Virus record (IMG/VR): IMGVR_UViG_3300031976_001012
Coordinates: 1-37,376 of that record
Length of the DNA: 37,376 nucleotides
Reading direction: 5' to 3' (one strand)
Source of the DNA: a virus
This document shows positions 1-37,376 of the stretch, piece by piece. Each line of letters begins with the position of its first letter. Positions within the stretch are counted from its first letter, which is position 1. A program made the translations under genes and the position numbers. Below the pieces are notes generated by a model. It saw nothing but the letters and a program-made list of their open reading frames with translations, was not told the DNA's origin and searched no databases.

Positions 1-43
1 AAAGAGAGCCATTCAGTATTTAAAAGGAGGTTTAAGAAATTAC

Positions 44-91
44 AATGGTGCCCAGAGACGGAATCGAACCGCCGACACGAGGATTTTCAAT
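44..91. repeat. attL: attL: duplicated 3' half of tRNA-Phe
   Basis: Positions 46-91 reproduce the tRNA-Phe gene on the minus strand from its CCA end through the T arm and into the anticodon loop, after which similarity stops. It equals the tRNA at 37293 over this stretch and differs from the tRNA at 37119 at one base (G81 versus A37154). It is a tRNA fragment rather than a gene, because the 5' half is absent. It marks the junction between host DNA (1-43) and prophage. Confidence 0.9.
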
Positions 92-133
92 TCTGTATTT
101 AATCTAATAAATTCAATAAGTTAAGGTATTTTC

Positions 134-196
134 CTGTGCCTAACTTTGAAAATTATTTTTCATATAAATCAATAGGTTAGTATTTTTTGTGCCTAT
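134..196 (+). promoter_or_regulatory. Candidate integrase arm-type sites, left end
   Basis: Two direct copies of a TGTGCCTA word (about 135-142 and 189-195) lie 40-110 bp inside attL. The same word, TTTGTGCC(C/T)A, appears at the right end as an inverted pair (37058-37067 and 37070-37079). Tyrosine integrases of this type bind short arm repeats flanking the core, so these are good candidates. The function is inferred from position and repetition only. Confidence 0.45.
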
Positions 197-310
197 GCTT
201 TTTAGCATGAATTTGATATTAATTTGAAGCTTCATAAGAAGATTGCTAGTCTTTAGTCAGCAAGGATTGCTACTGAATTGAACCTCTAGACACAGTGAAA
301 GGATGCACCT

Positions 311-583
311 ATGAAAAAAGTAGAAATACAACTACTCGCAGAACAAGCCCTCGGACTCACTCCAGACCAAGCAGACGCCCTGATCGATAATGGGGAAGAT
401 TACGACACCCCGCTTAAAGAACACTTTGGTCTCGACCTAGAAACCTTTGGCAAAATAGCAAATGCCCTTATCCCACTAACTCCAATGATAGAACAACCAA
501 AAACAAACCAGCTAATACATGCTTTTGTTCAGTTTCAAGACGGGCGCGGCACTGTATTAGCTAGGGAGGCGATTCATAAATAG
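311..583 (+). CDS. Small hypothetical protein, paralogue of the gene at 35193
   Basis: A 90-residue acidic, cytoplasmic-looking protein that I cannot assign to a function. By eye it is identical at about 58 of 90 positions to the 100-residue protein at 35193-35495 near the other prophage end. The shared central segment includes NGEDYDTPL and TFGKIANALIP. The start ATG follows a GAAAGGA-type ribosome site. The upstream DNA also resembles that of the other copy (TTGCTAGTCTTTAG at about 243 versus CTGCTAGCCTTTAG at about 35173). This suggests duplication of a gene with its leader rather than unrelated family members. It is the first gene inside attL. Confidence 0.75.
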   Translation: MKKVEIQLLAEQALGLTPDQADALIDNGEDYDTPLKEHFGLDLETFGKIANALIPLTPMIEQPKTNQLIHAFVQFQDGRGTVLAREAIHK

Positions 584-1130
584 CCTCCCTCAAAAAGTAA
601 TAAAGCTCCAAAAACTCTAACGGATGAAAATTATTCATCTGAACCTAAGTATTGACCGCATCTCTTCAAATGGATAGCTATCTACCGCCGGTGCAAATTG
701 CTGCCCAAAAATAGCTAGACACTACTTTGTCTAAAGGAACAGTTTGTGCAACATTGCTTATTCTATTAATAGGGCCTGATGCCTTTTTATAGCCATCTTC
801 CAACCACTAGATCAAAATATCATCTGCAGAACCTAATAGATTCAAGCTTCATCTGTTGCAACTTGAAAACATTTAATTGGCTACAGCCTAGCAAATACAG
901 TTAAGATTGGTGGTCGATCGATCTTGGAGTGATGAACTGCTTACACTCGATGGGAAGCTTAGACATTCAAGGAAAAGAACTACGTTATCGTATCTTTTAA
1001 CAGCTTATCAAAGGGCGAGGCCACCGATGAGATCATGCATACAACGAACAATATGATTTTTCGCCAATAATTCAGCATTACACAAAACGAGTTTAGCAGC
1101 ACAATCTAATTCTATAAAACAAGGATATAT
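584..1130. other. Intergenic stretch with no intact gene
   Basis: About 550 bp without a convincing intact reading frame. It contains a TGT-N12-ACA box followed by TTGAAAACATTTA (854-876) that resembles a box upstream of the C4-type RNA operon, and a possible gene remnant near 932-1070. The last 40 bp lead into the restriction gene with a good AAGGA ribosome site. I see no transposase or inverted ends. Confidence 0.5.
932..1070 (+). pseudogene. Possible remnant of a small gene
   Basis: An ATG at 932 after a GGAG opens a frame (MNCLHSMGSLDIQGKELRYR...) that stops after about 22 codons at a TTTT tract. In the neighbouring frame a protein-like segment with GEATDEIMHTTNN follows at once to a stop at 1068-1070. 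Removing one T would join them into one small protein. I do not recognise the family, and the join may be coincidence. Confidence 0.2.
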
Positions 1131-1925
1131 ATGAAATTTGAAAGGTTAAATAAAAAGGATCTTGATAATTATTGTAAATCGTTAGGCATTAATATAAAAA
1201 AACAAAAAAAGGCCGATCTTATTGAAGCTGTATACTTACATGAAAGGATTATTATTGATAAAGCAATTAAATCAGGAAATGGCTTACCTCTCTTAAAGGA
1301 TAAAATAACAACTCTTGCTAACGAATATGCAGAAAATTTAAAATCCAAAATCACATCTAGAAAAGAGGAAATGAAAGGTGATGATAACTCACATTATTTA
1401 ATATATAGAGTCTTAGGCATTCCATTTGAAGATGGTCAGCTAATTGACGAATACCAAAATACAGGGCGCTTTCTATACAAATATGCTGGCTCTTTTTTAG
1501 AAGAAGCTGCAACTTTATGCATGTTTTTTTCTAACAGCAAAGGTAAGAAAACCTTAGTTAAAAACACTATTGGAAGCAAACCCGCTAATTTTGAGATCGA
1601 TTTCCTCAACGCCAATGAGGCTGTTGAGTTAAAGTGGCGAGATGCCACAACAGATGGGGATCATATAACAAAAGAGCACACTCGTGTTCAAGTGATAAAG
1701 TCACATGGTTTTAAGCCAATTCGAGTGATGTTTTACTACCCTCAGAGAGCACAAGCCATTAAAATACAAGAAACACTAAAAACCATATACGCTGGAGTTG
1801 ATGGCGAATACTACGCTGGTGATGAAGCATGGGATTACCTAAAGAAAGTTAGTGGGTATGACCTAAAAGCCATATTGACCGAAATTGCAAATAAACGAGA
1901 TGAAAAAATACTTAATGAAGAATAA
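1131..1925 (+). CDS. Type II restriction endonuclease, ApaLI-like
   Basis: A 264-residue protein that I read as a type II restriction enzyme resembling the ApaLI family (which cuts GTGCAC); that assignment is from memory of the family and is moderate. Visible support is a PD-(D/E)xK-type core with D157 and E166-L-K168, preceded by the helix FLEEAA near 122-127. The gene overlaps by 11 bp a DNA methyltransferase gene, the classic restriction-modification arrangement. The first 50 residues are Lys-rich. The start ATG has AAGGA seven bases upstream. The gene is much more AT-rich than the structural genes, consistent with recent acquisition as cargo. It would protect the lysogen against other phages. 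Confidence 0.7.
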   Translation: MKFERLNKKDLDNYCKSLGINIKKQKKADLIEAVYLHERIIIDKAIKSGNGLPLLKDKITTLANEYAENLKSKITSRKEEMKGDDNSHYLIYRVLGIPFEDGQLIDEYQNTGRFLYKYAGSFLEEAATLCMFFSNSKGKKTLVKNTIGSKPANFEIDFLNANEAVELKWRDATTDGDHITKEHTRVQVIKSHGFKPIRVMFYYPQRAQAIKIQETLKTIYAGVDGEYYAGDEAWDYLKKVSGYDLKAILTEIANKRDEKILNEE

Positions 1926-3105
1926 AATTATAAATGGTGACTGCTTAGATAAAATGAGGCTTATTGAAAATAATTCAATCGATCTAATTTATCTAGATCC
2001 ACCATTTTTTACAGAACGGACTCACACACTAAAAAATAGAGAGCGAACGAAAGAGTTTAGTTTTGACGACAGCTGGGGGAGTGATAAAGGTTACGCAGAA
2101 TTCCTAAAAGAAAGAATAGAAATAATGCGTAACCTATTAAAAGATACAGGATCTATTTTTGTGCACTGTGATAAAAGTGGTGAACATATTGTCAGAGCTA
2201 TTCTCGATCAGGTTTTTGGAAAAAATAATTTTCAGTCAGAAATTATATGGACATATAAAAGATGGTCAAATTCAAAAAAAGGTCTCTTACCAAGCCATCA
2301 AAATATTTATTTTTATTCAAAAAGTAAACATTTCAAATTCAACAAGATATTCACTTCCTATTCTTCTACAACAAATATTGATCAAATTCTACAGAGAAGA
2401 AAAAGAGACGAGCATAACAAATCAATTTACGAAAAAGATATTTCAGGAAATGTTATAAATGGCGATGTAAAAAAAGGTGTTCCTTTAAGTGATGTTTGGG
2501 ATATTCCATATTTAAACCCTAAAGCAAAAGAAAGAGTTGGTTACCCAACTCAAAAACCACTTCTTTTGCTAGAGCAAATAATAAACCTTGTTACCGATGA
2601 AGGTGATTTGGTTCTTGACCCTTTTTGTGGTAGTGGTACGACTTGTGTAGCCGCTAAGCTTCTGGGTAGAAACTACATTGGTATTGACAAATCCTTAGAT
2701 GCTGTAGATTTAAGCAAGGAACGAATAAAAAAACCAATAAAAACAGAATCAAACCTTCTTAGCAAAGGCCGGGACTCTTATCTAAATGCAGATAAGGATG
2801 CTATGGCTTTTTTAAAAGGAGTCGAGTTTAATCCAGTACAAAGAAATAAAGGGATCGATGCAATTTTAAAAGAACAGTTTGAAAATTCCCCTATTTTAGT
2901 TCGAATTCAAAAAAACAATGAACCCTTAGAACAAGCAATTTCTCTTCTAACTAAATCAATGAAATCAAAAAAATCAAAAAAATCTTTTTTGATTAAAACC
3001 TCTAATGAAGAGAACTTATTTGAGATTGAAACTGAAGCTGAAGCTGAAGGAATGGAAATCATTTTATCACCGGCCTTACAAATTGCTCAATTAATAAAAA
3101 AATAG
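1915..3105 (+). CDS. Modification DNA methyltransferase (N4-C/N6-A type)
   Basis: A methyltransferase partner of the preceding nuclease. With the ATG at 1915 it has 396 residues; catalytic motif IV (DPPF) lies at 28-31 and the SAM-binding motif I (DPFCGSGTT) near 235-243. The IV-then-I order fits the beta class, with the target recognition region between them. About 110 Lys-rich residues follow the catalytic domain. Alternative in-frame starts are TTG 1885 and ATG 1900, all inside the end of the nuclease gene, so translation is probably coupled. The ATG at 1915 puts KNKIINGDC at the N terminus, as is usual in this family. A strong terminator follows. It should methylate the same site that the nuclease cuts. 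Confidence 0.88.
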   Translation: MKNKIINGDCLDKMRLIENNSIDLIYLDPPFFTERTHTLKNRERTKEFSFDDSWGSDKGYAEFLKERIEIMRNLLKDTGSIFVHCDKSGEHIVRAILDQVFGKNNFQSEIIWTYKRWSNSKKGLLPSHQNIYFYSKSKHFKFNKIFTSYSSTTNIDQILQRRKRDEHNKSIYEKDISGNVINGDVKKGVPLSDVWDIPYLNPKAKERVGYPTQKPLLLLEQIINLVTDEGDLVLDPFCGSGTTCVAAKLLGRNYIGIDKSLDAVDLSKERIKKPIKTESNLLSKGRDSYLNADKDAMAFLKGVEFNPVQRNKGIDAILKEQFENSPILVRIQKNNEPLEQAISLLTKSMKSKKSKKSFLIKTSNEENLFEIETEAEAEGMEIILSPALQIAQLIKK

Positions 3106-3116
3106 TTTTTATGACA

Positions 3117-3156
3117 AGCACCCTTTCATGGACAACTGCATACTGGGTGCTTTTTT
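3117..3156 (+). terminator. Rho-independent terminator of the restriction-modification operon
   Basis: AGCACCC (3117-3123) pairs with GGGTGCT (3145-3151) and is followed directly by a run of T. It lies 12 bp past the methyltransferase stop. Confidence 0.85.
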
Positions 3157-3207
3157 ACATTTCCTTTCTTAACTCGAGCCAAGTTATTGCCTATATAATT
3201 TTCCCTA

Positions 3208-3248
3208 TTTGAAAACTATTTACTGACAAATAGCGGATTGTCTTGCTA
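3208..3248 (+). promoter_or_regulatory. Candidate promoter for the gene at 3280
   Basis: TTTGAAAAC at 3208-3216 is followed by TATTTACTGAC, where CTGACA (3223-3228) can serve as -35 and TAGTCT about 18 bp later as a weak -10. The layout matches the promoter at 5577-5627 (TTTGAAAACATTTATTGAC), suggesting shared control. This is inferred from similarity. Confidence 0.4.
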
Positions 3249-3279
3249 GTCTGGGAGGTAGGTCATTGAGGGAACGAGC

Positions 3280-3516
3280 ATGCAGAGAAAAAGCCGATCT
3301 GACATTCGCTGTGAGATTGCTGACGAGGCGATTAAGGAAGGGAACTACGGCTGGCACCGCTCAGTGACGTTGGCCATCAAGCGGTATAAGGCGTGGGGAG
3401 ATCACTCTGCCAGCGAACTGGATAACTTGATTGATATTGTACGCCGTAAGATTAAAGATGAAGAAAAGCGGCAGTCAAAAGTAAAGCTAGAGCAATATCG
3501 CAATTTGAGAGGATGA
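3280..3516 (+). CDS. Small basic hypothetical protein
   Basis: A 78-residue, Lys/Arg-rich, predicted mostly helical protein with the segment GNYGWHRSVTLAIKRYKAWGD in its middle; no family recognised. The ATG follows a GAGGG ribosome site. It is a single-gene unit between the restriction-modification terminator and the convergent minus-strand module, behind its own candidate promoter. Its base composition resembles the phage core more than the neighbouring AT-rich cargo. Confidence 0.65.
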   Translation: MQRKSRSDIRCEIADEAIKEGNYGWHRSVTLAIKRYKAWGDHSASELDNLIDIVRRKIKDEEKRQSKVKLEQYRNLRG

Positions 3517-3595
3517 TAGTTTTTAATCTGGCCCTAAATACCTTATGATCACTCAATGCAGAAGTATGCGTATGATCGAATTTCTTACTAAAAAA

Positions 3596-4584
3596 TCAAA
3601 GGCCATAAACTTCATCAGATGAACTAAAAACTTTTTCATAACATTGATAGATAACATTTTTATTATACCTTTCTAATGCATGATAATCGTTTTTTCTCCA
3701 ATAAAAGTCTATTCTCTTAGAAGATTGGAGTTTATAAAGTTCTATTATTTCCTTTGGTACATTAGAAGGTGCCAAATCATCAACATTTCCGAAAATATAT
3801 CTAATAAACCCATTAGAATAAAGATTAAAGTCCCATACCATTAGTGAAGTGCAGTCTTCAGTATAAATATTGCTATACCCTCTATCTGACAACAAACAAC
3901 TTTTATCATCGTAAGTATACACCTCTCCAAAAACAAACTTATTTGATTCTGTAAAAATTTGACCAACAATTTCCTCAAACATATTAGATGAGTTATTTTT
4001 AAAATCAACAAGGAGCAAGAAAATAATCCCCAACCATTCCTCGTACTCGATATTACTTACACCTAAAATCTTACAAAGATAAGACTGATGAGGCTTTTTA
4101 CCATCTAAAACTCTTCTAAAACTCTCATAATGTATTAAGTTAGTAGGATATAAATCTTTAAGGGAAGAAAAAGTATTTAATACTTTTTTAATAGAGTATG
4201 GATTTCTAACAAAATTTAAAAATTTAGCGTGAAAAATAGCTACAATCTCTTTAGTAACATCGCCGCCATTGGAGTAAAGTTTTGATATAATACTATGAGT
4301 ATTTATTTTTATAGACATTTCATATTTATGAAACAAACTTTCGAAATTATTTCTAAAAAAATCACACCCTAAAACTTCAAAACTGAAAAGATCTTCAATA
4401 CTTAAAGTTTTTTTATTTTTAAACCTTTTTTAGAATCTATCTTTATAGAATAATTCTCTCTATCTTTAATAGAAAAAGAATATATTTTTTGCTTGTCATT
4501 ATCTACATCCGAATTTATTGAATTCAACCTCTGCTCTACTTGAGAGATAAAGTGCTGATTTTTTGTTTTATTTTTAAAGGACAG
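3596..4584 (-). CDS. Hypothetical protein split by a -1 frameshift at an A7 run
   Basis: The downstream part (TTG at 4336 to 3596) reads as a 246-residue unknown protein, but the coding signal clearly continues upstream. A frame of 60 codons from about 4584 encodes KNQHFISQVEQRLN and IYSFSIKDRENYS, then stops at 4402-4404. At 4408-4414 the minus strand reads A AAA AAA; a -1 slip there rejoins the frames (next residues TLSIEDLFSFEVLG) and gives about 329 residues. The upstream frame has a perfect AAGGAG seven bases before CTG at 4584 and no nearby ATG. So this is either a gene broken by a homopolymer indel or one using programmed frameshifting and a CTG start. It is strongly AT-rich and last in a three-gene minus-strand module. 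Confidence 0.6.
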
Positions 4585-4605
4585 AATCTATCTCCTTGTA
4601 AAATA

Positions 4606-5133
4606 CTAAAGCTTTAGCAATCCAATCAACCCAGACACACCAGCACCGATCACACCACTAACAGTCGGATTCTCCAGTAGCTTCATTAGCATTCCTTTTG
4701 CTTCTGGATCATCAGATGCCGCCACTTTTTCAACGAGTTCTTGCATGTTGATGGTGACGTTCTGAGTATTTCCGTTACCAAATTGAGCTTGTTGATTGGT
4801 CACTGGCCCATTAAAAGTAAAAGTACTATTTGAGTTGGTTTCTTCTTTTTCCGTTTTCATAATTTTCACACTTCCAATAATTGATAACTGTCCTGACAAA
4901 GCAGAAAAAAAGCCCAAGGACTTGCGGTCGCTTTTACCTTCTATGTTTGAAATTAGTTTTTTTGAAATAATGTAATCTAAGTGAAGATCAAACATTTCAG
5001 TAGGTTTTTTATTGTACTCACACACAACGACACCTAACCTTTCAACTTCAGTCAGATATTCAGATAGAGTAAGAATATTTCCACCGTCTAATGGATTTAA
5101 GAGAGTAGATAAGTATTCCGGATCGATTTTCAT
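4606..5133 (-). CDS. Hypothetical protein with amyloid/RHIM-like motif and Gly-rich hydrophobic tail
   Basis: A 175-residue protein that I do not recognise. Residues 1-95 look globular and helical. Residues 100-130 are low-complexity, rich in Asn, Gln and Thr, with GPVTNQQAQFGNGNTQ at 109-124; QFGNGNTQ resembles the Q-(I/V/F)-G-x-x-N core of bacterial RHIM-like signalling amyloids. The C terminus (about 155-175, SGVIGAGVSGLIGLL) is Gly-rich and hydrophobic and could enter a membrane. Such layouts occur in cell-death and defence proteins, but that is inference here. It lies between the zinc-ribbon gene (23 bp upstream) and the frameshifted gene (21 bp downstream). Confidence 0.7.
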   Translation of the reverse strand: MKIDPEYLSTLLNPLDGGNILTLSEYLTEVERLGVVVCEYNKKPTEMFDLHLDYIISKKLISNIEGKSDRKSLGFFSALSGQLSIIGSVKIMKTEKEETNSNSTFTFNGPVTNQQAQFGNGNTQNVTINMQELVEKVAASDDPEAKGMLMKLLENPTVSGVIGAGVSGLIGLLKL

Positions 5134-5156
5134 TTTCTGAAATGCCCTTTAAATAA

Positions 5157-5516
5157 TCAAAATAATCGTGGGATTTGATGATCTGGTCCCGTATAAGCTT
5201 GTTTACAGGTACGGCATGACCAATAGTCATTGCCTTCTAATTGAAGCCTGATTGTTATCTTCGAACTATCACAACATTGCTGACAAAATGGCCCATCTTT
5301 AACATCACCTTTTATCATCCAATAAAACGGGGCTTCGTACGTTAGCTGACTCTTATCTTCTAAAGACTTCTCAAGCGTTTGGAGTCTTTCTTTCAAAGCC
5401 AAGTTATCGTCTCGTAAGTTGGCCATCATTTCTCTGAGGTCCAAAAGCTTCTCTATCGCTTCAACCTGCATACCCTGCTTGATCAGATCTGATATATCTT
5501 TAAACTCTGATGCCAT
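5157..5516 (-). CDS. Coiled-coil plus zinc-ribbon protein
   Basis: A 119-residue protein with an N-terminal helix, a coiled coil at about 25-57 (heptads around LREMMANLRDDNLALKERLQ), and a C-terminal zinc ribbon with C78-x2-C81 and C101-x2-C104. No catalytic residues are apparent, so it is likely an oligomeric nucleic-acid- or protein-binding adaptor. The ATG follows a GGGAGAAGGG ribosome site. It is first in the minus-strand module, divergent from the C4-type RNA operon, so the two units share an intergenic region of about 80 bp before the C4 promoter. Function unknown; an accessory or defence role is inferred from neighbours. Confidence 0.75.
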   Translation of the reverse strand: MASEFKDISDLIKQGMQVEAIEKLLDLREMMANLRDDNLALKERLQTLEKSLEDKSQLTYEAPFYWMIKGDVKDGPFCQQCCDSSKITIRLQLEGNDYWSCRTCKQAYTGPDHQIPRLF

Positions 5517-5576
5517 TCCCTTCTCCCCTCATAGCTAAGCTGACAATTACTTTACTATGTTTTATTTGCGGTTATT

Positions 5577-5627
5577 TGTCACCATTTGAAAACATTTATT
5601 GACTTCTTTTTCTGACCATCCTATCGT
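5577..5627 (+). promoter_or_regulatory. Promoter of the C4-type RNA operon, with upstream TGT-N12-ACA box
   Basis: TTGACT at 5599-5604 and TATCGT at 5622-5627 are separated by 17 bp, giving a plausible sigma-70 promoter with transcription from about 5634. Directly upstream is TGT-N12-ACA (5577-5594), the spacing of P2 Ogr-type activator sites, overlapping TTTGAAAACA. A similar box lies at 854-876. Activation or repression through it is inferred. Confidence 0.6.
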
Positions 5628-5659
5628 TTAAGAGTGTTGGCAAAATCCAACATGAGGTT

Positions 5660-5669
5660 TTAGCAGACC
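5660..5669 (+). promoter_or_regulatory. seqA-like target of the C4-type antisense RNA
   Basis: TTAGCAGACC is the exact reverse complement of GGTCTGCTAA at 5781-5790 inside the C4-type RNA. It lies in the leader about 25 nt upstream of an intrinsic terminator, as seqA does in phage P4. Pairing of the mature RNA here would favour early termination of the operon. Confidence 0.65.
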
Positions 5670-5694
5670 TGAACTACAAGGACGCACATCACCG

Positions 5695-5712
5695 CCGCGT
5701 CGCGGTTTTTTT
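5695..5712 (+). terminator. Leader terminator upstream of the C4-type RNA
   Basis: CCGCG-T-CGCGG (5695-5705; effectively CCGC with a 3-nt loop) is followed by seven T. It sits between the seqA-like site and the C4-type RNA, where an immunity-controlled terminator would be expected. Confidence 0.7.
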
Positions 5713-5733
5713 GTGCCATAATGCTTGCGTTAT

Positions 5734-5810
5734 GGTGGTTGTGCGTGGGGAGACTTCGGTCTGCCAGGTACCTTGTGACTGGTCTGCTAACCCTGCGTGC
5801 AGCCACCACC
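5734..5810 (+). ncRNA. C4/P4-CI-type antisense immunity RNA
   Basis: A roughly 77-nt structured element. GGTGGTTGTGCG (5734-5745) pairs, with G-U allowed, with the 3' part of GCGTGCAGCCACC (5795-5807) as a closing stem. Inside it AGAC-TTCG-GTCT (5751-5762) forms a UUCG tetraloop hairpin, and CCAG...CTGG (5764-5782) forms a third stem. The GGTCTGCTAA segment (5781-5790) is complementary to seqA (5660-5669) and, over seven bases, to seqC (5816-5822). In P4 CI RNA and P1/P7 c4 RNA such a processed RNA silences its own operon, causing premature termination or blocking expression of antirepressor genes. Here it would control the two small genes at 5865-6534. Size, fold and complementarity are seen; function is inferred from the family. 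Confidence 0.8.
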
Positions 5811-5815
5811 CATGT

Positions 5816-5822
5816 TTAGCAG
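5816..5822 (+). promoter_or_regulatory. seqC-like target of the C4-type antisense RNA
   Basis: TTAGCAG repeats the first seven bases of the seqA-like site, just downstream of the C4-type RNA and 43 bp before the first start codon. It could pair with CTGCTAA in the RNA, as seqC does in P4. Confidence 0.55.
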
Positions 5823-5864
5823 TGTGGGTTGTGGTTTAAAGTCTTAATCACAAGGATTCAAACT

Positions 5865-6260
5865 ATGAATAACGCTATTGTTCATTCACAGCACCACCAC
5901 GCCCTTTTGCCGTCTACCGCTTTACCTTCTCAAAGCTCTTTACCTACCCAGAGAATAGGCATTGGCCGTATCGTCGCGGTTTGCGTCGAAAGCGATGAGC
6001 CTTTGTTCGTTCAAACGCCTAATGGCGCCATCTTTTCTATCGGCGGTTTGTCCGATCGTCAGAAACAACAACTCCTTACCCTGTTACCCGATCTCATCCA
6101 TACCCGTGTCCGCTTTCAGTACCGCCAACAAAATGCCCTTGGCCAAGCAGTCGATGCCATATTTCAAACCTTGCTCATCGAGGGCGACACCCGCCACAGA
6201 GCCAGCCCAGTCGTGTTTAATAATGGATTTAACAACATGCAAGGAGTACAGCATGGGTAA
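5865..6260 (+). CDS. Hypothetical protein under C4-type RNA control
   Basis: A 131-residue protein of unknown family. The N terminus is low-complexity with HSQHHHALLPS; residues 30-70 contain a beta-rich patch (RIGIGRIVAVCVESDEPLFV), and the middle is helical. I chose the ATG at 5865 because AAGGA lies eight bases upstream; an in-frame TTG at 5829 would extend into the seqC/C4 leader. By analogy with P1 (c4-icd-ant) and P4, genes behind such RNAs are antirepressors or early functions kept off in the lysogen, but no antirepressor domain is visible. It overlaps the next gene by 8 bp. Confidence 0.7.
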   Translation: MNNAIVHSQHHHALLPSTALPSQSSLPTQRIGIGRIVAVCVESDEPLFVQTPNGAIFSIGGLSDRQKQQLLTLLPDLIHTRVRFQYRQQNALGQAVDAIFQTLLIEGDTRHRASPVVFNNGFNNMQGVQHG

Positions 6261-6534
6261 GCCAGACAAAGATTTAACACAAGACTTCCACATGGATCGC
6301 GTAAACTTGGACATCACCACATCTGACGAGATAAAGCGCCAAATACACCACATGTCGTTTGGGATCGATGCATTAGATGGGCTAGGAATGATGGCGGCTC
6401 ATGCCATTGAAGACGATATAGGCGTCACAGGAGAACAAATCGCTAGCTTGTTGAAGTGTGTGGAATACAGTTTATTGACGACGCAAAGGAAGATCATTGC
6501 GGCCATAGACGAAAACGATGGTAACACCCACTAA
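6253..6534 (+). CDS. Hypothetical protein, second gene of the C4-controlled operon
   Basis: A 93-residue, acidic, helical protein without recognised domains; the C-terminal two thirds (DALDGLGMMAAHAIEDDIG...) look like a small helical bundle. The ATG at 6253 is supported by AAGGAG seven bases upstream and overlaps the end of the previous gene, implying translational coupling. It ends 4 bp inside the convergent Ogr-like gene. It should be silenced in the lysogen with its partner. Function unknown. Confidence 0.7.
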   Translation: MGKPDKDLTQDFHMDRVNLDITTSDEIKRQIHHMSFGIDALDGLGMMAAHAIEDDIGVTGEQIASLLKCVEYSLLTTQRKIIAAIDENDGNTH

Positions 6535-6785
6535 CTAGCAAACATATCCCGCTGCAGAGCCTGCCTTTCTTCGATCGGCAGGCTTTTTATTAGGGCGCTG
6601 GCAATTTGTAGCGTGGTGTGACGAGGTGGGTTTAGATCATGGGAATGGCTAAGTTTGTAAACAAAGCTGGCACCACAGGCTTTGGTGTTGGTACATTGGC
6701 AATACAGGTCTTTCACCGTCTCGCACAATACGTTAGACGACGTGATCAAGGCTTTGCTGTGGCAATGTGGGCAAATGACTCGCAT
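6531..6785 (-). CDS. ogr: Ogr/Delta-like late transcription activator (zinc finger)
   Basis: An 84-residue protein matching the P2 Ogr / P4 Delta family of zinc-binding activators that contact RNA polymerase at phage late promoters. Cysteines C5-x2-C8-x22-C31-x5-C37 match the Ogr spacing except for one extra residue in the last interval (x4 in P2). The start MRVICPHCHSKA is typical. TGT-N12-ACA sequences at 854 and 5577 are possible targets. It is convergent with the C4-controlled operon and lies at the edge of the virion block, as in many P2-like phages. Confidence 0.88.
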   Translation of the reverse strand: MRVICPHCHSKALITSSNVLCETVKDLYCQCTNTKACGASFVYKLSHSHDLNPPRHTTLQIASALIKSLPIEERQALQRDMFAS

Positions 6786-6889
6786 GGCTAACTCCCCTAA
6801 GTTTTGGATATTTTAGCAAAAATTAGGGAATATATAAGCTATTCTTGAATTACTACTCTTGCGAAACACTTTTAGAAGGAATCGATTCA

Positions 6890-8230
6890 ATGTCCAAGAA
6901 AAAAAAACCAAAATACGATCCTTTAAAAGCCTTGTCACCCATAAGTTTTGACCCAAAAAATGAAGAAGAAGTAAGACAGCTATATAAAATGGCTTGCAAG
7001 GGGTCTGAAAAACACTGGGGTAATATTAAAAAAATAGGGATAACTGAACTCAGCAGCAGCCAAAGAAGTGAATTTATCCACTCAGCTAATAAAGGAATGA
7101 GAGATGCTCAAAGTGAAATAATCTCAATTCTAAAAAATAGAAACGTATCGTCATCGGAAGAGCAATTACTAAGAGGCATTATGGATTCGATTGCTTGGCA
7201 GCTACTAGGGAATGAACTATACGAAGCAAGACTATTACATAAGGGAGAAAATCAGCCTAGCCTCAAATACAGCAATTTCGACTCTGTAGTCCATACAGTA
7301 GAAGAGCTAATAAAAGTTAGCCCTGACTCTATTTCACTAATTTCTGATCTCACAACATTTATACAAGTTGGTGATATTTTAAGCATATGCCCAATCAATG
7401 GTAAGACCATTCATGAAGTCAAAGAAGGAAAAGTAAACGAAAAAATCCACAAAGCACTTGAGTTCTACTCTGAATCTAAGTGCGATAGATACCTACAACT
7501 CTTTACTCAGAACGAAAGCCCCAAAGTACAAAGGCAGCTTACTAGAGTTGTTAGGCAAATGGGTAGGATGTCATATTTCTCAAATGTTGTTAAGAACGGC
7601 GAAGGAGTTAATCCTGATACAGATATGAAAATTAGAGTAGCTGAGGCTCAAGCACCACTTAACTTATGGTTTACTGAATTAGTAGATGCTCTGGGTGAAT
7701 CGGAAAAAAATGGATGGGCTATGAAAAAAATAGAGAATTGCTTATTTTTAGGCTGTTACTCTGATGAATATCTCTTCAACTTTGGTCACATTGCCTTCAA
7801 TGAATGGTTTAAGGATAGTGGAGGTACTATTGATTGCCCAAGAGCTAGGCTTATTGATTCTATTATTACACCTCTTGCTCTGCCCATTTTTAACCTTGAT
7901 TTACCAGAAAAATTTATGTTTGATATTCTATTCGGCCGCAAACAAGTTTGTTTAGGGTTAAATATTGCAGCTCTCATGGATGAGTGTAAAAAAGTTGGCT
8001 TATCTGTCCGCTTCGCCTCAAAAAAAGAAAAAGGGAAGTCAGAGAATGATGGACAACCTCCATATACATACGAAGGAAAAGCTATAATAATTGGAAATGG
8101 AGAGGTTGAAATGATGCTATTCGATGGTATTTTCTTAAGAACCATATTTCATGGGCAAAAACCAGTTTCGCTCATTAAGCAATTCCTTGCAGACATAGCA
8201 ACTGCCAACAAAGAATCAACTAAAGCTTAA
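6890..8230 (+). CDS. Hypothetical cargo protein with nuclease-like motif beside the portal gene
   Basis: A 446-residue protein of unrecognised family, AT-richer than the flanking phage genes. Residues 155-185 read FIQVGDILSI...TIHEVKEGKVN, where D162 and E176-V-K178 have the spacing of a PD-(D/E)xK nuclease core, a common signature of defence nucleases. The remainder looks mostly alpha-helical. The start ATG at 6890 has AGAAGGA about nine bases upstream; an in-frame TTG at 6845 lacks this. It is a lone gene between ogr and the convergent portal gene, the slot where P2 carries tin and old, which block other phages. A defence role is inferred from position and the motif; nuclease activity is unproven. 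Confidence 0.72.
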   Translation: MSKKKKPKYDPLKALSPISFDPKNEEEVRQLYKMACKGSEKHWGNIKKIGITELSSSQRSEFIHSANKGMRDAQSEIISILKNRNVSSSEEQLLRGIMDSIAWQLLGNELYEARLLHKGENQPSLKYSNFDSVVHTVEELIKVSPDSISLISDLTTFIQVGDILSICPINGKTIHEVKEGKVNEKIHKALEFYSESKCDRYLQLFTQNESPKVQRQLTRVVRQMGRMSYFSNVVKNGEGVNPDTDMKIRVAEAQAPLNLWFTELVDALGESEKNGWAMKKIENCLFLGCYSDEYLFNFGHIAFNEWFKDSGGTIDCPRARLIDSIITPLALPIFNLDLPEKFMFDILFGRKQVCLGLNIAALMDECKKVGLSVRFASKKEKGKSENDGQPPYTYEGKAIIIGNGEVEMMLFDGIFLRTIFHGQKPVSLIKQFLADIATANKESTKA

Positions 8231-8251
8231 CCTCCTATCTAATTCAAAACG

Positions 8252-9262
8252 TCAAGTTTCATCCCGCCACATTGGTTCTTTGAAGCTGACCGCGCCAACA
8301 CCTATGTGCTGGTTTATCTCTAAAAATGGCTGCTGCAGTGCGCCTATTTCCAGTTCGTGATACACGCGCATTATCTTCTCTATGTCGCCAAAGCCGCCGT
8401 TGGTTTCTGGCATGATGCCAGATAGACCAGGCTGCATGCGGTGCATAGATAGGATCTCGTCGCGGGTGATGTTCTTTACCCGCTCGAATTCGTCTTTGGT
8501 GCCGATGTCGCCCACGGGGATGATTTGCACCGGATCTTTAGCAGCGGATTTACCAATGTTCAGATACAGCGATCGGAAATTCCCCGGGCCTTTTGAATCT
8601 TGAACTTTCTTCTGTATTTTTAGGGCGGTGTCTTCGTCTAAGTCCGCGTCGTTGGTCACTAGTATGTAGCCCATGTGAGCACCGTTTGAGTAGTATTTTC
8701 GACGAAATAAGCCTGCCTCTTCGCTTAGTAATACCGACTGAATCCCGCCTAAGTATTCCGGCACTCCATAAATGCTTTGCTTCAAATCGGGCTCAATGAT
8801 CTGAACCACTTCGCCTGGTTTAAATTCGGTTTTGCTACCGTCTTTATTCAGTTTGAAGAACACGTCTTTTTTACGGCCACGGCGCATGGTGAGCGCTGGC
8901 AACCATTCGGTACGAACGGTTTTGCCAAAGCCATTACGAAACACCTGAAAGTACATCATGCCAGTGACCACGTAATCCAACGCGAGGCGCTGCATGGTGT
9001 TGTAGGTCATGAGTGGCGACGGTTTAAACCATTTCATCACCATGTTCTTTTTAAAGTGCAGAATCGAATTGTGGTGCGGGTTGGCGTTCATCAAATCGGC
9101 CAAGCCAGACAGCGACACGGGTGGACGGTAGTATTCGCCCATTGTGTCCAGGTACACGCCAATGTATTCGGATATGTGATTATTTAGCACCGGCTCTGGC
9201 GCACCAAATTCAAACATGTGCGTGGCGCTTTGGGTGGTTTTTGTCTCTTCGGCTACTGTCAT
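8252..9262 (-). CDS. Q: Portal protein (P2 gpQ-like)
   Basis: A 336-residue phage portal of the PBSX/P2 Q type. It forms the ring at the capsid vertex through which DNA is packaged and to which the tail joins. Recognisable segments are NANPHHNSILHFKKN (about 60-72), YVVTGMMYFQVFRN, IYGVPEYLGG, and MRPGLSG-type residues near the C terminus (SMHRMQPGLSGI). Length fits P2 Q (344). It is transcribed with the terminase gene upstream (33 bp gap), opposite to the capsid genes, as in P2. Confidence 0.95.
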   Translation of the reverse strand: MTVAEETKTTQSATHMFEFGAPEPVLNNHISEYIGVYLDTMGEYYRPPVSLSGLADLMNANPHHNSILHFKKNMVMKWFKPSPLMTYNTMQRLALDYVVTGMMYFQVFRNGFGKTVRTEWLPALTMRRGRKKDVFFKLNKDGSKTEFKPGEVVQIIEPDLKQSIYGVPEYLGGIQSVLLSEEAGLFRRKYYSNGAHMGYILVTNDADLDEDTALKIQKKVQDSKGPGNFRSLYLNIGKSAAKDPVQIIPVGDIGTKDEFERVKNITRDEILSMHRMQPGLSGIMPETNGGFGDIEKIMRVYHELEIGALQQPFLEINQHIGVGAVSFKEPMWRDET

Positions 9263-9295
9263 TTTGGTGCTTTCCTAATTAAGTTGATCGCGTTT

Positions 9296-11110
9296 TTAGT
9301 CACTAAAAGCCACGGTGGTTTTTCGTTTGGGGGCTATGGGTTCGTAGTTAAAAGCGTGCATGATGGCCCAGGCTACATCGGCGTGGCCGGTTGCATTGGA
9401 TCGGTTTGCCACGTACGTGATTTGTCCGTTGTCGGTGACTTTTTGAGTGATCATCATGAACGCTTGTGCGACTTCTTTATCGCCTGCACTGAATTTGAAT
9501 AAGCCGTTTTCGATGAGGTCGAGGGCTTTTAAGACGAGTTCGGTTTTGGTTTGTACGCTGTAGGTGATCGGCGTAACCCGTCGGTAAAATTGCTCAACGA
9601 GTTCAAATACACCGCGCCCAATGCCGGACACGTCTATGCCGATGTGCTTGACGTTGTGCTTTTCTTTTTCTTCTTTGATTCGCGCCGCTTGCCACTGAAA
9701 GTTCACACCGCGCCAAGAATCTTTTTTCAAAAGTCGCCACGGATCACTTGCACCCAATGGAATAGACAAAAGGGCGAGGCTGGCGTTGTCTGTGGTTCGC
9801 GACGGGTCGTAGCCAATGGCCACAGGTCTGTTACCAAATGGTTGGCCTGCGTCTTTGTGGTAATCGGTCCATGTTTCGGTATCGACCATGCATTTTAGTA
9901 GCGTTGCTAGGGTAAATACGCTGTTGGCGTCGTCTATCCATTTGCACAGGTACTTGTTATTGAATGCGTCTGTACTGTTTTCATCCCTCAGTTGCTCTAT
10001 GTCGAACAGGTCACAACCGCCCTCTTCTGCATCTTCTATGGTGACGATTTGCCGCCACATTTTGTCTGGCCCTATCCAGCCGCCTTTTAGGTTTTTATGG
10101 CTTATATCGAATGTAATACGTTTGGATTCTGCGAGCTTTTTGTTGTAGTTGTTGCCATTCCACATTTCATACGCAGGGTGTGAGGTGGCAGACGGCACAG
10201 AGAAGAGAGTACGACGCCATTTTTTGTGTGAAGACATACCAGACGCCATATCCCATAGCTTCACAAAGTCCGGCATCCAGAACACTTCATCACAATAAAG
10301 ATGACCGTGGTAAGAGTTGGCTGTGCGGCTGTTTGTGGATAAAAAGCGCAGTTCTGCACCGTTTGATAGGGTTATTACGCCTTGGCCTTTTAACTCGACG
10401 TCAAAGTGCTGCATGGCAAAGGCGATGATGTAGGCTTTGAATACTTCTGCCTGGTCCCGTGACGATGATAAGAAAAGCTGGTTGTCGCCGGTGCGTATTG
10501 CATCGTCTAGGGCTTCGAATGCAAAGTACCAGGTCGCGCCAATTTGCCGAGACTTTAGAATCATGCGGGTACGGCGTGTTAGCGGGTCTAACTTGCGTTG
10601 GTACCAGAACTCTTGATAAGGGAAAAATAGCTTGTTACGAACATCGTCTAGCATTTCTTCTGTGATGCTGGATATGTCGTTTTTTACTTTCTTTTTACGA
10701 CCGCGACCGCCGGACTTTTTCTCGCCTTGTGATTTTGATTCGCCGCTTGGGAACTCTGGCGATGCATAACCACCGCTGGCAATGGCTTTGGCCTCGGCTT
10801 GTTTCTTTTCCGCTTCCGCCGCTTTGATTTGATAATCCCCAAAGACAGCAATCAGTTTTGCTAGTTCGTCTATTTCTGCAGGGGTTTTATTGTCCTTTTC
10901 TACGAGTAAGTTTATTCGTCGTGCCAGGGCTTGTTCGACTGTGTCTGGTGGGGCGAATAAATCCCATGTGCCAGCATCCCGCCAATTGTAGAGCGTGCGT
11001 GTCTCTACCCCCGTGTCTCTGGATATCTCCTGAATAGCCCAGCCTTTTATATAAAGCTGTTTCGCGGCTTCTTTTACTTCTGGCGAATACGTCTTTGCCA
11101 CTTCTAGCAC
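9296..11110 (-). CDS. P: Terminase large (ATPase) subunit, P2 gpP-like
   Basis: A 604-residue packaging motor. An N-terminal helix-turn-helix lies at about 24-48. An atypical Walker A (KSRQIGAT, 186-193), Walker B (LYCDE, 271-275) and a C-terminal nuclease domain with acidic residues D435 (IGYDPS), D493 (IGIDVSG) and D578 (GHADVAWA) follow. Length matches P2 P (590). It cuts and pumps concatemeric DNA into procapsids through the portal. A basic linker near 130-145 (GGRGRKKK) joins the N-terminal part to the motor. It is divergent from the scaffold gene, as in P2. Confidence 0.96.
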   Translation of the reverse strand: MLEVAKTYSPEVKEAAKQLYIKGWAIQEISRDTGVETRTLYNWRDAGTWDLFAPPDTVEQALARRINLLVEKDNKTPAEIDELAKLIAVFGDYQIKAAEAEKKQAEAKAIASGGYASPEFPSGESKSQGEKKSGGRGRKKKVKNDISSITEEMLDDVRNKLFFPYQEFWYQRKLDPLTRRTRMILKSRQIGATWYFAFEALDDAIRTGDNQLFLSSSRDQAEVFKAYIIAFAMQHFDVELKGQGVITLSNGAELRFLSTNSRTANSYHGHLYCDEVFWMPDFVKLWDMASGMSSHKKWRRTLFSVPSATSHPAYEMWNGNNYNKKLAESKRITFDISHKNLKGGWIGPDKMWRQIVTIEDAEEGGCDLFDIEQLRDENSTDAFNNKYLCKWIDDANSVFTLATLLKCMVDTETWTDYHKDAGQPFGNRPVAIGYDPSRTTDNASLALLSIPLGASDPWRLLKKDSWRGVNFQWQAARIKEEKEKHNVKHIGIDVSGIGRGVFELVEQFYRRVTPITYSVQTKTELVLKALDLIENGLFKFSAGDKEVAQAFMMITQKVTDNGQITYVANRSNATGHADVAWAIMHAFNYEPIAPKRKTTVAFSD

Positions 11111-11313
11111 CTGCTTTTTACATATGACGCTATTTTAGGTGCTGAAATTAAAGAATTAACCCTCTGTCATGAATAGTAATTTCTATTTGTTTTATATAGG
11201 AATTCTAAGGAATTAAAGCCGTTGAATAGCGCCATTTTTACACCTAGAATTTTCAACATTAGAGACAAAAACACCATTTTTAAGGTGATTTAAAAACTCA
11301 AAAAGGTTGAAAC
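11111..11313. promoter_or_regulatory. Divergent promoter region between terminase and scaffold genes
   Basis: Two hundred AT-rich bases must hold the late promoters for the leftward P-Q operon and the rightward O-N-M-L operon. It contains repeated GGTG/CACC words (AGGTGCTG, ACACCTAG, ACACCATT, AGGTGATT). I could not find a perfect TGT-N12-ACA box here, so the exact activator sites remain undefined. Confidence 0.45.
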
Positions 11314-12228
11314 ATGGCAAAGCCTAAGAAAAAAACAGAGTGGTATCGATTCGGTCGCAGCGGAGACACGATAGACGGTCGCGTAATCAAAGTGGAAGAC
11401 ATTCAGCAAGCCGCTGATAGCTATGACACAAGTTTTTATACCGCATTAATTTGGCCTGACCATAAACGCTGGTTCAATTTGGGCAAAGTTATTGCTGTAC
11501 GCGCTGAAAAGAACGACGAAGGCGGTATGGATCTATATGGCCAAGTGGAAGCCAATGAGTACTACAAAGACATGAATAAGATGGGCCAACGCCTTTTCTT
11601 CTCTATGGAGCTTTGGCCTAACTTCCGCAAAACCGAAAAGACCTACCTTAGCGGCCTTGCTGCAACCGATGAACCGGCCTCTGTAGCGACCAGCGAAATC
11701 CATCTTTCCCGTGTTGAACCTGATGTCACGGTGGGCGACGCGATTGAAGTGGTGCCGCATTACTTTGAAGCCCAAGGCAGCACAGAAGGCGATGCAAAAA
11801 ATTTGCTCGCAGCCATTGCCAGCTTTTTCAAATCCCAAACCCCATCCGACGATGATTCTGACGACTCACAGGAAGAAACCGACATGACTAAAGAACAATA
11901 CGAAGCACTTTCAAGCGGCCTAACGGCACTCACTAAACGATTCAATACCGCTTTTCCAGAAGGCGAACAAGCGCCTGCAGGCGGTGAAGCACCAACACTG
12001 GAAGAACAAGTGATTGCACTGACAGCGCAAGTAAAAGAGCTGACGGATAAGCAAGGCACACCGCCAAAAGACGAGCCTGAAAGCGGTGTCTCGAAAGAAG
12101 AGTTTTCGCAGCTTCAAACAGCACTCACCACGCTGACAGAGCAATTCGCGGCAGCAACACAAGAGCAGCCAGGCACAAACGGTGGAGAACATGACGGCGA
12201 AGGAAGAGAGCGAGGTTCGTGCATTTAA
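11314..12228 (+). CDS. O: Capsid scaffolding protein with maturation protease (P2 gpO-like)
   Basis: A 304-residue P2 gpO homologue combining an N-terminal serine protease with a C-terminal scaffold. By alignment from memory with P2 gpO (D19, H48, S107), the catalytic triad is D21 (GDTIDGR), H50 (WPDHKRW) and S97 (FFSMELWPNF). The scaffold half (about 190-300) is rich in Glu, Gln and Thr with coiled-coil-like segments, and helps procapsid assembly before being cleaved. It is the first gene of the rightward late operon, 56 bp before the capsid gene. Confidence 0.94.
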   Translation: MAKPKKKTEWYRFGRSGDTIDGRVIKVEDIQQAADSYDTSFYTALIWPDHKRWFNLGKVIAVRAEKNDEGGMDLYGQVEANEYYKDMNKMGQRLFFSMELWPNFRKTEKTYLSGLAATDEPASVATSEIHLSRVEPDVTVGDAIEVVPHYFEAQGSTEGDAKNLLAAIASFFKSQTPSDDDSDDSQEETDMTKEQYEALSSGLTALTKRFNTAFPEGEQAPAGGEAPTLEEQVIALTAQVKELTDKQGTPPKDEPESGVSKEEFSQLQTALTTLTEQFAAATQEQPGTNGGEHDGEGRERGSCI

Positions 12229-12284
12229 GCCACGTATTTAAGTTTTTCATTCGCTAAACATCACTTTTATATAGGAACAGAATC

Positions 12285-13307
12285 ATGCCTTTAAGCACCC
12301 AAGGCCGCGCTCGATTAGATCAGCATTTTACCGAGACGGCAGAAGATTTTAACGTAACTCCCCGCGACCCATCTTCGGGCCAGCACTTTTCAGCGACGCC
12401 ATCGGTTGCTCAAACTATTTATGAACGAGTTGTGGAACACGGCGACGAATTCTTACAGATGATCAACGTCATCCCTGTTAGCGAAATCAAGTCTGAAAAG
12501 GTCGGCATGAGCCTAAACGGCAGTGCTGCACGTCGCACAAACACAGACGGTGGTAACGAGCGCAAGCCGTCGCACCTGGTCAGTCTTGCTGCAAAAATGT
12601 ACGAACTGTTCCCTACCGAGTTCGATGTGGCATTGAAGTATTCGAAAATCGACTCGTGGGCCAAGTTTAAAGATTTTGCTGCTCGATACATGAAATTAGT
12701 ACGCGCCCGAATTAGTGACGATATGTTGCTAATCGGCTGGACAGGCACACATTCAGCACCGCAGTCAGACCCTGCAACTTACCCGCTTTTGGAAGATATG
12801 AACAAAGGCTGGCTGCAGATCATGCGTGAATTTAACGAAGGTTCTCAGTACCTAATTGGTACGGAAGAGGTTCCACTCGTACTGGGTAGTGACACCATTA
12901 AGAACTTGGATGTATTGGTTCACCAAGGCATTCAAATGCTTCCGAAACATTACCGCAAACGCAAAGACTTGGTCGCGTTGGTGGGTTCTGATTTGTTGAG
13001 TTCACAAGAAGAAACCTACTTCGAAGTGAACGGCAATACACCCACGGAAAAAGCCGTGTTGGCCAACCGTATTACCAAAGCCTATGGCGGTTTACCAACC
13101 ATGAGCCCTGCTTTCTTCCCCGATGGCGGATTACTTATTACACCGTTGGACAACCTTTCTATCTACTACCAGGACACGTCGGTTCGTCGTACTCAAAAAG
13201 ACAAGCCTGAACTGAATGAAGTGCAAGACTTCAACTCGGTTAACCAAGGCTACGTCGTGGAAGACGAAGAGCTGGCTGTACTGATCGAAAATATCACTCT
13301 GGCGTAA
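12285..13307 (+). CDS. N: Major capsid protein (P2 gpN-like)
   Basis: A 340-residue HK97-fold major capsid protein of P2 type, building the icosahedral head. P2-like segments are visible: INVIPVSEIKSEKVGMSLNG near 60-80, FPDGGLLITPLDNLSIYY in the C-terminal third, and NSVNQGYVVEDEE near the end. Length is close to P2 N (357). In P2 the first residues are removed by the gpO protease. A terminator-like hairpin follows, which may set the stoichiometry between capsid and the small terminase gene. Confidence 0.96.
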   Translation: MPLSTQGRARLDQHFTETAEDFNVTPRDPSSGQHFSATPSVAQTIYERVVEHGDEFLQMINVIPVSEIKSEKVGMSLNGSAARRTNTDGGNERKPSHLVSLAAKMYELFPTEFDVALKYSKIDSWAKFKDFAARYMKLVRARISDDMLLIGWTGTHSAPQSDPATYPLLEDMNKGWLQIMREFNEGSQYLIGTEEVPLVLGSDTIKNLDVLVHQGIQMLPKHYRKRKDLVALVGSDLLSSQEETYFEVNGNTPTEKAVLANRITKAYGGLPTMSPAFFPDGGLLITPLDNLSIYYQDTSVRRTQKDKPELNEVQDFNSVNQGYVVEDEELAVLIENITLA

Positions 13308-13335
13308 GCAGAAGCCGCACACGGACGTGCATCTT

Positions 13336-13376
13336 GGCCCTATGCCTTTAATTGCTAGATGGCTAGGGCCCTTTTT
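13336..13376 (+). terminator. Intercistronic terminator/attenuator after the capsid gene
   Basis: GGCCCTA (13336-13342) pairs with TAGGGCC (13364-13370), with GCC/GGC continuing inward, followed by CTTTTT. It lies between N and M within the late operon, so it probably acts as partial attenuation rather than a full stop. Confidence 0.7.
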
Positions 13377-13396
13377 AAAACTCGGTGGAGACCAAC

Positions 13397-14299
13397 ATGG
13401 CAACACTAAAACAGATCAAACAAGCGCAGATAGACGCGGCTAAAAAGGCTGGAAAGCCAAGCCCGTATGTAAAAACCATCGTTATTCATGAGCCTGTTCC
13501 AGTTCATGAAGTTGAAGTGAAGATTTCCCTTGAAAGTAATCGAATGAGCAAATTTGCGGCATTGAAAGCTAAGCAGCTTGAGGCCAACCCAGACGCGTAT
13601 GGCGTTAAACCAACGGTAATCGGTGTAGACATGGCCGATGGTGGCGACAGCACTTCAATCATGATGACGGGCGGCGTAGGCAAGCACTTATTCGAGCAGC
13701 TTCAAGCGGCCATGGTGACGGACGTTGCTCGCATCAAAACCAAACCAGAACTCGAAGACAAACAAGCACTTAAAGGCGAGCTTTTACCCAATTATTTGCC
13801 GTTTGTGCAGGCGTATATAGCCGATGGCCATAACTACCCAAACGATGTGGCGGTGCAAGTGATGGTGTGGTTGTTCGATGTGAACGACATCGATAACGCG
13901 CTGAAAATTGGCATGTACCTGGTCGCAACTGGCAACAACGATTTGCCGCACAAATTCAGCCGCAATTTACCGACGTTTGTTGCTGATGCAATCTACGACT
14001 GGGCGAATGATGAACTGAAAGCCAAGCAAACCGCCAGCCCGTATTTAGACGATTTGGTTGCCTTTATTGATGACGATGCACTGGTTGAAAAGTGGGATTT
14101 ACACCCCGCTGTCATTAGTAAAAACCTTGCTCTTTTGGCGAAGCATAAAGAACGCGAAGGCAAGTTAGCCGAGTGCGTAGCCCTTTGTGAACGTGCCGAG
14201 GAGGTAAACCCAACCGGCGCTGGCGTGAAGACGATGAAAGAGCGCGTGCAAAAGCTACTCGATAAAGCAGAAAGCAGCAACGAAGAAACAAACGAATAG
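13397..14299 (+). CDS. M: Small terminase subunit (P2 gpM-like)
   Basis: A 300-residue protein whose place between capsid and gpL, and whose central segment (about 150-200: NDVAVQVMVWLFDVNDIDNALKI; RNLPTFVADAIYDW), identify P2 gpM, the DNA-recognition subunit of terminase acting at cos. I prefer ATG 13397 to the in-frame GTG 13385 because GGTGGAG lies six bases upstream. The N-terminal 90 residues are longer and more basic than usual; the C-terminal part has helical repeat-like segments. It works with gpP encoded on the other strand. Confidence 0.9.
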   Translation: MATLKQIKQAQIDAAKKAGKPSPYVKTIVIHEPVPVHEVEVKISLESNRMSKFAALKAKQLEANPDAYGVKPTVIGVDMADGGDSTSIMMTGGVGKHLFEQLQAAMVTDVARIKTKPELEDKQALKGELLPNYLPFVQAYIADGHNYPNDVAVQVMVWLFDVNDIDNALKIGMYLVATGNNDLPHKFSRNLPTFVADAIYDWANDELKAKQTASPYLDDLVAFIDDDALVEKWDLHPAVISKNLALLAKHKEREGKLAECVALCERAEEVNPTGAGVKTMKERVQKLLDKAESSNEETNE

Positions 14300-14406
14300 G
14301 CTCCACCTGCAGGAGCTTGGCATGCACGAGGCAAAGCGGCTTTTGGCCAACTTTGTTTAGTGTCTTGCTCTTGCACCCTAATTTAACGCTTTGATGGATT
14401 ACGGAT

Positions 14407-14892
14407 ATGTCTCTAACAGGTAAACCTTCACTTACGACAGCTGCACAGGTTGCCAATGATGGCTTTTGGCCTGAATTGTCTTTGTCGGATTTGATGAACC
14501 GATACCGCATCCCGTCAGAGTACGCAGACGACACGATCTCGTGGGGGCTGTCTCTTGCGTTGGTCCGTGTGAATGAACAGCTAGAACGAGCTAAGCAAGC
14601 CGTTTTAATTATGCCGTTTGAGACCTTCGCAGGCTATTTGGAATCATCTAGCGCAGCTGCTTTAAACGTGCATTACGAACACGCGGTGTACAGCTATGCC
14701 AAGGCGTTTTTGCTGCAGCAGTTTTCCACCATGAACCGCCGTAAAGAAGCCGAGAACATGGCGAAAGAAAGCGCGGAAACGGAACAGTACTGGCTAGACG
14801 AAAGTAAGAAAAGTGTGGCGGCGATATTGCGGCATTTCTTCCCAGGGGAAGAGCACAGCACAAAAGCGAATTTCTTTGTGGGGGTGATTTAG
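14407..14892 (+). CDS. L: Head completion/stabilisation protein (P2 gpL-like)
   Basis: A 161-residue head completion protein that seals the filled head below the portal, like P2 gpL (169). Segments FWPELSLSDLMNRYRIP, SWGLSLALVRVNEQL and HYEHAVYSYAKAFLLQQF are typical, with a helical C terminus. It follows gpM after a 107-bp spacer without a gene; the spacer has a short GCTCC/GGAGC hairpin. It lies one base upstream of the next tail gene. Confidence 0.92.
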   Translation: MSLTGKPSLTTAAQVANDGFWPELSLSDLMNRYRIPSEYADDTISWGLSLALVRVNEQLERAKQAVLIMPFETFAGYLESSSAAALNVHYEHAVYSYAKAFLLQQFSTMNRRKEAENMAKESAETEQYWLDESKKSVAAILRHFFPGEEHSTKANFFVGVI

Positions 14893-15345
14893 ATGATTAA
14901 GTTGCAGCAGATCACCGCCTTTTTGATCGGACTAGATTTGGTCGCCGCGGAGAACATCGACACATGGGTAGAAAACCCTCAAGTCGTGCCGCGCTTCACG
15001 GACTTAGGTGATGGCCAGATGATTGTTTACACGCAGACTTATGACGCAATGATCGCCATCGAACGCTACCCGCACCAAGTGCATGACGCGGAATTATTGT
15101 TTGCTCAAATGTGCGTTTGGCTCATTGAAAACGACGAGTCACGCCTTGAATTGAATCTGCCTCATCCCGAAACCGATGTGACAATTTTGGACAGTAAAAC
15201 CGCTGACATTGACATAGTGATTCGCTTTGAAGAAGACATCACCGCGGTAGAAGACGAGAGCGGGCCAATTGCCTTCCAAGACAAGCGCTATCGATTGGAT
15301 GGGGTCACCTTGTCTTACGCCAAAGAAGGCGAAATGGCGAGCTAA
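14893..15345 (+). CDS. R: Tail completion protein (P2 gpR-like)
   Basis: A 150-residue protein at the position of P2 gpR, which with gpS closes the head-proximal tail end. Residues 1-60 (ITAFLIGLDLVAAENIDTWVEN) and the C-terminal segment with DIVIRFEEDITAV fit the gpR-like family. It begins directly after gpL's stop and its stop overlaps the next start (TAATGAG). Assignment rests more on order than on strong motifs. Confidence 0.72.
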   Translation: MIKLQQITAFLIGLDLVAAENIDTWVENPQVVPRFTDLGDGQMIVYTQTYDAMIAIERYPHQVHDAELLFAQMCVWLIENDESRLELNLPHPETDVTILDSKTADIDIVIRFEEDITAVEDESGPIAFQDKRYRLDGVTLSYAKEGEMAS

Positions 15346-16016
15346 TGAGCAAGTTTATTACGTTTGATGTTCGCGGGGCTTTGTCTCTGCAAAAGCAGCT
15401 TGAAGTATTACGAATGCCCACAGCACTGCGTCGCCGATTGCTGTCACGAACAGCAAAAGAGGTGATTAAAGACAGTAAGAAGCGTGTTCGTAATCAGACG
15501 GATTTAAATGGCAACCCATTTGAAGAACGCAAGAGAAAGCGACGCAGGAAGATGCTATCTGGCCTATCAAAACGGCAGAAAGTGGTCGGGAACGATGGTA
15601 CCGCAGCAAAAATTGGCTTTAACAAATCAAGCGACGCACGTATTGCCGCCAAACAACAATTTGGTGATGAGCAGATTGTATCAGCCAGCAGTTTACCAAA
15701 AGGCAACGGGGCAAAAGATGGTGACGCAACGCGGCGACAAGCAAAAGCACTTTTAGAAGCGGGGTATAGAGTTCCCAGAAAAGGCGGTAAAGGCACAAAG
15801 AAACCGTCGCAAAAATGGATTATGGAAAACCTAACAGTTGGTAAAGCCGGCGCGATTTTACGCTGGTTACGAGACCAGGACGAAACAGCCAAGACCAGTT
15901 GGAAAGTAAAGCTACCAGCACGCTCTTTTCTTGGTGCCAGTAACGAAGACGTAACTCGTTATGTTGAACAAATAATGAACCAAATCAAACAGGAGGTCGT
16001 CAATGGCCGTCGGTAA
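15345..16016 (+). CDS. S: Tail completion / virion morphogenesis protein (P2 gpS-like)
   Basis: A 223-residue, highly basic protein of the phage virion morphogenesis (gpS) family. The motif RVRNQTDLNGNPFEERKRKRR near 47-67, with DxxGxPF and a basic tract, is characteristic, and the C-terminal PARSFLGAS patch (about 197-205) recurs in this family. It is longer than P2 gpS (150). It acts at the tail terminus with gpR. The reading frame overlaps the sheath gene start by 14 bp. Confidence 0.85.
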   Translation: MSKFITFDVRGALSLQKQLEVLRMPTALRRRLLSRTAKEVIKDSKKRVRNQTDLNGNPFEERKRKRRRKMLSGLSKRQKVVGNDGTAAKIGFNKSSDARIAAKQQFGDEQIVSASSLPKGNGAKDGDATRRQAKALLEAGYRVPRKGGKGTKKPSQKWIMENLTVGKAGAILRWLRDQDETAKTSWKVKLPARSFLGASNEDVTRYVEQIMNQIKQEVVNGRR

Positions 16017-17136
16017 AATTGCAGTAAATGCACTGAACTTAATGCAGGGGCCATTCCCGACCGTTGAGAAATACTTTCTCTTTATCGGTGAAGGCACAAC
16101 GAACGTGGATCAGATTCTGTATTTGAACACGGACAGCGATTTAGATGCCGAACTAGGCGCAGCGGATTCAGAACTGAAACGCAACGTGGTGGCAGCAAAA
16201 GCCAATGCAGGGCAAAACTGGGCAGCAGCCGCCATTCCGGTGGCTGATGGTTCCCTATGGGATGCAGCCGTTGATTTGGCGATGAACAACAACATCAAAG
16301 TTGAAGCCGTTGTCGTATGTACGCCTGTAACAGAACAAGCACAGCTTACAGCGATGCACGCAAAAGCCATGGATTTGAACACCACGTATGGTCGCCGCGC
16401 TTTCTTCATTGCCGCTGCTCGTATGATCGACGGTACTGGCGGCACAGGCGAAAGCTGGTCTGAATACATTAACGACATAAAAGACTTAACCGAGTCGCTT
16501 AGCGCCTTTCGTGTGTCTATCGTGCCGTACATTTACGACGATGCGGTGGGCATTTATGCAGGCCGTTTGTGTAACGCTCAAATCAGTGTGGCAGACACGC
16601 CAATGCGTGTGGCGACTGGCTCTATTGTCGGCCAAGACCAAAGCGCCCTACCCACGGACAAGAACGGCATTATTTATTCGAATGCTCACGCCATTGCCCT
16701 AAACAACCAGCGTTTTTCTGTGCCGGCTTTTTATGCCGATTATGAGGGCGTGTATTGGTCGGATGGCCAATTGCTCGATGCAGTGGGCGGTGATTTTACC
16801 GTGGTTGAAAACCTGCGTGTGATCGATAAAGCGGCGCGTATGGTTCGTATTATTTTGATTCAGTTAATCGGTGACCGTCGTTTTAACAGCACGCCAAGCG
16901 GCGAAGCCTGGGCGATTCGAAAACTCAGCCGACCATTAAAAATGATGAGCAAGTCTACCGAGTTCAACGGCATGACCTTCCCGTCTGAAATTAAGCCATA
17001 CCAGGACGGTGACATCGTTATTAATTGGATTACCCGCGAGAAAGTCGAGGTCTACATGGTGGCTCGCCCTTACTCCATTCCGAAGGATATTACAGCGAAC
17101 ATCATGCTGGATTTATCCGACCCTGTAGCAGCGTAG
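16003..17136 (+). CDS. Tail sheath protein (DUF2586 / HP1-K139 type)
   Basis: A 377-residue contractile sheath protein. It is not the P2 FI type but resembles the DUF2586 family used by HP1 and K139. Signs are the N-terminal VNALNLMQGPFPTVEKYFLFIG, a Rossmann-like middle, and a C-terminal IVINWITREKVEVYMVARPY strand set typical of sheath domains. The start follows an AGGAGGTC ribosome site inside the end of the preceding gene. It forms the contracting outer tube and is followed 10 bp later by the tube gene. Confidence 0.87.
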   Translation: MAVGKIAVNALNLMQGPFPTVEKYFLFIGEGTTNVDQILYLNTDSDLDAELGAADSELKRNVVAAKANAGQNWAAAAIPVADGSLWDAAVDLAMNNNIKVEAVVVCTPVTEQAQLTAMHAKAMDLNTTYGRRAFFIAAARMIDGTGGTGESWSEYINDIKDLTESLSAFRVSIVPYIYDDAVGIYAGRLCNAQISVADTPMRVATGSIVGQDQSALPTDKNGIIYSNAHAIALNNQRFSVPAFYADYEGVYWSDGQLLDAVGGDFTVVENLRVIDKAARMVRIILIQLIGDRRFNSTPSGEAWAIRKLSRPLKMMSKSTEFNGMTFPSEIKPYQDGDIVINWITREKVEVYMVARPYSIPKDITANIMLDLSDPVAA

Positions 17137-17146
17137 GAGCAGCAAT

Positions 17147-17590
17147 ATGAGACTGACAGGAAAAGATTTCGACGTGATGATCGGTGATTACCAAGTCCGT
17201 GTCGAATCCCTAAGCGCATCGATCACAGATAACCGAAAGGTCGTCAAAGAAAACGGTGTTCCGGTGGATTACACCAATGGCGATGTGGAATGTTCCGGTG
17301 AAATCGAAATGAATATTAAAAACTTCAAATTGATCTCAGCCGCGGCGAAAAGTGCTGGCTCGTGGCGTGATTTGGAACCATTCGATATTGGTGTAAACGG
17401 CAAAGTATCTGGTGAGGAGCACAAGGTGGATCTGGATAAATGCTTATTACGCATCTCGGATTTGCTCAATATTGATCCAAACAGTAATGACCAGAACAAG
17501 ATCAAACTGCCGTTTGATGTCACGGGTAGTGATTTTGTGGCCATCGATGGCGTTCCGTATTTGAGTCAGCACGATACACGCGATTTATAA
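17147..17590 (+). CDS. Tail tube protein (DUF2597 type)
   Basis: A 147-residue beta-rich protein directly after the sheath gene. The pattern GKDFDVMIGDYQVRVESLSASI, then NGVPVDYTNGDVECSGEIE, matches the DUF2597/HP1-like tail tube family, functional equivalent of P2 FII. It polymerises into the inner tube through which DNA leaves. AGGAG precedes the ATG by a few bases. Confidence 0.85.
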   Translation: MRLTGKDFDVMIGDYQVRVESLSASITDNRKVVKENGVPVDYTNGDVECSGEIEMNIKNFKLISAAAKSAGSWRDLEPFDIGVNGKVSGEEHKVDLDKCLLRISDLLNIDPNSNDQNKIKLPFDVTGSDFVAIDGVPYLSQHDTRDL

Positions 17591-17602
17591 GGGGCCGTAT
17601 AG

Positions 17603-18184
17603 ATGAAAATCACAACGAAAGCGGTGTTAGACGCGCTTAAAAAGCATGATTACCCAGTCTTTAAAGGGGACTGGAATATCACGCTTGTGGGCGTTCGTTC
17701 TAACGATACCGACGCTAACACCTTTAACGATCGCTTTTTTGTGTTGTTCACCTTGGACGGCAAACAGCATTCGTACGATTTTGCATGCACGACCGATCCC
17801 GGTGTGTATTACCGCGAGAATCCTATCAATGTGGATGGCACCGCTTGGCTTATGCCTAGTCACCATGCTGGGTGTTGGGAGATCGGTTATCACCAAGGCA
17901 AGTACAAAGCCTTGGTACAACGGGGCGAAATGACCGTGTACCGAGATAACAGCGGGGACGAATCATTAGACGAAAACGCACCTACGCAAAAGGGCTGTTT
18001 CGGTATTAATTGCCACCACGCTAACCCGAATTCACTAAGCGTTCAGGTAGACAAGTGGTCTGCTGGTTGCCAAGTCCTAGCCGACCCTGTGGACTTCGCT
18101 TTGCTGATGGCCTTGGTGAATAAATCGGCTCAGACATACGGCGTGCGCTTTAGCTACACGCTGTTAACCGAGGATCAGTTATGA
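17603..18184 (+). CDS. Putative peptidoglycan-cleaving lysin (lysis cassette)
   Basis: A 193-residue protein I take as the endolysin, mainly because two holin-like genes follow. The C-terminal half contains FGINCHHAN (about 134-142) and KWSAGCQVLADP (about 152-163). The combination of a His-containing strand and SxGC resembles L,D-transpeptidase/carboxypeptidase-like active sites. It has neither a lysozyme E-x8-D/C-x5-T triad nor a signal peptide, so it would need the holin to reach the wall. Its stop overlaps the next start (ATGA). The specific reaction is uncertain. Confidence 0.62.
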   Translation: MKITTKAVLDALKKHDYPVFKGDWNITLVGVRSNDTDANTFNDRFFVLFTLDGKQHSYDFACTTDPGVYYRENPINVDGTAWLMPSHHAGCWEIGYHQGKYKALVQRGEMTVYRDNSGDESLDENAPTQKGCFGINCHHANPNSLSVQVDKWSAGCQVLADPVDFALLMALVNKSAQTYGVRFSYTLLTEDQL

Positions 18185-18660
18185 ACATTTTTAAAAAACT
18201 TTTGAATGGCGTAACCGGCGGCTTTGTTTCTTCTGCGGTAGATACATTTAAAGAGTATTTCCCTGCAGATATGTCACCAGAACAAAAAGCCGACCTGGCA
18301 TTAAAAACCAAGCAGCTTGAAGCCAACATACAGCAACAAATGGATGACGCGGCCAATACCGCTGAAGAGATATTAACAAATCGGATTTCTCAGTTAGAAG
18401 GCACGGCGAGCGACTTAAAGAGCGTTCCAATTGTTGGTCCGCTGGTTTTGTTCTTACGTGGTCTACAGCGCCCTCTTTGGGGCTATGCAACCTTGTTCAT
18501 GGACTATATGTGGTTCTCGGAATGGACGACGCTCACCAGTAAACAAGAAAGCGCTTTGATGGCCATTAACATTTTGGTGTTGGGTTTTCTTTTTGGCGAG
18601 CGAGCCATTAAGAACGTCATGCCGCTGATCACCAAGCTATTTGAAGCGAAAGCAAAATAG
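18181..18660 (+). CDS. 3TM-type holin-like membrane protein (GTA-release holin family)
   Basis: A 159-residue protein with a soluble helical N-terminal half (about 25-80, EQKADLALKTKQLEANIQQQ) and hydrophobic segments around 86-110 and 122-140 (ESALMAINILVLGFLFGERA). The phrase RPLWGYATLFMDYMWF is typical of the 3TM holin family (gene-transfer-agent release). It starts in an ATGA overlap with the lysin gene. Likely role: membrane permeabilisation allowing lysin export. Confidence 0.78.
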   Translation: MNIFKKLLNGVTGGFVSSAVDTFKEYFPADMSPEQKADLALKTKQLEANIQQQMDDAANTAEEILTNRISQLEGTASDLKSVPIVGPLVLFLRGLQRPLWGYATLFMDYMWFSEWTTLTSKQESALMAINILVLGFLFGERAIKNVMPLITKLFEAKAK

Positions 18661-18679
18661 CTAAAAAAAGGATAAGACC

Positions 18680-18988
18680 ATGCCGGAAAAAGACCCAACA
18701 ACGTATTCACTCATCACTTACGGATGGGTGTTTGTTATAGCGATGTATGGAGGAGTTGTGAACTATTTACGCAAGCGCCGCGACGGCAGTATTCCACGCT
18801 ATTCGATTACGGAGTTTGTCGGGGAAATCATGACATCGGCTTTTGCCGGCTTGGTTACCTTCTTTTTGTGTGAAGGGGCAAACCTTGATCCTATGTTGTC
18901 GGCGGCATTGATTGCCATATCTGGCCACATGGGGGCGAGAGCCATTTTTATGTTTGAAAAATATCTACAAAACAAATTCATTAAATAA
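18680..18988 (+). CDS. Second holin, LydA-like
   Basis: A 102-residue protein with three hydrophobic helices (about 8-28, 44-66, 71-92) and a basic loop RKRRDG between the first two, like LydA-type phage holins. It follows the 3TM protein by 19 bp, giving a lysin/3TM/LydA-like cassette; one of the two membrane proteins may act as an antiholin or accessory. GGATAAG precedes the ATG. Confidence 0.75.
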   Translation: MPEKDPTTYSLITYGWVFVIAMYGGVVNYLRKRRDGSIPRYSITEFVGEIMTSAFAGLVTFFLCEGANLDPMLSAALIAISGHMGARAIFMFEKYLQNKFIK

Positions 18989-18998
18989 GGGGAAAACC

Positions 18999-19307
18999 AT
19001 GCCAGATTTTACATACGAAATGACCAAGCCTGACGGCGAAGAAAAAGACGTACGCTTTACGGTAACTATGGGGCAGTACAACGATTATATCAACGAAACC
19101 GACCCAACGAATCGTACTGGCCAAGCATATAACTTTTTGATTGACCGAGTGCATCAAGAAGATAAGGCTTTCTTCAAGGACGCAATACTTGTCGAAGGAC
19201 TGCCTGACGGAATGTTTGCCATGTCATTAGTTAATGACCTTTTAGGTAACTTCTCTAGCGGCGTGAAGTTTAAGCTAAAAAAGCCGAGCGAGTCGCCAAG
19301 CAAATAA
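18999..19307 (+). CDS. Tail assembly chaperone, short (G-like) product
   Basis: A 102-residue acidic protein directly upstream of the tape measure gene, the usual place of the tail assembly chaperone. The ATG at 18999 follows AAGGGG; upstream in-frame codons lie inside the holin gene. Residues 93-95 are encoded on the slippery A AAA AAG (19277-19283). Without slippage translation continues eight codons to the stop at 19305-19307. In long-tailed phages the short form coats the tape measure protein during tail assembly. Confidence 0.82.
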   Translation: MPDFTYEMTKPDGEEKDVRFTVTMGQYNDYINETDPTNRTGQAYNFLIDRVHQEDKAFFKDAILVEGLPDGMFAMSLVNDLLGNFSSGVKFKLKKPSESPSK

Positions 19308-19465
19308 AGAACAACGGTCTTCACCAAATGATGTGTTTGGTGAAGCACTGGTTGCCAGGCGAAGAGTTTAACGAGGCGACAATGGCCGAAGCGCTCTATT
19401 TAGACGAGCGCTACTGGGAAAACATGAGCAATGCAGTGGCCAACGGCATCGGCAAAGTTTTATAA
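18999..19465 (+). CDS. Tail assembly chaperone fusion (GT-like) by -1 frameshift
   Basis: Slippage by one base at A AAA AAG (19277-19283) joins the first 95 residues to 60 residues read in the -1 frame (starting AERVAKQIKNN; containing MMCLVKHWLPGEEF and ALYLDERYWENM) and ending at 19463-19465, eight bases before the tape measure ATG. The -1 segment is clearly protein-like, has no good start of its own, and fills the gap exactly. This is the G/GT (lambda) or E/E' (P2) arrangement, in which the T part contacts the tail tube. No strong downstream stem is obvious to me. Confidence 0.8.
19277..19283 (+). other. Programmed -1 frameshift site A AAA AAG
   Basis: The heptamer is in the correct zero frame (CTA AAA AAG), the same slippery sequence as in E. 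coli dnaX. The frame it opens into encodes the conserved-looking second chaperone domain. Confidence 0.8.
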
Positions 19466-19473
19466 GGATTGAT

Positions 19474-21462
19474 ATGAGCGCATTACAACGACTCGATTTC
19501 ATTGTTAGTTTGATGGACCAGGTCTCTGGCCCTGCCGGCAAGATGATGAAAACGATGGACACAGTGACAAGCAACATCCAGCAAGGCTATCAAAAGATAG
19601 GCTATGGTGTGGCTGGCTTGTTTTCTGTGGGGTATGCGTTCGATCAGATGCTCGCGCCGGCAAAAGAAATGCGTACCGCGTTGGGTACGATCACTAGCTT
19701 GGGCGTTGAAAATGCCGCGCTAGAAAACTTGCGTAAAACCAGTATGGCCACGGCGGTGCAATTTGGCACGGATGCGACTGAGATCGTCAATGCGTCGTAC
19801 AAGTTACAAAGCGCTATTTCAGGCTTGCAAGGCAACGAGTTAAGCATGTTAGCGAACAAATCCGCCATGCTGGCGACTGCTACCAAAGGCGGCTTGGAAT
19901 CAACCAATGCCTATGTTGGCCAGATGTTTAACATTCATGCCGTGGAAGCCGACGCGATCGGTAAAACTGCGTTCATGGATAAGCTAATCAGTAAAACAGC
20001 AAAAGCCGTACAGCTATTTAATACCGATGGTAGCCAGATGGGCGAAGCCATGAAGAACATTGGTAAACAAGCCACAGCAATGAAAGTCCCCCTCGAGGAG
20101 CAGTTGGCCGTGATGGGATTTTTGCAAAATACCATGGTCGAGGGTGGCCGATCCGGTAACGCCTATTCGTCTTTCTTGGCGAACATCAGTAAGGCTGAAA
20201 CCACATTAGGTATGAAATTTACTGACTCGCAAAATAAAGCCCTACCAATGATAGACATCATTACCAAGTTGCAGGGTAAGTTTGGTGATTTGAGCAAAGC
20301 CGGTGATCAACAAATGTTGCAAAAAGCCTTTGGTAAGCGAGGGCAACAAGTACTTGCCGCCATGGCGGGAAGCCTGGACACGTTTAAAGGCAATTTAGAC
20401 AGCATCAAAGCGGTAAAAGGCTTGGATGATGTAACCGCTATGGCGATGGCCATTACCGATCCGTGGGACCAATCCGCCGCCGCTGTTAAAAACTTTCGAA
20501 TGGAATTTGGCGAACGCTTATTAAAAGTGTTCTCGCCTGTTTACACCCAAATCACGAACACCATGACCACGATGACGCGCTGGATGGATATGTTTCCACA
20601 CCTGACTGGTTGGGTCATTAAAGGCGTGATTGGGATTGGTGTTTTGGTAGGTAGTTTATCCGCCCTATCGGTTGTTGTTGGTTTGAGTAAGTTTGTCATG
20701 GTTGGCTGGACGGCCAGCGCTGCATTGATGAAATTCGCCCTAGTTCCCTTTGGGCCATTGCTCACGGCGACGAAAGCCGGTTGGGCTGCGATGAACCTTT
20801 CTATTGCGCTAGGTAATGGCGTGATGGCCACGGCTAAGTTTGGCTTACTCGGCATGCTAGGCAGTATGAAAATGATGATGCTGCAGTCTAAGTTAGCCGC
20901 CGCTACGATTTGGATATTTAACGGCGGTTTAACAGGTATGGCCGCCGCACTATGGGCAAACCCTATCACTTGGGTTGTCGTGGGCGTTCTGGCGCTGACC
21001 GCTGCCGTGGTAGCCGCTGTGGTCTATTGGGATACATGGACAGCAAAACTGGGTGAATGGAGCACCGCGTTTTTAAGCTTTATTGGCGTGTTTGATTTTG
21101 TCGATGGTGTATTGGCCCTTTGGAATAAGCTTCCTGAGTGGTGGGCATCGTTTAAAAATTTCTTGGGGGGAATGAATATATTTTCGTTTGTCGGTGATTC
21201 TATTGATTGGCTGATCGACAAAATAAATATGATCCCGGGTATCAATATTGATACCACCACTGACATGCCAAAACCCGTGGCGGCTCCTGCGAGTTTGTCT
21301 AACCAAGCACCAAAAATGGCTGGCGGTGGTTTGGTCAATCAAATCAGTAACGCGACATCAAACAACAGCTCTCGCTCTATTGGTGACGTGCACGTTAATA
21401 ACTATGGCCAAGCTATGAGCGGCCAATCACTCGCTAATGATCTAGCGTTTGCGGTGGGTTAA
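19474..21462 (+). CDS. Tail tape measure protein
   Basis: A 662-residue tape measure protein (TP901-type core) that sets tail length and leaves the tube at infection. The N terminus (LDFIVSLMDQVSGPAGKMM) and the conserved first 200 residues (ALGTITSLGVEN; MAVMGFLQNTMVEGGR-like region) fit phage tape measure families. There are hydrophobic, probably membrane-inserting helices at about 375-400 and 490-515. The C terminus is low-complexity with Asn and Ser. AAGGA precedes the ATG. The modest length implies a fairly short tail for a myovirus. Confidence 0.92.
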   Translation: MSALQRLDFIVSLMDQVSGPAGKMMKTMDTVTSNIQQGYQKIGYGVAGLFSVGYAFDQMLAPAKEMRTALGTITSLGVENAALENLRKTSMATAVQFGTDATEIVNASYKLQSAISGLQGNELSMLANKSAMLATATKGGLESTNAYVGQMFNIHAVEADAIGKTAFMDKLISKTAKAVQLFNTDGSQMGEAMKNIGKQATAMKVPLEEQLAVMGFLQNTMVEGGRSGNAYSSFLANISKAETTLGMKFTDSQNKALPMIDIITKLQGKFGDLSKAGDQQMLQKAFGKRGQQVLAAMAGSLDTFKGNLDSIKAVKGLDDVTAMAMAITDPWDQSAAAVKNFRMEFGERLLKVFSPVYTQITNTMTTMTRWMDMFPHLTGWVIKGVIGIGVLVGSLSALSVVVGLSKFVMVGWTASAALMKFALVPFGPLLTATKAGWAAMNLSIALGNGVMATAKFGLLGMLGSMKMMMLQSKLAAATIWIFNGGLTGMAAALWANPITWVVVGVLALTAAVVAAVVYWDTWTAKLGEWSTAFLSFIGVFDFVDGVLALWNKLPEWWASFKNFLGGMNIFSFVGDSIDWLIDKINMIPGINIDTTTDMPKPVAAPASLSNQAPKMAGGGLVNQISNATSNNSSRSIGDVHVNNYGQAMSGQSLANDLAFAVG

Positions 21463-21464
21463 TA

Positions 21465-21788
21465 ATGGCTGATTACGTTGATTTATTGATTACTGATGAT
21501 GACTTCACGCTAGACGCAGCAGGCGAGCCAATGCTCGTTTATGACGCGGATTGCATCGCCCAGGACATTAAGCACTTGATCCGTGAAAGCGGCTTGATGG
21601 TCGAAATTATCGGCCAGCGCGACAACATAAAAGTGCGCAGCAATTTGCAAAAACTGACTCTATTGATTGAAGAAGATGTGCGTTTGGTTCCTGGCACAGT
21701 GACCATTACCAAAATCGATATAGAGACTTTTTACATCACGGCCACAACGTACAAATACGGCAATATTGATTTCAAGGTGAATAGCTAA
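21465..21788 (+). CDS. Baseplate protein, DUF2590-like (gpW/gp25 position)
   Basis: A 107-residue acidic protein starting DLLITDDDFTLDAAGEP and containing DCIAQDIKHLIRESG; this matches DUF2590-type proteins of HP1-like phages, which take the place of P2 gpW (gp25 fold) in the baseplate wedge. It starts two bases after the tape measure stop and its stop overlaps the next ATG (TAATG). Confidence 0.78.
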   Translation: MADYVDLLITDDDFTLDAAGEPMLVYDADCIAQDIKHLIRESGLMVEIIGQRDNIKVRSNLQKLTLLIEEDVRLVPGTVTITKIDIETFYITATTYKYGNIDFKVNS

Positions 21789-22969
21789 TGTCTAACGCAG
21801 AATTCAAGAAAATCTTAGATGATGCTGGTATTCCAACAACTCAGGAAGCCCTAGACGCGCAATGGAAAGCAGATGTAAAAGCCAGCGGAAGTACAATCAA
21901 TAACGACAGCAAGTATTCGCCGTTTTGGAAAGCCATCACGGCACTAATCACTAAACCGGCTCTTTGGTTGATCCAGTTGATGATCACCACTGTCATGCCA
22001 AACTCGTTTGTTAAATACGCAACCGGTGTATTTTTAGAGCTGCTCGCGGATGCGGTGAATTTGACGCGAAAAGCAGCGGTAAAAGCACAAGGCGTGGTGA
22101 CGTTCACCCGTGCCGATGTTGCCACGGCGGTGACGATTCCCGCTGGTACTATTATTCAAACTGCGACGCTAAACGGCAAAGTCTACCAAGTTATAACGCT
22201 GACAGAATCATCATTTGCCGCTGGCGCTATTAGTACCGAGGTGCAAGTCGAAGCGGTGGAAGCGGGCTCAGCCTTTAATCTATCGACGGGCTACTTTTCA
22301 ATATTACCCGTTCCGATCGCTAATATTGCCAGCGTATCGAATGGTGAGGGCTGGCTAACACTGCCAGGTACAGACACAGAAACAGACGACTCATTGCGCG
22401 CCCGTATTCGTAATCAGTTTGGTACCGCGTCAAGCTTTCACACTGACAGCGTTTATAAATCACTTATTGCGGAATTCCCTGGTGTATCGGTCGATGCTAT
22501 TTCGATTATTCACGACGCACCACGTGGACCAGGAACGGCGAATGCGTATGTGCTTTTCGATTTTTCCGCCCCCGTTGATACCTATCTAACCAACATTAAC
22601 GCCTACATTACCGACCAAGGCCATCACGGCCACGGGGATGATTTACAGGTTTATCAGTTACCAACGCAACCGGCGACGGTAGTTGTTGATGTATGGCACG
22701 AGGCGTTTTTATCTGCAAACGATATTGCCAACTTAAAAACGAATGTTGAAGCGATGATCAATGCCGCATTTCGTGGCAATAAAAGCTACTCGCCTACGCT
22801 AACACAGCCGTTTAGCCGCTTTAGCTTTTCCAAACTTAGTAAGGAATTGCAGAACCAATTTGAGATAGACGGGCTTAACAGTGCCGACTTTGCCGCCGAT
22901 GCGATCACGTCCGAATTGTGGGTGCCGGTTGTGGATTCGCTCGATGTGACGATGAGGGCCGCTGCATGA
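21788..22969 (+). CDS. J: Baseplate assembly protein J-like
   Basis: A 393-residue baseplate J family protein, the wedge component at the baseplate edge. Typical segments are VTFTRADVATAVTIPAGTII near 105-125, VEAVEAGSAFNLSTG, and TDDSLRARIRNQF near 200-212 with the family D-x2-LR-x-R pattern. P2 gpJ is shorter (302); this matches the longer HP1/K139 type. It overlaps gpI by 4 bp (ATGA). Confidence 0.92.
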   Translation: MSNAEFKKILDDAGIPTTQEALDAQWKADVKASGSTINNDSKYSPFWKAITALITKPALWLIQLMITTVMPNSFVKYATGVFLELLADAVNLTRKAAVKAQGVVTFTRADVATAVTIPAGTIIQTATLNGKVYQVITLTESSFAAGAISTEVQVEAVEAGSAFNLSTGYFSILPVPIANIASVSNGEGWLTLPGTDTETDDSLRARIRNQFGTASSFHTDSVYKSLIAEFPGVSVDAISIIHDAPRGPGTANAYVLFDFSAPVDTYLTNINAYITDQGHHGHGDDLQVYQLPTQPATVVVDVWHEAFLSANDIANLKTNVEAMINAAFRGNKSYSPTLTQPFSRFSFSKLSKELQNQFEIDGLNSADFAADAITSELWVPVVDSLDVTMRAAA

Positions 22970-23571
22970 TCGACATTAAACTGATTTTTTGGTTTACCGC
23001 TGAAGAGTCCAGCAAGTTAATCAAAGCCGCTCAGGCGTGGTGGGAACGTGCCGAATCTTGGATACGCTGGCCGCTAACGCAAATGGATGCCTTAACCGCA
23101 TCAATCGGCATTGTGAACTTATTGGCTTATCAGCGAGATATACAACGCTTCCCTGAAGAACCAGAAGACCTTTACCGCAAGCGGGTGAAATACGCGCTGA
23201 TCAATGCAAAAGACGCAGGATCGAAAGCAGGCTTTATCGTTATTTTTGAGCGTCTTGGTATTGGCTCCGTTGAAATTGTTGAGCGTGCTGATGACATCGA
23301 TTGGGATGTCATCAGCCTGCGGTTATCCGATTCTCAGCTATCTGAAAACACACAGTTGTTAGACCACATCATTCAGAAATACGGCCGCACGTGTCGTCGC
23401 TATCGATTAGAAGTAATTATCCCAATCTCTATCGGTGTCAGCGTTATCGAAGTTGGCCATTCATGGTCGTTAGATGTTGCAAAACAAACAATTGAGCCAT
23501 GGGAAGCAAGGTCAACAATTCAAAATACAACAGTTGGCCATTCGTGGGCGTTAGACGTAGCAAAAGCATAA
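22966..23571 (+). CDS. I: Tail protein I-like, with a duplicated C-terminal motif
   Basis: A 201-residue baseplate/tail protein at the P2 gpI position. The N-terminal LLAYQRDIQRFPEEPEDLYRKRV segment is typical of gpI-like proteins. The C terminus carries two copies of VGHSW(S/A)LDVAK (about 161-171 and 189-199), a short internal duplication that may serve fibre attachment. I chose the ATG at 22966, in the ATGA overlap with gpJ, over an upstream start inside gpJ. Confidence 0.85.
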   Translation: MIDIKLIFWFTAEESSKLIKAAQAWWERAESWIRWPLTQMDALTASIGIVNLLAYQRDIQRFPEEPEDLYRKRVKYALINAKDAGSKAGFIVIFERLGIGSVEIVERADDIDWDVISLRLSDSQLSENTQLLDHIIQKYGRTCRRYRLEVIIPISIGVSVIEVGHSWSLDVAKQTIEPWEARSTIQNTTVGHSWALDVAKA

Positions 23572-23583
23572 GAGAGAAAATAT

Positions 23584-24990
23584 ATGGCATTTATTACTAT
23601 TACGGGGCAGAACCAAATAGCAAAAAAACAAGGCGATGGTGAAGCGCTTAATATTGCTATGTTTGTGTTGGCAAACGTGCCAGACCTAGGGAGTGAGCCT
23701 GCGACACGGATTGAAAGCATTCCTAATGCGTATGTTGTTGATCAATTGGCAGTAACAAAAAGCGGCTATGTGAATACAAATCAAGTGGTGTATTCGTTGG
23801 TCATGGGATCGAACATTGGTAACTATTCATTTAATTGGGTGGGCCTAGTTGATGACGAAGGCGTTTTGATTGCCGTTACTTATATACCGTTAACGCCGAA
23901 AACAAAAAACGACGGTGGTGTACCAGGTAACACTTTTACACGAAATTTCTTGCTTGCTTACACCGGCATTCAACAAACCACAGCCATTACTGTTCCTGCA
24001 GAAACTTGGCAAATTGACTTTAGCGCACGACTAAGCGGAATTGATGAGCGCGAACGCCTTTCTAATTTGGACATCTACGGTCATGAGGGCTTCATAGACG
24101 AAGGCTGGAAAGTCACTGGATCGGCTGGAACATACAGTGTTGCAGCGGGCATTGGTTACGTTGGCGGTGTTCGAGCCAAAAACGCCACCGCGCAGGAAAT
24201 TACAACCGCGACTTTCCCGAATGAAATTTGGCTAAACGTGAGCCTTCAGGGCGACATTTCAGACATGACCGCTGTCTGTGAATTTGTCATAGATAAAGGG
24301 CCGTTTGCTGATTATGTGGACGGGAACGGGATTACCCACTACCTAACGAAAATAGCTGATATTGATGTAGAGGGTGTGGCTAGTGATGGGCGGTTAGCTT
24401 ATGAAAGCCTTACACAGCATGAAAACAAAGATGATCCTCATAATGTAGTAGGTGATTTATGGACAAAATTGTCCGCAAAAATATGTCCAATCGGTGTTCC
24501 TCTTCCATGGCCCACTGATGTAGCGCCTGAAGGTTGGGCTGTCATGAAGGGACAATCATTTGATCCTGAAATGTATCCTGCTTTAGCGCTTATTTATCCA
24601 TTAGGAAATATTCCAGATATGCGTGGATTGGCCGTCGTTGGCAAGAAAGATTCTGACGAAATATTGAGCTATGAAGCTGATGCGGTTAAGTCGCACAGCC
24701 ACCCAGGTTCATATGTATCTAACACTGACCTAGGCAGCAGATCGACGTCAACTAATGGAAATCATAATCACGGCACGCCGGGGTTAATGATTACAGGTGG
24801 GGGAAGCGGTGTTGCTGTATTTGCCAGTGGCTTTCGAGGAGATAACTCGTCAGGAACTCATTACGCAGGTAATCACGCACACTCCGTTTCTATAGGTGCG
24901 CATGGCCACGGCTTGCATATTGCGTCATACGGGTCAGGAGAAAACACGATTAAAAACAGAAAGTTTAATTGGATTGTGAGATTAGCATAA
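23584..24990 (+). CDS. H: Tail fibre protein (gpH-like N terminus, collar-type tip)
   Basis: A 468-residue fibre. Residues 1-160 are the P2 gpH/DUF3751-like baseplate-binding domain (AFITITGQNQIAKKQGDGEA... VGLVDDEGVLIAV). The middle has a carbohydrate/beta region, and from about 300 there is a phage collar-like domain (CPIGVPLPWPTDVAPEGWAVMKGQ; NIPDMRGLAVVGK). The tip is rich in HxH (SHSHPG, NHNHG, NHAHS, HGHG), as in metal-coordinating receptor-binding fibre tips. It determines host range. Overlaps the next start (TAATG). Confidence 0.88.
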   Translation: MAFITITGQNQIAKKQGDGEALNIAMFVLANVPDLGSEPATRIESIPNAYVVDQLAVTKSGYVNTNQVVYSLVMGSNIGNYSFNWVGLVDDEGVLIAVTYIPLTPKTKNDGGVPGNTFTRNFLLAYTGIQQTTAITVPAETWQIDFSARLSGIDERERLSNLDIYGHEGFIDEGWKVTGSAGTYSVAAGIGYVGGVRAKNATAQEITTATFPNEIWLNVSLQGDISDMTAVCEFVIDKGPFADYVDGNGITHYLTKIADIDVEGVASDGRLAYESLTQHENKDDPHNVVGDLWTKLSAKICPIGVPLPWPTDVAPEGWAVMKGQSFDPEMYPALALIYPLGNIPDMRGLAVVGKKDSDEILSYEADAVKSHSHPGSYVSNTDLGSRSTSTNGNHNHGTPGLMITGGGSGVAVFASGFRGDNSSGTHYAGNHAHSVSIGAHGHGLHIASYGSGENTIKNRKFNWIVRLA

Positions 24991-25796
24991 TGACGACTTT
25001 TCAAAAAAAGACTATATCGATAGAGGTTTCACGCTTTTCTGCAGAAGGGTTTTGGCTCGGTAACGGAAAAGAGCATGTAGTAAGAGGGACATCGTTAACG
25101 CCAGGCTGCACGACCAATATCTACGTCCCTTCCAAAGATGGAGTAACGGGAAAATACGATTCGGGTAACGATACGTGGGAGGAGATTGAAGACAACTCTC
25201 AGATTGAATTTTTCGATGAAAACGGTGGGCGATATAAGTTAGGTGTTCCTGGGAAAGATATTCCCGATTGGGCAATCCACGAAACACCGCCCAATCATGC
25301 CCCTGAAAAAGAAACGGTATTATTTAAAGACGGCGGCTGGAAGGTTTTTGACATCCAGATCGGCAAACCGTTTTGGGACAAAAATGGCGTACAACAACTT
25401 GTTGTAGAATTTAATTTTACATTACCAGATGAATGCACGTTTGAAAGTCCGCCAGATGTGGAAGAGGGTTATGCCATTCTTTTGGTCGAGGGGAAATGGC
25501 AATCACTGGAAGATCATCGTGGAAAAATAGCCTACAAAAAAGACGGATCAGGTGCATTTGAAATTGAAGAACTTGGTGAATTGCCCGATAACGTAACCTT
25601 AATTGAGCCTAAACCAGAACTAACAGCGGAGGAGCTAAAAGCTAAAGCTATAGCGCAACGCGAAGCAGCATACAGAAGTGAATCTGATCCGCTTTACATG
25701 GAATGGCAATACGATAAAACGGACGAAGCAGAACAAACATGGCGCGATAAAGTCGCGGAAATAAAAGTGCGCTTTCCAATTAATGGGATGGTGTAA
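24990..25796 (+). CDS. Tail-fibre-associated protein, probable fibre assembly partner
   Basis: A 268-residue acidic protein immediately after the fibre gene. The N terminus is beta-rich (TISIEVSRFSAEGFWLGNGK). The C terminus (about 210-268) has a helical ELTAEELKAKAIAQREAAYR followed by SDPLYMEWQYDKTDEAEQTW, similar to C-terminal segments of fibre assembly proteins (gpG/DUF4376-like). Start chosen at ATG 24990 overlapping the fibre stop. It could be a chaperone or an additional fibre component. Confidence 0.65.
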   Translation: MTTFQKKTISIEVSRFSAEGFWLGNGKEHVVRGTSLTPGCTTNIYVPSKDGVTGKYDSGNDTWEEIEDNSQIEFFDENGGRYKLGVPGKDIPDWAIHETPPNHAPEKETVLFKDGGWKVFDIQIGKPFWDKNGVQQLVVEFNFTLPDECTFESPPDVEEGYAILLVEGKWQSLEDHRGKIAYKKDGSGAFEIEELGELPDNVTLIEPKPELTAEELKAKAIAQREAAYRSESDPLYMEWQYDKTDEAEQTWRDKVAEIKVRFPINGMV

Positions 25797-26471
25797 ATGT
25801 CCTGGTCGCCGCTGTCTATACCCAATCCCGCATCAAGTGCACCGGCACTCAGTGAAAGCGTAACTGTTTTTACTGTGTCGCCTTGGAATCATGGCATTAA
25901 AGAAGGGAATGGCAATCATACGTGGTTGTCGTTCCCTAATGCTGTGGATGCGGTGGCGGCTCGTGTGGACTCATCAAAAGCCATGTTCGCCATTGCCATC
26001 ACAGCGGCAAGCATGACGAATTTTGCACAGCAAGCAGCGGCGTTAAATGCAGTTTTTCCATTCAAAGAATTTGAAAAATGGCATCGACACGCCACGGCTT
26101 TAGTCTCGCTAGAGTCCGATAAATTCGATTTAGTCGATGCTGAAGAAAGCAAACAAACGATCGCTATCACTGCCCTTCCCTCTATTGCTGATCTCTCAAA
26201 ATACGTTATCAGCACAACAGCTTTGAATGAAGCCAATGCGTTAGCCGGTTCCGACCCGTTAGCCAACTTGATTACATTCGAGGCAAAGCGCCCTTCTTCA
26301 CCATCGGCTCCAGTTTTATCCGGTGGCGCTGGTTTTCGTTTTTATGCTGATTCAGACATTAAGAACGCGCTGCGCGTTAATCAACGATCGCACGCTTACA
26401 CGATTACGGCCATGGTAGTTTTTATGGGGTCACCAGCTGAATTGTCTTATTTACGGGAGTTGATGCCCTAA
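25797..26471 (+). CDS. Conserved HP1/K139-type virion protein, function unknown
   Basis: A 224-residue Ala-rich protein lacking recognised motifs. It sits between fibre genes and the hub/spike cluster and overlaps its neighbour by one base, so it is translated with the baseplate genes. A small structural or assembly role in the baseplate is inferred from position. Confidence 0.65.
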   Translation: MSWSPLSIPNPASSAPALSESVTVFTVSPWNHGIKEGNGNHTWLSFPNAVDAVAARVDSSKAMFAIAITAASMTNFAQQAAALNAVFPFKEFEKWHRHATALVSLESDKFDLVDAEESKQTIAITALPSIADLSKYVISTTALNEANALAGSDPLANLITFEAKRPSSPSAPVLSGGAGFRFYADSDIKNALRVNQRSHAYTITAMVVFMGSPAELSYLRELMP

Positions 26472-27007
26472 TGCTTGCGCTAAACGGTAAAAAGATAAAA
26501 GGCTCTGAACTCAAAATAGCCGCGACGCTGTCTCTGGCGGGTGAAGATTTGAGCGGCAGTTCGAGCATGTCCGCTCAAGCAGAGACGGGCGATAAGCCGC
26601 AAAGTTTATCTGTGAATATGGAAATCAAATTCGATAATGCAAAAGATCTAACTGATTTACTGAATTTAGCAAAAGCAAAAACCGAGCGCGGCGAACGAGT
26701 CACTTACGACGTGATAAATAATACTGCCGAGGCCATGGCGATACGCCAAGTAAGGTTTCAGGGCGACATTACTGTTCGTGAAGATGCAACGTACAATCTC
26801 TGGAAAGTCTCATTCAAACTGGTTGAACAGCGCTCAGTGTCAGAAATTGCAGAATCAAGGCAAGAAGCCACGCCAGTAACAGACCAGGCACCGGCTGGCG
26901 AAACCGTTTCAGACGATACCGCACCAACGGCCGAAGATTTGTCCAGCATGGAAAAAGTTATGAAGTGGGCCGATACACAAATTGCTGGAACAAGTGAGGC
27001 GCCATAA
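26471..27007 (+). CDS. Baseplate complex protein
   Basis: A 178-residue protein with a beta-rich first 120 residues (KKIKGSELKIAATLSLAGEDLSG; VTYDVINNTAEAMAIRQVRF) and an acidic, disordered-looking C terminus. It resembles tube-initiator-like baseplate proteins of HP1-type phages. Start and stop overlap both neighbours by one base, suggesting tight coupling with the hub protein. Confidence 0.7.
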   Translation: MLALNGKKIKGSELKIAATLSLAGEDLSGSSSMSAQAETGDKPQSLSVNMEIKFDNAKDLTDLLNLAKAKTERGERVTYDVINNTAEAMAIRQVRFQGDITVREDATYNLWKVSFKLVEQRSVSEIAESRQEATPVTDQAPAGETVSDDTAPTAEDLSSMEKVMKWADTQIAGTSEAP

Positions 27008-27699
27008 TGCGACTGAACAAAACCCTAAGTATCGGCGGCATTAAACGTAATTTAGTTGATGAACATATCGCACTGGATTTATACGCCCCTGGTCGTGCTG
27101 AATTTACGATCGTTGGTGACGACGATACGGTTTCAAAAAATCAGCTAGTCACATTTGATTTTGGCTACAGCACGCAAGATTCGCTGCAGCGCTGGTTTAT
27201 TGGTGTGACTGATCAAGTTGTGACGACGGGTGATAAGCGGGTGAAAATCTTTTGTCGTGAATTATCTAGCGTTCTTATTCACACATTGCCGCTGAATTTA
27301 CGCCATGTGTCTTTGCGTGAAGTATTGAAGGCCATTCACGAGATAACAGGGTTGGATTTCTCAACACCGGATAAAGACTACGCAACTCGCAAAGTGGCGA
27401 ATTTTTATAATTTGGGAAATGGCTATCAAGCCATGGCCGCCCTCGAGAACGTGTTTAATATTCCTGACTTCATTTGGCAGCAACAAAGCGGTGTTATTTA
27501 CGCTGGATCGTGGGCAGATTCTCGCTGGGCCAGCGTGAAAAATATGCAGCTTCCTGAAAATCTCTTTGTCGAGCACACAGCGCAAAACAGCGCCAAGGTC
27601 GCGGCATTTCCGACCTTGAGACCTGGCATTCGTATCAGCGGTAAACGCATCAATATTATTGAATTTTCTGGCAATCACATGGTGCTGAAATGGACGTAG
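27007..27699 (+). CDS. Baseplate hub protein (gpD/gp27-like)
   Basis: A 230-residue protein with the pattern of phage late control D/hub proteins: a beta-rich first half with WFIGVTDQVVTTGDKRVKIFCRE, then LRHVSLREVLKAIHEITGLDF, the small domain common in gp27-like hubs. It is shorter than P2 gpD (387), so only the core is present. It lies immediately before the spike protein, with which it would form the central hub-spike complex. Confidence 0.78.
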   Translation: MRLNKTLSIGGIKRNLVDEHIALDLYAPGRAEFTIVGDDDTVSKNQLVTFDFGYSTQDSLQRWFIGVTDQVVTTGDKRVKIFCRELSSVLIHTLPLNLRHVSLREVLKAIHEITGLDFSTPDKDYATRKVANFYNLGNGYQAMAALENVFNIPDFIWQQQSGVIYAGSWADSRWASVKNMQLPENLFVEHTAQNSAKVAAFPTLRPGIRISGKRINIIEFSGNHMVLKWT

Positions 27700-28820
27700 T
27701 CAAAACAATAAAACGCATCATAAATAACCTATTCCCTGAAATATCAGCCGGTTATCACTTGCCGATTTTTGCAGAAGTGGTTGGCGTTCGTGAGACACCA
27801 AAAGAAGGCGATTTATGCGATGAATTCCGCCCACGTTATGCCGTTGACGTACAAATACTCAATGAATACGGTGAACCAGATAAAAAATGGCCAGTGCTAA
27901 AAGATGTGATTTTGTCTGTGCCGGTTGCCGGTCATGAGATGGGCCATTTTGCGTATCCAGAAAACGGTACATGGGTTGAAATTGCCTTTGCTTATGGTTC
28001 ACCTAACCGCCCTTTTATTCGTTCGGTTTTGCCTCATCGTTTAACCATGCCAGGTCTCGAACGTGGCGAACAGAAATGGCAACACAGCGCCGCGTCTTAT
28101 CAACGCATCGACAAAGATGGCAATCACGAGCGGGTAACAGATTTAGAAATACACGATAAAAGTCTTACCCGCGTTATCGAAGCGTTAGACATAATAGAGA
28201 AATTTCACCAAAGCACCAAGAACACAAAAGCCAATGACACCGAGATCATTGGCGCGATCAAACGTATTGAAGCCTTTGGCTCTGTGGTTGTTCAATCTGG
28301 CGGCGTGATGGATTTATCTGCCGTCGATCATGTACGTATTACGACCAAAGCCAACGCCATTATCAAAGCATTGGCCAGCATCAAAACAGACGCAGCGGAT
28401 AACATCGAACATAAAGCGGGCAGCAACATTACATCGAATGCCGGCGCAAATATCGAAAGCACTGCAGGCGGTGATATTAGCAACACGGCTACCAACATAA
28501 ACAATACAGCCAGCGGCGACATAACAGAAACAGCCACCGGCACAATGGCGATCAGTGGCCAAACAGCCCAAGTGACAGGAAAAACGAGCGCATCCGTTAT
28601 GGCGCCAAGCGTATGGGTAGGAACACCAGCGCTTAACTTGGTTGCTTTGGCAGGGGAAACGGCTCAACTCGTTGCGGATTTAGCGGAAATAGTTGCTGCT
28701 CATACCCATCCATTCAGTAACAACACAGTCGGGCCAGTTAGCCAAGGTGGAGCAATAACAGCCGTTAAAACGAAAGTTGACGTGGTAAAAGCAAATGTAG
28801 ATAAGGTAGCAGGAGCATGA
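27690..28820 (+). CDS. V: Baseplate spike protein (gpV/gp5-like)
   Basis: A 376-residue spike. The N-terminal OB-like domain has VPVAGHEMGHFAYPENGTWVEI and IRSVLPHR. From about 225 to 300 there are short repeats (NIEHKAGSNITSNAGANIES; GDISNTATNINN) with the period of a beta-helical shaft. The tip carries AHTHPFS, a potential metal-binding HxH like the iron-tipped spikes of contractile tails. It pierces the outer membrane on contraction. Overlaps hub and Com-like genes. Confidence 0.87.
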   Translation: MDVVKTIKRIINNLFPEISAGYHLPIFAEVVGVRETPKEGDLCDEFRPRYAVDVQILNEYGEPDKKWPVLKDVILSVPVAGHEMGHFAYPENGTWVEIAFAYGSPNRPFIRSVLPHRLTMPGLERGEQKWQHSAASYQRIDKDGNHERVTDLEIHDKSLTRVIEALDIIEKFHQSTKNTKANDTEIIGAIKRIEAFGSVVVQSGGVMDLSAVDHVRITTKANAIIKALASIKTDAADNIEHKAGSNITSNAGANIESTAGGDISNTATNINNTASGDITETATGTMAISGQTAQVTGKTSASVMAPSVWVGTPALNLVALAGETAQLVADLAEIVAAHTHPFSNNTVGPVSQGGAITAVKTKVDVVKANVDKVAGA

Positions 28821-29011
28821 AAGATATTCGATGCGGCGGTTGCGGCCGTAAGTTAGGTACCGGAATATTTATCGAGCTGCATATCAAATGTAGCCGATGC
28901 AAAACTATGAATTTTTTGAGCGTCTCGAACGCCAAACCAGAACACCACGAGTGTCAGACAATGGGTGATACTCGTGAACACATTCCAAAAAGCAAACATC
29001 AAATTATGTAA
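28817..29011 (+). CDS. com: Com-like zinc-finger translational regulator
   Basis: A 64-residue protein with C6-x2-C9 and C25-x2-C28, matching phage Mu Com, a zinc protein that binds the leader of the overlapping modification gene and switches on its translation. Here it overlaps by 47 bp the start of a DNA methyltransferase gene, the same topology as com-mom. It starts inside the spike stop. The C terminus (after residue 33) is polar and probably flexible. Role by homology; partner inferred from overlap. Confidence 0.82.
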   Translation: MKDIRCGGCGRKLGTGIFIELHIKCSRCKTMNFLSVSNAKPEHHECQTMGDTREHIPKSKHQIM

Positions 29012-29915
29012 GTCAGACTGCTTAGATTTATTAGCAACTCTAGAAGATAACAGCATAGATTTAATCGCCACCGATCCACCGTACTTCAAAGTAAAAGGCG
29101 ATGCATGGGACAACCAGTGGAAGAACAAAGAAGACTTCTTTGTCTGGTTAGATTCTGTATTAATAGAATTGCACCGCGTGTTAAAGCCAACCGGTTCCCT
29201 TTACTTATTCGCTGGCCCTCACTTGGCAAACGAAGTAGAGCAAGCTGTGGCTAAGCGTTATAACGTACTTAACCAAATCATTTGGCGAAAACCCAGTGGC
29301 CGACATAGCGGTTGTAACAAAGAAAGCCTTCGTCGTTTCTTCCCCCAGACCGAACACATCATATTCGCAGAAAGCAAAAAGCCGATCGCTTTTCCTTATG
29401 AGTCTGTCCGATCGTATCTCGACAACGCCCGTCGCAATGCCAACAAAACACGTAAGGAAGTTGAAACAGCGTGTGGTTGCCAAATGTCTAGCCATTGGTT
29501 TGGTCGTTCTCAATTCAGCATACCGAGCGAAGAACATTACCACACAATGGATAAGCTATTCGGCGGTTCTTTAAAACCGTATGAAGTGCTTAAAACCGAG
29601 TTTGTAAAGCTTCGAGATGGCTTCAATCGCTCTAGACGAACATTCAACGTAACCAAAGGCGTGCCTTTTACTAATGTTTGGGACTTTAAGCCGGTGCAAC
29701 CTTATGCCGGTAAGCACCCATGTGAGAAACCAATCGACCTAATGAGCCACATCATCAAAGCCAGCTCGTTACCAGGTGATGTTGTGTTCGATGCCTTCAC
29801 TGGCTCAGGTTCAACAGCCATAAGCTGCATAGAAACCAATCGATCGTTCATTGGTAGCGAAATGGGAGACGATGAATTCGACATGGCAGTCCGGAGAATT
29901 TCAGAAAACTTGTAA
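28965..29915 (+). CDS. Phage orphan DNA methyltransferase
   Basis: A 316-residue beta-class DNA methyltransferase. Motif IV (TDPPYFK) lies at about 36-42 and motif I (FDAFTGSGSTA) near 276-286; a target recognition region with several Cys and His lies between. No restriction partner lies next to it, so it probably protects phage DNA from host restriction or alters regulation. No ATG is near the start: GTG at 28965 or 28974, both without a strong ribosome site and inside com, fits Com-dependent or coupled initiation. It is the last gene of the late region. Confidence 0.88.
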   Translation: MILVNTFQKANIKLCKSDCLDLLATLEDNSIDLIATDPPYFKVKGDAWDNQWKNKEDFFVWLDSVLIELHRVLKPTGSLYLFAGPHLANEVEQAVAKRYNVLNQIIWRKPSGRHSGCNKESLRRFFPQTEHIIFAESKKPIAFPYESVRSYLDNARRNANKTRKEVETACGCQMSSHWFGRSQFSIPSEEHYHTMDKLFGGSLKPYEVLKTEFVKLRDGFNRSRRTFNVTKGVPFTNVWDFKPVQPYAGKHPCEKPIDLMSHIIKASSLPGDVVFDAFTGSGSTAISCIETNRSFIGSEMGDDEFDMAVRRISENL

Positions 29916-29927
29916 CCCTTTTTATTA

Positions 29928-29958
29928 TGTTAAAATGCGCTTGTGATAATCATTATCA
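29928..29958 (+). promoter_or_regulatory. Extended -10 promoter overlapped by a perfect Fur box
   Basis: TGTTAAAAT (29928-29936) is an exact extended -10 layout (TGnTAnAAT). From 29944 to 29958 TGATAATCATTATCA matches the 7-1-7 Fur consensus at every position, within a larger palindrome (29940-29962, one mismatch). Transcription would start at about 29943, so Fur with iron would block it. No open reading frame follows, suggesting an iron-responsive RNA. Confidence 0.65.
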
Positions 29959-30090
29959 TAAGTGCATCACATAACCCACCGCACTCTTTAGCCACATTTA
30001 AACAGAACCTCCCCTGGCAAAAATAAAAAAATCCAAAAGGGATTCCCTGCGCCAAAATTCACTCCTCCTTGCCTGCGGGGTTTTTGCATT
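29944..30090 (+). ncRNA. Candidate Fur-regulated small RNA
   Basis: Downstream of the Fur-box promoter there are about 140 bases without a coding frame. They end in CCCTGC (30045-30050) able to pair with GCGGGG (30075-30080), followed by TTTTTGCATTTTTTTT. This is the layout of a RyhB/PrrF-type iron-starvation RNA. The hairpin uses one G-U pair and a long loop, so the 3' end is uncertain. No sequence similarity to a known small RNA was recognised. Confidence 0.35.
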
Positions 30091-30111
30091 TTTTTCGTGC
30101 ATTGAAACACC

Positions 30112-30165
30112 TAAGTGCCAATGAGCATCCGTCAAAGCTAAGCCCCATAAGGGGTTCAGCACTTA
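30112..30165 (+). other. Two-level hairpin
   Basis: TAAGTGC (30112-30118) pairs perfectly with GCACTTA (30159-30165). Inside the loop GCCCC-ATAA-GGGGT (30142-30155) makes a second stable hairpin. It may be a structured RNA or a DNA extrusion site; no T run follows. Confidence 0.4.
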
Positions 30166-30644
30166 ATAATCGGTTGGTGAGATTTCACGACATGTAAGAT
30201 TTTGAAGCGTTTTGACAGCAATAGAGCCTCCATTTGCCAACCTATAAACAGCGATCGTTGGCTCAAACGCTTATATATCAGGGCTTTAAAAAGTAGACAG
30301 GTAAAAAACTGTTTCCATCAACGAACAAGAAACAACGCATTTACGTCGTGGCTTATTTCCACTGAGCGCCTATGTGTAAAGGCTTACAGGCAATTGCAGC
30401 GAGTAAGGCTGCCTTTCACAACGTGGCAACGATCGATATAAGTTTTATGCATTAGCACTAATAGATAAACAGGTGCTCTATTTGAAAATAGGTTAATCCC
30501 GTCCTCCTGTCACACTAAAGAAATAGACGTAAAGCGCCGCCTCTAACTTTTCGACCAAGTAATTTAGGATTTCTTATTTATATTCAACAAGTTAGATCGA
30601 TATATGAGCGAGTGCCGGAATATATGGTTTTGAGAATTTCAAAA

Positions 30645-30672
30645 TCTCGGAGGCATAGAGGGAAAAGCGTGA
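30645..30672 (+). repeat. 28-bp inverted repeat, left copy
   Basis: The sequence beginning TCTCGGAGGCATAGAGGG and ending AAAAGCGTGA is repeated inverted at 30984-31011 with one mismatch (G/A at the eighth base). The two copies bracket about 310 bp of AT-rich, TCAC-rich DNA. Confidence 0.85.
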
Positions 30673-30983
30673 TTTCCGTTACACTTTTTATAATAAATTA
30701 AAAAATATTTATATATCATAGTGTTAGAAAGGTTTTTGAAGGTTTTAAAAATGTGATATTAGCGTGATATTGCCGTTACAAAATCACGCTTCTGTATCAC
30801 ATAAAAATCACATCAAATCACACCTAGTGTGACAGCCTTCAAAGCCACGTCATTACTGGGATAGAGGGGAATTTTCAAAAAAATCCTGTCACGCCATATC
30901 ACAAAATTATCACAATTTTGAAAACGCTCTAACTTATTGAAAATAAAGAATAAAAAAGGCATAAAAAAAGCGTGTCACAAATG
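30673..30983. other. AT-rich, iteron-like region (candidate replication origin)
   Basis: It contains a roughly 30-bp tract made almost only of A and T (about 30684-30718), and about a dozen TCAC(A/G) or (C/T)GTGA words in both orientations, for example GTGATATTAGCGTGATATT (30753-30771) and ATCACATCAAATCACAC (30807-30823). Unwinding tracts beside iterons are typical of origins recognised by phage primase-helicases such as P4 alpha. The primase-helicase gene is 1.2 kb away. Inferred. Confidence 0.4.
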
Positions 30984-30992
30984 TCACGCTTT
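30963..30992 (-). terminator. Rho-independent terminator of the repressor transcript
   Basis: On the minus strand AAAGCGTG and CACGCTTT form an 8-bp stem around a 10-base loop, and the run of seven A on the plus strand (30963-30969) gives the U tract. It lies about 60 bp beyond the repressor stop. Confidence 0.8.
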
Positions 30993-31011
30993 TCCCTCTA
31001 TGCTTCCGAGA
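30984..31011 (-). repeat. 28-bp inverted repeat, right copy
   Basis: Inverted partner of 30645-30672. Its inner end overlaps the terminator hairpin of the repressor gene, so part of the conservation may reflect reuse of a terminator-like sequence. Confidence 0.85.
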
Positions 31012-31053
31012 AATGGCAAGGTGAAAGCACCTTTAAAACTGTGCTCTTAAGGC

Positions 31054-31503
31054 TTATTGATCATTCAAAAATTGCTTGAACTGAGAAATATTGAACTTCA
31101 TTTGAGTCTCTAACCATGCAGCTTCATCTTCATTCGCGTTTGCCATAAATTCCTGAACGAGACCAACGATTCGATTAAAACGTGGGTCATCATTTTTATA
31201 ATCAGAGCGCGGTTCAGAAATTTCGAGGTGTGAAATAGGCGTATCGACAAACATTCTTCCTTTTCCGCTCACCAACCAATCAATAGAAACTCCATATTTA
31301 GCGTTTAATTCACGTAATAATTTCGCGCCTAGCGGTTTTCCTTCATAAATACTGTTCGTCACAGTACGTACAGTTACGCCCGTATCTCTTTGTATTTGTT
31401 CAGGATTTATATTTTTCTCAGCTAAGAACAATTGAAAGCGATATATTTCACCTTCTTTTTTCTTGCCTATCCATTTTTTAGGTGTTAGATTTTCATTTGT
31501 CAT
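31054..31503 (-). CDS. Prophage repressor, Xre/CI-type HTH
   Basis: A 149-residue DNA-binding protein, presumably the immunity repressor. An HTH of the phage repressor type covers about 25-85 (IQRDTGVTVRTVTNSIYEGKP; LNAKYGVSIDWLVSGKGRMF). There is no LexA/CI-type S24 peptidase, so it would not be cleaved in the SOS response; P2-like repressors behave the same way. The C-terminal part (100-149) is acidic and helical, likely for dimerisation. It is divergent from the small RHH gene with only 42 bp between, which must contain both promoters and the operators. Confidence 0.82.
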   Translation of the reverse strand: MTNENLTPKKWIGKKKEGEIYRFQLFLAEKNINPEQIQRDTGVTVRTVTNSIYEGKPLGAKLLRELNAKYGVSIDWLVSGKGRMFVDTPISHLEISEPRSDYKNDDPRFNRIVGLVQEFMANANEDEAAWLETQMKFNISQFKQFLNDQ

Positions 31504-31545
31504 CAGTAAGCCCCATTTGAAAACACAGTATAGCAGGAAAGTATC

Positions 31546-31761
31546 ATGTCAAAACATATGCCAAAAACCATCGATAAAAAAAACCCAAACGGCCTCTCTG
31601 AACAGGTCACCTTTCGCCACAGCGAGTCAGTAAAAATCAAGCTTATGGAGTTATCCGAAGAACAAAACATGGGCATTGCCGATATCTCTCGTCAGATATT
31701 TAACGAAGGTTTAAAGGCTCGTTACAACGTCATTATTCGAGGAAACCAAGTAATCGAATAA
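31546..31761 (+). CDS. Ribbon-helix-helix regulator (Cox/Cro position)
   Basis: A 71-residue protein whose residues 18-60 (SEQVTFRHSESVKIKLMELSEEQNMGIADISRQIF) have the beta-helix-helix pattern of Arc/MetJ-type DNA-binding proteins. It is the first gene rightward from the repressor, the place of Cox/Cro/Apl genes that set the lytic switch and help excision. AGGAAAG precedes the ATG. Function inferred from position and fold. Confidence 0.72.
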   Translation: MSKHMPKTIDKKNPNGLSEQVTFRHSESVKIKLMELSEEQNMGIADISRQIFNEGLKARYNVIIRGNQVIE

Positions 31762-31835
31762 TTTCGATTTAAAGAGTATTACCCAAGCAGAAACACCTAG
31801 ATATTGGTTAAACACCTAAAAAGCGAATACGACGA

Positions 31836-32216
31836 ATGAAAAAAATACACGCAAGCATCATTGAAAAAGGACCGCTGACAGATAAAGAAGCTGCCGTTTT
31901 GCGTTATTTGTGCGAGGGCTATCTGCAGAAACAAATAGCTCTAAAGCTTTTCAGAAGTCACAGCACCGTTGGTAAGCACATAGAAAGCATTTCCCGAAAA
32001 CTAGACTGCCACTGCGCCGCTGAAATCGTCTCTACATCCGTTGCCATGGGCATAGTCAAAGTCGAAATACGTGAAAGCGTTAGCACCCCAATTAAAGCCC
32101 TACTGTTCCTTTTAATGTTTCACATGATGATTCCACAAGCCGGAAACCGTCGACCTCCACGCCCTATAAGAACAGTACGAGCAAGCCAAATAATGCGTAC
32201 AAACAGAGAGTCATAA
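31836..32216 (+). CDS. LuxR-type HTH protein with hydrophobic C-terminal helix
   Basis: A 126-residue protein. Residues 12-70 form a LuxR/FixJ HTH (GPLTDKEAAVLRYLCEGYLQKQIA; HSTVGKHIESISRKL). Residues 84-100 (IKALLFLLMFHMMIP) are hydrophobic enough for one membrane helix, followed by a basic tail (RRPPRPIRTVRAS). There is no receiver or autoinducer domain. It lies directly before the replication gene (3 bp gap), so it may control it or sense the membrane. The function is unknown. Confidence 0.72.
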   Translation: MKKIHASIIEKGPLTDKEAAVLRYLCEGYLQKQIALKLFRSHSTVGKHIESISRKLDCHCAAEIVSTSVAMGIVKVEIRESVSTPIKALLFLLMFHMMIPQAGNRRPPRPIRTVRASQIMRTNRES

Positions 32217-32219
32217 TCA

Positions 32220-34931
32220 ATGGAATACGACTTAACACCACAAATCGTAAATCGCCTACAGCACGAATTTAGAATGACCGAACAGGGCGACTATTTGCGT
32301 GGTTACTGCCCTGACTGCGGTAAAAAATCGTTATGGACCTGGTTAAACAATCCTGGCAACGTCCAATGCGATCGCATCAATAAATGCGCCTACTCAGAAC
32401 CCACGCATGAACTTTTCCCAGACTTATTTGAAAAGCTCAACGAAAAACACCCACCGACCGAGCAAGACCCAAACGCCACGGCGAAGGCTTATCTTTCGCT
32501 TATTCGCGGCTTTGAGCTTTCACAACTGAGCGGCCTATTCGAGCAAGGTAAATACTGGCACCCACATGGCAACAAAGGTACAGCCACCGTTCGTTTCTAC
32601 TTAGACGAAGCGAAAACCATGATGTGGGAACGCCTAATAGATGACGTAATCATCACTAACGAAGACGGCAGCAAAGAAAGCCGCAACAAGAATTTTAAAG
32701 GCACCTTCAAAGGCTACTGGTGGCAACCGCCCACACTTAAAATCGAAGTATGCGACGAAGTATGGCTCGTTGAAGGCATCTTTGACGCTATCGCCCTTAA
32801 TCAAAACGGCATTAAAGCCGTTGCGATCATGTCGTCTGGCACATGGCCAAGCGAATCAATAAAGCCGCACTTAAACAAAGACGTCACATGGGTTATTGCC
32901 ACAGATAATGACTACGCAGGACGCAAGGCACTAGAAAAACACAGTCAGACATTACGCGATTTAGACGAGAACGTCGCAGCGGCATTGTCGAGCGACAACG
33001 ACCCAAAAGCCGACTGGAACGACCTACACAAAGCGGGAAAATTAACCGAACAGCACCTAAACAAATACCGTTACCTTGGCAACCTAGCCCTAGCCCAAAG
33101 CGCCAACGAAAAAGCTCAAATCATGTGGGAACGCAACCCAGAGCGTGGCTACTTCATCTTCACATTTAAGAACCGCACCTATGCGGCATCCATCAACAAA
33201 GAAGAACACGGCAAAGTCGCATTAGCTTATTGGGCCGCTCGTGAAGGTTTAGATCCAATGGATTTAAACCAAAAAGCCGTAGAAGAGTTACGAGAAAAAT
33301 CCACAGACAACATCCGAAAGGAGTGCGATAAAACAGCCTTCAGCCAGTCTGTAAAAATGCGTGAAATCGCCACTTTTGGTATGGACTACCTCTACTTCCA
33401 GCAACCAGATAACGGCGAAGACGGGCAGTACTTTTTTCGCTTTATGCTGGCCAACCACGGTCAAGAACGTCAAATAGCCTTCACACATAAAACCATCAGC
33501 GCGGCGAGCGACTTCAAAAAATCTGCCATGCGTATTCCTGGCGCATTATTCACCGGCACCGCTGCAGACCTTGATTGGCTTTATAGAGAATGGACTCGTT
33601 ACAACATCAAAGAAGTACGTACATTGGACTTTGTTGGCTATGACAAAGCAAGCCGAGCCTACGTGTTCAACAACTACGCTGTGGAAGGCAGCAAAATCCG
33701 AAAACTCAACAGCCAGTCATTTTTCGAACTCAAAAAGCAAGGTATCAAGACCACGGTCGACATCAAACAAACCCTATCGCAAAAAGAAAACACCGATTGG
33801 GTACCAGACTTTAAAACCGCATTCGGCACCAAAGGCTTAGTTGCCTTATCTTGGTGGTTTGGTTGCTTATTTGTCGAACAAGTACGAGAAGAGTACAGCT
33901 CATACCCATTCTTTGAATTAGTCGGTGAAGCGGCCTCTGGTAAATCCAGTTTGGTCGACTTCATGTGGAAGCTTTATGGAAAAGATGGCGAATCGTTCAA
34001 CCCTAACTCGTCTACCCTCGCTGGCCGCACACGTAAAATGGCAGAAGTCAGCAACTTGCCCGTCGTATTTAACGAGACAGATAACGAAAACGACGATAAA
34101 AACAGCCATGTAAAGCGCTTTAACTGGGATGAACAGAAAGACCTTTTCGAGGGTGAATTTGGTCGTGTCACGGGCATTAAGTCACAAGACAACAGCACAA
34201 AGAAACCAGCGTTTAAAGCTGGATTGATGATAGTACAGAACATTCCAGTTCAAGCATCCGAAGCCATATTAACCCGTATTACCCACCTTAACTTCGACAC
34301 CAGCCACCACAGCCCACAAGGCTACGAAGCCGCTGGTCGACTGAACAGAATGCCCATATCAGAGGTAAACGGCTTCATATTGAACGCAGTGCAATACGCT
34401 GACCAAATCATGAAGGCGTTTAAAGAAAGCTTTGCTCGTCATCAAAAACGACTAACAAGCAATCCAGACATAAAGCTAAACCGCATCGTAGACAACCACG
34501 CCAAAGTCATGGCGTTTACCGATTGCTTGGCCGTGCTTTATCCCGCTATTACAGAACATGACGTGGCAAGCGTTCACAACATGCTAGAAACCATGGCCAC
34601 ACAGAGACAACAAGCCCTAAACGAAGACAGCCAAGTCGTACAGCAATTCTGGGCGCAGTTTGACTACCTTGATACCAAGCCTGGCTCAGGTGGTTATGCC
34701 GTCAACATAGAACACCAAATGAACCATTCTAAAAATCCAGACCAGCAGATCGCAGTCAATCTGGAACACTTTCATAGCCAGTGCAAAGTACACAACTTGC
34801 CCTTTATGGAACCAAAAGAACTTCGCAGACAGCTCACCACCAGTAAAAAACGTCAATACATAGAAAACAGCACGGTGCGGTCACGCATAGAAGAACGAAC
34901 CGTTCGATGCTGGATTTTTAACCGCAAATAA
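32220..34931 (+). CDS. Phage primase-helicase (zinc finger, Toprim, P-loop ATPase)
   Basis: A 903-residue multidomain replication protein. Zinc-binding cysteines lie at 30, 33, 50 and 56 (YCPDCGKK...NKC). A Toprim domain follows, with E185 (VWLVEGIFDA) and D229-x-D231 (ATDNDYAG). An ATPase/helicase domain has Walker A GEAASGKSS at 569-577 and a Walker B-like LPVVFNETDNE near 615-625. The layout recalls P4 alpha and related primase-helicases that start replication at a phage origin. P2 itself uses gpA, a rolling-circle nickase, so replication mode differs from P2. It is translated with the LuxR-like gene. Confidence 0.9.
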   Translation: MEYDLTPQIVNRLQHEFRMTEQGDYLRGYCPDCGKKSLWTWLNNPGNVQCDRINKCAYSEPTHELFPDLFEKLNEKHPPTEQDPNATAKAYLSLIRGFELSQLSGLFEQGKYWHPHGNKGTATVRFYLDEAKTMMWERLIDDVIITNEDGSKESRNKNFKGTFKGYWWQPPTLKIEVCDEVWLVEGIFDAIALNQNGIKAVAIMSSGTWPSESIKPHLNKDVTWVIATDNDYAGRKALEKHSQTLRDLDENVAAALSSDNDPKADWNDLHKAGKLTEQHLNKYRYLGNLALAQSANEKAQIMWERNPERGYFIFTFKNRTYAASINKEEHGKVALAYWAAREGLDPMDLNQKAVEELREKSTDNIRKECDKTAFSQSVKMREIATFGMDYLYFQQPDNGEDGQYFFRFMLANHGQERQIAFTHKTISAASDFKKSAMRIPGALFTGTAADLDWLYREWTRYNIKEVRTLDFVGYDKASRAYVFNNYAVEGSKIRKLNSQSFFELKKQGIKTTVDIKQTLSQKENTDWVPDFKTAFGTKGLVALSWWFGCLFVEQVREEYSSYPFFELVGEAASGKSSLVDFMWKLYGKDGESFNPNSSTLAGRTRKMAEVSNLPVVFNETDNENDDKNSHVKRFNWDEQKDLFEGEFGRVTGIKSQDNSTKKPAFKAGLMIVQNIPVQASEAILTRITHLNFDTSHHSPQGYEAAGRLNRMPISEVNGFILNAVQYADQIMKAFKESFARHQKRLTSNPDIKLNRIVDNHAKVMAFTDCLAVLYPAITEHDVASVHNMLETMATQRQQALNEDSQVVQQFWAQFDYLDTKPGSGGYAVNIEHQMNHSKNPDQQIAVNLEHFHSQCKVHNLPFMEPKELRRQLTTSKKRQYIENSTVRSRIEERTVRCWIFNRK

Positions 34932-34947
34932 ATAAGGAGAATAGCCC

Positions 34948-35139
34948 ATGTGCAAACACCAAACGTTAGTTATCCAATATGAGGGGGATAAACCACCCTT
35001 TGACACCCTTGTAGAAACCAAAAACCTAAAGGTTGTCGAAATCGCCAACTACAACGTTTTTGAGGAAAGGAACCGACTTGAGGCACAAGTTGAAATACTA
35101 GAAGACCAGATAAAAGAGTACGAATACGACAATGGCTAA
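34948..35139 (+). CDS. Small coiled-coil hypothetical protein
   Basis: A 63-residue acidic protein; residues 38-60 (FEERNRLEAQVEILEDQIKEYE) form a short coiled coil, and the N terminus has MCKHQT. A strong AAGGAG precedes the ATG, 16 bp after the primase-helicase stop. No family recognised; possibly an adaptor for the replication protein. Confidence 0.65.
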   Translation: MCKHQTLVIQYEGDKPPFDTLVETKNLKVVEIANYNVFEERNRLEAQVEILEDQIKEYEYDNG

Positions 35140-35192
35140 GCCAGCTATAAGTTTAAACAGCCATATCGGTACTGCTAGCCTTTAGCACACAA

Positions 35193-35495
35193 ATGGATAT
35201 TCTAGACATTCAACTCGTAGCAGAAAAAGCCCTCGGCCTAACACCGTCTCAGGTCGACGAACTCATTGAGAATGGTGAAGACTACGACACGCCGCTACAA
35301 GAACGCTTTGGCGTTGACCTGCAAACATTTGGCAAGATTGCCAATGCACTTATCCCCATGACGCCCATTATCCAGGAGCCAAACACAGACAAACTGATCC
35401 ACGCATTTGTAGAGTTTCATGGAGGCCGCGGACACATAATCGCTGGCCACGCTTTCAATAGCGAGCCAAGCTTTGATGAAAACACCCCGTTCTAA
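35193..35495 (+). CDS. Small hypothetical protein, paralogue of the gene at 311
   Basis: A 100-residue acidic protein, about 64 percent identical by eye to the 90-residue protein just inside attL, with ten extra C-terminal residues (SFDENTPF). The common upstream motif GCTAG(C/T)CTTTAG supports duplication including regulatory DNA. The gene lacks a strong ribosome site. It lies between replication and integration genes and its stop overlaps the next ATG. Function unknown. Confidence 0.75.
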   Translation: MDILDIQLVAEKALGLTPSQVDELIENGEDYDTPLQERFGVDLQTFGKIANALIPMTPIIQEPNTDKLIHAFVEFHGGRGHIIAGHAFNSEPSFDENTPF

Positions 35496-35740
35496 TGTCG
35501 AATATAAACTACAACGTAAGAACCCATAAAACGCCAGACGGCAACATATGGCATTGCGCTAAGGACATCTATAAAGAGCTAGGCATTACATGGAGTGGGG
35601 CCACATTAAAAAACACCCCACTTTCATCTCGGAGTTCATTCCCTGTGGATACTCCAAAAGGCACTAGAAGTGCAGTATTTTTAAGTCAGGATGAGCGCGA
35701 TTTTTTATATGCAAACAGGAAAAAGAAACATGATTGTTGA
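35495..35740 (+). CDS. Small protein resembling an antirepressor N-terminal (BRO-like) domain
   Basis: An 81-residue protein with YNVRTHKTPDGNIWHCAKDIYKELGI at 6-31, which looks like the W-x-x-(A/C)-K-D-I-x-x-x-L-G-I motif of phage antirepressor/BRO-N domains, and FLSQDERDFLYANRKK near the end. It is shorter than full antirepressors, so only a DNA-binding part or a remnant may be present. Overlaps genes on both sides (one base upstream, 11 bp downstream). Confidence 0.6.
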   Translation: MSNINYNVRTHKTPDGNIWHCAKDIYKELGITWSGATLKNTPLSSRSSFPVDTPKGTRSAVFLSQDERDFLYANRKKKHDC

Positions 35741-35936
35741 ATATGAAAAGCTTAAAGAAGTGGTTGGCGGCACATCGATCGAAGACGTAGCTGCTCGACT
35801 CAGCCAAGCAGGTATTCCTTATATTATCGGTAAACGCGGCAGGCCATTTACAACAGAAGATGCTCTAAACCACACAATGGGACTAAGCAAAGCATCACTC
35901 CCTCAAACCGAAAAAATGACCATAGAAATACGCTAA
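35730..35936 (+). CDS. DUF4224-like protein next to the integrase
   Basis: A 68-residue protein starting at ATG 35730 (after CAGGAAAAAGAAAC, inside the previous gene). The pattern LKEVVGGTSIEDVAARLSQAGIPYIIGKRGRPFTT matches the DUF4224 type, often encoded just upstream of phage integrases. Such a small winged-HTH-like protein may act as excisionase or integrase cofactor. The integrase ATG follows 5 bp after its stop, implying joint expression. Confidence 0.75.
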   Translation: MIVEYEKLKEVVGGTSIEDVAARLSQAGIPYIIGKRGRPFTTEDALNHTMGLSKASLPQTEKMTIEIR

Positions 35937-35940
35937 TACA

Positions 35941-37056
35941 ATGCCTAAGAAAAACAACAAATGGCCAAAATACGTCCGTGAAGTAAACGGGCGTATTGTT
36001 TGGCGACCAAGGATTACTGCAGAAGACAGAACGGTTGTCGACGTAGACAGCCACGGCTTTTTAAAGCCCCCTGTTCGATTAGGGTCAACAAAGGATTCAG
36101 AAGCCAGAATACTAGCGGCTTATCTTTCAGCGAAAGCGAGCCTCACAGCACGCACAGGCGCCGATAAGCACACATTAAAATGGATCGTAAGCCAATACCT
36201 AAACTCCAGCCAATTTAGAGCTCTCGCGTCGACAACGCACCATAGAACCAAATCTCTTGTGAAAGTGTTAGAGCACCCTATTGCCGCGAATGGAAAAGAC
36301 ATCACATTCGGTGACTTGCCTATTCTCAGCATCACAAAACCCATGGTTAGACGGTTAGCAGACAAACGCTTGGCAAACATGATAGACGACGGACTAAAAG
36401 GCACATCAACCATCAACCAAGAAATGTCATTACTTCACTCCGCTACCAGATGGGCCATAGAACACATCGACAACCTTGGTATTACAGACAGCCCTTTTAA
36501 AGTGAAGAAATTCAAAGTCGACGAAAACGAACGCTACGTCACCGACGAAGAATATGACATTCAATATAAAATCGCCGCTGAACTGTCAGAGTACCTACCC
36601 TTCTTTTTTGAACTCACATACCTAATCGCCTCAAGAGGCGTAGAGACATTAGACCTAAGAACATCACACATAGACCCTGATCCTATTAACGGCGGCATTT
36701 ATGTGGCTAGACGTAAAGGAAGTAAAAACAACTTCATAGAATGGTCAGACAGACTGTACAAGGCTTATCAAGCCGCTGTCTCAATGCTAGAAAAACACAA
36801 AGCCAACGGAAGAGACGTACCCTTGATCATCAGCTCAACCGGACACAAGCTCAGCATGTCTGGTTTACGAACCGCCATGCACCGCTTAAAAGAAACCATG
36901 GCAGAGCGAAAGCTAACCAATATTTTTTGGAGTTTGCACCTTCTTAAATCAAAAGGCGTGTCTGACGCAGAAAGCGACCACATCGCAGGCCACAAAACAG
37001 AAAGAATGAGAAACAAATACAAGACGAAAATAGAAAGGCATAAAGCGGCAAGATAG
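35941..37056 (+). CDS. int: Tyrosine-type phage integrase
   Basis: A 371-residue site-specific recombinase that would integrate the phage into tRNA-Phe. The C-terminal catalytic domain has R232 (IASRGVETLDL), K259 (RRKGSK), H333-L-L-K336, H351 (AGHKTERM) and the nucleophile Y360 (NKYKTK). The usual second arginine of H-x-x-R is lysine here, a variant I recall in a subfamily with HDLKAKG. The N-terminal 80 residues resemble arm-binding domains. It ends 60 bp from attR, as expected. Confidence 0.93.
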   Translation: MPKKNNKWPKYVREVNGRIVWRPRITAEDRTVVDVDSHGFLKPPVRLGSTKDSEARILAAYLSAKASLTARTGADKHTLKWIVSQYLNSSQFRALASTTHHRTKSLVKVLEHPIAANGKDITFGDLPILSITKPMVRRLADKRLANMIDDGLKGTSTINQEMSLLHSATRWAIEHIDNLGITDSPFKVKKFKVDENERYVTDEEYDIQYKIAAELSEYLPFFFELTYLIASRGVETLDLRTSHIDPDPINGGIYVARRKGSKNNFIEWSDRLYKAYQAAVSMLEKHKANGRDVPLIISSTGHKLSMSGLRTAMHRLKETMAERKLTNIFWSLHLLKSKGVSDAESDHIAGHKTERMRNKYKTKIERHKAAR

Positions 37057-37057
37057 C

Positions 37058-37079
37058 TTTGTGCCCATTTAGGCACAAA
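37058..37079. promoter_or_regulatory. Candidate integrase arm-type sites, right end (inverted pair)
   Basis: TTTGTGCCCA (37058-37067) and TAGGCACAAA (37070-37079) are inverted copies of the TTGTGCCTA word found twice near attL. They directly follow the integrase stop and may also form a hairpin in the transcript; another small hairpin with a T run (AGGC-AAAAA-GCCTTTTT, 37082-37098) then follows and could end the integrase mRNA. Confidence 0.5.
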
Positions 37080-37116
37080 TTAGGCAAAAAGCCTTTTTGA
37101 GGGAGAGCTCTTTGAT

Positions 37117-37164
37117 AATGGTGCCCAGAGACGGAATCGAACCGCCGACACGAAGATTTTCAAT
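37117..37164. repeat. attR: attR: tRNA-Phe part shared with attL
   Basis: Positions 37117-37153 are identical to 44-80, then one mismatch (A37154 versus G81) and ten more identical bases. This copy lies inside an intact tRNA, so integration rebuilt the gene. The mismatch in the anticodon stem indicates the exchange lay on the T-arm side of it. Confidence 0.88.
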
Positions 37165-37194
37165 CTTCTGCTCTACCGACTGAGCTATCTGGGC
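37119..37194 (-). tRNA. tRNA-Phe (GAA), prophage target gene
   Basis: Seventy-six nucleotides on the minus strand from GCCCAGATAGCTC to the encoded CCA. The anticodon stem-loop is GAAGA-TTGAAAA-TCTTC with anticodon GAA; the T arm is GGCGGTTCGATTCCGTC. All stems pair. It is the reconstituted right attachment site, 62 bp past the integrase stop. Confidence 0.96.
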
Positions 37195-37259
37195 ATGCAT
37201 AAACACTGGCGTGACAATCAAAGAAAAAGAATCAACACACCAAATTTTACACAAAAAAA

Positions 37260-37280
37260 AGCCTGCTAAATTAGCAGGCT
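37260..37280. terminator. Bidirectional terminator between two tRNA-Phe genes
   Basis: A perfect palindrome AGCCTGCTAA-A-TTAGCAGGCT, flanked by a run of A on the left and TTTCTTTT on the right. For the minus-strand tRNA at 37293 it forms a strong intrinsic terminator. Confidence 0.85.
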
Positions 37281-37292
37281 TTCTTTTAATCA

Positions 37293-37368
37293 TGGTGCCC
37301 AGAGACGGAATCGAACCGCCGACACGAGGATTTTCAATCCTCTGCTCTACCGACTGAGCTATCTGGGC
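37293..37368 (-). tRNA. tRNA-Phe (GAA), second copy
   Basis: Seventy-six nucleotides, same as the first copy except for one base-pair change in the anticodon stem (GAGGA...TCCTC instead of GAAGA...TCTTC). Anticodon GAA, encoded CCA. Being intact and outside attR, it is a host gene. Its 3' half equals the attL fragment exactly, so it could be an alternative target. Confidence 0.96.
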
Positions 37369-37376
37369 AAGTGGGG

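Follow-up and report, generated by a model that had tools for sequence, protein, structure and literature searches.

A putative P1/P4-type isrK-C4 antisense RNA switch ahead of two small genes in a P2-like prophage

Introduction

In the phages P1 and P4 a C4-type antisense RNA keeps a small operon silent in the lysogen. Here we ask whether a short operon in a viral DNA stretch of 37,376 nucleotides (IMG/VR record IMGVR_UViG_3300031976_001012, analysed over its full length and called the window below) is controlled in this way, and which proteins it encodes. The initial annotation, made from the letters of the DNA, had proposed a C4/P4-type antisense RNA switch in front of two unannotated genes. 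The Rfam match and the natural compensatory changes described below support this proposal, and we consider it highly probable that a P1/P4-type isrK-C4 switch represses the roughly 1-kb operon through termination and by blocking the ribosome site. This would place a complete isrK-C4 switch in a P2-like phage group, at a distance from the genes for the repressor and for replication, and it names two unannotated guarded proteins as testable candidates for roles in phage development or directed at the host.

The prophage and the position of the operon

The source stretch is an integrated P2-like prophage. The portal gene (8252-9262) and the terminase gene (9296-11110) are on the minus strand, the terminase having relatives with 44-46% identity among named P2-like phages, and the scaffold and later virion genes follow on the plus strand. 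The integrase gene is found at 35941-37056. Repeats of tRNA-Phe sequence lie at both prophage ends, one of 47 bp (45-91 and 37292-37338) and one of 37 bp (44-80 and 37117-37153), and are probable attachment sites; two tRNA-Phe genes are located on the right side of the prophage.

The C4 operon is a self-contained unit of about 1 kb on the plus strand, between the left accessory genes and an ogr-type activator gene. It spans from a promoter-like site at 5599 to a terminator hairpin, GCCTGCC..GGCAGGC followed by TTTTT, at 6559-6588 on the plus strand. The Ogr/Delta zinc finger gene (6531-6785, minus strand; Pfam: PF04606), of a late-gene activator family, faces the operon convergently, is its neighbour and lies outside the switch. 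The operon terminator is within the 3' end of this opposing gene, the overlap covering window positions 6531-6588, and ogr could suffer interference from expression of the C4 operon. No DNA similarity to known phages was found for positions 5500-6800.

Window positions 1131-3105 encode an ApaLI-like restriction endonuclease (Pfam: PF09499, E 1.4e-86) and a DNA methylase, and since relatives hold different genes there, this is a variable cargo site. The interval between ogr and the portal gene encodes a 446-aa protein without clear family (6890-8227), and this slot, too, is occupied by other genes in relatives. Two small similar genes of 90 and 100 aa are found at opposite prophage ends (311-583 and 35193-35495), the former matching PHROG 10957.

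The leader and the C4 RNA

The operon begins with a promoter-like sequence, TTGACT-17-TATCGT (5599-5627, plus strand), which is a consensus match only. It is followed on the same strand by an isrK/seqA-like leader RNA (5634-5712), which ends at an intrinsic terminator with a GC hairpin and seven T (5691-5712). Within the leader we found the a1 (seqA) site TTAGCAGACC (5660-5669), an exact complement of 5781-5790, and the b1 site ACAAGG (5676-5681), complementary to the b' loop of the C4 RNA; the terminator separates a1b1 from C4. With permissive thresholds, the isrK model (Rfam: RF01394) matched 5634-5712 with 45.8 bits (cut-off 50, E 2.5e-8) and the Rfam model of the C4 target, c4-a1b1 (RF03163), matched 5621-5674 with 31.9 bits (cut-off 46.7, E 7.6e-6), so that both matches are significant, yet under the curated cut-offs. 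Among known phages RF01394 scores P4 and Gifsy-1 above and P1 below its cut-off, and at the loose E-value applied it also gives weak matches in several control genomes. Promoter and terminator scans of the region were near background, and a simple search for a conserved stem enclosing the terminator recovered one in only 26 of 71 loci.

The C4 family model (Rfam: RF01695) matched positions 5728-5813 on the plus strand with 65.2 bits (cut-off 45, E 1.2e-10), which is comparable to the scores of the same model for P1 (68.8), Gifsy-1 (69.0) and P4 (74.9 bits). There were no matches in 14 control genomes. The family was also absent from five named P2-like phages, and therefore P2-type immunity does not in general include the C4 module. 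The mature C4 RNA is predicted to cover 5734-5810 and to start with GGTGG like that of P1. This segment has 77 nt, the length of the C4 annotated in P1, and the same TTATG/GTGG context.

Two parts of the C4 RNA, b' CCTTGTGA (5771-5778) and a' (seqB) GGTCTGCTAA (5781-5790), face target sites on both sides. The a' segment pairs perfectly over 10 nt with a1 upstream and over 7 nt with the a2 (seqC) site TTTAGCAG (5815-5822) downstream. The b' segment pairs over 6 nt with b1 and over 8 nt with b2, TCACAAGG (5848-5855), a perfect complement located in the Shine-Dalgarno region of gene 1, whose start codon (5865) is 9 nt beyond b2; all of these sites are on the plus strand. Because b2 is the ribosome-binding region, the b' half is important. 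The order a1-b1-C4-a2-b2 is the a1b1-c4-a2b2 layout of P1.

The elements that the initial annotation had named (promoter, seqA, hairpin with seven T, seqB and seqC) are all present, at most one or two bases from where it had placed them. Its foldable RNA of about 77 nt (5734-5810) falls within the RF01695 match, which is also the outcome of the covariance search it had recommended. Its pairings of seqB with seqA and seqC hold, and it had overlooked both the pairing of the b' loop with b1 and b2 and the isrK-like RNA recognised here by RF01394.

Chance level and conservation of the pairings

By itself, the 10-nt complement of a' and a1 is only modestly unusual, being equalled in 35 of 5000 dinucleotide shuffles; the 8-nt downstream complement was equalled in 260 of 5000. 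Given these rates and the near-background scans, parts picked by eye are suggestive only. At the level of sequence, it is the Rfam match together with the comparative pairing that lifts the switch above chance.

For the comparison, C4 loci were drawn from collections of viral and bacterial sequences with a C4-internal pattern and with RF01695, and the flanks were never used for the selection. The test statistic was the longest perfect complement between loop and flank, taken for each locus' own pair and for loops redealt among the 67 distinct C4 loci. The b' loop reached 7.45 nt with its own downstream flank and 5.09 nt after swapping (z 20.5), and 6.40 against 4.70 nt with the upstream flank (z 15.0). 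For a' the values were 6.99 against 5.11 nt upstream (z 14.7) and 6.94 against 4.91 nt downstream (z 14.8). These z-scores are not probabilities, because many of the 67 loci are related and not phylogenetically independent. Of the 54 loci whose downstream b' match has at least 6 nt, 53 have a start codon no more than 13 nt after it.

The closest comparison comes from five related cassettes in four phages: the window, G002, G060 and two cassettes of G001 (G001b and G001c). Together they have four a' and five b' specificities. The a' and b' targets are TTAGCAG and TCACAAGG in the window, TTGGAAG and TCAAAGAGA in G002, TAGAAAG and TCAAGAGAAT in G060, TTAGCAG and TCAAAACGA in G001b, and TTCGAACG and TACAAGT in G001c, the a' being common to the window and G001b. 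In all five cassettes both loops match their own downstream targets over 7-10 nt; foreign loops match mostly over 4-6 nt, with some exceptions of 7 nt. In G002, b' pairs with b1 over 4 nt only.

G001 (IMGVR_UViG_640753033_000001; L220, L279, L235) carries three isrK-C4 cassettes with differing loops, each with a gene 2 homologue. Its cassette a is the orthologue of the window cassette and has an identical C4; in the third, the C4 was identified by eye and by an isrK match, RF01695 reporting none. Relative to the window, the C4 region is unchanged in G001, and in G002 and G060 its differences are compensated. As read from the aligned sequences, these natural compensatory changes show selection on both loops and both target sites.

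The guarded genes

Two genes lie downstream of C4 on the plus strand, gene 1 (5865-6260, 131 aa) and gene 2 (6253-6534, 93 aa), overlapping by 8 nt. The initial annotation had suggested that their products may be antirepressors or lytic effectors. Searches of Pfam, PHROGs, NCBIfam and PADLOC gave no convincing match for either gene, and matched neither a toxin nor an antirepressor family. A weak match of gene 1 to an OB-fold family (Pfam: PF14743) was below the cut-off, and its structure model is of low confidence (mean pLDDT 56.9). The gene 2 model consists of two long helices forming a predicted hairpin (mean pLDDT 78.8). As a helical hairpin it had weak matches to many structures, and Foldseek found nothing below E 0.001 in the viral and PDB libraries. 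We also considered gene 2 as a relative of DUF6124/DUF3077 and rejected this, as a profile-profile comparison with DUF6124 was negative and there was no Pfam match.

Homologues of gene 1 were found in G001, G002 and G060 only. Gene 2 has homologues in the same three phages, including all three G001 cassettes, and is therefore the recurrent client of the cassette. With tblastn neither gene had a match in phages, and gene 2 had none in plasmids.

In cassette c of G001, the only sister cassette of this kind, a gene for a KilA-N protein (Pfam: PF04383, E 3.9e-23) comes directly after the gene 2 homologue, which corresponds to the order icd, ant in P1; the window's own cassette has no KilA-N gene. 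Gene 2 gave no alignment with P1 Icd, and the similarity of gene 1 to Icd is at chance level only. The position is thus P1-like, the proteins not recognisably so. Gene 2 probably encodes a small effector in the place of icd, or else a protein that regulates the development of the phage, and not the antirepressor itself, although we hold this weakly.

Comparison with known C4 systems

The statements on P1 and P4 made here are taken from later papers and from GenBank annotation. The C4 RNA of P1 prevents the expression of ant, and the Icd protein is an inhibitor of cell division (PMC8198154; PMC8546580). The GenBank annotation of P1 gives the order a1, b1, C4 (77 nt), a2, b2 and icd, and the order and spacings in the window agree with it. 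The window thus shares with the c4-icd-ant (immI) region of P1/P7 a 77-nt C4, a1b1 upstream, a2b2 at the ribosome site of the first gene, and two overlapping genes downstream. It differs in that the products of these genes show no recognisable relationship to Icd or Ant, and in that it is part of a P2-like integrated prophage, a different phage type, without a known C1-type operator.

The P4 CI RNA region has the same order of an isrK-like seqA, a terminator, a C4-family RNA and seqC. The terminator and both sites are present in the window, and by analogy transcription may terminate prematurely here as well. P4 guards its own replication operon, whereas the window operon holds two small genes beside ogr, far from the replication-type gene at 32220. 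In Gifsy-1 isrK-STnc1160-orf45-anrP, a terminated isrK-like RNA is likewise followed by a C4-family RNA (PMC4825925); in the window operon no anrP antirepressor was recognised.

Outside phages, the Group 1 C4-like sRNAs of Acinetobacter baumannii belong to the C4 family and have variable loops as in the window; they are chromosomal and processed out of longer transcripts (PMC5320573). A. baumannii has many C4-like copies per bacterial genome, in contrast to the single phage copy of the window and the three cassettes of G001. C4 RNAs were predicted in Vibrionales and other Proteobacteria in 2010 (PMC2864571; summarised in PMC5320573), and therefore the window RNA belongs to a known kind. STnc6030 of BTP1 was set aside as a candidate isrK-like immunity RNA, since it is antisense to a tailspike gene.

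Proposed mechanism and alternatives

The comparison of sequences demonstrates the match to the covariance model and a complementarity in two parts that is kept up by compensatory change. We infer the steps of processing, termination and occlusion from P1, P4 and Gifsy-1 (PMC5320573; PMC4825925). The leader would be transcribed from the predicted promoter at 5599, and most transcripts would end at the 5712 terminator, giving an isrK-like RNA of about 79 nt. Read-through transcripts may be cut, by RNase P as in P1, to release the 77-nt C4 RNA. Acting in trans, its a' and b' loops would pair with a1b1 of new leaders and favour termination, as in P4. Pairing with a2b2 of escaped mRNA, for which the covariation speaks, would cover the ribosome site of gene 1 as in P1, and gene 2 would be silenced too through the 8-nt overlap. 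The operon would be off in the lysogen and would come on upon entry of phage DNA into a cell that lacks C4, upon depletion of C4, or possibly when C4 is titrated by isrK-like RNA bearing a1b1. Titration of C4 by isrK has been proposed for Gifsy-1, yet co-expression gave no simple support (PMC4825925).

What the switch serves can be read in more than one way. C4 might be an RNA antitoxin to a growth-inhibiting gene 2 or gene 1, in a toxin-like or addiction cassette that serves maintenance or defence and not immunity proper; we regard this as possible, if doubtful. The cassette is self-contained from promoter to terminator and lies amid variable cargo genes, G001 has three of them with different pairing specificities, Pseudomonas genomes have many C4 RNAs ahead of small genes of unassigned function, and P1 Icd, likewise encoded behind C4, inhibits cell division (PMC8198154). 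However, neither gene matches a toxin family, and the third G001 cassette runs into a KilA-N gene, as P1 immunity does.

This KilA-N gene, of antirepressor type, bears also on P1-type immunity proper, in which gene 1 and/or gene 2 would be an antirepressor that inactivates the protein repressor and C4 would prevent this in lysogens. The layout is that of P1 c4-icd-ant, and the element CATTTGAAAACA, described below, is common to the promoter and the repressor intergenic region, which can be compared with the P1 C1 operator Oc4 at the c4 promoter. This reading is nevertheless unlikely, as the KilA-N gene is missing from the window cassette, neither guarded gene matches an antirepressor family, and neither resembles P1 Icd beyond chance.

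A switch that acts by termination only, the pairing near the start of gene 1 being incidental, would fit the terminator between a1b1 and C4 and the P4 CI RNA, which works via termination (PMC4825925). We consider it quite improbable, because the b' loop covaries more strongly with the downstream than with the upstream site and its match lies at the ribosome site. A decayed, functionless remnant is extremely unlikely, since every pairing element is intact, G001 has an identical C4 region, and the changes in that of G002 and G060 are compensated.

The repressor candidate and a shared element

Besides the proposed isrK-C4 switch, the prophage has a candidate protein repressor gene (31054-31503, minus strand, 149 aa), HTH-like by eye and without family match. 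Since a separate HTH-type candidate exists, an RNA-based second immunity layer, as suggested by the initial annotation, is plausible.

The 12-mer CATTTGAAAACA occurs exactly twice in the window, directly upstream of the -35 of the C4 promoter (5583-5594, plus strand) and in the repressor intergenic region upstream of the repressor candidate (31514-31525). It can be read as an operator, by comparison with P1 Oc4, or as a promoter element. The form RTTTGAAAACA is found twice in the window, five times in G001 and twice in G002, each time on the same strand as the C4 operon; the reversed control pattern gave no hits. In G001 it falls, among other places, in cassettes b and c and near the repressor. 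G060 lacks it, its cassette having ATGAAAACA in that position, and the repressor region of G002 lacks its exact form. The shared motif is a lead only, because it was chosen after being seen. The element ATTTGAAAAC, a candidate operator, is shared by three sites, 5583-5594 ahead of the C4 operon, 31514-31525 ahead of the repressor candidate and 3206-3217 ahead of a small gene at 3280.

C4 RNAs in Pseudomonas genomes

Up to three locks of differing specificities are found in one prophage. The isrK-C4 module may be a portable RNA lock to which different small proteins have been coupled on many occasions, in phages as well as on bacterial chromosomes, and C4 would then control small proteins of an unrecognised class in general, beyond its part in phage immunity; we put this tentatively, at somewhat below even chances. 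As far as our searches show, the two guarded proteins, the relative with three cassettes and the abundance of C4 before DUF6124 genes are new. The multiplication of C4 before DUF6124 genes of Pseudomonas suggests a wider role of C4 RNA. In the collection of papers that we searched, none names DUF6124.

Most of the Pseudomonas genomes searched (L107, L199; G037, G056, G045, G049 and others) have 11-41 C4 loci above the cut-off, with 41 in P. baetica. These loci are mostly located about 100-240 bp upstream of DUF6124 genes. A C4 RNA on the same strand within 600 bp upstream was found for 29 of the 33 DUF6124 matches in P. baetica and for seven of eight in another genome.
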